This document shows, in pieces, positions 1-64,000 of a stretch of DNA of 64,000 nucleotides. Numbering within the stretch: the first letter of the stretch is position 1; each line of letters opens with the position of its first letter. This stretch comes from Thuidium tamariscinum (Eukaryota > Streptophyta > Bryopsida > Hypnales > Thuidiaceae). The translations under genes were made by a program, and so were the position numbers. The notes under the pieces are model-generated. The model did not search any database. It saw only the letters and a list, made by a program, of their open reading frames with translations, and had not been told where the DNA came from. The DNA lies in NCBI GenBank assembly GCA_947034885.2, contig OX344752.2, positions 9,920,001 through 9,984,000 on the forward strand. The letters are read 5' to 3'.

Positions 1-24
1 CAGGCTGAAACTTGGTGCATGCAG

Positions 25-988
25 GGGACATGGAATTTAAGTATCAACCAGACTTGCCGCCTGATAAGCAGATAGTGACCTGCTGTCCTGATATAAGACA
101 GGTAAATTCCATACTATCTTTTCACCGAACGTCATCCACCCATGACTTCATTTTTTTTTATAATTCTAGGCAATTCCCGTTTACGTGCGGATTTCAAAGC
201 GGCTAATTGTATAGGTCAACGTCTTTTATAATCGATGTGCTTTTGGGGTTGCTACAGGTGGATCTTGGACCCGAGGACGAGTTTCTTGTGCTGGCCTGTG
301 ATGGAATATGGTATCTGCTAGAACAAAAATTTTACCTTTCTGTATCAAAATACATATTGCTTATTTCTGGGTCTTCATTCTGCAAAAGTCGACAGTATGA
401 GTCCTATTTGTGGATAAAATCCACTTTATCAGATGAGTTCATTTGGCTTTGTAGGTCTGTCTTTTAAGATTGCATGGGAGAGCTCATCTCCTTACTAGTG
501 CTTTTGTGGTAGAATCTTGGTGTTCACGGTGCTGGTAGTGCAATTGTATGCCAAACGTTGTCTGAAATTCTGTACACTCATTGGTGATAAATTTGTCTGC
601 AGGGATGTCATGACAAGTCAAGAAGTCGTGGACTTCGTTAGTCAGAGATTACCCTCCGTAAGTAATCCCACTTTTGTGATTGTTGTGTGTATCTGTTTGA
701 GTAGCTACAATAGACGCGCAAGTTCCGTCCATTCAATAGCAGTGCACAAATTGTTTCGCTTACGAATGCATTGTGTTTTCTCGAGTGTAGTGTTTTGCAA
801 GTCTAATTTTTGCTTGTGCTTGCTTTCCCTAGGCTAAAAGTTTATCACCCTTATGTGGGGAGATTCTCGATCACTGTCTGTCACCAAGCACCCGCCAGCA
901 AGAAGGGTGTGACAACATGAGCATCATCATTGTCCAACTGAAAAAACTGGGAGGGTCGGGATCTGCTTCCAAAGACTCAAGTTTGTGA
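25..988 (+). CDS. Protein phosphatase 2C, C-terminal exons (5' partial)
   Basis: The last four exons of a plant PP2C are present: 25-101, 258-310, 603-657 and 833-988, all with AG/GT borders and matching phases. Residues read GDMEFK, LPPDKQIVT, VDLGPEDEFLVLACDGIW, DVMTSQEVVDFV, then SLSPLCGEILDHCLSPST and EGCDNMSIIIVQLKK before TGA at 986-988. These are the late PP2C motifs; the Asp in ACDGIW and the Asp in GCDNM are conserved metal-binding positions of the family. PP2Cs are Mg/Mn-dependent Ser/Thr phosphatases that usually reverse kinase signalling. The set resembles the plant group of soluble phosphatases related to animal PPM1G, not the ABA co-receptors, but the subgroup is an inference because the N-terminal half lies outside the window. 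A new exon starting at 25 after GCAG explains the stop seen just upstream in the same frame. The subfamily call is less certain than the family call. Confidence 0.93.
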
Positions 989-1912
989 TGCTCGTTTATG
1001 GTGACCTCTTGAGGACCTGCAAAAGGATTAACTGCTAGTAGGTGCCTGGTGTAAAGTCTTCCTTAGCAAAGTCCAAGTTATAGATAGTTTCAATTTTTCT
1101 TGAGGATTTTTAGCATAAATCCTGTTCTTGGCGAATCGCAATGTGTGTTAGATCTTGGCTTCAGTACCGGCTCCTTTGGTTTAATGCATTACTTTCGAAG
1201 GATTGATCGACCTTGAAAGAGTGTAAACTTTATGTGTATTCTTCATGAGTGAGTTATCAATTTATATTTGTTCATGTTCATGGATTTTGAGCTCGTATAG
1301 GCAGTTTGTCGTTCCTCTTGCAACACGCTCCTTTTCATCTTTTTTAGCTGCGGATATCGATTATAATTGATCAAGATTGTGTTCCAAGAATGGAGGTGAT
1401 TTGGGAAACACGATTTTAAATCTCTAATCGACCCGTTTTTACTTCGAGACTAGTTTCCTTTGCATTTCACTCACAATTGCATTCTCCTTTTTGGAGAGGA
1501 AGAAAAGTAGAGTGAATCTTACGTGTTTTCCGAGGGCCCCTAAAATGCATGGCATATACAGAATAGGTGTAGGTCTCAATTTGGCAAGGATTTGGATAGC
1601 CAGAGGAACATCATCTGATTTCACTTTTGACATCCATCCCTTTCTAACTGGAGAATGGAGAAATCCTTTTTAAGTCCAACTCAAAGACTCCTGTTATTTT
1701 TTCCCTTCAACAAATAAATGTAGTCAATGGAATACATCCTACCATTTGCATCTCTATGAACTTCATTTTCTAATCAATTCAAAGGTTGGAGGTAGAAGAA
1801 AAGAGATGCAAAAGTTTGAAGTTGATTATGAATTCATCCACCTTTGGAAGTTGCATGAATAACAAAATGATAATTTCAATCTTGCAATTGGCATGTTTCA
1901 ATTCCATCTTAA
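989..1912. other. PP2C 3' flank and intergenic DNA
   Basis: The first few hundred bases after the PP2C stop are probably its 3' UTR; base composition is moderate and then falls into AT-rich DNA. Short open frames on both strands near 1440-1670 overlap each other and match no family I recognise. No further gene or repeat is visible before the first TTAA element. Confidence 0.5.
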
Positions 1913-3288
1913 CCCTTCAAGGACTAACACCTTATTTACACCAAAGAAGAGACAAAACTGCCATTTCTATTGCAAAAAGGATAAAGAGCTGAAATTATTA
2001 TTTTTGGACATCCAACCATAGCATCTTACACCTAACTAGCATGAGAATGTGTGGAATAAATTTCAAAATTTTTAATTGCATTGATTGGAAGATATCTACA
2101 TTTAAAGTGAAGAAAACAAGTTTTTTGGTACATTGCAAGATTATATTATTTGACTTTGAACCTACTTGAATTCAATTTTTTTTTCTAAAGAAAAATTTAA
2201 AGCTTTGAATCTTTATGGTAGAAAATTGAGTTGAGAATCTAGGGGAAAAAATTAATAGAAAACTTAATTTTCTTACTCAGAAAAATTATAAAGTAGAAGT
2301 AGGTTTGAAAAAGAAGGAAAATCTAAATCATTGATGTCTCTAGCTAAGATAGAATTAAGACACACTAATCTCAATGGTGAGATTGTTCTAGCAAGCAAAT
2401 AAAACCATGTGGAATTAATTTTTTGGAAACCAAATTATAAAAATTGCATTAAAAAATGAATCCTACAAGTTTATTTTTCGAAAAGATGCTTAGATTGCCT
2501 CAAAAACAAGATTGTCTATAATTTTCACATTGTTTATTCAAATGTTATGAACAAGATATATTCATAAAGACAAACATATAACCTATGGAAAAAAATTTAA
2601 TGGAAAAAATTTTGAATTTTTTTTGAATTTTTTTTTGTTGTCCAATCTCCCCTATTTTGAACTTATTTGGCTATAAGGAAGAGCATCCCATTGTGGTCAA
2701 ATGACCCATGATACACTCCTAATGACTCCATGATGGGTTTTTAAGCTACAATTAATGTCTAACCTAACACCAATGGAGTGATTAGTGACCTCATTAGGAA
2801 CACCCTACTTTTTTTTACTGTAAATCATTTAAAGGAGAGATTTTTTATAGCCTTCCACATTAGAAATTATTGGGACCTCTTGATTAGGTGATTAAGATGA
2901 GCATATTGGATACAATTTTTATTGTTCATGAAGTAGGCTGTAGAGTCTTTTGGGCGGATCATTTCAAAAATTCATAACAAATTCATACTTTGTCTGAATA
3001 ATATATTTTCAATTGCTCTCACTATTCCTTACACTTGTCTTTGTGTGGAAAAAAGTTTGAAAGTTTTTAGCAATGGCATGTAGGTGGACTCCTATTTTGA
3101 CCAAGATAGATTGTTTCACCTTAATTTTTGTTCCAAGGCACCAATTGGAAAATAAATTATATTCCCACAAAGCTAATTAGTTTTTCTATCTTCAAATTTC
3201 TTTTTAAGAAAATCATAAAAGAACTAAGACTATAAGTACTTGTTTGGAAATCCAATTTGTCCCTAAAGAAACAATGGTTGTTTAGGGG
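1913..3288 (+). mobile_element. TTAA family 1 element (copy A), with inner insertion
   Basis: It starts with CCCTTCAAGGAC after TTAA (1909-1912) and ends with GTTTAGGGG before TTAA (3289-3292). Its body matches copies at 3518, 15971 and 50270, including the block with AACTGCCATTTCT near the start and the block ending GTCCC close to the finish. It is about 450 bp longer than the other copies because foreign sequence interrupts it at roughly 2690-3105. No transposase frame is present, so it is non-autonomous. The ends are more diverged than in the other copies, which suggests an older insertion. Confidence 0.7.
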
Positions 3289-3435
3289 TTAAAACTAATA
3301 ATAATATTTTTTTTCTTTCATTCTTATACCTTATTTCTATTATATAACTATTTCTTAAAGAATAGAAAGAAATTTATTAATTTCATTTTATTTTCTAGAT
3401 TCTCAATATGATATTTTAACATAAAGAGATTTTAG

Positions 3436-5299
3436 CCCTCTAAAGGTTTTCAACTATATTTTTTTTTAATCAAAAACACTCTAAAACTACAACTTCTAGC
3501 ACTAATATCAAATTTAACCCCTAAGTTATCAAGGCATTTTCTGGCTCTGAAACCACTAAAAACTGCCATTTCTGCTGCAATCACTCAAGAAACCTAAAAA
3601 AACTTTTTTCTTAGAATCTAACCATAGGATCTTGTACTTCACTTGTCTCAAATTATGTGGTAAGAATTTCATGAAGTTTGACCGTACGGATTGGAAGATA
3701 TTAGCATTTGAAGTTGAAAAAAAAAGTTTTTTTCAACTGCGGCCTGCAATTTCAGGTGACTTTGATGGCCATTTGTGGATTTCTTTTGCACTACACACCA
3801 TAAGGTTAAAAACTTTTATCTTGAACATTTGAGTTGAGAGTTGGGGAAAAAAATTTCAGAATGTCAAAACTAGATTTTCACATATAAAAAAATTGTTAAG
3901 TAGAAGTAGGTCCAAAGTTGAACAAAATACTAAATTGTTAATAACCTTTAGATGGAAGTAAAAAATCATAATCCCAATGGTGGGATTGTTCTTGAAAACA
4001 AACTTAACCTTTTCAAAAAAAAATAATTTGAAAAAAATTGAAAATTGCATTCAAAAATGAATTCTATAAGTTGTTTTTTGAAGAAGATGCTTAGATTGCC
4101 CCAAAAACAAGATTGTCCATAACTTTTTTATTATTAGTCCAAATAGGATGAATCAAAGCTTCAAATGTAGACAAAAACATAATCTTTCAGAAAAAAAATT
4201 GAAAAAAAAAATTTTCATTTTTTTGTGGTTTTTTTTTCTGCCCGCCGAACTGCTTTTTTGACTTCGAATGGCAAAACTTCTGCTCCCAGGCACCGATTGA
4301 AAAAAACATTATACTTTTAGAAAGATGATGTGATTCCCTATCTTCAAAAAAAATTTCAAAAAATCAAGTCAAAATTTCAAGTCACACGAGCCTGCCCAAA
4401 ATCCCAAGTGTCCCCCGAGGGGACTTTGGGACTTTAGGGGTTAAGGAAACAAAACATATTTGGACACATATAACCATAAAATCTTGTAGTAAGCTATTTC
4501 GTGAATATGTGGAATTCTTTTTAGAAATTTCCTCCATATAGATTGAAAGATATTAGCATTTGAATTGATGAAAATCTCTTTTTGGACCTTGCTAAAAACC
4601 TGGGCAGCTGCACTTGAAATAAAAATTTGTATAAAAATTTGGCTAAAATAAAAGTAATTCTTTTGGATTTATTTTTTAAAGGAAGTTGGCTACATGCATG
4701 AAAATTTTCAAATCACTTGGAATTATACAATATATAGGAAAATATTAGTAAGTAGAAAGAATTAGAGAATGATTCAAACACTAAATTGTTAGGAAATTAT
4801 TTATGGAATTGAAAAACGCCAATCCTAATGGTTTAAATGTTTCAATAAAAAATCTACACCATTTAATTTTAATTTTTTTTCATCATAAATATTGAAAATT
4901 GATTAAAATAATGGACTTCAAAGTTCAATTTAATATAGAGATTCCATAACCACCCACAAACTAAAACTCGTCATAAGTTTTGACTCATTGACCAAAATGA
5001 AATGATTCAAAGCTTTCCACATAAACATAAATCTTGAAAACCAATCCAAATTTTTTATTTCTTAAAATAGTGATTTTTTCAAAACTTTTGACTTGCCTAG
5101 GTTACCTAGAGACCAAAGAAAACTACATATCATGCAATAACTTTTTAACCATGTAGCCAAAAGTTATGAAAAATGTTGGACCTTAATACTATTCCTTAGC
5201 TACATATTGTGTGAAAATTTCAAGGAAAAAAAATTATATTTGCAATGAGCTATCAAAAATCAATATGTTGCAAAGAAACACAATTAGGTGCTTTAGGAG
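3436..5299 (+). mobile_element. TTAA family 2 element (copy G), split by a nested copy
   Basis: It begins CCCTCTAAAGGTTTTCAACT and ends GCTTTAGGAG before TTAA (5300-5303). The sequence before 3514 and after 4444 fits one family 2 element, as seen uninterrupted at 13372-14311; the gap between them is exactly a family 1 element flanked by TTAA on both sides. The right part shares the family's characteristic body, for example the stretch with ACTTTTGACTCATTGA. It carries no coding capacity. The left flank reads TTAG rather than TTAA, probably by later mutation. Confidence 0.72.
3518..4440 (+). mobile_element. TTAA family 1 element (copy B), nested in copy G
   Basis: This copy is 923 bp long, bounded by TTAA at 3514-3517 and 4441-4444. 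It opens CCCCTAAGTTATCAAGGC and closes GGGACTTTAGGGG, so the ends form a short inverted repeat. It has the same length as the copy at 15971-16893 and aligns with it throughout, including the GCCCGCCGAA and GGCACCGATTG blocks. It interrupts a family 2 element, so it is younger than its host. It has no open frame of note. Confidence 0.85.
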
Positions 5300-5303
5300 T
5301 TAA

Positions 5304-6995
5304 ATCATAATCAATGGTACTTACAAGAATTCAAAGTTATGAAGATCTTGAAGTAGAAAGTTGCAATGCCAATGATGTCTTGTGAAAATTGGGGTTGAGG
5401 ACTTATAGGAGAAGCATTTACAAAGATTTGAACATGGAATTTTTGCAACTCTTTGTCCCTAGCCACTTGAACCTCCAAACCATAGAGGATGCAATTGCAA
5501 AATGCAGACCATGTCTTGAGATGAGTGGATTTCAAAACCATAGAAAGGAACAAGATAGCACAATGCAACTATTTTGTAATGCATTGGGGGTTGTCACACC
5601 TTCTTTGGTTGATGCCCATTCTGTAAAGAACTATGATGTGGCGACTGAAGGTTCACTTGTTTTGAGTAGAATATTCTTTTTATGCAAAGCGTTCTCCGCC
5701 TCGCCTCTACTCCTCCCGAGGTGGATAACAAGCATGAAGAAGCCTTCACGAGCAAATTTTTTCATCTTGCGCTCTTTGAATTTCACGATAGTTTCACCTC
5801 ATACTCCAATTGTGGTGCGGTTGCCCAGTTTGTTGTCTTCATCATTGGAACTCCTCCTGTCTGATTGGGTCATGCAAGGGTGGAATTAGCCCTATGCTAT
5901 TGGATTATGTGGAGATCAATTCTTTGCATTCAAAATTGATTTATAGAGTATCACACCTCCTCCATCCATCGTCACTTCCAATTGGCTCCTGTATTCCCTC
6001 ACTTACTTTTCATTCTCTTGAGAACCACACTGGGTGAAGAAGGTGTGACTATCCCTATTGTGGAAATGGAAATTCCTGCCACTTTTGATCACATTGTGAC
6101 ATTGTGATGAAATGAGAGTTCTCAACCAAAAATAATGGAAATTCCTGCCACTTTTGATCACATTGTGACATTGTGATGAAATGAGAGTTCTCAACCAAAA
6201 ATAATGGAAATTTCAAAAGGGGTCCACGTGGCAACATCCCATTTGTAGTTAATCTCTTAAAAAGGGGTACAAAAGGCAAAAAATTAGATTGCTAAATTGT
6301 CAAAGAAAAGCATGTGAAAGTGTTTGTTGGAGAAGAAAAGTTTGAAATTTGCATTCCAAAATACATTGCCATGTACTCATTGCAATGCTAATGAGATATG
6401 GGTGGTGCCATTCTAAACCCTAATGAAAACGACATTATCAAGTAAATATCAATGACATTATCACAAAACACAAAGAACATATAGATTCCGATCAAAAAAG
6501 AAGAGAGCTCTATCAAGTAAGTATTAAAGATAAACAACAAGATATTATGTGGATGAAATGTTTCCTCTAACCCTATTTGCTCAATAGTCCTAATCAGGAA
6601 GCACTAAGAGCTTGCTAATGAAACAAATAGAAATAATCAAATTTATAAAACAAAAAATTGATGCCTTTGTTACTTAAGAGCAAGGTCAAATAGAATTACT
6701 AGTAGAAGAAATCCTAAAATCACACAAACTCAATTAATGACGCACACTTGAATGCACTTGAAATCACCCAAATAACAACACAAGACACAAACTTTAGCAA
6801 TGGAAATGGAACTCACAAAATTGAGGAAGCTACAACAACGAAGCTCATGAACACACCCAACCTGTGTTGAACGCATTCAAAGCTCCAAAAATGAAGCTCA
6901 CCAACTAGTATTAAATGCATTTAGACACAAACCTTAAAATCACCTAAGCACAAGCACTAAAATTACACTGGACTACAAGTGAAACCCAAGCGGAA
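5304..6995. other. Intergenic; unassigned open frames near 5.4-6.0 kb
   Basis: A 166-codon frame runs 5389-5889 on the plus strand and overlaps shorter plus-strand frames to about 6037. The translated sequence (for example FLQLFVPSHLNLQTIEDAI) matches no family I know, has no clear domain, and a second frame looks equally protein-like from 5690 on, as in a decayed gene. I do not call a gene. The rest is AT-rich with one tandem duplication listed separately. Confidence 0.35.
6066..6204 (+). repeat. 69-bp tandem duplication
   Basis: Two near-identical 69-bp units (GGAAATTCCTGCCACTTTTG ... CTCAACCAAAAATAAT) follow each other, with the first few bases of a third. Each unit contains the near-palindrome CACATTGTGACATTGTG. 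The two units differ little, so the duplication looks recent. Confidence 0.9.
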
Positions 6996-7268
6996 CATTA
7001 GATGAAATCTGAGGACATTACAGGGCCATTTCGGGTCTGTTCCCGAAACGGCTCCCAATGCCGCTGACTGCTGTCAGGCCGACTTTTATCAAAAAAAGAA
7101 AATTTAATTAAAAAAAAATTTGGGTCCTGAAATATGAAAATAAGTCCAATTTTTTTTTATTACGTGGCAGTGTCTTGACCACGTAGGATTCGAGTTCACA
7201 GGGCAAAAATTGCGTTCCCGCAGTCCGGGAACCCACAGTCTCCTAATGCCCTCAAATTTCATCTAATG
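6996..7268. mobile_element. Small inverted-repeat element (MITE), about 273 bp
   Basis: The ends are inverted copies: CATTAGATGAAATCTGAGGA on the left and, reversed, CATTAGATGAAATTTGAGGG on the right. The interior is GC-richer than the flanks and has paired motifs such as GTTCCCGAAACGG and CACGTAGGATTCGAG. No coding frame. Superfamily not determined because no clear target duplication is visible. Confidence 0.6.
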
Positions 7269-10200
7269 CTTACTCAAATAAAAGGAACACATGCAAGTGC
7301 CAAATCCTATTGGCAATCAAGATCGATGGACTTCATTTTTCCATTAATGATGCTCCATTAGTGGCTTTGAAGAGCCTTCCTTATTTTTGAAGTAAGGTAA
7401 GCCACCCTAATTTTGTCTGCAACCCATTTCCGTCACCCTATATTTGGCTCCATTTCCACCCATGCCACCATCCAAATCTGTTAAAAAATAAGCCAATTCT
7501 ATCTAGAAATATGACAAAACCAATGCATTAATAGCTTATTGGTAAGTACTTAGATGCTTATAGGGACATAAGAAGGTGGTTATGGGTTGTTATGAGGGTG
7601 CTCATGACCCGCCTAGTCTTGGGTACTTTTGTAATTTAAGGTTGCTTACTTCAAAAATTTGCAGAAATTACAATTTTGGTCAAAAAATTATAATTCCACT
7701 TGGATTTGATTTGTGAAACATGTGCACACCTTTGAAAAATATTTGTCCCTTTTAGAACTAGCCCCAAGACAGTTAGATTACAAATCAAGGTAGTAATAGG
7801 TTGGTCTACCTTACAATCAACAACCTATGATTAGGACCATTTGTGGCAATTTCCAAAGTCTGATCAATGGTGCAGAAGGGAGGAGTATATTATTCTTCAT
7901 CAATCCAATGGCTCTAGTCATTTGAGAATTGCGGGGGGGGGGCTTTGTGATAGGAGCTATGACGCCTCTTTTGGTTTCATGGTTTCATTGTAGGTTGTAG
8001 GTTTGTGGGCATTCCCAGTATATATCTTTCTCCTTCACCATTTGTTGAATTTTTTATTTTTTGCCTTTGAGAGACTATATATAACACAAACAATTGAGAA
8101 ATGTGCTAGTTAATGAGGGTTACAAGGTCACTTGAACATCATTTGTTGGCATGAATGAGGTCTTCTCTCTAACAAAAGACCAACCAACATCAATGTCTTC
8201 TAATAATATAGAATTAGTGTACCATTGAATACCTAAGTGAAGTCTTTTACAAGGTGCAAAGATAGTATATGAATGGTGGTGGAGGAAATGGAGTATGTAT
8301 GTGAACACTAGAACAACAATTGGTAAAACATTGCATGCTTATAAAGTAGTGGTGAATACGGACTATAAAATATCATACAAAATATTAAACATTAAAACAA
8401 AGAAGGTTTTGTGTATGAAGCTCAAACTTGGTAATAAAATATTCTATATTTAGCTATTAGTCTATTTGTGCCACATTTTCTTCAAATGATTCCAATGGCT
8501 AGTCTCTGCAAGTCCACTGGTGCTCATATAGCCGAGTACTTTAACAAGGTATCCATTTTGTCAAGCACATCCTATTGATGTCTTTCATCATATCTAAATA
8601 GCCTAAAAAATCTATTTTGCACTCAAATGAGAAGCTAGAAAGTTTTGACAATCTATAGGCATTCTCTTTCTAAAGATAATTGGTTTTTGTGGTCCTTTGC
8701 TACCCAATGAGATAGTAGACTATTGAGCTTCTCAATTGTGTGATTCCATGGTGTTGGTTTTTAATGAAGAGGTGGACTTTTCTTCAATATAGACTAAAGT
8801 AGAGACTATGCCCATAGTTGATGTTTAGAAGCAAATCATGCTTCCATGACAAACATATGCAATTCTTTTGCAACATAAATATTGCAAATGTCTTCCAATT
8901 TTTTTTTGCCTACTCTTTCTCTATCAAGTACTTATCAAAATCTTGCTAGTATATGTGGAATTCTCCAACTAAGTACACCTCTTTAAATATAGCAATGTCC
9001 TTGTCAAGAATGAATGAATTGTCACAGACTTTTAGAGCCCATATGATTTCTTTTGTCACTAGTGGTAGATTTTGAACAATAATATTTATAATTTTAGAAG
9101 GTGTAGAATAAGTTGTTACATTAAAGAAACTTTAAAAAAAGGAAAACAATTTACTTACAAGGGATAGAAGATTGCAAAGAATAGATATGAAAAAGGCATA
9201 ACTCTAGCGTGTGGTTGATGCAATATTGATTGAAAACTTGCCTTTTAGAATACCTTAACAAGGCCCACGACCAAAACTCAATGACAATCACCTAGGTGTA
9301 GAAGAGCCTAATGCAATTGGGTGAGTTTGTATGACTAGGGATGCAAGTCACTAAGAACTTGAGTGTGACAACTATGTCATTATATTTTCTTGTAGCCTAT
9401 TTATTACACATATATCTTCTTTTCTTGATCCAATATCTTGTGATGTTCTTAACTATGACTATACAAGAAGCATCATTTTTTGAAATTGCCACATGCATCT
9501 TTTCTTAGTGAGGGCACCTTACTATTTTTTTATTGCTCATGTACTATGATTTTACATAAAGTGATGTTGTTTCCAACTATATGTTAAGAGTATCAAGACT
9601 CCATTAGAAGAAGAAGAATAGGAGAACCGAAATCTTACATTAATTTTATCTTGGATTTTTATTATTTTTTCTTCAAAGGGTAGGGATTATTTGAAGATGA
9701 GAGCTTGACTATCCATTGTCAAAATGCTCATGAATTGTGCTCAAAGTAAAAAATTTGACTTCATTTTAGCATAATAGAATAATTTTTTTCAAAAACTTTG
9801 AATTAAAAATATTAGAGATTCATCATAAGGTATATGTTTAACAAAATTTTTGAGGCTTTAAGGCTCCAACTTAAAGTACAACCTTTACATTTTTTGGCTA
9901 TTTTCAAGATGTTTTGAGTGTTGATTTTGTAAGTTATAAGGTGTTGAAGCTCAAATTAATATGATTCATTTTTGGGCAAAATTAATGATAGGATCTTGTA
10001 GAAATTCAAGTCCTTATCATCTCTACAAATTTTGATTTCAATCCAAATTACAAATTGCAAGATTATAACATAAAAGTGAAGGCTGCTTCAAAGAAATCAA
10101 CATTTTGGCATAACTAAAATTGTATTTTCATTGGCTCCAAAGGTCACATTATATTTTAGAAAATTGTCATCCTATGTTCAATTTTCAAGGCAATTGAAGT

Positions 10201-10739
10201 CTTTAAGTATGGAAACAAGTTTTATATTTTTAGAACCAAAAAGGAATGAAAAAATGGACTTGTTGTAAAGATTGTTTTATTGTCAAATATCAAAAACTAT
10301 TAGATTAATGGAATATTTGTTACAAATCTAAAGCAAAAATTTAAGATAAAATATAGTCAAATGAAAGAATACAAGGAATAACACATTAAGGGAAAAAAAA
10401 TTGAAAAAAGATTGAAATTTGAATGCAAGATTTGTATTCTAATGGTTGTCACTAAAAATAGACTAATATGAGGTAAGAAAACCAAATGCCTCTACCTCAT
10501 TGGCCAAAGTACTCTATCCAATGATTCTTTGACTCTTCACCCCAAAACCACCTATGCTTTGGAAATTTTTATGAATTCAATTTTTAAGACTTCTTTTAAA
10601 TCTAAATACACCACTTTACAACTAACTTTATGCTCTTGGGAATGAGCCCAAGTTCAAGTGATTTTTTACATTACTAAGTCTAGAGAAAAGCTTTTCCAAA
10701 TAAACAAATTGATCCATTTTGGATTGTTGAAAAATTTTA
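7269..10739. other. AT-rich intergenic DNA
   Basis: About 3.5 kb without a supported gene. Open frames are short and scattered (one of 62 codons on the minus strand at 8120-8308). A run of nine G lies near 7932-7940. I see no inverted-repeat ends, tandem array or recognisable protein motif here. Confidence 0.5.
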
Positions 10740-11240
10740 AGGTTAAAGATAGAATTCAAAAGTAGATTTGAAGGGACATTATTTTTAGATAGTTTCAAAC
10801 ACCTTCTCTAAATTTTGTCCAAAACTCTTCATTGGGGGCTATAGACTTCAAATGAATTTTTTGAAATAAAACTCATCTTGATTTCCTAGAATTTTTTAAA
10901 ATTCAATGTCTTTGAAAAAAGATATTCTATTATGCCTAAATGAGGTTTGAAATTTTACTTTGAGTGCAATTCTTTTGATTTGACTTGACTATGAGTAATT
11001 GAGCTCCTATCAACCTTAATTCACATATCCCACATGAATTGTTATACCACTACCCCACTTATATAAAGAGTTTTTCTTCTCATCTTCAAGCATACCAAAT
11101 TAAGTGGCTTTAGGTTATAGCTAGTTGCCAAAATCATAAGGGTTTACGAAACAATTTGGCTTCTAATTTGATTAATAATCTCAAATGGACTTGTTATTAG
11201 AAAATGGTGCCTTTTTTGCACCTTCACTATTATAGCCTAC
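10740..11240 (+). repeat. Diverged copy of the 21.7/28 kb foldback arm
   Basis: This stretch shares blocks with the right arm of the foldback element near 27.9-28.3 kb, in the same orientation: TTTCAAACACC(T/C)TCTCTAAA, then AATTCACATATCCCACATG, CCACTA(C/T)CCCACT and ATATAAAGAG. Similarity is clearly lower than between the two arms themselves, so it is an older relative. Its limits are approximate. Confidence 0.55.
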
Positions 11241-12690
11241 TACCTTCACACAATGTGCCCAAAAGTGGCATACCACCCTCAGCCAATTGATTAGCCCCTC
11301 CTTCTCTCAAAATTTTTTTAGGAGATTGATTGTTTTAAAAAAAATTACTTAACTTCAACATCACCGTTGATTTCTCAAAAAACGAGGATCCGTTGATCTT
11401 GTGAGATTTAATCTAAGCCATTCAAATTTGGATGCGGATATAGTATGATATACAAAATACATAGTGAATACTAAATTTGTATACGGATATAGATCAATAT
11501 AAATATGGTATAGATATGGTACAGAATATAAATACAATACAAAATGTAAATATGGATATAGGATACGGGATACATTATCCCATATTGTTTGTCAATGAAG
11601 TTGCTTATTGAAAATTCCAAGAAGGAGAGGGGGGAGGGGATTAAAAAACTTAATATCTTAGAATTTAAATTTAAATTTAAATTGGTAGTTATTGCCACTT
11701 TGGGGTACATTGTTCACACAATGTATCCAAAAGTGGCAGTAACTGCCAATTGTTGGATGTTGTGAAGTCCCAATTAGTGTAATTCAGTAGGTCTAGGTAT
11801 AATATGAAAATCCCTAAGGTCATCACTACCTTGGAGCCCTTTGAAGGCTTGATTTTTTTGTAATGCATAGTAAATACAATCATCAATCATTGAAAAAAAC
11901 AGTGTTTAGTACTACCAAAAACCAAATAGACCTATAAAGCAAACCACAAACTGGATGGCTAGTCACCGGTCCATCCTTGAAAAGATAGCCTTTTGACTAT
12001 GATTGTCAATTGGTGGATGGTCCATCTACCAAACAAAAAATTTACCTTTTTAGTAGAAGAAACGTTTTGTGGACATAGCAAATAAAAAAGTTGTCTATTT
12101 GATGGACATTGTATCCAATCAATGAACAATCCATCCAGTAGATGGACCTCCTATCCAATAGATGTAAATCTACTGACTAGATGGATTGGAAGATAGAAAT
12201 AATTCGATTCATCACCCTTTCTATCCTATGGTAAACCAAATTTAATTTTAAAAATATAAGTTTTAATTTTTGGAAATCATTGACATTCAATTGTGATCTT
12301 GATTCACTAGGATGCGTTCCAATATATGGTAAGGGACATCTTGATGGGAAAATCCATCATTACATTGAGATGAATAGCCTACACAATCATGTGCGCTTGA
12401 CTTCAAGCTTTTGCAATACTTCGCTTTGCAGCGTGATTTCAGGCTTTGCGATACTTCGCCAAACTCCAGTATACCTCATCGTTGAAGATTACACATGGTG
12501 AAATGAGGCATGCTAAATAGAAAATAGTTTTGATATACATCTCAACTTCTTCGGATTGAAAGCATTGCACATATGTGACCCTTGCTTTTGTATGCTATCA
12601 AATTCTTGCCTTCAAGTGCCTGATTTCTCTTTACTTTTGCATGTTCCTCAGACCCTCACATTCATGCAACCTCATGATCATTGATCCTTC
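11241..12690. other. Intergenic with short inverted motifs
   Basis: The motif CACACAATGTGCCCAAAAGTGGCA near 11250 recurs near 11700-11745 in both orientations around a small palindrome, which may mark ends of an unrecognised element. Between them lies a TATA/ATAC-rich stretch (11430-11580). From about 12000 to 12190 short motifs such as GATGGAC and CCATC repeat irregularly. No gene is supported. Confidence 0.35.
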
Positions 12691-12699
12691 ACCTATGAA

Positions 12700-14400
12700 A
12701 TGAAAATTTGCATTTAATTAGCAAAAGTTAATTAATCTATTGTGAAGACAAGACAATCATAAATTAGAGATGCATACCTTGACATAGATGGATGAATCGT
12801 CTAGGACCAATGAGTTGACCCTATCATACTTTACAAATAAAGAAAATTTGCATTTAATTAGCAATAATCAATTAATCTGCTATAGAAGACAAAAGAATCT
12901 CTAAATTAATTGGTGTGTACTTTAATTTGGCAAGTAGAATTGATGAAGAATATACAACACTATTAGAAACTTGTCAATTTTAGGTGATAGATTTTAGGTG
13001 ACATCCAATGTAACAACCTATGTACTTTGTCAACAATAATGTCTGCCATAACATCTTGATATTGTGGCGGACATTAAACAATAAGTTTTAGGTGTCATCC
13101 AAAATAACAACTTGTATTTTTATGCCAACAGTAATGTCCACCATTACATTGAATGTCCCTTAAAATCCATCACCTAATAATGGAGTTGACCCTAGCGTGC
13201 TTCACTTGCAATGAAAATTTGCATTTAATTAGCAACAATCAATTAATCTACTATAGAGGACAAGAAAATTCTTAAATTAGAGGATGCATACTTTGACCTA
13301 ACCAGATTAATTAGAAAGGATTGTTAAGTTGACCTTAGCATACTTCATTTGTAAGGAAAATTTGCATTTAAGTTCTAAATGGTTTTGAATATGTTTTCAC
13401 CAAAACCACTCCAAAATTGCCATCTCTAATACATGTACCAAAACTTAGAAAAAAAAAAAATTTTAACACATGTAAATGTAGAATCTTGTAGTACACTTGT
13501 TTGCAAAAATGTAAAAAGAATTTCAGAATTTTCTACTATATAGAATGCAAGATAATAGCATTTGAATTGACAAAAATCATTTTTTTGGCCTTGCCAAAGA
13601 TTGGGCAACAACACTTCACATAATCACATTTGTTTGAAAAAAAAGTTTAAATTGATGGTTACTCTTTAAATTAATTTTCAAAAGGCAAGTTGGCTACATG
13701 CTTAAAATATTTCAAATCATTTGGAACTATACAACATATAGGAAAAAAATAGTAAGTAGAAAGAAGTTCAAAATGAGTCAAAATACTAAATTGTAAACAA
13801 TTTATTGATGGAATTGAAAATTTACAATCCCAAAAGTTAAAATGTTGTAATAAAAAATCTATATACTTATTCTTTTATTTTTTTCTAAAAAAAATTGAAT
13901 TAAATGAAGGCTTTCAAACTTTTTTGTAGTGTAGAGATTCTATAACTAGCTACAAACTACCCAAACTAAAACTCTTAATAACTTTTGACTCATCAATCAA
14001 AATGGAATGATTCAAATCTTTTCACTTAGATAAAACCTAATAAACTAATTTCAATTTTTTAATTTAAAAAATAATAATTTTCAAAGAAGTTCTTTTTGTT
14101 GCACGGACTACCTACCAAGCAATGAAAACTACATAATTATCTTTCAATAACATTTTAACCACATAGTCAAAATTATGAAAATTATTAGGCCTTGAAGCTA
14201 TTCTTTGGGCACATATCGTGTGAAGATTTCAAAGGAAAAAAAATCTCCATTTGTAGTGATCTACCCAAAATTGCTATATTACCAAAAAAACATAGTTTAG
14301 GCATTTAGAGGTTAATTAGCAACAACCAATTATTTACCATAGAAAACAAAGTAGTCCCTAAAGTAGTAGATGCATATGTTGATTTGGATGATAGAATTGG
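12700..14400 (+). repeat. Dispersed-tandem repeat units with GCATTTAATTAGCAA
   Basis: The block AAAATTTGCATTTAATTAGCAA followed by CAATTAATCT recurs at about 12708, 12845 and 13216. A fourth unit starts at about 13358 and resumes at 14312, interrupted by a family 2 TTAA element. The intact units give the empty-site sequence for that insertion. Spacing between units is irregular (about 140 and 370 bp). Function unknown. Confidence 0.75.
13372..14311 (+). mobile_element. TTAA family 2 element with readable empty site
   Basis: It is 940 bp long, with TTAA at 13368-13371 and 14312-14315. It starts GTTCTAAATGG and ends GGCATTTAGAGG, an imperfect inverted pair. Removing it and one TTAA restores GCATTTAATTAGCAACAACC, which matches the intact neighbouring units (for example at 13216). 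This shows directly that the target duplication is TTAA. No coding frame; non-autonomous. Confidence 0.88.
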
Positions 14401-15085
14401 CAAAGACCATTGGATTGATTTGGCCAAATGAATAGGCAACTCATTGGCATCAAATTTGAAGCATTCACTGTGTGAATAGAATTCACAAACTTGATCAGTA
14501 TCCTAGAAAGGTTGTCCATACAATCATACGTTTTGTCAAAAACATGTTGATTTGTATGAGGACTCTCCTCCAATTTTACTTGGCACAACACTAAAAGACA
14601 AATCCCGAGACAAATATTATCCAAATCCTCATTCTAATGTTATTAGGGATATCTTTAAATCCTAACAATTAAGAAAATAAACATGGTGAAGTGGCCTATG
14701 AAGATAGTAAAGAAAGTAACCACAATAAACCCTAAAAATTCTAAAGAACACCAAGGAGATGTTCACAATATGGAGGAGATGTAGAGGAATAAAAGCAACA
14801 TCCTAAATTCTTAACAACTTATCAACACAAGCAAAACAACATTCCACACCTATGGAAGTTTTCTTTGCACCAAACAAAATGCAGAAGTAACAAAACAAGA
14901 ATATGAAGATAAACCAAAAAAATAGAAGGTAAGAACAATGTAAGGCAAGCATAACATAAGCTTAGAGCAAGAGGATGAGCTAAAAAAAGGGAAAAAAAAA
15001 TGCAAGGCATTTGCAGTACATGCGTGGATGAAGAACATGAGCTAAAAAAAAGATGAAAATACAATGCAAGTCAGCTATAGCTTAA
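14316..15085. other. Intergenic, no gene recognised
   Basis: This holds the tail of the GCATTTAATTAGC unit and then AT-rich DNA. Minus-strand frames of 60-90 codons at 14358-14624 and 14822-15064 are low-complexity (Leu/Phe/Ser/Cys-rich) and overlap each other; they are most likely chance frames. Confidence 0.5.
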
Positions 15086-15450
15086 CCCCTAAAGCCGTTA
15101 ACAACATTTTTTGAGATTATAAATTTTTTGGGCAACTCACTACAAATGGAGTTTTTATTTTTTTTCTTTGAAATTTTGATACAATGTGTGCCCAAGGAGT
15201 AGCTTTAAGGCCCAACAATTTTCATAACTTTTGTCTTCACGATTAAAAAGTTATGGTAGGATATGTTGTTTTTCTTACTCGGCAGGCAGCCCGGGCAGCT
15301 GAAAAAACTTCTTCAAAAAAACTTTTTCTTAAAAAAAGAAATTTCAAATTGATTCTTTAGGTTTATAAAGGCATGGGAAGCTTTGAATCATTCCATTTGG
15401 ATTAATGAGTCAAAAGTTATGAGGTTTTTTAGTTTGCGGGTAGATATGGA
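15086..15450 (-). mobile_element. TTAA family 2 element, truncated (copy J)
   Basis: After TTAA at 15082-15085 it reads CCCCTAAAGCCGTTAAC, then GGGCAACTCACTACAAATGG and GAGTAGCTTTAAGGCCCAAC. These blocks are the reverse complement of the right part of family 2, also seen at 47757 onwards. The match fades around 15450 and no second terminus is found. It is a fragment. Confidence 0.65.
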
Positions 15451-15970
15451 GACATTTCATAATATTTTGGATCTTTGTGGAATTTATTATGAATTTTTGG
15501 AGAGGAAAAACAATGATCTTAAGAAGCAATGACTTCCTAAAATGTACATAACTAGTATATTGATGGTAAATGGAAGAAAGAAAAATATACCTTGAGCAAC
15601 ATTATAGGACATTTACAAGACAATTATAGAGTGCAATCAATATCAAGATGTCTTTCTTTAGCTATTAGTGATACATTCATGACTAATGTACCTAGTGGTT
15701 AGGATTGACACCTCCTATTGAATGTTTAATATTTTTATAGATGCTAAAAAAATACATGGGATGTATTAAAAACATTTGAATAATGATAAAAGAATGAAAT
15801 TTTTCACAAGATTCAATTTTTTCTATACAAAAAATCTCTTCAATAAATTGGAATCTACTTTTAGAAGTACTTTGTGCTAACTTTGGCCACTAGACTTTAT
15901 TTTTGAAGTGTCTAAAGTCAACATATTTTTGAAGCAAGAAAAGGATCTCTACAACTTTAGAGAATATTAA

Positions 15971-16893
15971 CCCCTAAAGGACCAAGGCCTTTTTTCTGTC
16001 AAAAACCTCTCAAAACTGCCATTTCTGTTGCATTCATCCAAGAAAACAAAAAATATAATTTTTTAAGAATCTAACCGTATGATCTTGTATTTAACTTGAT
16101 TGAGATCAAGTGGTAAAAATTTCATGAAGTTTGACCATACAGATTAGAAGATATGAGCATTCAAAGTTGGAAATACAAGTTTTTTTGAACTGTGATTTGC
16201 AATTTCAGATGACTTTGACTGGAATTTGTATTAAAAAAATTGCACTATAGACTTTGAATTTATAATTTTTTGTGTTAAGAAATTGAGTTGAGAGTCTAGG
16301 AAAAAAATTTCACACAAAAAACACTTGATTTTCATTCTTTAAAAAATTGTTAAGTAGATGTAGGTCAAGATTGAAAGAAAAACTAAATGGTTAATAACTC
16401 TAAGATGGGATTGAAATACAATAATCCCAATGGTGAGATTGTTCTAGAAAGTAAACATAACCTTGTCCAACAATTTTTTTTGAAAAATTGTAAAAATTGC
16501 ATTCAAAAATGAATCCTATAAGTTATTTTTTCAAGAAATTGTTTAGATTGCCCGAAAAACAAGATTGTCCATAACTTTCTCATTATAGGTCCAAATAGAG
16601 TGAATCAAAGCTTCACATGTAGGCAAAAATATATTATTTTAGAAAAAAAAAAATTTTAATTAAATTTTGACTTTTTGCAAAAAAAAATTTCTGCCCGCCG
16701 AATGAAAATTTGGGCTTTTTGTGGTATAACTTTTGCTCCCGGTCACCAATTGAAATAAAAATTACATTCCCATGAAGCTAATCAGTTTTCCTATTTTATG
16801 AGATAGTTTCAAAAAGATTCATTAAAAATTGAGGTCTACGGAACCTGCCCGAACTCCAAATTGTCCCCCGAGGGGATAATGGTCCTTTAGGGG
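15971..16893 (+). mobile_element. TTAA family 1 element (copy C)
   Basis: It is 923 bp, flanked by TTAA at 15967-15970 and 16894-16897. The ends read CCCCTAAAGGACCAAGGCC and, reversed from the right, CCCCTAAAGGACCATTATCC, a 14-bp perfect inverted terminal repeat followed by unrelated sequence. It is the best-preserved copy for defining the family. It has no transposase. The only GC-richer parts are the block GCCCGCCGAA near 16695 and GTCCCCCGAGGGGA near the right end, itself a small palindrome. Confidence 0.88.
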
Positions 16894-16897
16894 TTAA

Positions 16898-18560
16898 AGA
16901 AGGAACACATTTCAAAGTCCTAGAGATGCAAAGAGAATGTTAAATTCAAACTTCGATGAATTATACATGTGTATACTTGGTGGTGAATCATATATTAGAA
17001 GAATATTCTTTATTTGATATAAATAAAAATGAATTGGTTGAAATATACAAGAATGATATTCCACTCATTCTATTTAGTAAATAGCACATTATTTCATAGT
17101 CCTATGGAATACTATGAATACTGTTAATTAGTGTACCTATTAGAAATATTTTTAATTTCAAACCTAGTTTTTTATGTAAGTTGAACTTTTTGTTGACTAG
17201 CAACCAATAAGTGTAATATTGGGAATATATCAACGAAATAATGTACATGGAACTATTTTAGATTAAGTTGAAAATGAATTCTTCTAACTTCAAAAGTTGC
17301 ATGGGAAACATTATATCTTACTAGATTAGTTGCAACTTTTTCAATTCAAATGACATTCAAATTTAGGCCTTTTTAAAGTAAAAACTTGTAAAGGACCAAG
17401 TATCTATTCAATGTACGCAAGAAATCTTAGGTAGGTTCCTACAAAGTCATTTATGTTCAAATGTTCTTGAAATTTGAACACAATGTGTAAACATGTATTT
17501 TCTTCACAAAAATCTAATTTTTTTCTAATCAAGTGTTTGGATCAAAAGTTATATTGCCTTGAATTTTTGGACAACTTGAGCAATTTTGGGCAACTTTTGC
17601 ATAACTCCTTTTCTTTTGGAATTTGGTAAGTATGTAATTTAGATGATATAAGATGCAAATGTAAAAAAAATAACCATGTCTAGTGTAAAAATATCACTCT
17701 AGAAGGAGTTTAAGTATACTAGCCCTATTAGACAAGTTTGGAAAAAAAAATTCTTCTAATTTTGAACTTCATAATCTTTTAATATATCCATCTGAAGTTT
17801 TTGAAATTATTTGCACACATTCCTATAGTAGTCTAGTTTATATTTATATGGTTGAATTTTGAAAATAAAATAAAAAAATTTCAAGTTTTTCTCATTCTCT
17901 AGAAAGTGGCAATTTTTCACAATTTCTATTCAAAATGAACCCAAGTCCTTTCTTAATTTATATTGTAATTGAAAGCACAACTTCAACCCTTAAATGCCAA
18001 GCCATTTAAATGACCATGGAAATTAAGAATTTTAGTGATATGAAAATCATTAATTCAAAAAAAATTCAAAAGCACTTGTTGGTAGTCAAAGCACTATAAA
18101 AGATCTTCCCTTTCCACCCCTAATTCCAAAGATGATAGTTGCAATTTTATCCTATACAAAGAGATTCTCTAGCATTCAATGACCAAAATCAAGCCTTTGC
18201 ATTACTTATAGACTAAACTAAATTCCACAAGGCTTTATTAGATTGATTGATTCTTTAGAGTAGCATTCAATGACCAAAATCGGTCCTTTGTATTATTTAT
18301 GGACTAAACTAAATTCCACAAGGCTTCATTTGATTGATTGATTCTTTAAAGTAGGATGGTGGGATGCACTCCACATTGATATACTTACCTCCACAAGGTC
18401 AAAGGACAAAGAAAAACTAGAGTTGAAATTGAACATGATATCTCTTTAGAAATAAGTTCCAACATTAACCACACTTGCACCTTGTGTTGGTTCCATCAAA
18501 AGCTTCTTGATAATGATCCAATTTAGAACTTCAAAAAGAATTTGTTCTCAAAATGGCATA
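16898..18560. other. AT-rich intergenic DNA
   Basis: No gene or transposon end is recognised. One tandem duplication at 18171-18352 is listed separately. Composition rises in GC after about 18560, where the region of the RING gene begins. Confidence 0.5.
18171..18352 (+). repeat. 91-bp tandem duplication
   Basis: Two units starting AGCATTCAATGACCAAAATC and ending GATTGATTGATTCTTTA lie head to tail with a period of 91 bp and a handful of differences. Confidence 0.88.
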
Positions 18561-19363
18561 ATGTTATGCTCACTCCGTAAATGGTTGTTACGAATTAAAT
18601 ATTCGACAACAATAAACAGAATAATAGGTGTACATTGTATTGGTTCAGAAGCCCTTAAATAAGCATAACCCTTACATGCTATGGAGTAGTTCGTACATCT
18701 AGCGTAGGTAACACTGACAACACGCAACAGTGGAATCGATTACCAAAAAGGCTTCACACTTCGTTCACATCGAATTCAGCTCAAGTATTTAGTAATACGA
18801 AACCTCTGGACATGTGGAGCCTGAAATAAATATTAGTATAATAAGCGTACATTGCACATTGCACATCGTAATAATAACTTACTTTTCAAAGCCATCTCAG
18901 TGAAATAGCTCACGATAACCCAGTTTAAATATATCAACTGAAAAAATTTGAGAGCACCATTGTTGGAGCGAATCAATTTCCTTCATCTCCAAACTTCCAG
19001 TCCACGCACGAAGTCGATATGGGAATCTTGAATTTGACACAAAGGACTTGCGCGCAGCTCGACGTTTCTTGCAATTGAAATCACAAAAACCGATCGCACA
19101 TAAAGTGAATGAAGGAAACTTTGTCTCTACGGGTAAGGAAACTGAAAGGCGGAGCTCCATTTAGAAGTCAGGCTCTGGGTTGTTTCCATGCATCCAAAGT
19201 GCACTTTCTTTCAATGGCGGGTATCACTAAGACAGTGCACTATAATTTCCTATAGCATCTGTTATTTACACATGATCACATACAGTTTCCTGCTACGTAG
19301 AGTATTTCTACGATTTTGTTCCAGGGAGTCGTAGCCGAGTACAGCAGCAATTTGGGGTCGTCA

Positions 19364-20101
19364 TCACACTGTCTCGGTCCGATTTCTGTTGCCGTGTACA
19401 ATGTTGTATTTGCACAGAGGACAAGTTGCATTGATGCGTAGCCATTTGTTGATACACGTACCATGGAAGTGATGGGAACAAGGAAGATCGCGAAGCTCCA
19501 CACCATCCTCGTACGACGAAAGACATATGCAGCATTCTGCATCGTCTTCAAACAATGGCCGCTCCATCAAATTCTCCGAAGCTCCAACATATGTCATCAT
19601 ACCTGCAAGAGGTCGCTCCTTCTCTCCTTTCGCTTTCTCGTCACTATTGGATTTCCGGAACTTCGCGGTAGGCAAACTACTGATGTCTTCTTCCGACGCC
19701 CCTTCTTGGTCTGCCACTGCATATAAAATGGCAATGATGCAGGGAAGGCAACAGCAAACCGCTATGCCAATGACACAGGCCAGTGCCACACAAAATACAA
19801 CGAAAAATACATCGAATGCCAAAAATACCACACATAGCCAATACACATGTGGAGCATCGACCGAAAGCGACTGGCCCCCAGCTGTAATCCAATAGAATCC
19901 CGCAATCCACCATACAAATGAAAACATGGTATTCGCCGATTCCAGCCGCTTCGCCCAGCTCGCATCGTTAGATCCGCCCTCGTCCTCGAACCCGGAGTCG
20001 ACATCATTCTCTCCATTGGTAACAAGAGGAGATGAAGAGGCAGAATTTGAAGGAGAATTCAAATTCAAATTGACATTCGCCTGTTGTTGTTGCTGTTGTA
20101 A

Positions 20102-20137
<36 letters not shown>

Positions 20138-20605
20138 TTGCCGACGACGATACTCACAGCAAACACAAAGCATGTGCACGACACATTGTAACGCGTACCC
20201 CAAAATCCATAACCGAAGCTTATTGCAGTTCTTTTCTTCTTTGCTCATGGCCAAGATGGCCAGCGACACCTGAACGAAGGCCAAGTTCCATATCAAGTCG
20301 AGCACCACCACGGGTTTTGAATACGCCCAATCGCTTTGCCGCTCCTCCAGCTGCTCCGCGGCGCTCTCCCGCACCAGCATCGACGGCTCCCGCATCATGC
20401 GCCGGCTCCCCGCGCGACGCAGAAACCTCGCCGCGCCTTGGACTCTGCTCCGGCTGCCACCCCTCTGCGCCCCCCCGCCTCCGTCGCTCCCGCTGCCACT
20501 CCCGCTGCTGGAGCTCCCGTTCCCATTCTGAATCAACGGCGCCGCGATGTCGGACTCCGTCGTCGAAGAGGAAAACGAAACCCTATTCCTGCTGTCCCTG
20601 TCCAT
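19364..20605 (-). CDS. RIE1-like membrane RING-H2 E3 ubiquitin ligase
   Basis: A single uninterrupted frame encodes 413 residues. A Ser/Gly-rich N-terminus leads to the family signature MMREPSMLVRESAAEQLEE and RQSDWAYSKPVVVLDLIWNL (about residues 70-107), then two membrane spans (about 99-120 and 130-150), a Gln tract (about 156-175), an acidic linker, a further hydrophobic span and a long hydrophobic stretch, and a C-terminal RING-H2 finger. The ligands are C358, C361, C376, H378, H381, C384, C395 and C398 (C-x2-C, C-x-H-x2-H-x2-C, C-x2-C). This order is that of the plant RIE1 / At1g12760-type proteins, which transfer ubiquitin at membranes. I chose the Met at 20605 (MDRDSRNRVSF); the frame opens 25 codons earlier at 20680, but that part is unlike the family, and a possible donor (TTCAG/GTGATTG) lies just upstream. 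The Gln tract is not part of the family core and is probably variable. Confidence 0.92.
20081..20140 (-). repeat. CAG/CAA repeat coding for a Gln tract
   Basis: On the minus strand this is a run of CAG and CAA codons broken once by TTA, giving about 13 Gln, one Leu and 6 Gln. It sits in the loop after the second membrane span of the RING protein. The pure CAG core is likely to be length-variable. It produces spurious Cys-rich and Leu-rich frames in the other readings. Confidence 0.9.
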
Positions 20606-21718
20606 TGTGCTCACCCTCTCGCCCTCTCCCGGCCACAAATCTTGACCACGAATTCTCTGCTCACACTGCCGTGTCCGCAATCACCTGAATCCCCAAAATA
20701 CGAAAAAAATCCGCTGATACACTACACTTCAAAGGAAAAACCCTAAAGACAAACTTTCGAACGCGCTGCCCTAGTTTACGCTATTCCACATCCACACCAC
20801 TAATTCCGTTATGACCTTTTCGAGTTCTCTACCACGGAAATTAGGATCCATCTCCAGTCACCGCATCGCAACAATTTTTCTCTACTTGAAAAAAAGAAAC
20901 AAAATTGGAAACTTTGAAAAACATGCTCTCAAACCCTCAACCCCATTTGCTTCGACGACGACAAGCTCAAACCCTCGTTTCCTCCGCCACCCCACGTCGC
21001 AAGGTTCCGCTACTGCACTGCACCACAGCATGCAATTGAAATGGTAAAAAGGAAGCAAACAGGCGACGAGACAGGATGATCGAATTCAATGGCAGTGAGA
21101 GCGAGGAAGAGGACAACACACCCTTCCTGGTGTCGCAATGGGAGGCTCTGCAAGCATTCACGAAGCAGTGACGAGGACCTGGAAGAACCAAGAGCAGAAC
21201 CGGGCGCGGAACCAGGCACAGAAACTAGCGCGGAATGAGGGACAGAGGCCTACAAATCTACAATGTTAGGGCAGACTTTCAGACACCTTGAATCGGCAAA
21301 AACCTTGCATCAGCAAAATCTTGCAAAAAAAAACCCAAAAGAAACTCCAAATTTTACATGGAAGTGTGCAATATAGTAGGTGGAAGACAAGAATTAGGAT
21401 TGTTGACTACAAATATTAGAAGGAAGCTTGTGAAAAAGCAAGGGGCAAGATTATGAATTTTGAAAAATTATAATTTGCCTGGGGCTTAAACTTTTGGGTT
21501 GATTTTTAGTTTGATTGCATTCAAAATATGTAATTTTTCCTATTCAAATTGTAACAAAAGTATCATGAATGTCATGAAAGGCATAATTTTTTTAGGAAAA
21601 CTTGGCATTTCAAACACCCAACATCGAAGTTTTCATTAAGTAGAAGTTGGTTGTATATTTACGAAAAACATGATGACATTGAAACAAGGTCTTCATTAAG
21701 TTGATTTTGTACATCTTA
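20606..21718. other. 5' flank of the RING gene
   Basis: GC-richer DNA extends to about 21250 and probably holds the leader and promoter of the minus-strand RING gene. Open frames on both strands here are short and mutually overlapping. From 21250 to the foldback element the sequence turns AT-rich without recognisable features. Confidence 0.5.
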
Positions 21719-23897
21719 GGGTACGTGCACACCAACTGTTAGTAAACATTTTGGTGTTATTACAGGGGGCTAGTTTGACGTAGTCAACCTCTTGGGGGGC
21801 AAAGCTAGGATGCAAGTAGAAATTGCTTTTATTTTGCCTTAAATTGATTTTTTTCCCATCCTTGCACCCCTTTTGTTGCAATGTTAGCCAATAAGAATTC
21901 CCCAAAAGTTGTCAATCCATACATCCAAGCAACAAAGTAGAATAGAATCCAATGAAGTAGCTTTTATGCCACATATTTCATTTATTGATCTACTTTCTCA
22001 CTCGAGCTTCTTGGTCAATCTTCACCAAAACTAAAAGAGGAGAGAAGCTCTTTATATTAGTGGGATAGTGGTGGATGAAACAAACCATGTGGGATATGTG
22101 AATGAGGACAAAGAAGAGCTCCACCACTCATTGTTAAGTGAAAAAGTAGGAATTGTGATAGAAGTCAAATTTCATACTTCATTTAGACATAGTAAATTTT
22201 TTTTTTTTCAACAAACTTCAAACTAGGAAAAGTTATGGACAAATTTTAGAGAGGGTGTTTGAAAATGTCCAAAAAAATCTCTTTTCCACACACCCTCGTG
22301 AATTTTGTCCTAAACTCTTACAAGAGGTTCTAAAATCCCAAACTAGCTTGATTCTCCAACTTCTTCTAGTTCAATTTTTTTCAAATGGAAGCTAAAACAC
22401 AATTGATCAAAACATGGGTGGACAAGTAAGATTCTTCATCAACTATATAAATCTTTGTCTTGCAAGTTATTTCTAGACCATTGGAATAGTTTGACAAGGT
22501 ACATTCGATCAAGTCTCATGGTCACTTCCTACTAATTTGACAATAGCACAAGTCAAGCAAATGAAAAGGCTTGAGTACATTATTGTAAGTGTTGCACAAA
22601 TTTTGTTTGCGATTCATGTAGTCCGACCTATTGGCTATCCAGGCCGTTATTTTATAAGTACAGAGAATTTTTGAAAGGTTGTTTCAATATTGTATCAAGC
22701 ATGCTTACACAAATATATTCTTTAACAATATTTCATAATTGTATTAACGATGTTTAAATTTTTCTAGTATGTAAAGAATGTCTCATCGTTGTCTCAATAA
22801 TAAATGAATGTTCTCATAATTTATAATTTGCCTAATTGTCATTTTAACAATGGCTAAATGTTGTTGTGCTACTATGGATTAATTTCAAATCTAATGGTCT
22901 ATCTATAATGTGTTGAAACATTATATATTTTTTAATACGTTCAACCATTAGGTAAACATCCAAAAATATTCCATGAATGTTCTAAATAACAATAGAACAA
23001 TTTTTAGTCGTTTTCACTACTTTGAAAAAGTACACTAATGGCTTGCACCAAATGTTGAAACAACAATAAAACAAGAGGGGAGGAAACTTTGAGGTGTAAC
23101 TATGAACGACTTCATTTTTTGTAAACAAAATTGAAAAGTGTTGATTATGGTACAATGTTAGTGGTGGAGAATTTTCAAAAAAGGATTGAAAGGGATGTAT
23201 TTGTAGAATTGAACACCATTGTCATCTGTGCTTTCCTTTCAAAGTATTCAATACTTGGTAATTCTTAAACTCATCAATGCCTAAATTTTGAAAATATTTT
23301 TTATTTAATTAATTTAGTAAAATTCACTTATTTTTTCTAAACTTATTACAAATTAAATGGGATTAATTCCCCATATGCCAAAAGTAAATTCATAACAAAT
23401 CTACATGTGCTATTCATAGTGCATAACATTGCACAACGTTTTTGACACTTCATTTGTTTGAATGTTGAAATTGATGATTAGAAAATTTTCATATGAAGCT
23501 TCTAATATGTTTAATGATTAGTCTTTGTTAAATCAATTTTAAAACACCTAACTTCCCGATACTTGAAAAGTATAATTTTAATTTCATTTCTTGAATGAAA
23601 ATTTGTTGTGATCAATTGACAAAACTTATGCAATAGACATACATGTGAAATAAATATTTACAATGGAGGGTTGACAATAAAAACATCACTACTTAGATTC
23701 TCATAAAGTAATGATGCTTATATGTGACAAATTTTGCAATTGCACATTCTATAGAAACTACCAATTTCTTGTAGGATTTTTGTAGAAGTTAATAGAATAT
23801 TCTAGAATATCCTAAAATGAATTTTTGTAGACAACATATGAATGGAAGAAAAAAATTCACAATGCTATAAAATTAGTGTCCCTACAACAATATTGTA

Positions 23898-24677
23898 CAG
23901 TGGGGTACCAATCAAAATGTCGTTTTCGCATTCGCAGTGAGAAAAATTTCAACATTGCCAACTTTGAAAGCCTCTCGAGAGCTCAAAAATTGGTATTTTA
24001 CCACGAGATTTTTACCACATTTTCATCTTTAAGTTAGTTATATGCATGAAAAATTTCAAGGCCAAAAAATTCACCGAAAAAAAGTTATTCAAAATCTACC
24101 AACATTGGTAGTTGTGGAAATTTTTTCACTGCTGCCAACTTTGACAGCCTCCCAAAGATTGAATTTTTTTTTTGCCATGAAACTCTTGGATCAAAAACAT
24201 CTTTATGTTAGTAATACATGATAAAAATTTCAAGGCCAAAAGATTAATACAAAAAAAGATGTTAACAATCTATCAACATGTGTCGTTTTGAGAATTAATT
24301 GTGAAAACCGTTTCACTACTTCAACTTTGACACCCTCTCAAGGGCTGAAAAATTGCTTATTTACTATGAAATTTTTTCCACAAAGTGATTTCTATGTTAA
24401 TAACATTTGTGACAAGTTTCAAAGCCAAAAAAGTTATTTAAAAAAAGATATACAAAATCTACCAACATGTGTAGTTGTGAAAAACCATTTCACTACTTCC
24501 AACTTTGACACCTTCCTAAGGGCTACAATTTTACTTATTTACCAACAATTTTACTTATTTACCCTGAATTTTTTTGCACAAGATCCCCTCTATGCTAATA
24601 ACATGTGTGCCAAATTTGAAGGTCAAAAGATTTACACAAAAAAAAAATTTACAATTTACACACATGTGTAGTTGTGG
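23898..24677 (+). repeat. Left inverted repeat of the Tc1 element, tandem units inside
   Basis: About four units of roughly 180-200 bp follow each other; each carries the core CAACTTTGA(C/A)A(G/C)CC(T/C)(T/C)C, then a TTTACCA/TATGAAATTTTT block, a TCAAGGCCAAAA block and ATCTACCAACAT(T/G)(G/T)G. A fifth, diverged unit (about 24680-24855) adjoins the transposase stop but lies outside the paired part. The units are imperfect copies of each other, whereas left and right repeats match almost base for base. Confidence 0.85.
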
Positions 24678-24843
24678 GAAACAATGGGGGAACCATTTCA
24701 TTGCTACCAACTTTGACACCCTCTCAATGGTTAAGAAATTGTCTATTTACCACGAAATTTTTGGCACAACATGATCTTTATGTTAACAACATTCATGCCA
24801 AATTTCAAGGTCAAAAAATTTATACTAAAAAAATATTTACAAT

Positions 24844-25844
24844 CTACCAACGTGTATGTCCTCCATTTGCGTCAATCACTACTTGTAACCTAGAGGGCAT
24901 GGAATGACATAGTTGAAGGAGCTTTGTACCATTGATTAATCTCCACTCTCTTTCAATAACTACCTTTAAGTCATCTAAATTTCTTGGACATACTGGGCCA
25001 TGTTGCACATCATCTTTCAAAATCTTCCAAAGGTTTTCAATTGGATTGAGATCGAGAGAATTTGCAGGCCAATTGAGCTTCTCCAAAAGGTGTGTTTGTC
25101 TCCATTCTTCACATATTTTGCTATGATGGACAAGTGCGCCATCTTCCATGAGCAATCCCTATGGCACTCTACTCATAAAATGAAGCAACTCGCCATTGTA
25201 GACCACTTCAACAAAATCCTTAGCAGAACGTCTATCTTTGGGCATAAAAACAAGTTGTGACTTTTGCCCTCCAACAAATGCACCCCAAATCATCAAAGAT
25301 GTTCTCCCACTCTTAAAAGTTGGAACTATATAACTTGATGAATAGTGCTCATATGCATTTCTCCAAACATGAATTTGCCTAGAATTTTTTCCAACTTCAA
25401 AGGTAGACTCATAACTCTCTCCCATTCTTTTATACTCCACCCACAATACTTTTGAGCAAATGCCAATCGTTGAGACATGTGACGAGGTGTCAAGAAAGAT
25501 TTTTTAATTGCAATTCGACTGAAAATGCCACTCCCATGTAAGGCCCTTCAAATAGTCGATCTAAACACTTGAGTAGAACATATATTAGTGATCTCAGAGA
25601 GTGTCGAGCAACGATGAGTTTTTGAAACACGTATAATAGCACGGACATCTCTATCACTAAGCTTTTTAGCATGACTTCCACCACAAGGCTTGCACTTATA
25701 GGTTCCATCTTCTCGAAACTTTTTGACTACCCTCTGAATTGTTCTAACATGGACTCCAACAATAGCTGCTATGTCAACTCCTGTCTTCCCTGCCTCACTC
25801 AAACCTACAATGTGAGCACGAGTTTCATCTGAAATAGCCATCAC
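24844..25844 (-). pseudogene. Tc1-type transposase, disrupted
   Basis: The N-terminal part (from MMAISDETRAHIVGLSEAGK at 25844) holds paired helix-turn-helix motifs (GVDIAAIVGVHVRTIQRVVK, then KLSDRDVRAI). The catalytic part reads YESTFEVGKNSRQIHVW, SLMIWGAF, MEDGALVHHSK and SLDLNPIENLW. The Asp of MEDGA and the Glu of IENLW are separated by 34 residues, which gives the DD34E spacing of Tc1. The usual first Asp (SDES in the family) is replaced by Tyr. In-frame stops end the first block at about 25548 and the second at 25159, and there is at least one shift or small deletion near 25415. The protein therefore cannot be made whole, and the copy depends on other copies if it moves. Intact length would be near the normal 330-345 residues. 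Confidence 0.9.
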
Positions 25845-26418
25845 TGAGTGACCATGATCTAGCCTTCACTTAATTACCATGATCCAGCCTCACTCACTGA
25901 GCACATATATAACCTCACTCAGTCATTAGAAACAAATCTCACATACCCTCAATCACTCACCATGATCCAACCTTATTCACCTCATGCATAACCTCACTCA
26001 GTTATAAAAAAAAAACTCACATCTCCTCAATCACTCACCATCATCTAACCTCACAACCTTCACTCATTCATCAAACCTCACCAGTCACCTCATGTAAGTT
26101 AGAACCTCACTCACTCTTAAAGAAATCTCACATACCTGCATATATCCTCAGTCACTCATCCCATGCCTCATCCACTCAATTATCATATAGCCTAGACTTG
26201 CTCAGTTAACTCATCTTTCATGGACTCAATCACTCATGTTCACAAAGTTTCAATCCTATGCTTAGAAAATAATCACCCATCACTTGCTTCTCTCATCATC
26301 CCACATCCCACCTCTTGTAATGCTCAATTCTAAATGCAAGCATTCTTATTGAGAGGAAAAAGCTTCTTCATGCATGTATGGTCTCCAATTTTTAAACAAG
26401 TGCATTCTTTGAGATATA

Positions 26419-26691
26419 AGGTAGGTACACCCAAAAGCACCCTGTTCCTAAAAGCGCCATCTACAGCGCACATACATTTCTGAAATCAGTCATGTTCACT
26501 GACTGTAGATGGCGCTTTCAGAAACAGACTTTGATTGTTAATAACTTTTGCATATGGTATCCAAATCCTAGATTCTTTGGTGCGTTGGAACATGCTTTCA
26601 CTTGCCAACAAGGCTACATAAACATTTGAACTAATTAATAGCAGGAACTAGGCTCAATATGAATAAGTGGCGCTTTTGGGCGTACCTACCT
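26419..26691. mobile_element. Small TA-flanked MITE inside the Tc1 element
   Basis: The ends are AGGTAGGTACACCCAAAAGC and, reversed, AGGTAGGTACGCCCAAAAGC, flanked by TA at 26417-26418 and 26692-26693. The TA duplication suggests a Tc1/mariner-powered (Stowaway-like) MITE. An internal pair of inverted blocks with GCGCCATCTACAG surrounds 26452-26516. Part of the body (ACTTTTGCATATGGTATCC ... CACTTGCCAACAAG) recurs at 62225-62365. Confidence 0.7.
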
Positions 26692-26837
26692 TAACAAGTG
26701 CCCACAACTAGATTTGGCTATCCTTGATTTATTGAGAATAAATTATTATTAGAGATTGCATCATCTGGAGAATTTCAATCTAGAAGCATGAGTATCTAAC
26801 ATACTTCAACAATTTCAATGTCTTTGATAAAACGTAG

Positions 26838-27618
26838 CTCACAACTACACACATTGGTAGATTGTAAATATTTTTTTTTGTGTAAATCTTTTGACCTTCA
26901 AATTTGGCACACATGTTATTAGCATAGAGGGGATCTTGTGCAAAAAAATTCAGGGTAAATAAGTAAAATTGTTGATAAATAAGTAAAATTGTAGCCCTTA
27001 GGAGGGTGTCAAAGTTGGAAGTAGTGAAATGGTTTTTCACAACTACACATGTTGGTAGATTTTGTATATCTTTTTTTAAATAACTTTTTTGGCTTTGAAA
27101 CTTGTCACAAATGTTATTAACATAGAAATCACTTTGTGGAAAAAATTTCATAGTAAATAAGCAATTTTTCAGCCCTTGAGAGGGTATCAAGTTGAAGTAG
27201 TGAAACGGTTTTCACAATTAATTCTCAAAACGACACATGTTGATAGATTGTTAACATCTTTTTTTGTATTAATCTTTTGGCCTTGAAATTTTTATCATGT
27301 ATTACTAACATAAAGATGTTTTTGATCCAAGAGTTTCATGGCAAAAAAAAAATTCAATCTTTGGGAGGCTGTCAAAGTTGGCAGCAGTGAAAAAATTTCC
27401 ACAACTACCAATGTTGGTAGATTTTGAATAACTTTTTTTCGGTGAATTTTTTGGCCTTGAAATTTTTCATGCATATAACTAACTTAAAGATGAAAATGTG
27501 GTAAAAATCTCGTGGTAAAATACCAATTTTTGAGCTCTCGAGAGGCTTTCAAAGTTGGCAATGTTGAAATTTTTCTCACTGCGAATGCGAAAACGACATT
27601 TTGATTGGTACCCCACTG
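26838..27618 (-). repeat. Right inverted repeat of the Tc1 element
   Basis: This is the reverse complement of 23898-24677, with the same four tandem units in mirror order. Long stretches are identical to the left repeat, for example the block around CACAAAGTGATTTCTATG. The inner end is near TAGCTCACAACTACACAC. Confidence 0.87.
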
Positions 27619-28548
27619 TACATATTAGATAGGAATTTGTAAGGACTATCAATTAAAGAAAAGGATCATATTTGGATTCACTTACTTAAATAGAGAACTT
27701 CCTACTACTAGGATTGCACCGTTTTAAACATTTTTTAGTTTTTTTCACATTAAATGCAGCTACTAATGGTTAAACAAAAATGCAAGAATTATGTTCAAAG
27801 TTGAATTTTACAATTCATTTGGGCATAATGTAATAGCTTCATGTAATTGAGCTTCATTTAATTAAAGAAAAATTGAACTAGAAGAAGTTGGAGAATCAAG
27901 CTAATTTTTATCTCCCAAATTTTTTTTGGGATCTTAGAACCTCATGTAAGAGTTTAGGACAAAATTCAAGAGGGGGTGTGGAAAAGAGATTTTTTTGGAC
28001 ATTTTCAAACACCCTCTCTAAAATTTGTCCATAACTTTTCCTAGTTTGAAGTTTGTTGAAAAAAAAAAAATTTACTATGTCTAAATGAAGTATGAAATTT
28101 GACTTCTATCACAATTCCTGCTTTTTCACTTAACAATGAGTGGTGGAGCTCTTCTTTGTCCTCATTCACATATCCCACATGGTTTGTTTCATCCACCACT
28201 ATCCCACTAATATAAAGAGCTTCTCTCCTCTTTTAGTTTTGGTGAAGATTGACCAAGAAGCTCAAATGAGAAAGTAGATCAATAAATGAAATATGTGGCA
28301 TAAAAGCTACTTCATTGGATTCTATTCTACTTTGTTGCTTGGATGTATGGATTGACAACTTTTGGGGAATTCTTATTGGCTAACATTGTAGCAAAGGGGG
28401 TGCAAGGATGGGGAAAAAATCAATTTGAGGCAAGATAAAAGAAATTTATGCCTGCATCCTAGCTTTGCCCCCTAAGAGGCTCACTACATCAAACTAGCCC
28501 CTTGTAATAACACTAAAATGTTTACTAACAGTCGGTGTACATGTACCC

Positions 28549-28777
28549 TTAGATTTTTCATATTATGCTCAAATGTTGTTGTTGGACTTCATTCAGTTTC
28601 ATTTGAAGTTCTTATTAGTTTAATGTGTAACTTATGAAGTAAGAGCTTTTTAACCTAGAAAATCTTAATGTCCATATTCTGGACAATGAACAAAGGGCTT
28701 GAAGCACTGTTTCATCCAATTAACTTCTCATTTATCAAATATAATACTTGAATTTAGAAAAGACAACCTTCTTTAAT
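28549..28777. other. Short spacer between elements
   Basis: AT-rich DNA with no gene or element end. Confidence 0.5.
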
Positions 28778-30225
28778 CAGGGTTGCTATTTTGTGAGCCT
28801 GTGAGCCTGTGAGCCTATGAGCCTACACAATTTTTTGAAGATTCCATCTAAAACTTTTGGCCAAATTTGATAAACCTTGGTAAATTTTAGTGCCTATTAA
28901 CGTGGAACTATTATTGTGGACCTATTACCATGGTCCCTTGAATAACTTTGTTTTACCATTTATTGCACTTTGCTAGATTTTATGAAGAAAAAAAATTATT
29001 GACTAATTATAATTTCTTTGAAATCAAATGAGGTTATTTTACAAATTTAGATTTTTGTGAACATTCTCCTTAGTCTTGCTTCTTAGTACCTTGGCACCGA
29101 GGGGAGTCCCATAGCCTTGATTAAAAAAAATTCTTTTTTCTCCCCGCAATTGTAGAACTCCCTTCAGCGCCGAGGGGAGTCCCTCGGGAATTTTTTTTTT
29201 TTTTTCCAATAATAATTTTATCAAAGCCGTGAGACTCCTCTCGGTGCCGAGGGGTACTAAGAAGCAAGACCAAGGAGAGTGTTCACAAAAATCTAGCAAA
29301 GCTTGACAAGTATTGTTTCAAGATGATAAATAAACAATCATTGGATCAAGAAAGAAGAAATGAATCCCTTCATTGGATGAACAAGAGGATAATGAGTCAA
29401 TTAATCAATAATCTTGTATAATGAAGTTCATTCTTTACAAAAATAATCCCTATCAATCAAATATTCTTTTTAAATCTTAACAAGTTCCATTATTGATACA
29501 TTAAGACAAAACTGTAGGTGCCTACATTGGCCTTTGAGAAGACCTACGCTACTATAAGATACTCATGAACAAAATGAAATTTGGTGCAACTAAGTTCTTT
29601 CCATATATAATAAAAACATACAAACAAAAAAAATTCTAAAATTTAAACAAGTCAATTGACTTAAAAATGAAGAGGGAATAATTGATGCCTTCCTATTGGC
29701 CTTGAGAAGACTTATAATGCTATAAAACATAATCAACCAAAATAAAATTTAGTGTAGCAAAGATTTTTATCAACAAATTTTCTTTCTAAAATCTAAACAA
29801 CTGTAATAATAATACATCTATAAAAATCATTAGTACCTTTTTCTAGGCCTCAAAAAGATCTACATTATTATAGGATAATGATCAACCAATACTTTATATT
29901 AACTTAATTCCATCTTTATTCATCTTTCATATCAATTGAGTTCTTCATTTTTGTAATGTATATTTTTAAGTAAGATTGAAAATTAGAATCTTTATCCAAT
30001 TTGAACATAACCACAGTAATAGGTTCACGGTAATAGGTCCACGGTAATAGGTCTACAAAAATAGGTACTAAAATTTATTAGAAATAAAAAATTTTGATTC
30101 AAATTTTAAGATGGAATCAATTTTAATGAATGAAATTAAGTTTCATAATGCTTCTTCAAATTTTTAAGATTTGTGCTCACAGAATCCCTACTCTACGCTC
30201 ACAAGCTCACAGAATAGCACCACTG
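28778..30225. mobile_element. hAT-like non-autonomous element, long form
   Basis: Left end CAGGGTTGCTATTTTGTGAG and, reversed from the right, CAGTGGTGCTATTCTGTGAG form imperfect inverted termini. Subterminal copies of GGTAATAGGTCCAC lie near both ends (around 28910-28935 in reverse and three to four times at 30010-30060 forward). CAGGG-type ends with subterminal repeats suit hAT, but the expected 8-bp duplication is not clear here. No transposase frame. It contains the hairpin element at 29048-29295. Shorter relatives lie at 51653, 59151 and 60117. Confidence 0.6.
29048..29295. mobile_element. Palindromic MITE, 248 bp
   Basis: The two halves are inverted copies, running from TAGATTTTTGTGAACATTCT on the left to its complement on the right. 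The arms contain the GC-rich motif GCACCGAGGGGAGTCCC, and an additional copy (GCGCCGAGGGGAGTCCCTCG) lies in the centre. The arms pair over most of their length. The 86-codon minus-strand frame across it is a by-product of the palindrome. Confidence 0.75.
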
Positions 30226-30739
30226 AATTGACCCTATACCATAAATTCTTACACTGTTGTGAATTTGTAGAGCACATGGAATTTATATTGTACTAAGTAT
30301 ACCATGGAAAAGTTTAAGTTTTTAGAGGGGAGTTTTAGTGGGGATACTTTAGAAAAAAGAAATTGATAAAATTTAGTATATTTGTAAACCCTTCATTATT
30401 TATAAAGTCTAAAAGCCTATTATATGGATGTTAGTTTACTTTGAATAATTATCTAAAATTTAGATCGAAGGCAATTACAATTACCCTTCATTTGTTTGCT
30501 ATCAACATCAAAGAAACAGGAAGTGCATCCCTCGGGGAAAAGACAATTTTTGTAGGGGCTTCAAATTTTGTCTTGTAGCCTTAAAATTCCAAGATTTGCA
30601 TTGAAGCTTCAAAATTCCATTGTTTTTTTTCCCTTTCATTCCATTATTTTGTTCTTGTAAATTTTTTTTAAGAACTATTGTTGCAAAGTGAATCCAAGAA
30701 ATGTATGAACTTCAAAAAATTGGCTAAACCAACCTAGAG

Positions 30740-31654
30740 GTTGAAATTAGAACCTATGAGCAATTTGAATTTGGAGGTACAAGAACTCTAATTTTAGATT
30801 GACATGATAAGAAAATTTACACCATGGTAACCACTTGAACTTGTAGTACATTGATTCGAAAAGATGTGGAAAAAATTTCAAAAAATTTCACCATGTAGTT
30901 GCAAGGTATTAGGGTTTGAATAGACAAAAATCATTTTTTTGGCCCTCCAAAAAACTAGGCAACACGTTTCACAAGGTCATGTTTGCATGGGAAAAAAATT
31001 AAAATTGTTAATTACTCTTTGGATTTATTATTCAAAGCAAGCTATCTACATGCCTAATTTGAAATTGTACAACATATGAGAAAAAAATAGTAAATAGAAA
31101 GATATAGAAAATGATTCAAATAATCAATTGTGAATAATTTATTTACGGGATTGAAGAATGACATTCCCAATGGTTCAAATGTTGTAATAAAAGTTCTACA
31201 CCTACTCTTTTTATTTTTCCAAAAATATCAAAAATTGAATCAAATAAAGGATTAAATTTTATTTTTTTAGTGTAGATAATTAGATATTCTATAACTATAT
31301 ACAAACAAACTACTATAAACTAAAATTCCTCATAATTTTTGACTCATTGATCAAAATAGAATGATTAAAATATTTACACTTAGATATGAATCTACTAAGT
31401 TAATTTCAAATTTTCATATTCTTTTTAAATTTATAGAAGTTTTTTTCATTGTCCCAAGCAGTGAAAACTACATATCTTACAATAACTTTTGAACTATGTA
31501 GTCAAAAGTAATGAAAAATGTTGGGTCTTAAAAAATATACCTTGGAAAAATGTTGTGTGAAAATTTCATACAAAAAATAACACAAAAAACTCTTATGGAG
31601 TGAGCTATCCAAAACTATTATGTTGCCAAAAAATGCAATTTGGGCATTTAGGAG
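30740..31654 (+). mobile_element. TTAA family 2 element, degenerate (copy I)
   Basis: The body follows the family: a GCAAGGTATTAGGGTTTGAA block, CATTTTTTTGGCCCTCC, then near the right end TTTGGGCATTTAGGAG followed by CTAA in place of TTAA. The left terminus is no longer recognisable, so the start is approximate. Many changes suggest an old insertion. Confidence 0.6.
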
Positions 31655-33210
31655 CTAAAGATTTTCAATTGTTAATAATTCATTGTATTTTTCATCAATG
31701 AATTTATTTGTGGAAGAACCAAAGGTTATATTTTATAGACAAGTATTTTTATGCACAAAGTTATGAAGATGCAACTATTATACACTAAATCAATTCTTAT
31801 AAAAGTCATAGTCATAGTCATGAATAATGAAGACATCCAATAATCCAACAATAAATAGTAATTTTCAACTATATGCCCTATATTTATATCCTAAATACTC
31901 ATGATGTTCAATAGATGAGAAGATAAATTTTTTGTAAGAAAGTGCCAAAATTGGATTTTGACATGAAACGTTGATACATCTAACTTATTGTAAACTAATC
32001 ATAGGGTGATATATAGACTTGCCGGGAAAAAACTATTTGATTTTTGTTCAAGGGTCATTGCAAGAAACACCATGCGTTTTGTTTACACTTTTGGCCAAAT
32101 CTACATTTTTGGCTTATACTACTATGCGTACTACACATATTGCGTAGCAGAATAGGTGAATAGCTATTGAATTCCAAAATTGACTTGCTAAAAGTACCAT
32201 TGCAAGTACTATGGAGTACTTGTGAGTATCCAAATAGTAATATGGAAAAAAATACATTGTCACCAAAAAATAGAAACAGTGAGGTAGAAATTAATAATAA
32301 ATACAAAGTCACAAACTAAAGAAAATAAAACTTGGTCATTTGTGAAGACTTGATGGTGATCAAATTTCACCTCAAAAATGGATTTGACACCATCTTCAAT
32401 GTTCAAAAGTACTCATGCAAAGTAGCCCTATTTACATGGACATAGACGATATCAAATGATATATTTTTAAATGCCCCTTGGTAGGCATATGCACATCGAA
32501 TATCAAAATAGACCACCAAAAGTTCAACTCGAGATCAATCAATTTAGGTATTCTAAATGTAGTGAAAAACCCTAAATCTCAAAGTGTGACAAATCAACAA
32601 AATGGACTTTCAAATATTAAAAAATATATTTTTTAATTTCTAAAAAAATAAGGTACCTAATTATCATCAAGTTACTGAGACATCTCCAATAGAAATCTAA
32701 TGTTTACTAGACTTGTGCTTTAAAATTTATAGTGGATGATAATAACATCTCTCCAATTGTAACGAAAAATAAGATTGTTTTTTCTTGCAATGAATTCAAA
32801 TAAGATTTTCAAAACAATCACTTTTAATACAAAAATAGAAATCAAATGAACCGTGTCATATTGAGTAAACTTATTAAAAAAAATTACTTCAAAGTGCAGT
32901 AAACACATTATGTGCCAAATAGGCATGTCATATGGTGAAGGGATGTGACTATTCACTTGTGAAGGGACACCAATATACAATGTGTTTGAAGCCTAATACA
33001 AATGTGGATATTGATTATATGCAATGAAAGTAACTAATAAGTGATGACGAAGTTTACCATGGATGATGGTAATGGAGTTAAGATTTTGGAAGCTAAAAGT
33101 ATAGAAACTTTTGAAATGTAACTTATGAAAATTTGCTATATGTGAGTGCTTATCATACTATTATTTGAGTTTAAGATTTTAGAAAAGAATTAGAAAATAA
33201 TACATCAACC
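31655..33210. other. AT-rich intergenic DNA upstream of the H1-like gene
   Basis: No repeat ends or protein-like frames are evident. The promoter of the H1/protamine-like gene should lie in its last few hundred bases; I cannot point to a specific element. Confidence 0.45.
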
Positions 33211-33714
33211 ATGGTGCTTCCAATGAGTACAATGATTCGAGATGCAGTGATCCACATAAGGCAACGGAAAGGCACTAGCCTTGCTGAGATTCGCAAACAT
33301 CTAGAAGTAACTCACAATAAGAAGCTAGATGGAATTAATAAAAAGATGCTTACATCAACCTTGACAGGGTTGGTACAAACAGGACAACTACAAAAAAATG
33401 GTTCAAATTTCAAACTTGCAAAACTTGCAAGAAGAAGAGCATTAGACTCAAGCAAAGATGTGCTTTCTCGTCGACACTACCATTGCCCACCATCTATTAG
33501 ATATAAAATAGGATATCGAAAGCCATCTCGTAGAAAATATAAAAGACATCGTCATTGTCCTCGTCGAAAACAACATCGTCGCAAAAGACACCACCGTCGT
33601 AGAAGACATCACCACCATCGAAGAGCACACCACCATTGCAATCCAAAGAAATACAAATATCGTAGAAATCGTCCTGTCAATCGCCGAGGCCATCGCCATT
33701 GTCCTCGCAGGTAG
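33211..33714 (+). CDS. H1-type histone with protamine-like Arg/His/Cys tail
   Basis: This single frame encodes 167 residues. Residues about 5-72 form a linker-histone (H1/H5) winged helix: MIRDAVIHIRQRKGTSLAEI, IRKHLEVTHNKKLDGINKKM, LTSTLTGLVQTGQLQKNGSN, ending FKLAK. After a short linker (ARRRALDSSKDVLS), residues 87-167 are protamine-like: of 81 residues, 27 are Arg, 16 His and 9 Lys, with four Cys (92, 116, 143, 164), mostly in the recurring motif HCP(R)R. In liverworts, sperm protamines are known to be cut from male-germline H1-type precursors, so a role in packing sperm DNA is a well-based inference. The histidine load and cysteines could bind zinc or form disulfides. There is no intron, whereas plant somatic H1 genes usually have one. 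The stop sits within CAG/GTAGAAAG, which looks like a splice donor, so a further 3' exon is possible. Met 1, 5 and 8 are alternative starts. Confidence 0.82.
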   Translation: MVLPMSTMIRDAVIHIRQRKGTSLAEIRKHLEVTHNKKLDGINKKMLTSTLTGLVQTGQLQKNGSNFKLAKLARRRALDSSKDVLSRRHYHCPPSIRYKIGYRKPSRRKYKRHRHCPRRKQHRRKRHHRRRRHHHHRRAHHHCNPKKYKYRRNRPVNRRGHRHCPRR

Positions 33715-36700
33715 AAAGGTATGTACAATGACTAAAAGTGTTTTATAAAAACTAAATCAAGGTTCATTCTATTATCCTATATATTTTTAGATAGATATTA
33801 GTAATGAAATTTAAAAAATACTAAAACAAAATCAACATGAATATGAACATGTAATACTAAAAATTTAATGTTATTTAATTAGTTTGTTAATATAATACGG
33901 ATGACTTTTTCAATCATCAAAACATTTTTCATTCACTTTTTATACCAATTTAAAGATCTCAATCATGCTCAATTTTTCTTAAATTACATTTGTGAAGAAA
34001 ACAATGTTCAAGTCTTTTGAATTTTGACAATAAATTTTTTTTCTAAGTTGAAGAAATTTTACTTGCAAGAAGAACTCAACATCATGTTTTAAAAATTTGC
34101 AAAGTAAAGACTAGGAAAGTTTTCCTTTTGGCTTAGTTGATGAATAATTGAAGTTCATATTCGAATTCTTATTGTCAAAAATATGTCATCAATTTGCATA
34201 TATTGATGGGATGTGCAGCACATTGTCAACAACAAAAGGATTTCTAGCCAACAACATCCATCATTACGGAAGTCAATATATAAAATTTATTGTTTGTTTA
34301 ATTGCTTATTTTGCTTGGAAGAAATTCAAACTTGAATAAATGTTTATAGTGTTTTGAACATGCACATTACAAGAAAATAAATGAATTTTTTTCATTTACT
34401 ATTGTAGCCAAAAAATTGACATATTGTAGCTTTAAAATTTATAGCTTTAGTCTCTAAATACTTGGTAGGCAATGAAATTGGCCATAAAATAAGATTTCCT
34501 TTCTTGTTCTCTAAAAAAAATCTATAGAAAATAAAAATTGATTTTCTTTAATTGTAATTGTGAAATTCTTTTGATATGATTTTTCATAATTATCTAAGTT
34601 TTTGTTAGTTTAAGGTACAAAAATTTCATTGGATAGAAACATTCAAGTTTTGAAATTTTTGGAAAAAAATAAAAATTAGGCAATTTCATGTTTCTTAGAA
34701 ATAACTTATAAAATAATTCTTATGACTTTGATACTTAAAACTAGTCAATAATTTAAGCCATATAAAGCAATGTCAAAATGATCATTCTACACCTTGAATG
34801 TACTAGTATGACATGTATCAATCTAAATTCTAAAATGAAAAATTTTAAGTATGTATATGGCGAATTTCATTAAAATGGTAGTATTCAATTAGTTTGATAC
34901 TTTTTACAATTTAGACTACACGGTTTGAAATCTAAATTTGTCATAAAATTTAAAATCTATATGTATCCTAAATGTTTGAAAATCTATACTAGTCATAGAT
35001 GTTAGTTATTAGTTCAAACCGCATGGTTAGAAAAATGGCATTTGAAATACCACCATTTTAACAAAATTTGCCATACACTGTCTTCCCAATCTAAACAAAT
35101 CCTAAAAGAAAATATGAATCCATTCAAGTTGAATTTTGAAGCCAAAACTAGTCATTTGTTCTACTAAATATAGTATCCATTAAAAACTCTCTTAGAAATT
35201 TATGTGTTAAAAGGATACATGTAAGTGCAAATTGTTGATGAATTGGATGAAAGCATAATTGAGTTGCCTATGGTCATACTATCATTCATAAATTTCCATT
35301 ATAGATTTCTATAACACAAAGCCAATGTATCCATCTTTATAAGATATAATTAAAACTAAGTTGTTGAAGTGTTTTTTTCAATAGGCATTGTGATTCTCTC
35401 TTTTTCTTCAATTTGAAATTATTTTTTAATTTAATTTCCTGTTTTATCTATTGGACTTAATTTCTATATCAAATAGTCATTGCAAAATTTAATTGAAAGA
35501 CAAATTGGAAATAAAATCAATCTTTGCATACTATTTGACTATCTATACTGAAATTTTAAAATGTCCATCAACCAAATTTCAAATTCAAAGTGGTCTTTTA
35601 ATTTTTCTAGGCTTAAAAATATTAGGTTAATAAAATAGGTGTAATAAATCAAGTAGGTACTAAAGTAATTGAAATGAATATAAAACAATCTTTTATTAAG
35701 ATTATTTGTAATCTCATGCTTAGAATTATAGATCAAGAAGTTGAAATACATTAAGAAAAATCAACAAAGTTTCTCTTAGGATAAGGTAGTTTTTTTATTT
35801 CCATTTCAAAAATGTTGGATTCCAACCATTCAAAGAGGAGAGAGAAAGGCACATTCACCTACACGTGCTAACTAAAGATATAAATCAACCAAACATTTAT
35901 CATTTTCATTTATTTCCGTTTTGTTTGTTCACAATTCCATCCTTTTATTGACCTTTCTCTATTAATGAAAAGGCCAAAATTTTGAACTTGCATCCCTTTT
36001 GCAATCCTTATACATATATCCAAAGCTTCTACAATTGCACAACCAATGTTCTTTTCCAATGTCAAACTCTAATAACACAACAAATATAATCACACATGAA
36101 CTACTTCAACTTAATGTGAATTCAAGCCAATGTGGTGCCAAATAAACCTTAGATTTTATCACTTGCAATGGATAGTTCATCTTGATTGAGTTTGAAGCTC
36201 AATGCAGAAATTCAAATAAACATGAGTACTCTATTCTTTTGATGCTGAATTATTGGAAAAATTAGGGATTTGGAAAGATATCACGCAATAATTGTGCAAA
36301 AGATATATGTTTGAGATACTTGTTTGAATCTACAACCTTTGATTGTTACTTTGAATTGAATCGATAAAGATTTATTTTACAGTAATTTTCACTATGAATC
36401 TCTAATATTAAAAGTTCTTTTCGAGGAAGATTTGATATAAATTAACTCAAAAGTGAGGGTGAATATATTGCATAAGAACAACACTTTGTAACAAATCAAT
36501 AAAGTATCCATCAATATCACCCAACAATTTTACGTAGTAATCAAGGGACAAGACTCATAAGTGGAAATCACAAGAACTTGAATATTTAAAGGCAAATACA
36601 ATGCACAATATATTCAATTTCAAGGCAAGCTCTATACACCAAGTTCTTGATTGATTTTGACATTCTAGTTTTATTTATTTTCCATTGTATGTAGTTAAGG

Positions 36701-36780
36701 AAAATAATATTAGAATGATTACTTGCTATTGAATCTAATACAATTAAATATTGTATAAAAATCTTGTTGGATTGAAAAAT
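33715..36780. other. AT-rich intergenic DNA
   Basis: About 3 kb without recognisable genes or element ends. Frames above 60 codons (34148-34339 plus; 35539-35751 minus) are Phe/Ile/Tyr/Lys-rich and look like chance readings of AT-rich DNA. Confidence 0.5.
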
Positions 36781-36954
36781 GATATGATGTGGATGCAGTG
36801 GTGTCGGGCGGTGAGCGTGGTGCCAACATTCAAGGCCCCTGTAGAGCCTCCAATAAAGCCATCAAAGCCAAAACATGTGATCATTCCATGGGGGAAAATC
36901 CCACTCATTCCCAAAGGCCTGGAGAGGCAAACCATTGAGCAAGAGGTTCTTTAA
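36781..36954 (+). CDS. Possible upstream exon of the docking-complex-like gene
   Basis: A short GC-richer island in AT-rich DNA reads VSVVPTFKAPVEPPIKPSKP, KHVIIPWGKIPLIPKGLERQ, TIEQEVL. The proline-rich, ordered sequence and its base composition suggest an exon. It lies 1.1 kb upstream of the coiled-coil exons on the same strand and ends in a coil-like LERQTIEQE. The only donor near the end (GAG/GTTCTT) is weak, and the join to 38050 is not proven. It could belong to an unrelated gene. Confidence 0.4.
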   Translation, partial: DMMWMQWCRAVSVVPTFKAPVEPPIKPSKPKHVIIPWGKIPLIPKGLERQTIEQEVL

Positions 36955-38049
36955 AATCTAATATAATTTCTATCTATAACAATTTAGGTTTTCAAGGTTC
37001 TAAATTTAAATATTTGATCTTAATACATTTGGTCTCTTTAGTTGATTAGGAAAATAATATGGTAGCTAAAACAACTTTTTTCATCAGATTTGATCAAACT
37101 TAATAGCATCTTTCAAAACATGGTTATTCACAAGAATCTTGTTTTTACTTTGTAGTTCTCTTTTTTACTGAAAAATAAATTTTAGTGATTATAGCAATCA
37201 TTTTTAGGAATATTGTATTGTTTGACTTATTATTTAGCTCATCACATTCTTGAGTTTTATAATACTATCCAATATAAACAATCTTTTTGCATATAAGGAT
37301 TGATCATTTTGCATGCAATTATAACTTATTAGATTTGTAATTTATTTTGACCATTTTATTCATTAATATGGTAGTATAAATATTTCCATTCCAAAAATAG
37401 CCTTTCAATTCTTCCAAGAATGATATAGATCCACCCAATGAATGTTAGCTTTTGGGTAAAGAAAAATTTACTAACAATGCTTATACATGCATTAATTTTT
37501 TTTATTCATGCAAATATATGTAATATCTATTTAAAAAAGATTTGTTTCTAAGCTATATAACATTAGAAGAAATCAACACATTGCTTCTAATTGATGCTTT
37601 TGTGTTTGATCTAGTATAATTGTATTTCAAATGAAACAAATTCAACACAACTATTTTTTGAGTAATGTAGAAACTTTGTTACATTGGGCCCAATTGTATT
37701 AGATTTAATATAAAACCATTACTTAGACAAGCATTTGGAATGTGTTAATTTCTTTTACTAATGTAAATAAAGAGTCTATAATTTGTACAAAACCAAGACA
37801 TTAAGGTCCACCAAACGTAACCCATCTACAAACACTTATTGCCTTTGTAATTTACTCCAAAGCATTTTAGATTGAAAAGATTACATCCACCTATAAAATG
37901 CTTAGTTTAAATGGTTTACCTTCCATGATTTTTGTTTAAAAAGCAAACATCTAATACTTGAATCAATTTTTGAGGTTAGGCTTCCATATGCATATGTAAA
38001 AAATATCACTCTATACTTGGATTGACTTTTTAAGCATATTGCAATGTAG

Positions 38050-40645
38050 ATGATGAGGTTGCATTTTACATATCGAAAGATGGAGGCAAGTCAACGCCAT
38101 TTCCATGAAGAAAGTGAACTTGTATTACGAAGACAAAAATCAATGTTAGAAACTTTGCAATTTGATAATAAGATGACACAAGACAAAATTGATTTATTTT
38201 ATCCAGAGGTACCTAATTTTTATTGGGTAATAGTTAAACTAAAAAACTTTGTAACTAATATACTTTTTTTACTTGATTTTCAGTAAATTTATAAATATTT
38301 TTAATTATTTGTTAGGATTATGCCGAAGAAATGAGGAGGTTGAATGCAGAGTGTGCTATGTGGATTGAAAAAATTGAATCAGAAGTTAAACGAGTAGAAG
38401 AACTTGAGAATGCAACTCATACTTTGTATGATGATGAATATAGTTCCAAAAAGACAATGGGAGGTGTCAATGCTAGTAGAGAGCATAGCCAAGCAACCCA
38501 AATTCACATTCACATTTTAGAAAAACGAGTTTATAAGGTGCATATATCAAAAATAATTTATTTTTATTAGTATAAATCATTAGCTCTATATTTTTGAGCA
38601 CTTATGATCAAAGCATTTTATTCAAATTTAGAATTTAAACTTTATTAATAAAATCAATATAATTATAAAAACTAATATCTCATTATAAATAGGCAATGCA
38701 AGATCTTACAATGATTCAATGGCACAATAAATTGATGCAAGATGAAATGCATAGCTTACGAGTTGAACATGAGCTTTTTGAAGAATTGCATGCCAAAATG
38801 GAAATTGAGTTACAAGAATGTCAAGATGAAATGGATGATACAATTAATAAAAGCTATGAATTATACGATGAACGACATGACTATCACAAACTCATTTCAG
38901 GTCTTTTTTGTTGTAGTCAAATTCAAATATCCCATTATTGAATTTATATATATATAAAGAAGTTCATTAAATAGTGGCAATTTATATTTTATATTTTATA
39001 TTATATTTTGAAAAAGCCTAAATAAAAACTTTAGTTAAAGACTAAATTGCATTCATCAACTAAATATTTATGAAAAAAGTACATCCATTGAATGAATATA
39101 AGTAGTGGATATTAGAGATTTTGGAAATGATGGAAGAAGGTGATGCCTACACACGATGGCAAAACTATGGCACATGGATTGGTAGTGATGGAAGGCCCCT
39201 TGCTGAAACAGCACTTGCTAGTGAAAAAGAACGCACTGAAAGGCTAAAAAATAAGCGTCCCACTCTCCCTCTCACCAATGTAATGACAATTTCTTCATTA
39301 CATTCTTGAAAAATTGTAAAAATTCATCTTTTTTCAAGAATAGTAAGAATAAAGAATTCAAAAGTTCTAATAATCATGACATTCAATAAATGGCTAGTAC
39401 ATGCTTATTTCTTTACATATGTTATTCCAACTCAATTTGAAATAAAGCTATGGATATAGAATCTAGATTAATTTTGTAAAATGTTGAAGCAACTCTCTAC
39501 AAATGTTATGTTAGCTAACAATATAAAAAAAAATTCTTTTATATATAAATAGATTTACTACATATATAGAAGCTAAAATACTACCAATATATAATCAAGT
39601 TGAATCAATAAAATGTATGATACTACTTAGGCCATGGCTATTGTAGGAAGCAGATTTGAAGAAGATGTTTGTTCTAGAAGGCACAGAGGCTCGCCTCAAG
39701 TTTAGGTCAAAACCTCATACAAAGAAATACGAGCGTATGATTGAAGTGAAGGCATTTTTAAATACACAACAATTATTAGGGCTCCAAATAGAGAATGTGG
39801 ACCAAGTGTTGCCTATGTTGGTGGCTGCTCGTGAGCGCCATATCCAACTTGTTTGCGATGTTCAAATGCTTAATATTGTATGTATACTCTCTTCCAATCC
39901 ATTTATTATCTTGTCAATAAACACTATTGTATATGAAGGTGGGGTTGGTGGAAATTAATTGAAAACATTGATGCAAAAAAATTTGGAATTTAATTTAGAA
40001 TTTAATTTAGAATTTAATTCAAAATTTTGTAAAACTGTGATTTGGGAATCTATTAGTTTATTTTTATTTTTAAAATAGCAATTTGACAACTATGTGTTGA
40101 TCTAGCCTCATAAACATTTAGCTTAAAAAAATTCATTTTAATTACCACCCAAACAACTATGGTGAAGTGTCTCTTGCAAATAAATACCTCTGAAAAAATC
40201 AATAGTTGGAATTATTTGTATTTACTCCATGATGCATCATATCAAAGTTTCTACCTATATACAATGCTCTCTAAGAAATTTACTAAATTGAAGAATCTAA
40301 TAAGTAATGTAGTTCATGAATTATGACCCACAAATTCACTTAAAGAAAGAAATTCATACAAATAAGTCCAATAAAAATTATATTGATATATTATTGAATA
40401 TGCTTACCATATCTAATCCTCAATACAATCTCTTCTACAATTATAGATTGTATTGAAGTTACAATCACCTACTCATGCATACATGGATATATTTTGAATA
40501 TTGATGTAGGAAATAGAAGAAGCAATCCAATTCAAACTAGGTCGCTTTGCAGATGAAGATGATTGGGATCTTGCAGATACCAATGATTTTCTTGAAATTA
40601 TTCGCGAACTTAAACACCAAATCTTTATGGTTTTTAGAGAAGCGG
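38050..40645 (+). CDS. ODA1/CCDC63/CCDC114-like coiled-coil protein (axonemal docking complex family)
   Basis: Six exons with AG/GT borders and matching phases are visible: 38050-38208, 38316-38537, 38693-38900, 39116-39279, 39647-39877 and 40510 to about 40645. The translation is coiled coil throughout. YRKMEASQRHFHEESELVLR RQKSMLETLQ fits the family's first conserved block, and ILEKRVYK, WHNKLMQDEMHSLRVEHELF, EELHAKMEIELQEC and NKSYELYDERHD fit its second block (LEKR-x-KA, LR-x-E-x-x-x-F, KLE-x-ELQE, YEERD in algal and animal members). Those proteins anchor outer dynein arms on flagellar doublets, so the product should act in sperm flagella. The N-terminus is missing here (perhaps the exon at 36781). 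Read through, the last exon becomes Leu/Cys/Phe-rich and stops at 40861-40863; a donor GCGG/GTATAT at 40646 suggests that tail is intron. At least 365 residues are supported, against roughly 500-670 in the family. Confidence 0.78.
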
Positions 40646-40928
40646 GTATATTCATCTACAAAGTCCTCAAGAGTTGTTTCATTTATTTACTACTTTGCTT
40701 TTTATGTTTATCAAGTTATTCCATACTACCATTTACAACACTTCATCCTAATCAACATATCAACAAACTTGTTCAATACAAAGGTCTTCCAACCCTAATT
40801 CATAAAAACTTTCCAATGCCAAAAAATTCAATCAAGATCATACATTTGGTGAACGATTTTTAAATTCACTTGTGCATATCTATTGATGCACAATGGCACT
40901 CCCCAATACAGTTAACAAATGACTCAAA

Positions 40929-41579
40929 TCACCAACAAAGATATAAGTAACATTCTTGAACATCATTCAAAAAGGAATCCTTTCCAACCCCAAGAATATA
41001 TAATAGGCTCACCTCTTTGCCATTCCTCTCATCATTGAAACCTGCACAAAGAGAGTCCCAAAGAAAGGGAAGGACCTGTGGCAAACACTGGCCAAGAATG
41101 TTATGGATAAGGCAATACTCATAACATACCCATGCTGGAGATGTTGAAAATCTAACCATTCTACTGTGTTCCCATATGTAACATAAGGCATCAAATTCGA
41201 AAAGGGCGTCTACAAAAGCCCAGAAACTTGACAGGGTCAAGCTGGGTGGCGTGGTGTGGGTTTGTGCAGGGTGCTTGGGATGGGATCCTGATTTGGAGAA
41301 CAAAATCAGAGAAGGTGCAATTGAAGAGGATTCAACGTTAGAAGAAGCCATTTCCAAGCTTTTCGTGAAAACAGAGGAATTCATTGTCCAAATGTCTGCA
41401 CCCATAGGCTTTGGACCTGTCACACCCGAGGTCGTCTCTCCTCCTACTTCGGCTGACAGTGCTTCATCATGAAGCAACGCCCCCTTAACAAAGTGACAGA
41501 AAATATGGTCAGATGCTTGGTTTGACTTCAGAAATTGTATCACAAGATCCAGGAACGGATTTGGAGAGACGGAATGCAT
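40929..41579. other. Unidentified overlapping open frames on both strands
   Basis: The minus strand is open for 216 codons here, while a plus-strand frame from about 41182 to 41472 reads WDPDLENKIREGAIEEDSTL, EEAISKLFVKTEEFIVQMSA, PIGFGPVTPEVVSPPTSADS ASS and stop. The plus reading has the acidic, helix-like make-up of a real protein end and may be the last exon or a retrocopy of an unknown gene; the minus reading is probably its shadow. I recognise neither. Composition is GC-richer than the flanks. Confidence 0.3.
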
Positions 41580-42619
41580 CAGCTCTCAAGAGTTGGAAGG
41601 AAGGCCTAGACTCCAGTTGGACTCCAGTTCGAAGTGGGGGTCAGAAGAGGGGTGACATACCAGAGAGAAGAGGGACATAAATCTGGTTCTTCGCTGGAGC
41701 TGGCGAACATTAAAAATCTGTTTGTTCAATGTCCCACATCAATGGACACAGGACGACAGAAGAACTACAGACCCCCATAACTCGTAGAATACCTCTAATG
41801 TGACACAACTCTAGATAGAAACTGGAGTACTGCGTACAATTTTCATCACCACGATCATCCCCTGGCAAACGACGACAGATCAATGCCAAGAAATCCATTA
41901 GAGCGACTGCAGAACACAATATGCTTCAAGAAACGAATGAAATGCAATAGCACAGACCACCCTGCTTTGGGGTTTGGATTAATGAATTTTCTCCCTACAA
42001 GATTGACAATTTACATGAAACCAAGATGCTTTGAAGCAGCTAAGGTTATGCTGTGAAATAATAGCTTTTCGCACTGTACACTCAACAATTACAGATTTTT
42101 GACTGGTAAAAACTAGGGTTTCCTAGATTGTGGTATAAGACAATCAACAGGAGCAGAATGATCCTGCAATGATACCTGTCGCTTCAATCGTACATGACGA
42201 ACTCGGAAAAAAAAATGTTCTGTGACTGTCTTGATCAAGTGTTGTGCTGTGCATCCGGAGGAAGCTTTGTAATTGCATGCCCCTCTGATTGCTAATCCGC
42301 ACATTTTGGAATTCGCAGGAAAACCCTCTACTCGAGCAGCACGTGCCACTTCTCGAAGAGAGTCCAGGAAACTTGTCTGCTTGAGCAATCGTCATAGGGA
42401 CACACAAGCTAGCTCTCCTTGCAAGGGCAATATGCCATGGAGCCGTGGTTGTTCAAGCTGATTCAGATGACGTCCACTTCATTAATCCAGTTGCAGATGA
42501 GATCTGAAAGTTCGAGTTCGTGAATAAGCAGAGATGGCAATAATATGAATCTCCAGGGGAAAACCGAGTCCTTCCTTGAGTCACTCATTCCTTCCAAACG
42601 AGAAGTACTGTGATAATTA
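41580..42619. other. Downstream region of the GT47 gene
   Basis: GC-moderate DNA after the GT47 stop probably includes its 3' UTR (minus strand). Frames of 60-90 codons lie on both strands and conflict with each other. No domain is recognised. Confidence 0.4.
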
Positions 42620-44870
42620 TCAATGTGCGCTGGAGTGTTTGATATATGATCTGTCGAGTTTCGTTGACAAGCGATCAAATATTTGCCATGAGGCATCGCC
42701 CTTCACTAGTGGATCAGTGAACAGCATCGCACGCCGGTTTGCCTCCGTCCAAAGATTCCTCTGTATTGCAGTTAGATTTGTAGCCGCCACATTGAGGAGA
42801 ATCTTGTCGAGTTTAGGCACGTCGTGCTCACGGACACTCAATGAGATGTTACCCCAATCAATGACATGTGAATAAGGCAGGGTAATGTTGTCTGCGATGA
42901 TCACAGGGACACAGCCATAGGTAACAGCTTCAACAATCCGAGGACTCCACGGTGCCCAGCCCAAGGGGCACAAGCAAAACGTGGACCGAAGCAGCTCCTG
43001 CTGGTAATTTGCAGCTCGTTGCCGCTTCAAATAAAACAAGCGCTTGTTACGCGAGAACCTTTTGTACAAAACTGTCCTTATGCCCCTGCAAGAATGAGCA
43101 ACCCAAAATTAGCACAAACAGATAGTGCTCGTAACTCTCTGAAACAGATACCTGGCTACAAGACAATGAGGATTTCCAGAGTGCATATACCATATCCAAA
43201 AAATTGGAGCTAAAAATTTGATTCCACTCCTTCCAGTAATGACAAGACGGAAAAAGAAACATTCTCAGAGGTATTCGAAGGTCTAGACTGAGAATTGGTG
43301 ACTATAATGTTATTAAAACAAATCTTGAGGTTCTGCCTCATGCATCATAAAGAGGAAAAGTTTAACACAAGATTGATTGAGATACACACCTGCTGTAAAC
43401 CAAGCCACTAACGTTCTTGGGATTTATCTCCATTTTTCCTCTAAAGAAAGCAAATATACTTCGTTGCTGTCGCTCTGGGGGATCCTGGATGTAAGAAGCA
43501 GCTACTGAAGGCGAGATGTACGGGGGAATCTGTATGTGTTCTGCTGTTTGACAAGGATGGAAGCCTTGTACTCCAAAGGTCTGTAGAATTAGAGAATTAC
43601 GCATAAATTCAGGTATCCCATGTGCAATAGCCTGTGACTCCTGCATTCTCAACGAAGGAAAAAAATCCTAGTCAATGAGGGAAATACCGGCAATAATGCA
43701 TGATCGGTAAAGTCAGAAAATTTTTCACAAACACACAAGCCTTGGACGCTTTCGGAATCAGAGGAACCAATATCAAATAAGCTCTATATTTCTTTACAAG
43801 CGTCTACCGTCTACTGTACGACGGGAAAGAACAAAAGGATTTCAAGTCTCACCAGTGTATGAAAACAAGCACCATAGTCATGAGCGGCGACAAAAATGTG
43901 ATCTCTTCCACCGTTACGGTTCCAGAATTCCATCTTCGTGGACACATGTTTCACTGCTGCTTGCATGAGTTTAGACGCATGCCCAAGCCATGGAAAGCCA
44001 GTCTTCGGACTAAATTTACACGAGACATAAACAGGCATGAAAAAAAAATCGGCTTCATAGGGATCCAACGTCCTGATCGGACTTTTCAATAGAACTCTGT
44101 GAATGGCGACCTCCGCGGCAAATAAATGGCTGGAACAGCGTTCATCAACCAGCCAATCCTCATTGAACTTTGCTGGCAGATCGTATACATATATTCGCAT
44201 CGGTCCGTTGGTAAGGTTTAACGGATTAAACGGAGTGGAATCAAAACCTGAATAAATCCAAGGTCCACGATCAGAACATTGAGCCTTAACTACTCCAAAA
44301 CCCATTCTACCAACAGTGATGGAACTTCATGGACGAGTTGTCATCCACGGAACACGGTTCACCGATTACGGTTTCCAAACCCGCCCTCTTTGACTGAGAC
44401 ACAGTTCCCATTATTTTAGTATTATCAGTACTATTACAAAAACAGGATTAGCTTGAGACAAAGCAAACTGTGAGTAAGAAACACTCACTTGAAACGTTGA
44501 ACAGAGTGAAATGGTCGGATTTGAATTGCCACTCTGTATTGCTCTTTTCTCCCCCCGTGTTCTCATTAAGCGGATTGCTAGCTTGCCCGAATGGCAATCC
44601 CCGCAAGCTAATTCTCAGCGATGCCTCACTGCCAGGTCCTAAATTTTGGGTCGGCACTTCCATGGAGGCTGGAAGGATGAAGAGACACAAGGCGAAGAGG
44701 AAAAGGAACACGGAAATAGCTAACCACAACGAACGCGGCTTCTCCCAGTGTGAGTGCAAGGCCCCCGGTGCTTCATGTCTGTGATTCTTTGAGAAGGACG
44801 TCAACGCGCCATAGTTCGCAAGGTCTCTGCACCCATTGCTCTTCAGAACTCCCGAAACGCGATGCGCCAT
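42620..44870 (-). CDS. GT47 exostosin-family glycosyltransferase, IRX7/FRA8-like
   Basis: Four exons on the minus strand (44870-44489, 44289-43853, 43640-43390, 43085-42620) join in phase to give 511 residues. A 47-residue cytosolic tail precedes one membrane span (about 48-67), the usual type II anchor of a Golgi enzyme. The exostosin domain runs from about 157 (MRIYVYDLPAKFNEDWL) through HLFAAEVAIHRVLL, RTLDPYEADFFFMPVYVSC, FWNRNGGRDHIFVAAHDYGA CFHTL, LQTFGVQGFHPC, IPPYISPSV, FFRGKMEINPKNVSGLVYS to CLCPLGWAPWSPRIVEAVTY GCVPVIIAD (about 394-422). The motifs fit the clade of Arabidopsis FRA8/IRX7 and F8H, required for the reducing-end sequence of glucuronoxylan; a role in hemicellulose synthesis follows from the family, while the exact sugar transferred is not certain. 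Possible N-glycosylation sites (NLT, NVS, NIT, NLT) are present. All introns have GT/AG borders; the gene looks intact. Confidence 0.93.
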
Positions 44871-47580
44871 CGAAACTCAAGCAAAAAGGTCGCAAGGAGT
44901 TGACTCGCGATACAGGAACAAGAAATTATAGACCAAGGAACAGCATCCAATGGCTCCGCACTTGCTCTTAAACCAAAATTTAAAAAATATAGTTGGCAAA
45001 TGTGCCAAAATATACCGCTAAATGAAGTTTCAGTCGCGAGAGACTTTCAACAATCGTCCAGAAGTCGCGAACGAGTTTGAATTCAGTACAGGCTGGAAAT
45101 GAACAGATAGACACGGCAAAAAGAAATCTCCGTCTCCCGAATTGTGAACGTGCAAAGCACGTTGCTGCAGGTCTGTTGTTATTCCACTCCAGACACGCCC
45201 CAATGATCTTCTCCGATCAATTGTGCCTACGAGAAATGGGGAAAACCCGTCTTAAGGTACTTCCACTGGTTCGAATTGGGACAACACAATCACACTAACA
45301 GCTATTGAGTCCTGCTTCTTCCTCCTCCGTACACTCAACAGCTATTTCTCAGCACATGCCCTCATTGCCCTGCCCCTTCTTTGAGCACTTCAACGCCTAC
45401 TCCGTGCAACGGCTCCTCAAGAACATCCCCTAGAGCAAAAACTCCCCACTCGCTTGCCACGAATCCGTGCTTCTCACCGGTACGCAACCTAAGCCTGCGC
45501 CGATGAGACGGTAGGAACCTTGCACGTTTTAGATACCTTCCTACGGTGCAAGAAGCTCCTACTGCTGGTCGACGATTGGCGGGTGTCAAGTGACGAAAGT
45601 GTCGAAACCCCGTGAATTGGTAGCCGATAAGTAAGAACCTTCTTCTTTGTCCTGCCTTCTCGTGGATTTGAGGGATTGTACGAGATCATCATCGATCAGT
45701 AACCTACTACTCCTTTCTCACTAAACTCGTCATCTTGCTACACTACTGCTAATGATGTTCAACCTTAAATTGTACCCCGACGACAAGTCAACCTGCTACA
45801 CAATTACCTCGGTCACAGACAATGAACCACAACAAGGACTTGATAATTACTCCCAGCTGAACGCTTTGTCTGATTCTAACCTACACTGACGGACGGAAAC
45901 AATGAGTTCAATTGAGCTGCCTGAGTGAGGGTATTGAGCTAGCCGCATGTGCAGCACTGTACAACGCGCAGAGAGCCAGTAAATTCTCGCTGGCTCACTC
46001 GAAGCAGTTGACCATTGCTGAGTTGCCAAAAAATGAAAAGGTCTACACCAGCTGTAGAAGGAACGAACGTCGCTGCTTACTCGTATTTACACCATCAAGT
46101 CCACGAATCACTTATTTTGATTTCGCATACCGATTGCTCAACGTACGGTACTCCAGTTTGTATGTTTTTAACTGAAGAGCAATAAACTTCCAAAAGACTT
46201 CCGCGATGGAATTTGGAAATCGTGATGCGGCCAAAATGAAACCCAGTAATCGATATTGAGCAAAACGTGCGAAGGGTAACTCAGACCTCGCCAAATGATT
46301 AATGCGACGGAGCTTCTTTACTTAGTGACACGGCGAAGTGTGGGACCGGTCAGCTCGCAGACCCGACAGATTTTTACGCTGAAAGAGGAAGGGGATGGAA
46401 AGTGCTCGCCACGCGGCATTAATTCCGGACCATTGATCACCAGAAACACGAATCGCTCACAGAATAACTTACTGGCGGATCGTTGCAATCGTCTGATGAG
46501 TCATACAATTTGTGCGGTATTCGAATCTCTTGCACAACTTTTGTCTTCGGAGGATCCGTTCCTTCCCTGTCAAGATTTGACCTCACACTTCCACCAACGG
46601 TCACAGCATACAAGCTCCGTCAAAGCATGTTTAAATTAAGCTTACTTCATCACCTTCCCTCTGACCGAAAGAACGGAATAAAACGAAGATTACAACTCAA
46701 GAACACACATTAGCTTACATCAGATCAAAATTCGTTAAGTTACTTCCAAACTGAAAAACACCACAAGTTTCACCACTCGCCCGCCTTCCCACCTCTCCGA
46801 AATAATCGCAACATGTCCGGCTACCCTGGTTTACGCACACCTGTACACGGCAGAGGGCCCGCCTGCCATGACCAAGAAGCTTCTAGACTCTGCACCAGGC
46901 CAGCGTTGCCACTAACCACATGTGGAGCCTCCGAGGCTCCGACACGGTCAAGACGGACGCCTAAGCAGAAAACGGCGTCATTAAGCTTAGTGAATCCTCG
47001 TTTCTAGGAACTGAAACCTTTTCGCAGCTTCAGTCGAAGTTCGTACACCATGGATCGTTCTAATTTAGCATACTGCATCCTCAAATTTCCTCCGGTTTCT
47101 GCGCAATCGAATCGGCTGCCAGAATAGCGAAGGCGTCAGAGATGGTGCCTTTTCGGTGGCGACGTCCGACGAAAGCCCGCGTGATGATGAGATATGGCAG
47201 AACTTCAGTTACGGTAGCAGGGAATGTGCTTTGCACTGTCGCGACAGCGCAACTTCCTTGACTTCAGTTCCACGGAATGGGACGACGGACGGGAAAGGGC
47301 AGAAGGAAGGGGACAGAGGAGGGGAGTCGCTGGCTGGTCGCCGCGAAGCCAATGATGAGCTGGAAGACAGTATATGTCGAGCTGGACGCTGGCTGACAAC
47401 AGGTGGCAGTCACGAGTGTTCCCCAATCAGCTAACTGACAATAGGCTGCAGTCAGGACGGAGCCTTCCTCGACCAGCAGGTCTGTCAGCTTCGTTCCACG
47501 AAATCCAACTCCCAGAACCGGCGACCTCCATCTGTCGGTCATTTGGAACGCCACTTTTGAGGTGAGGTTTATTATTGAAG
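44871..47580. other. GC-rich block of unknown content
   Basis: For 2.7 kb upstream of the GT47 start, GC content is far above the intergenic norm of this window and drops sharply at about 47580. Many overlapping frames of 60-115 codons occur on both strands, but none carries a recognisable domain and their compositions look random (Ser/Arg/Thr-rich). Part must be the GT47 promoter and leader; the rest could be a decayed gene or a long CpG-rich region. I see no terminal repeats. Confidence 0.4.
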
Positions 47581-47756
47581 AAGCTCCAGTGACCCTCCAA
47601 ATGAAATTCTAACTTTTGACTGTTTATAATTAAAACTTGAATTTTTTTAAGTTGGAAGTATATTTTATTTTTTGTTTATTTAATAATATACCGAAGTAAA
47701 TCAATTGTAATTGAGGTAGGAATGAATCATTTCAGTAAATATTGCATCCAAATTAA

Positions 47757-48152
47757 CTCCTAAAGGATCAAACTACTTTTTTGGTAACATAGCAATTTTG
47801 GGCAACTCGCTACAAATGGAGTTTTTCTTTTGTTTCTTTTAAATTTTTCACCAAACATGCATTTGAGGAGTAGTTTTTAGGCCCATATGTGATTTTCTTT
47901 GTTCGGTGGGCAGCTCAAGTAGGTCAAAAAACTTCATCAAAAATCACTTTTTTTTAAATAAAAATTTGAAACTAGTTCTCTAGATTTATAGACATGAGAA
48001 GCTTTGACTTATGCCATTTGGATTAATGAGATGAAAGTCATGAGGAGTTTTAGTTTATAGGTAGTTTGTAGGAAGTTAAAGAATGTCTAGTCTAAAATTA
48101 ACTTTGAAATCCTTTATTTAATTCAATTTTTAGTATTTTTGAAATATACATA

Positions 48153-48242
<90 letters not shown>

Positions 48243-48716
48243 GTGTAGATTGTTTATTACAACATTACAACTATTGGGATTGGCATTTTTCAATTCTATA
48301 AATAAATCGTTAACAATTTAGTATTTTGAATCATTTTCTACTTATTTCTTCTTATTATTTATTTTGTACATGTTGTACAATTCCAAATGATTTGAAAATT
48401 TTCAAGCATGTAGCCAAATTGAATTGAAGCATGAATCTAAAGAGTTACAATCATTTTGGACATTTTTCATACAAATGTGACCTTCTAAAGAACAATTGCC
48501 CAAATTTCCGCAGTGGTAAAAAGTGGATTTTTGCAACTTCAAACACTAGTGTCTTGCAATCTACATGGCGGAAATTTTTGAAATTTTTTCTTCATGTTTT
48601 CAAAAGAATTTAATAAGAGATACTATAGCTACATTTTTCCAAAAATTTGATAATTGTCCTAGAAATGACAGTTTTGGAGCGATTTTGGTGAAAACATAGT
48701 CAAAAACCTTTAGGGG
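47757..48716 (-). mobile_element. TTAA family 2 element (copy H)
   Basis: It lies between TTAA at 47753-47756 and 48717-48720, 960 bp long because of an internal (TA)n tract. The left end reads CTCCTAAAGGATCAAAC and, reversed, the right end reads CCCCTAAAGGTTTTTGAC, so the inverted repeat is about 10 bp. It is reversed relative to the copy at 13372. It has no coding frame. Confidence 0.85.
48146..48239. repeat. (TA)n microsatellite
   Basis: A nearly pure TA/AT run of about 90 bp inside a TTAA family 2 element. It would form a strong cruciform and is expected to be length-variable. Confidence 0.95.
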
Positions 48717-48835
48717 TTAAGTTAGAAGGTCCATAAACTATTTAGGTTCTAAATGTGTCTACTATGTAGGAAAGAATTTAATATATTCATTGAAATATTT
48801 GAAATTGCCATTGATAAAGCAGATAGGCCAACTTC

Positions 48836-49586
48836 TTTAAAGGATCTTCTTTCCAAGGGGGACAAAATGAATTTGGGGTAGGTTTGTATGACTTCAATTA
48901 TTAACATGATTTTTTGACTCTTTTTTCAGATATATAAAAATGTATTATCTCATTGGAAGTATAATTTTTACTTCAATTAGAGACTAGGAGCAAAAGTTAT
49001 GTCTTGATTAGTCTTTTTTTTAGTTTGTTGGCTAGAAAAACAAAACTACAAAAACTTGAAGAAATATATATATAGTCATGGATTCTATTTATTTCTACAT
49101 GAAAAAAATTCAATTCAATACATTTGGAATCTTAATGTGAAAGTTATGAAGCTTCTTGGTTTTCACTTGCTAAAACAATGTCATTGTTGGGATTATCTTC
49201 TTCTACCCAAATATTTTTTAAAGAATAAAAATCAAGTCTTTCTTAATGAATTTTTTTCTTTAGATTCTTAGTTCAAGTCTTCATCTTGAGTTTTCTTCAC
49301 TTCTAAGTTTGTTGTACAAAATTTTTGTATTAAGAAGATTTAGATTCTTATATTTTGTTTACACAAGGGAAAAAAAACCATTGTTTCTTTGATTCAAATG
49401 TAAACACCTTGCAATTTCTGCTATAAAGGTTTTTGAATTTCCTTAAAAGATTTCATACTAGCCTAGTGCAAAATTGTATGATTAGACACCTAAAAATAAT
49501 GTTTTTCAAATTGTTTATTTGTTTGCAATAGAAATGATTGTTTTAAATGTTTTTTGACAAAATTGAAGGCCATGGTCCTTTAGGGA
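48836..49586 (-). mobile_element. TTAA family 1 element, diverged (copy K)
   Basis: In reverse it begins TCCCTAAAGGACCATGGCC next to TTAA (49587-49590), then TTTTGTCAAAAAACATTTAA and TTCTATTGCAAAC, matching the family's left part. The other end keeps CCAAGGGGGACAAAATG and an AAAGGATC remnant near 48836. It is shorter than 923 bp and rich in changes; the middle is hard to align by eye. Confidence 0.6.
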
Positions 49587-49870
49587 TTAAAAAGAAAATT
49601 CAGTATCTCCTACCTAACTTATAGTAAGATTTGGAGTGATTTTTGTCAACACTCTAGATGTGAAAAAATTTCAACTCAAGGATTACACAAGTTGATAATA
49701 ATATTCATAAGCAATAGTCTCAATACTCTTAAAAAAAGATTGTAAGATAGATGTACCCATTCTTGTTTTGTCATCATGTACCAACAACATACATTCTAGA
49801 AAAAATGTGTGCACTTTTGCTCAAATAGGGTGTAGGAACAAGACTGCATTTATAGTATCCTAAGAAGAAT

Positions 49871-50250
49871 CAAGTTATGTTTTTGGCCACATAGAAATTT
49901 TGAAGAGCTCACTACAAATGGAGACTTTATTTATTTTTATTAAAATTTTCACACAACATAATGATGAAGAATATCATTGAGGCACAACAATTCTAATTAC
50001 TTTTGACTGCATGATTAAAAAATTATTGTATGATGTGTAGTTTTTTCCACCTAGAAAGTAGTCCAATGGTAAGTAAACAAAAATCATTTTTTTCATACTC
50101 AATGATTTGAATATGGTTTTCTAGATTTCTATACAATAGGAGAGTTTTGAATCATTCCTTTTTAATCCTTTAAATTTTCATCAACTATAAAATGGTTGAT
50201 TTGTTTTTAGAATAGTCATTTCTAAATTTAAGAATGTGAAAAGTGATTTA
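49871..50250 (-). mobile_element. TTAA family 2 fragment (copy L)
   Basis: The blocks GGCCACATAGAAATTTTGAA, GAGCTCACTACAAATGGAG, TGAGGCACAACAATTCTAAT and GATGTGTAGTTTTTTCCAC match the reversed right part of family 2. Its TTAA terminus is not preserved. It ends just before copy D of family 1. Confidence 0.55.
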
Positions 50251-50269
50251 TTTTTGGATTCTTTCTTAA

Positions 50270-51194
50270 CCCCTAAAGGACCAAGCCCTGTTTTCTGCCC
50301 CAAAACACTAAAAACTGCCAATTTTATAGCAAAGAGTAAAAATATATTTTAATTAATTTTTTTTCACATCTAACCGTAGGATCTTATACCTCACTAGTCT
50401 AAGATAGTGTGGAAAAAAATTCAGAATTTTTGACCACACAGATTGCAAGATACTTGCATTTAAAGTGGGAAAAACAAGTTTTTCAGCACATTGCGGGACT
50501 GGATTTTTCGACTTTGAACATTTTTAACTTAAAAATTTTGCACTAAAGAGTTTTGAGCTTTAATTATTTATAGTGACAAATTGAGTTGAGAATCTAGGAA
50601 AAAATAAATAAATTCAAAAAAACTTAATTTTCATTCTTAAAAAAAATGTTAAGTAGAAGTAGGTATGAGATAGAAGGAAAATCTAAAATATTAATATCTT
50701 TTAAATGGAATTAAAATGCACTAATCCTAACGGTGAGATTGTTCTAGCAAGTAAGATAAACCATGAAAAATTTATTTTTTTGAAAAATTGCAAAAATTGC
50801 ATCCAGAAATGAATCCTACAAGTTATTTTTTTCAAGAAAATGCTCTAATTGCCCGAAAAACAAGAATGTCCATAACTTTCTCATAACAAATCCAAATAAA
50901 ATGAATCAATGCTTCCTAGATAGGCAAAAATATAATCTATAAGAAAAAAAATTCAAAAAAAAAAATTCAAAATTTTTCTTTGCTGCCCGAACTGCCCGCC
51001 GTCCCCTGTTTTGAGCTTATTTGGGCATAACTTTTGTTCCCGGGCACCGATTGAAAAAAAAATTATATCCCCATGAAGATATTCAATTTTTCTATCTCCA
51101 AAAAAAGTTTCAAAAAATTAGGACAAAAATTCAGCCCGTAGGTACCTGCCCGAAATTGCATTTGTCCCCCGAAGGGACAATGGTCCTTTAGGGG
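50270..51194 (+). mobile_element. TTAA family 1 element (copy D)
   Basis: It is 925 bp between TTAA at 50266-50269 and 51195-51198. It starts CCCCTAAAGGACCAAGCCC and ends ATGGTCCTTTAGGGG. It aligns with copies B and C along its full length, including GCCCGAACTGCCCGCCG and GGGCACCGATTGAAAA. It is non-autonomous. Confidence 0.87.
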
Positions 51195-51652
51195 TTAAGA
51201 GAATAAAATTAACTATGAAGTGGTGTATTCATATGAAGAACAAGATTCACAATCAAATTTATAAAAAATTCCAAAGCATAGGTGGTTTAGAGGTAAAGAG
51301 TTAAAAAGTCATCAAATAGGGAATCCTAGCCAATGAGGTCAAGTTGTGTGTTTTTTAGCTCTCTATGGTTTGTATCTAGCAACAACTATTAGAATACATG
51401 TCTTGCATTTCAATTTGAGTTAGGGTTTTTTTTTTAAATTGCTATTATGCATATTTTTTAGTCTTCTTTCACTACACCATGTTGGATTTTGAATTTTGGC
51501 TTTAGATTTGTGGTAAATCTTTCATTTTTTTCATATTTTTTTTAAATTTAACAATGAAGCAATCACTATTGCAAGACCATTTTCTCAATCATTTTTGGTG
51601 TTAAAAATACAATACTTATTTCTATGCATAAGGAACTTAGTTACCTTGAGAA

Positions 51653-51895
51653 GAGGGTTGCTATTATGTGAACTTAGAAGTGTGAGCCTATGAGCCTAAA
51701 AGACTATACACCTATAGTATAAGTGTCTTTATTAAAAAAAAAATTCTATGATTATAGATTTTTTTGGTATTATAGACACCTATATTATGGGTGTTTATAT
51801 TAAAAACACCTTCAATGGTAGTTGTATATCTACTTATATGTATACTCAAGGCTTACATGCTTACATTTTCATGCTCACATATTAGCATTGTTAAC
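51653..51895. mobile_element. hAT-like MITE, short form
   Basis: This 243-bp element starts GAGGGTTGCTATTATGTGA and, reversed from the right, GGTTAACAATGCTAATATGTGAG. The flanks CTTGAGAA and CTTGAAAA could be an 8-bp target duplication with one change, which would fit hAT. The interior contains GTGAGCCTATGAGCCTA and TACACCTATA blocks shared with 59151 and 60117. Confidence 0.65.
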
Positions 51896-52336
51896 CTTGA
51901 AAACAACAAAGGGAAACATGATAATTAGGGTTTCGCAAAAACATTCAATGCTTAGGGTTCAATGATTCTATTCTTTAGATAGATAAAGATTCATCAAATC
52001 TATTCTTTAGATGAATTATTAGGCAAGACATTGAGTTCATTTCCATTGATATCTACAATATTATCTAACACCAAATGGAATCTATTCCAAGTGGATTCTC
52101 TTTATTTAGACCATTTATGATTTTTTTTTTAAAAACGAGAGCAATATGCAAAAATGCAAGAAACTACTACTCCAAAAACATAGAGCATTGATTTGATGCT
52201 TTAAAATCAAACAAGATAGGTAATAATTTAAAATCCAAAGTGACAATGTGATGGCATGTGTAATCATATATAATATGATTAGTAAAGACAAAAGAGACCA
52301 AAATTTGAAGCCTATTAATGCACCTATTGGCATAAA

Positions 52337-52366
52337 ACCCTAAATCCTAAACCCTAAACCCTTAAC
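52337..52366 (+). repeat. Short telomere-like CCCTAAA run
   Basis: AACCCTAAATCCTAAACCCT AAACCC is a short interstitial run of the plant telomere motif with one imperfect unit, directly left of a TTAA family 1 fragment. It is too short to suggest a chromosome end. Confidence 0.6.
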
Positions 52367-52700
52367 CTTTAGAAGACCAAGGCTATTTATTTATCAAAAA
52401 ACACTCAAAACTACCAATTATGTTGCTTTCATTCAATGAAAAAAAATCTAACCATAGGATTTTGTACTTGTTTTTTTGAGATCATGTAGTAAAATCTCAT
52501 AAAGTTTGATTATTAATATTGGAAGGTCTAAGCATACAAAGTTGAAAAAAAAAAGTTATTTTAAATTGTGGTCTATAATTTCAAATGACTTTAATTGTCA
52601 TTTGTGAAAAAAAATTGCACTATAGATTTGATTCAAAAAAAATTTGTATGAAAGAATTGAGTTGAGGATTTAGGAATAAAAACTAAATGCTTATTATTTC
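52366..52700 (+). mobile_element. TTAA family 1 fragment (copy E)
   Basis: After TTAA at 52362-52365 it begins CCTTTAGAAGACCAAGGC and follows the family's left third (AAAACTACCAATTATGTTGC, then AACCATAGGATTTTGTACTTG) to about 52700. The right part is absent, perhaps removed with the insertion of the hairpin element that follows. Confidence 0.6.
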
Positions 52701-52708
52701 AAAGACAG

Positions 52709-52858
52709 GATATTGAAATACGATGTATAGATGACTTGTCCACAATGACTGCACCAACAACAATGACTACAAAATGATTGTTTTGTAGTCATTGTTGTCA
52801 GTGTTGTCAGTGTAGTCATTGTGAACAAGTCATTTATACCCCATTTTCTAATACGGAT
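52709..52858. mobile_element. Hairpin MITE, about 150 bp
   Basis: The two arms pair from ATATTGAAATACGATGTATA on the left to its near-complement on the right, with a core of alternating CAATGACTAC and GTAGTCATTG motifs. The loop is only a few bases. A transcript would fold into one long stem, similar to a small-RNA precursor. Confidence 0.65.
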
Positions 52859-54206
52859 CATTCTCTATGTGACCCAATTAAATATTAGTGTTTTTATCAA
52901 ATGAAGGCACATGCCAATATGTTGAAATTGCATAATTCTATATCCAATATATTCTTGTGGAGTGCTAGAGATGCTAAGAAATTTCAAGAAGATACCATAA
53001 TTGCTCAATGTAACATAAGTCATCTTTGTAGATATTATAACTAGATTTTTGACCTTTAAAAAAAATAAAGGCTTAAAGTGTTATTGAAGACATATAAAAT
53101 TAATACCTTTTGGATTGTCTATTATAATTATATAGTAGCATAGTAGATGCCTTGGTAGGCATACCACCTTTAGAATTTGTCAAGGAGCTACAAAAGTACA
53201 ATGGATGTCAAGGTTGCTAACAGTGTTTTAAACCTACATCTACAACTTAATACTTCTTCCATTTGAAAATAGCATGCCTATACTCATTGGTGATTGTAGT
53301 GAAAATAGTTATCCTATTTTCAAACATAGGTCATAAAAAGGTTAAATCAAACATTTTATTTTACTGCATATTGAGACATTTAGTTAAAAAAAAAACTAAT
53401 TTCTCATTGAAATGATCAAATGGTAGAATTTCCATTCATAACTATTAACTTTTAAAGACACCTACTATTCTATATCCGCTACCTAAATCCTCCAGCAAGG
53501 ACGATGTTAGACATCCATCAATGAATACTCATGTAGATAGAATTATAAAATAAAACTTATTCAATGACTCCTCACACATGGTAATAGCCAAAGACATTGT
53601 AGACTTTGAATTTCAAAATGTCCAAGCACTAAAGTTGGACAAATTCAAGTTTAAAGTTAAAGATGGCTTGATAAGTGTATGCTCATAATCTTTGAGGTTT
53701 GGGGTTTTGGTTTAGGGCCCCAATGTAAACTATGCCAACCAAAAAACAGAGCCATTTTAGATTTTGTTTTAGAGCCACTATAGATTTTTTTGGATAAGTA
53801 ATTTTCACGGGTACAAAGAAAATCAAATTTAGCCATTAAACAAATAACAACAAACCAATTCATAAGCTAATTAAAAGACAACAATTTTAGTAGTACAATT
53901 GGCAAATCATAGTTACGAGTACATTTTGCACTCCTATTTATGCAACTCAATATCCGTTAAAAAAGAGCGTACTTTATTGCCTCAAAAGAAACATATCACT
54001 TCTCCTCAAATGGATCATACCAATGACACTAATATATGAACCTAAAAATGCAAGCCTACTTGCCTTGAGCATGGGCGTAAGTATGGACCCTACAACTTTG
54101 GAGGGTATTGATATATAAGTATTTATTGAGTATAACATAGATGTTCCACATGCTAGCTACCTTCATATGCAATCCCTTCAAAAGAAACCTTACTTTATTT
54201 TTCACT
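52859..54206. other. AT-rich intergenic DNA
   Basis: No gene, element end or tandem array is recognised. Confidence 0.5.
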
Positions 54207-55115
54207 CTTGCATGACTTTTAGCATTTTTCATTATTTTTTAATTTGGGATTCCTTCTTCAAAGATTGTCTAACATATGGTAGTCCTTGTATTCAAAGCAA
54301 TTGCCGTCCTTGTCAATTAGTAACTTATTACCCCTTCCTTTTCTCTTCTTCTTGTAGGAGAGAGGAGACTCTTTCTTTGGATTGTGAAAAACACCACCTT
54401 TGAGTCAAACTGTTTGAAATGAAGACTGATAATGAGGAAAAGAAGGCGCAATGATAGGTACCATATATATACAAGATATGTCTTTTTTTATAAAGATAAC
54501 TGTTCAATCCTACCATCAAAGGTGGGTCCAACAAGGTGGATTTACCTTAGGGGAATATACATGAATTTTTTTATTTTTTGCAAATAATTTTCTTAGCAAA
54601 TTCTAAATTTCATATTTGAAACCAAATGTTTTAGTTTTTCTAAGAGAGATCACGAGCATACCCTACACACAGCACAAAATAGGGGTCTTATTTCTTTTCA
54701 CTTTTACCTGGAGAACCCAAAATTTACCCTGCTAGGCCCACCTTTGATGGTAGAATTTAACGTCCATGCACGGAGTATACACTGGACTGTACACTGGCTT
54801 TTGAAGTACGCTATCCTTCTGGCATGACTTTTTGCACTTACTCCTGTTGTTTTTTGTTTTTTGTGCAGCGAATGCAACAGAATTTCATTGCCTCCTGTTT
54901 TGAATTTGACGGTCAGTCCTTGGCTGTGGTATGACGGTTGTCCTTGTATTCAACACGACTGCCCTCCTTGTCAATGCAAAAACACTGCATTTGAAATTTT
55001 GTTTCATTTGTGTCCGAAAAGCAAAACACTGCATTCAATGGAATTCTGTTTCATTTGTTTCCAAGAAATACAATAAAAGATTAGAAACACTCTGTTTTCA
55101 GTCAAACTGTTTGAA
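54207..55115 (+). repeat. Two diverged copies of a GC-moderate segment
   Basis: The segments about 54207-54420 and 54821-55115 share ordered blocks: GCATGACTTTT, GGTTGTCCTTGTATTCAA-like, GCC(G/C)TCCTTGTCAAT, and near the end GTCAAACTGTTTGAAAT. They look like an old direct duplication, perhaps of an exon or an unknown element. Translations are not recognised. A MITE lies between them. Confidence 0.5.
54510..54754. mobile_element. Small inverted-repeat element, about 245 bp
   Basis: The ends are CTACCATCAAAGGTGGGTCC on the left and, reversed, CTACCATCAAAGGTGGGCCT on the right, followed by AAGGTGGATTTACC-like and AGGGTAAATTTTGG inner blocks. It has no coding frame. The target duplication is not clear. 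Confidence 0.62.
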
Positions 55116-55165
55116 ATTTCTCCAGAACTGGCAAGCCGGGTGTGGAGGAGGCTCTTGAATGGAGC

Positions 55166-56196
55166 GGGTTCTAAAATGGTGCCCTATCTTAAATGTGCAG
55201 TACTTGTACATGTTGCATTTTCATAGTCTTCAGCAGTGTACTGACAGTGTACATTTTAGCTAGGGCACCATTTTAGAGCCCTATGCCCTTTCAACTTCAG
55301 AATTTGATAACTAATTCTAGAGAGCTCCAAAAAATATGAAACGACTTGGGTTAGATGCCTATTCAAGCTGTCTTTCAAGGAAAATTCTCTGAAAAATATT
55401 TCAAAATGTTTGACCTGCCCAAAATTCTGTTCCAGCCCTTAGATGGTCGGTTTATGGACCTCCTCCCTATCATGCGGATTTACATTGAATGTTGGTCTGG
55501 GTGCAAGAATAAAGCATAATTTACAAAAAAACTAGACCTGGATTGTTTAAAAATCATTCCTTCTGTCCCATGAAAAGCTTCCTAATCAGGCTGATGTACA
55601 GTCTTTGAAGGAAGAATGAAGAATTTGGGAAGCTTTTAAATCTTAAACGTCTCAATCCTTTTTTGAATTTTTGCACATTTTTGCTTATAGCTTTGTACAG
55701 TTATATCATTTTTCAGAATTTAATGAATTTGATCATTAAAGAAGATTGTCTTTTCTAGATTCAAGTATTACATTTGACAATTGAGAGGTTTACTGGATGA
55801 AATAGGGCCTTGAAGCCCTCTATTCATCGTCGAGAATATGAATGTCGACGTGCTTTAGGGTTAACTTACTGGGACAGAGAGAGTACTTACTGTAAGGTAG
55901 GAGGTCTATAATCTGACTATCTAAGGGTTGGAATTGAATTTTCAGGACGTGAAACATCTTAAAATATTTTTCAGTGAATTTTCCTTGAAGGACAAGTAAA
56001 ATAGGCATCTAACCCAAGTTGTTTCATTTTTTTTGGAGCTTTTTGGAATTAGTTATGAATTTTTGAAGTCAGTGTGGCACAAGGCTCCAAAACCGTCTAC
56101 CCCCTAAAATGTACATTGTTTGTATATTCCTTTAAAGATTAAAAAACATCGTGTACAAATAATGTACATTTGGGAGGGTGAGCGGTTTTGGAGCCT
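55166..56196. mobile_element. Compound foldback element with hairpin ends
   Basis: Inverted arms lie at about 55290-55530 and 55790-56075 (for example ACTTGGGTTAGATGCCTATT on the left and its reverse complement on the right, then CCCTTAGAT and GACCTCCT). Each arm ends in its own hairpin: 55166-55281 (GGGTTCTAAAATGGTGCCCT and its complement) and 56082-56196 (AGGCTCCAAAACCG and its complement). The structure is about 1.03 kb with a spacer of about 260 bp and no coding frame. The hairpins both contain TGTACAT motifs and are related to each other. Confidence 0.65.
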
Positions 56197-58674
56197 ATTT
56201 TTCGAGCTAAGAATAATAATTTCAGATCAAATGTATGATCAGCATGATCTCATCAGAGTTAATACAATTTGTTGTTGACCTCTCTCTTTCTGAAGACCTG
56301 AACAAGAGCATTCAAGCTTGAATGTGTGGTGGAAGTGCTATCAACTTTGAGACACATGTTTTCCATGTTTGGCTGTCAAACCTTTGAGACATTTTGTGTG
56401 CATCAAAATTGAAAATTGTAGCCTTCAGCCCTTCTTCTTAACTTTTTGAGAAAGTGCCAAGATGGTGATCACTTCAAATTTGGTGAAGCATTGTGTTTTT
56501 ACATTCATCCATCTTTTGGACTTAAAAACACTTTTTCGTCATATTTATACACTTTTTCATCCAAATTTGACAACTTCATCGATATTTTAAAGAAAACTAG
56601 AAAATTTTGGCGAAAAAAGATTACTTTTATCTGGTGAAAAAAAGACATTTATTTTGAAATGGTGCAATCTGAACAAACAGTGCCGGAAAAAAAAAGGGCT
56701 GGTAGCCTTTGGTCATGAGGATGACCAATGTGATGCTTTATGAAATAGAAACCAAGACTGACTAATGTGAAATCCTGACTTTCGTTGTTTAGATTGAAGC
56801 TTACAACCCATTTCCAACCACTAAAGGAATTATGCATATTTTGGAGTGTGGATTTCACGATTGCAAAAAATTTCCCAAGTGCATAAATAGAGTTCAAAAG
56901 GATTCTAAAAGTTTTGGGAATTTTTTCTTTCAAAATAAAAATATCCTAATCTTTTAAAATGAAGGCATATTGTTGACCTATATTGGTCATATAGACCTTC
57001 CTATTTTCAACTATAGGCTACAAACAAATTGACAAAGAATTGATTGCAATATTGAGAAACGTGTAGTCAATTATATTATGCCACAACTAAGGTAGCCGAC
57101 CTATTTTCAATCACTTAAGCAATTACACATAGTTAGAGTGCAAGTTTTTTTTATTGCAAAATTTTTTCATATACAAAAATAGAGTTTGAAAAGATAACAT
57201 ATTTTTCAAGAATTTTATTACACAAAGCATAATTACTATGAATTTTTTAGTAGAAGATTCTTTTTTACCTATAATGGTAATATAAACTTTACTATTTTTG
57301 ACCATAGACTAATTGCAAAATCGACCAAGGGTTGATTGCATTTATGAAAAGCCTTATAACCAATCCCAATGCGCCACAATTGCATTAGGAATTGCACTAT
57401 AACTTCACGAAAAGGAAGTAGACTATAGATTGAAAATGGGGGGATGATCAAAAATGGGTTGGCTACCTACACCAAGACTTGCGCCATAATTGATCACAAT
57501 TCATCTAGTACATGTGTGCAAAATAGAATATTTTAGATTCTAGAAATAGTAGGTAATTAAGAATTGGTTGGCTACTCTAACTTCAAAATTCTTTTCTTTT
57601 AATTTATTTATGCACCTAGCCCTGTGACATGGATCCAAAGGTCGCTCACATTAAGTTTAAGAAATGAATGCTTTATATGTCAATGCATAAAGTAGCTCAA
57701 AACTTCAAGATTGTCATTGGAAAAACTTGTCTTTTCTAATTAAACTGGTTTTCAAATTGACTCCTTTTTAGATACTCAAACATTGAGAATTTTGAACTTG
57801 AAGACTATCACATAGTATTCGAAATTCATTTTGAATTTTTAAAAATTAAAATTAAAATTATTTCTTTTTGCAAGTTCAACAATTCAATAGTCAATTGACC
57901 CCTCTGATACAAATGCTATACAAAATGACAAGTTTAAATTTTATAAACTCTCGTTGGATAGTCTATTTTGAATAGTTTTTTATACAATTGGAAGTTTTTT
58001 AAATAGGCAAGCACTTTCAAGTAGCATGTGTAAAAATTCTTTTTTTAGTTTCTAAAGTTTAATAAGTATATAATTGCAATAAACCCCCTTTATTTTTGAA
58101 AAAAGATCCATGATTCTTTTGTAATTTTCAAAGGAAATAAAGGGTCTTTTCTAGAAATAAAGGTAATAATAAGCACTAGTCAAAAATCAAGCTATAAGTA
58201 ATGCAAAGACCGTTACTTCAAGTGAACTCAAATTTGTTGACCTTTTGAGATTAAGGATTGCTTTACTCCTAAAGGCCAAGCCAATTCCTCTTCAAGCCAA
58301 TCGCACAAAATTTCAATCCCTTTGGGGGTTGGAGGTTGGCCTCAACTAGTCATTATATTAAGATTATAAATCGGGACAATTTTTCCATATGTAAAGGCCT
58401 TGAGGCCAAGAAGTTGGGTCAATTCAAGGAAAACTTAGAAAAAAAGGATAGAGATGCTGAAATATTAGATTGAACACCTAAAGGTTGTGTTAATCCCCCT
58501 TTAGGTCATTATATTGCATAAAATTCAATGAATTAGATTTGTTGAAAAAAATTATATTTTATAAGATAAATTTTTTGATTGAAATTTGACATTCATCCCT
58601 AGGCCAAAAATTGGCCTTCCATTTTTGGTGCACCCAATTTAACAAGTTCAAGCCATGCTTGAACCATGTCAAAT
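56197..58674. other. Intergenic DNA
   Basis: About 2.5 kb of AT-rich sequence. Short blocks around 56970-57060 and 57270-57360 (TATAGGCTACAAACAAATTG against CATAGACTAATTGCAAAATC and neighbouring motifs) hint at an old duplication, but no element ends or genes are supported. Confidence 0.4.
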
Positions 58675-58890
58675 CACTAGTAGAACCCCCCGTTTAATGT
58701 GACAAGGCCTCATTTTTCTTGATGGATTTTGCTAGGCATCAAAAGTAACAGCCCGTGTTTTTATGTCAACAAAAATGTTCAACACAACATCAATGTTGAC
58801 ATAAAAATACAAGTTGTTACTTTTGATGCCTAGCAAAATCCGTTAAGAAAATTTAGGCCTCGTCACATTAAACGGGGTTTTCTACTAGTG
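58675..58890. mobile_element. Palindromic CACTA-type mini-element
   Basis: This 216-bp element begins CACTAGTAGAACCCCCCGTT and, reversed, CACTAGTAGAAAACCCCGTT. It is flanked by AAT on both sides, the 3-bp duplication of CACTA elements. The arms pair almost completely (GCTAGGCATCAAAAGTAACA, TTTTTATGTCAAC), leaving a short loop, so it is a full hairpin. Confidence 0.82.
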
Positions 58891-59150
58891 AATCATGCCT
58901 TTTTAGAATTAAAAAAAAATTTGACCACCAAAGTCGAGTGACTGCTTGTTGTAAAGGAATTGGAGCTGATTTCAACCCTTAAACTATTTACAAGTGAGGG
59001 TTCTTTGCCTCTAATAAATCAAATTGGCCTAGACTCTCAGTGTAAAGCAACCCTGAGACCAATAAGGTCCTTTTTTCTAACCTTAAATGCTGTAATCTTA
59101 TAACAAGTGTTGTCAAAGTTTCTAAAATGATTTGTATACATTTAAATAGA

Positions 59151-59395
59151 AGGGTTGCTATTATATGAGTCTAGGAGTGTAAGCCCATGAGCCTAGAAGA
59201 CCATACACCTATTATATAAATGTCTTTATTAAAGAAACCTTCTATGAATATAGTGTATTTATATTATAAATACCTACATTATAGTTGTTTATGTTATAAA
59301 CACCTTCAATGGTTGAACTATATATACTTTTATATAAGCTCAAGGCTCACATGCTCACATGCTTGCATTTGCATGCTCACATACTAGCAACATTG
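59151..59395. mobile_element. hAT-like MITE, short form
   Basis: It begins GGGTTGCTATTATATGAGTC and ends ACATACTAGCAACATTG, the same arrangement as 51653-51895, with shared inner blocks (GTAAGCCCATGAGCCTAGAA, ACACCTTCAATGGTTG). No clear target duplication. Confidence 0.6.
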
Positions 59396-60116
59396 AACTT
59401 AAGATTGAACCCTTTTTGAAAATAGAAGATTTGGTCTTGTCTTAGTGAATATTCATTGATCTTGCTTCCATCATGTTTATAGCTTTCATTGGCAAGTGAA
59501 AGAAGTTTCCAAAGCATCATAGTATACATCATTGAATAAATAAATTATGAACTTCCAAAGAATTAACATAGATATATGTACCACAAAGTGACAATTAGTA
59601 CATTTAGATTGTGATGTATAGATCAATGGTTTATATTCTTAGAATTCATTATTTCATTCTAGAATTGAATCTAAATGTGATGGATTTTGATTAGTAACAA
59701 TTTTCAATGTACTTACCATATTAAACTAACTTAAGGCAAGGAATGCCATACCCGTGTCTATACCCTTTTCGATTAGAATTTGTCTTCGAATGAGCCATTT
59801 GAATTGTTACTAGTATGACCTAAAATTGTCATGGTAGATGTTTTCAACTATATTGTAATGTTATCCAATCTATAAAGGTATATTGGTGTCCAATAAAATA
59901 AATTAAATACACTCTAAATGAAGACAGTAGAGACAAAAGAATTATAACTCGTTACTTGCTTGTAAGTCTCACCCCTAAATAGTGGTAATATGGTTTGAAG
60001 TAATATTGTCAAAAAAATGTCAATACTTGTGCATTGTACATAAATGAAAAGAATGAAAGAAGGTTTCATTTTTGTAATTCAATAGTAAAATTTGAACAAA
60101 ACTAACACTTAAATGA

Positions 60117-60364
60117 AGGTTGCTATCATGTGAGTCTAAAAGTGTAAGCCTTTGAGCCTAGAAGACTACAAAACTATGATATAGGCATCTCTAGTATAAA
60201 TTTTTCTAAAATTATGGTGCAACTATACTATAAATATCTATATTATAGGTGTGTATGTCATAATTACCATCAATGGTTGTTGTAAATCTATTTATATACA
60301 TACTCAAGGCTCACATGCTTCCATCTCACGTTGCATCTTCATCCTCATATACTAGCATCTTTGG
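60117..60364. mobile_element. hAT-like MITE, short form, next to a TTAA fragment
   Basis: It starts AAGGTTGCTATCATGTGAGT and ends ATATACTAGCATCTTTG; the body matches the copies at 51653 and 59151. Directly after it comes the right end of a TTAA family 1 element, so it probably landed in that element or took part in its truncation. Confidence 0.58.
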
Positions 60365-60528
60365 AATTATAACTTTTGCTCCTAGGCACCAATTGAAATA
60401 AAAATTGTATTTTCACAAAGCTAATCTATCTTATGAGATAAATTCTAAAAACTTCACCAAAAATTGAAGTCATAAGATCTTGCCTAAAATTCATTTTGTT
60501 CCTTGAAGGGACAACAAACCTTTAAGGG
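60365..60528 (+). mobile_element. TTAA family 1 fragment, right end (copy F)
   Basis: The blocks ATAACTTTTGCTCCTAGGCA, CCAATTGAAATAAAAATTG, AAGCTAATC and CTTGAAGGGACAACAAACCT match the last 165 bp of the family and stop at TTTAAGGG before TTAA (60529-60532). Confidence 0.65.
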
Positions 60529-60738
60529 TTAAATTTCTTACAATATTATTCAATGAATTTTTTTTGTAAATAATATTATTCAAAGATTTGTGATTTATTT
60601 GTACAAAGTTCAAAAATTACATCGATGGGAAGAGAATCTAAATATCTTATTTGACTTTCACCAAGATCCAACAAAAACTACTAAGGAATTAATGAAATAG
60701 TAGGAACATTGTTCAATTGCTTATTAGGAAGCAATTAT

Positions 60739-61800
60739 CACTAGTAGAAAAACAGTGCCCAAATTAACAAAACATCAACAAATTTGTGTTGTTTTCGATA
60801 CTGCATCGTCCATTTTCACAGTTTTTTTGTTAATTTATGTAAAAACTGCCCAAATCAACAAATTTTTTTGTTGATTTGGATATTGCATCTTCAAAGTAAC
60901 AAAAAATCAACACTTTTTTGTTAATTTTGACTAAAAAATATTTCAAGTAAATTTTTCTATTTGGAAAATGTTTAAATTATCTTAATTAGTATTCTATAAA
61001 TAGTGTATTCACAATAAAAAATTTAAAAAAAATTCTCAATTCGGTATTTTTTAAATTCAGCAGACTTCAGAGACCATTTAGACATAGAAAAAAAACTTTT
61101 TTAGAAAAATTTTGAACTAAGAAAAGTTTAAAAATAGAATTATCTTTCATCTCCAAAAATCCGTTTGCAATTTCAAGTCTCCAATCAAAAGTTATGACTA
61201 AATTTCAGAAAGGGGTTGCTTTGGATTTTTTTTGACATTAAGAAAAACCCTCTTTGAAATTAATTCATAACTTTTGATAAAAGACTTCAATTTGCAAACG
61301 GATTTTTGGAGATGAAAGATACTTCTATTTTTCAACTTCTTTTAGTTCAAATTTGTTTTTTTAAAATTGTTTTTCTATGCTTAAATGGCCTTAGAAGTAC
61401 GCTGACTTTTAAAAAAAAGGGAAAAAATCCACTCAAGCTAGATAAAATTTTGAAAACTTCACATACACACATGCATGTGTAATGGTGGTGCAATGGCTGG
61501 GACCTTGCACCTCAGCCATGGGGTGCAAGGTTCGAACCTTGTTGGTGGCACCCCAAGGGAACTGCCACGTGTCCTGCCTGCGTGGCAGATTGTCTACGTG
61601 GCTTTTGCCACGTGGTAGCTTCTTATTGGTCCAATTTGAAAAAAAACAAATTTAAAGAAAAAATTCAGTGTCCAAATTAACAAAAAAATCAACACTTTTG
61701 TGTTAAAAAGTACCCAAATTAACACGTCCAAATCAACAAAAAAAATCAACACTTTTGTGTTGATTTTTGTTAATTTAGGCACTATTTTTTTCTACTAGTG
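60739..61800. mobile_element. CACTA-type non-autonomous element
   Basis: It is 1062 bp, begins CACTAGTAGAAAAACAGTGC and, reversed, CACTAGTAGAAAAAAATAGT, and is flanked by TAT on both sides. The subterminal regions repeat ATTAACAAAA and ATCAACACTTTTGTGTT in both orientations, as is usual for CACTA elements. An internal inverted pair surrounds GAGATGAAAGAT (about 61080-61400). It has no transposase and carries a tRNA-like insertion near 61481. Confidence 0.8.
61481..61560 (+). mobile_element. tRNA-like sequence, probable SINE head
   Basis: GTGGTGCAATGGCTGG resembles a tRNA A box and GGTTCGAACC (61529-61538) a B box, about 30 bases apart, so it could act as a pol III promoter. The segment between forms the hairpin CCTTGCACC...GGGTGCAAGG. 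It lacks a proper acceptor stem, so it is not a tRNA gene. The GC-rich tail with paired CCACGTG motifs may belong to it. It lies inside the CACTA element. Confidence 0.45.
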
Positions 61801-62224
61801 TATGTACAATTACCTATAAGCAATTGCACTTGCTATTGTGACCCCTCTCTAAAATCAATGCTACATATCCTTGTTTAAAATGTACCATATCAATTATAAG
61901 AATCTAGGATCACTTTCAGATGTAACTATTTTCAACACTTTGAAACTTCATAATTACTTTATTTATACAATGTCCCCAAACCCCAAACTACATAATTAAA
62001 GAATCTAGAATGCTCCTTCAACTTCCAACGATGTCAAATAAAAAAACTAAACAATTTAATAATAGGATCAATGTTGAATTATTTATTTGAATCCAATTAG
62101 GTGTTGGGAAGTTGCCACCCAAAAACACTCTTCAAACCTAAAACCACCATCCTTACTGTAGGTAAATCTTGAAAATCAATATGAAGCTATATGAAAGAAA
62201 CAATTTTAGATCTTCTACCAAAAA

Positions 62225-62365
62225 AACTTTGACCCTACATAACTTATGCATACGGTATCCAAATGACATGGTGTTTGATGCATTGGAATCCTCTTCCACT
62301 TGCCAACAAGAGAATATGAAAATTTGATGAATCAAATAGTAGTAACTAAATGCTGTAGCAAAAAG
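62225..62365 (+). repeat. Fragment related to the MITE at 26419
   Basis: The blocks ATAACTTATGCATACGGTAT CC, GATGCATTGGAA and CCACTTGCCAACAAG follow the order seen at about 26535-26640. Terminal repeats are not present. Confidence 0.55.
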
Positions 62366-63844
62366 TAGGGGTCATAACCTTACCTTTTCTACCAGCCCTC
62401 CATTGCCTTTCACAGCCCATGCCTCAGTTGCGCTGCAGCCACAGGATGCAAGACTACGCAGTCCCACAGGAATGGAGCAATGTTTCCCTTTCATGATGTG
62501 TCGCCTCCTCCCGCCCTCAACGTGCCAGCATTCTGTTGCAGATTCCATGCCACAACCACTCACAGATTCACAGCGTGCGTAATGAGTAACTTAATCTCAA
62601 AGGGAAGCGGTTGATTGTTGCTCGCAATTTCGCAAGCTCAATCTCTCCGCCACTTGTTCTACTTCTTATCCGGACTTCAATTTCACAGCGAGCTCCAAAC
62701 GCCGGGATACTTGGCGAACACCGAATTTGGAGCACCCTTGTAAGCGCAACCTGTGGATTTCAGGTTTGGATTCTGTTGGTTTAGGAAGTGGGCATTGAAT
62801 TAAAGGGCTCTGGAACGCTCGAAGTGCAGTTTTTGCATTCGATGTCTGTCGATTTGGTGGAATTGGGTTTTTGAATTGGAATCAAGTCGAATTTTTGGAA
62901 TTGAGTTTTGCAATGGACTTAAGTGGAATTTTGGAATTGCGTTTGAACAGTAGACTTCGGTCTAGTTTTTGGAATTGGGTTATTGCATTGGACTTACGTT
63001 AAATATTTGAAATTGTTTCTTTTGCATTGGACCTGCGTGGATTTTTTGAATTGTTTTTTTGTACTATGAAACTTGGAGTTGAGTTTGCTGGACGGAGTGT
63101 TTGCATTGAGTTAATCTACACAAGCAATTTTTGTGCTGCACAAATGTTGCTGGAGGAATTTCACGTTCGTGTGAAGTGAGTTTGGCTAAAACCATTGAAG
63201 GAGGATTTTGTGTAATCACGGGAATTAAGGATGATGTAAATATGCCCAGACCGATTACTGGACTACTCAGATATGACTTCTTAGTGGATTGTATGTGTGC
63301 GTGCTACAGTGGGAAATGCCTCGTCGATAGTTTGATTGCATGAACTTGTACAGTTTTAGGGTTTCAGAGTGTTTTCGGAGTGAAATCTGTTTTCTGCAGA
63401 AGGTTGCGCTACTTGAGAGGAAGAATGCTCTTCAATTGAATTTTTTTCATAAAAGGTTTTAGTTTTTTCCATGAGTGTTTAACAAATTCTTGGTTTGGCT
63501 GCAGGTCCTTTTTCCTACTGTCAAGAAACAACTGCGATCCCGGTGATATCTGAGGTTCAAGCTGAAAGCTTAGGGACTGCAAGTGTGCAAATGGTTGTAG
63601 GTTCAGAAACGCGTTGGGACACGCCCGGTGTCTTACTCAGAAGTAGACTCTGCCCATGTGGTCCTGGATGACCTAAAAGTGTACATTCACGTAGAAAGCA
63701 CCATAATTTTGTGCCTATTTCCTTAGCCGCCATGAACATCTGGTTTCTGTGTCTCAAATATCCGAGAGTGGACTTCTGGATTGGGTTTTCTGTTGTTTTT
63801 ATACCCTCATTTTGCAGTTTGTGATCAGAGGGGTGTTCCATACC
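62366..63844 (+). promoter_or_regulatory. Probable promoter, leader and leader introns of the right-end gene
   Basis: From about 62390 the sequence becomes GC-richer, as around the other genes in this window. Pyrimidine-rich acceptors TTGGCTGCAG (ending 63504) and CATTTTGCAG (ending 63817) precede the start codon at 63845, which suggests a spliced 5' UTR. Frames in this stretch (such as 63131-63343) have no recognisable content. The transcription start cannot be fixed by eye. Confidence 0.4.
62855..63065 (+). repeat. Degenerate tandem repeat in the leader region
   Basis: About five imperfect units of roughly 40-45 bp repeat the pattern TTTGCATTGGACTTA-CGT followed by TTTTTGGAATTG. The period drifts and each unit has several changes. 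It probably lies in the 5' UTR or its intron. Confidence 0.65.
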
Positions 63845-64000
63845 ATGAATTCGTCAAGCATTCAAGCAAGCCTTGCAGGTTGTAAGAGCCCTTTTTGCCG
63901 TGATTCGTTTTATGGGCTAAGATTACGAAAAGCTTCTGTACCGAGCAGCCTCTCTACACATTGCAAAGTCCGCCGGCATGGGCATCCTCAGCATTTCCAG
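63845..64000 (+). CDS. First coding exon of a gene cut by the window end, probable transit peptide
   Basis: The frame opens with ATG at 63845 and stays open for 52 codons to the last base. The residues begin MNSSSIQASLAGCKSPFCRD, then SFYGLRLRKASVPSSLSTHC and KVRRHGHPQHFQ. This is rich in Ser, Arg and small residues and has no acidic residue except one Asp, as chloroplast (or mitochondrial) targeting peptides do. The start follows a likely acceptor 27 bases upstream. The mature protein lies outside the window, so the function is unknown. Confidence 0.45.
   Translation, partial: MNSSSIQASLAGCKSPFCRDSFYGLRLRKASVPSSLSTHCKVRRHGHPQHFQ

Follow-up and report, generated by a model that had tools for sequence, protein, structure and literature searches.

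The window, which is the whole 64-kb stretch of DNA analysed here, covers positions 9920001 to 9984000 of contig C4 in a 363-Mb genome. At 33211-33714 it contains a gene whose product joins an H1/H5 globular domain to a strongly basic tail (Table 1). The frame starts at the first ATG past an in-frame stop located 13 codons upstream. The PF00538 match has an E-value of 9.9e-8 and scores 32.5 bits against the Pfam cut-off of 22.4, and in the alignment the homology common to the relatives extends past this match to about residue 72. The tail contains 27 arginines, 16 histidines and 9 lysines (52 of 81 residues), plus four cysteines (C92, C116, C143 and C164). It turned out that the sequence-only reading, which described a 167-residue frame with an H1/H5 domain followed by 81 residues including 52 Arg, His or Lys, was exact in all these counts.

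Table 1. Features of the H1-type gene, with positions in the window
Feature	Position	Strand	Basis
Whole coding frame, 167 aa, TAG stop	33211..33714	+	No intron, ATG to stop
H1/H5 globular domain, residues 4-63 (PF00538)	33220..33399	+	Pfam, alignment, profile match to solved H1 domains
Junction V84-L-S-R-R88, candidate cleavage site	33460..33474	+	Counterpart of V/I-P-S-R in relatives
Protamine-like tail, residues 87-167	33469..33711	+	Composition count and cysteine contexts

Over the tail stretch, the fraction of Arg, His and Lys is 0.63 in the coding frame versus 0.00-0.21 in the other five frames, and six different codons spell arginine in the gene. Since the coding frame alone is basic and all these codons are used, the tail composition belongs to the protein and is no by-product of triplet repeats. 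A search of the 64-kb window found no second copy of the gene.

Several other features were recognised in the window. At 23894-27622 lies a 3.7-kb element whose inverted ends, about 750 bases long, are 99-100% complementary and whose 30-base termini are perfect; it is probably a non-autonomous DNA transposon of recent origin. No Pfam match was obtained for the two frames, of 127 and 136 aa, that lie within its arms or span them. On the minus strand, a RING-H2 zinc finger gene with a repeat-encoded polyglutamine run lies at 19364-20680 (PF13639, E 6.7e-15), and exons of an exostosin/GT47 glycosyltransferase lie at 42620-44305 (PF03016, E 6.1e-28 and 4.4e-29). Besides, a 69-base unit is repeated in perfect tandem at 6065-6212 (2.1 copies, 100% match).

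A family of H1-type genes with basic tails

The gene belongs to a family of at least eight genes, which are distributed on five contigs, are intron-free from ATG to stop and all encode an H1 globular domain with an Arg-rich tail behind it. The window gene shares contig C4 with C4b (4.81 Mb), three members are on C1 (C1a at 8.35 Mb, C1b at 52.26 Mb and C1c at 40.43 Mb), and C2 (10.36 Mb), C3 (1.31 Mb) and C6 (16.32 Mb) are named after their contigs. Searching the genome with the window protein gave 7 places and missed C3, and scanning it with PF00538 gave 13 places and missed C1c. With the relatives as queries, C1c gave 8 places and C6 gave 9, the ninth being a canonical H1 at E 0.006. The member count is a lower bound: the searches score the best candidates, and no single query recovered the full set.

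The eight frames, which encode 138-208 residues, run uninterrupted from their first ATG to the stop, and in each gene another in-frame stop precedes the ATG by 2-26 codons; an intron may lie in the 5' untranslated part. In the genome scan, seven of the eight loci exceeded the curated PF00538 cut-off (C1c was absent from the list), and all eight proteins match the model at E up to 1. The stops flagged in the matches of C6 and C1a are, judged by their coordinates, the genes' own terminal stops, which the matches reached or overran. Because at least seven further genes of like build exist elsewhere in the genome, the frame at 33211-33714 is not a chance frame.

We compared the globular-domain codons among the members. 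In every pair (28 of 28), third positions differ more (0.52-0.78) than second positions (0.23-0.43). dS could be estimated in 14 of the 28 pairs and was saturated in the other 14; the dN/dS of the former is 0.09-0.46, including 0.27, 0.29 and 0.29 for the three pairs with the window gene, and these ratios are rough, as dS is large (1.5-4.3), although their direction is clear. The codon comparison shows purifying selection on the globular domains of the family. The gene at 33211-33714 is real and probably functional.

As sole query against solved structures, the window protein had no match up to E 1. For the profile of the eight members, H1/H5-type globular domains came out on top, the best being 1ghc (E 0.0012). 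The single-sequence AlphaFold2 model of the window protein was poor (mean pLDDT 52.7, pTM 0.21); this low-confidence model has helices at residues 5-20, 24-36, 41-56 and 59-79, the last of which sits at the expected position of the winged-helix wing. Over the whole globular-domain alignment of the family, ten columns are invariant. A branch of weak support (46/40) separates the eight members from the others in a tree built from 14 globular domains, and the only well-held pairs among them are C4b with C1c (96/99) and C1a with C3 (81/82). A single origin of the eight genes is likely on this sequence evidence.

Junctions, tails and other H1-domain genes

Between domain and tail, the pattern [VI]-[PLS]-[SKHR]-R-[RHK] occurs once in each of the eight members, at residues 81-91, and a short linker separates it from the globular domain. 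The junction reads VLSRR in the window gene, VPSRR in C1a and C3, IPSRR in C6, VPSRH in C1b, VPHRR in C1c, ISKRR in C4b and IPRRK in C2. The pattern was written after the sequences had been inspected, and as run on the window gene it matched one residue later (LSRRH). This junction could be the spot where a cut falls.

The tails contain 46-85% Arg, His and Lys together, with 22-55% Arg and 13-29% His. The high histidine content that had been pointed out for the window gene therefore extends to all eight members. The remark that the tail bears cysteines holds for the window gene with its four and for six of the eight tails, but it is not general, as two tails have none. Among the eleven cysteines overall, seven are preceded by His and two by Tyr, so that nine stand in HC or YC; the binomial p-value for His before Cys is 0.0025, in a test made post hoc in which repeats within one protein are non-independent, and the His-Cys context is only a lead. 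In the tail of C1b (L004), the motif FPKGYCKTHxRYH occurs twice, and C4b and C3 carry HCKTH and HCKRH, respectively. The CKTH/CKRH-type motif is a possible metal-binding or cross-linking unit. Non-basic C-terminal ends, which a plain protamine would lack, are longer in C4b and C1c and shorter in C2.

The same genome contains three canonical H1 genes (L008-L010, C1:30.8-31.1 Mb), which share the globular domain family with the genes described here but have Lys/Ala/Pro-rich tails. In the one canonical H1 gene read upstream (L029), a first exon ends with HPSYLV and an intron lies just before the Met of MVVEAI. The protamine-like family starts at about the place of MVVEAI and lacks both exon 1 and the intron. 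The protein of 33211-33714 has no N-terminal tail exon and no Lys/Ala/Pro-rich C-terminal tail, and the earlier suggestion that its tail differs from a plain Lys/Ala H1 tail was confirmed by the comparison of Arg/His here with Lys/Ala in the three canonical genes.

Other genes with an H1 domain were also found. In the two open frames L013 (C8:7.53 Mb) and L015 (C6:9.55 Mb), which pair in the tree (98/95), the domain is followed by Ser-rich, partly acidic tails that differ from the canonical H1 and from the Arg/His family alike. L011 (C4:8.36 Mb) has a Gly/Arg/Lys tail after the H1 globular domain, similar in look to the AT-hook motifs of plant HMGA-type proteins.

Moss background and upstream regions

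Eleven contigs of 17.5-54.2 Mb hold nearly the whole assembly, and this number already pointed to a moss rather than a liverwort. Contig C19, where psbA, rbcL, psaA, chlN and other genes were recognised by eye, is the plastid genome, and trnP-GGG was found on it. No plastid rpoA was found in the interval from the end of petD (C19:79580) to the start of rps11 (79893), in a contig of which 12,500 bases read N. An rpoA match is located on a chromosome instead (C2:15617929-15618261), within an open frame of 360 aa. In Table 4 of PMC5877570, all four mosses lack plastid rpoA, whereas Marchantia, Anthoceros and Huperzia have it. The loss of rpoA from its plastid place, together with the nuclear copy, identifies the plant as a moss and not a liverwort, a group that the sequence-only reading had named solely as a precedent. 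Besides, the axoneme gene PACRG was located on C9, where it lies in three pieces, and the plant can therefore be expected to have flagellate sperm.

In Marchantia, the arginine-rich sperm protein MpPRM depends on DUO1, whose consensus is RRCSGTT (PMC6290024). We searched this consensus upstream of the eight genes (1,449-1,500 bases each, 11,832 in total) and found it in none of the eight regions, where 2.8 occurrences were expected from the window rate and 4.95 from base shuffles. Common 8-base words in these regions gave nothing convincing. The missing consensus means that there is no regulatory support for a sperm role, and DUO1 regulation through RRCSGTT was discarded as an argument. Either the moss consensus differs, the site is more than 1.5 kb away, DUO1 acts on the genes indirectly, or it does not target them at all.

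Possible role in sperm chromatin

The window gene is probably one gene of an H1-type sperm protamine precursor family, with at least eight members, in a moss. Taken separately, the parts of this reading differ in strength. That the members are sperm chromatin proteins is judged very likely; that they are precursors which get cleaved is favoured less strongly, though still on the probable side; and a cut at most a few residues away from the junction is suggested tentatively. The sequence-only reading had proposed an H1-type protamine precursor or a sperm H1. This class is well supported by the architecture, the size of the family and the junction, and the absence of RRCSGTT upstream of all members goes against it.

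The proposed process would take place in developing spermatids, where the family would be expressed. The protein would be guided to linker DNA by its H1 globular domain, and its Arg/His tail would replace the histones and neutralise the charge of the DNA. The tail would then be cut off at or near the V/I-P-S-R-R-like junction, and the products would be small protamines of about 47-124 residues.

The closest alternative is that the proteins are uncleaved sperm-specific H1 or protamine-like proteins, in which domain and tail stay joined in mature sperm. The purifying selection on the globular domain suits such a protein, as a mere leader would need such selection less, and uncut sperm H1s exist in other eukaryotes; PMC10858212 reports a sperm-specific H1 in a brown alga. 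However, a junction pattern common to all eight members and the precedent of cleavage in a liverwort, given in PMC13148410, argue for processing, and we regard the uncleaved form as unlikely. Less probable again are somatic or stress variants of the linker histone, with an Arg/His tail serving vegetative compaction or metal binding and no relation to sperm. The upstream result agrees with such variants, and the high histidine content with some cysteine could bind metal. Against them stand the protamine-like composition of the tails, with Arg up to 55%, and the ordinary Lys/Ala tails of the canonical H1 set in the same genome; the family size and sequence spread, by general knowledge, also resemble sperm proteins.

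A pseudogene or a chance frame in AT-rich DNA would fit the isolated position of the gene, since over 6 kb separates it on either side from the nearest recognised genes. But the good PF00538 match falls within an open frame, all eight paralogues are open and dN/dS is below 0.5 in every estimable pair. The open frames and the dN/dS largely refute this explanation, and we consider it very improbable.

The reading as cleaved sperm protamine precursors can be compared with known systems. The protamine P1 and P2 models of Pfam are not among the matches of the eight members. Mammalian protamine P2 is histidine-rich, cysteine-bearing and zinc-binding, and it is made as a precursor. It is like the moss tail in being basic, His-rich and Cys-bearing, the moss one being probably processed as well, but P2 has no H1 domain, which the moss family has. 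In Marchantia polymorpha, protamines are reportedly produced from male-germline H1 precursors with C-terminal di-aminopropanelation, in work ascribed to D'Ippolito et al. of 2019 (J Biol Chem 294:16364). These also come from a land plant and from an H1-type precursor with a basic tail, whereas the family here is from a moss. According to PMC13148410, some molluscs and tunicates and a liverwort cleave their protamine-like tails, and in the liverwort this yields several products. The mollusc and tunicate proteins described there combine a winged-helix domain with a basic disordered tail, a build that the moss family, with its putative winged helix, would share, but their tails are Arg/Lys-rich and those of the moss are Arg/His-rich. 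The comparison implies no shared ancestry with these animal proteins outside the H1 domain.

In the literature found, plant sperm protamine sequences are known from one liverwort. No paper with moss protamines in its title was found in a search that covered few subscription journals, and an earlier description in mosses may exist. The moss genes are new members, in a plant group for which we found no such report, and the histidine-rich tail chemistry may be the new part. A more far-reaching idea is that moss sperm chromatin is built of multigene, His-rich and partly Cys-bearing protamines from H1 precursors, in part of which His-Cys pairs would tie neighbouring tails together through metal or disulphide, convergent with P2, and histidine would make the condensation pH-dependent. 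We hold this idea as improbable at present. High histidine across the family would in any case be an unusual chemistry for DNA packing, and it is directly testable.

In conclusion, a family of eight or more H1-type precursors in a moss would show this packaging system to be no oddity of liverworts. The H1 origin of land-plant protamines could then be tested across mosses, liverworts, ferns and charophytes. Histidine-rich multigene protamines in a moss, if true, would, taken together with those of liverworts, place H1-derived protamines in the ancestor that mosses and liverworts share.
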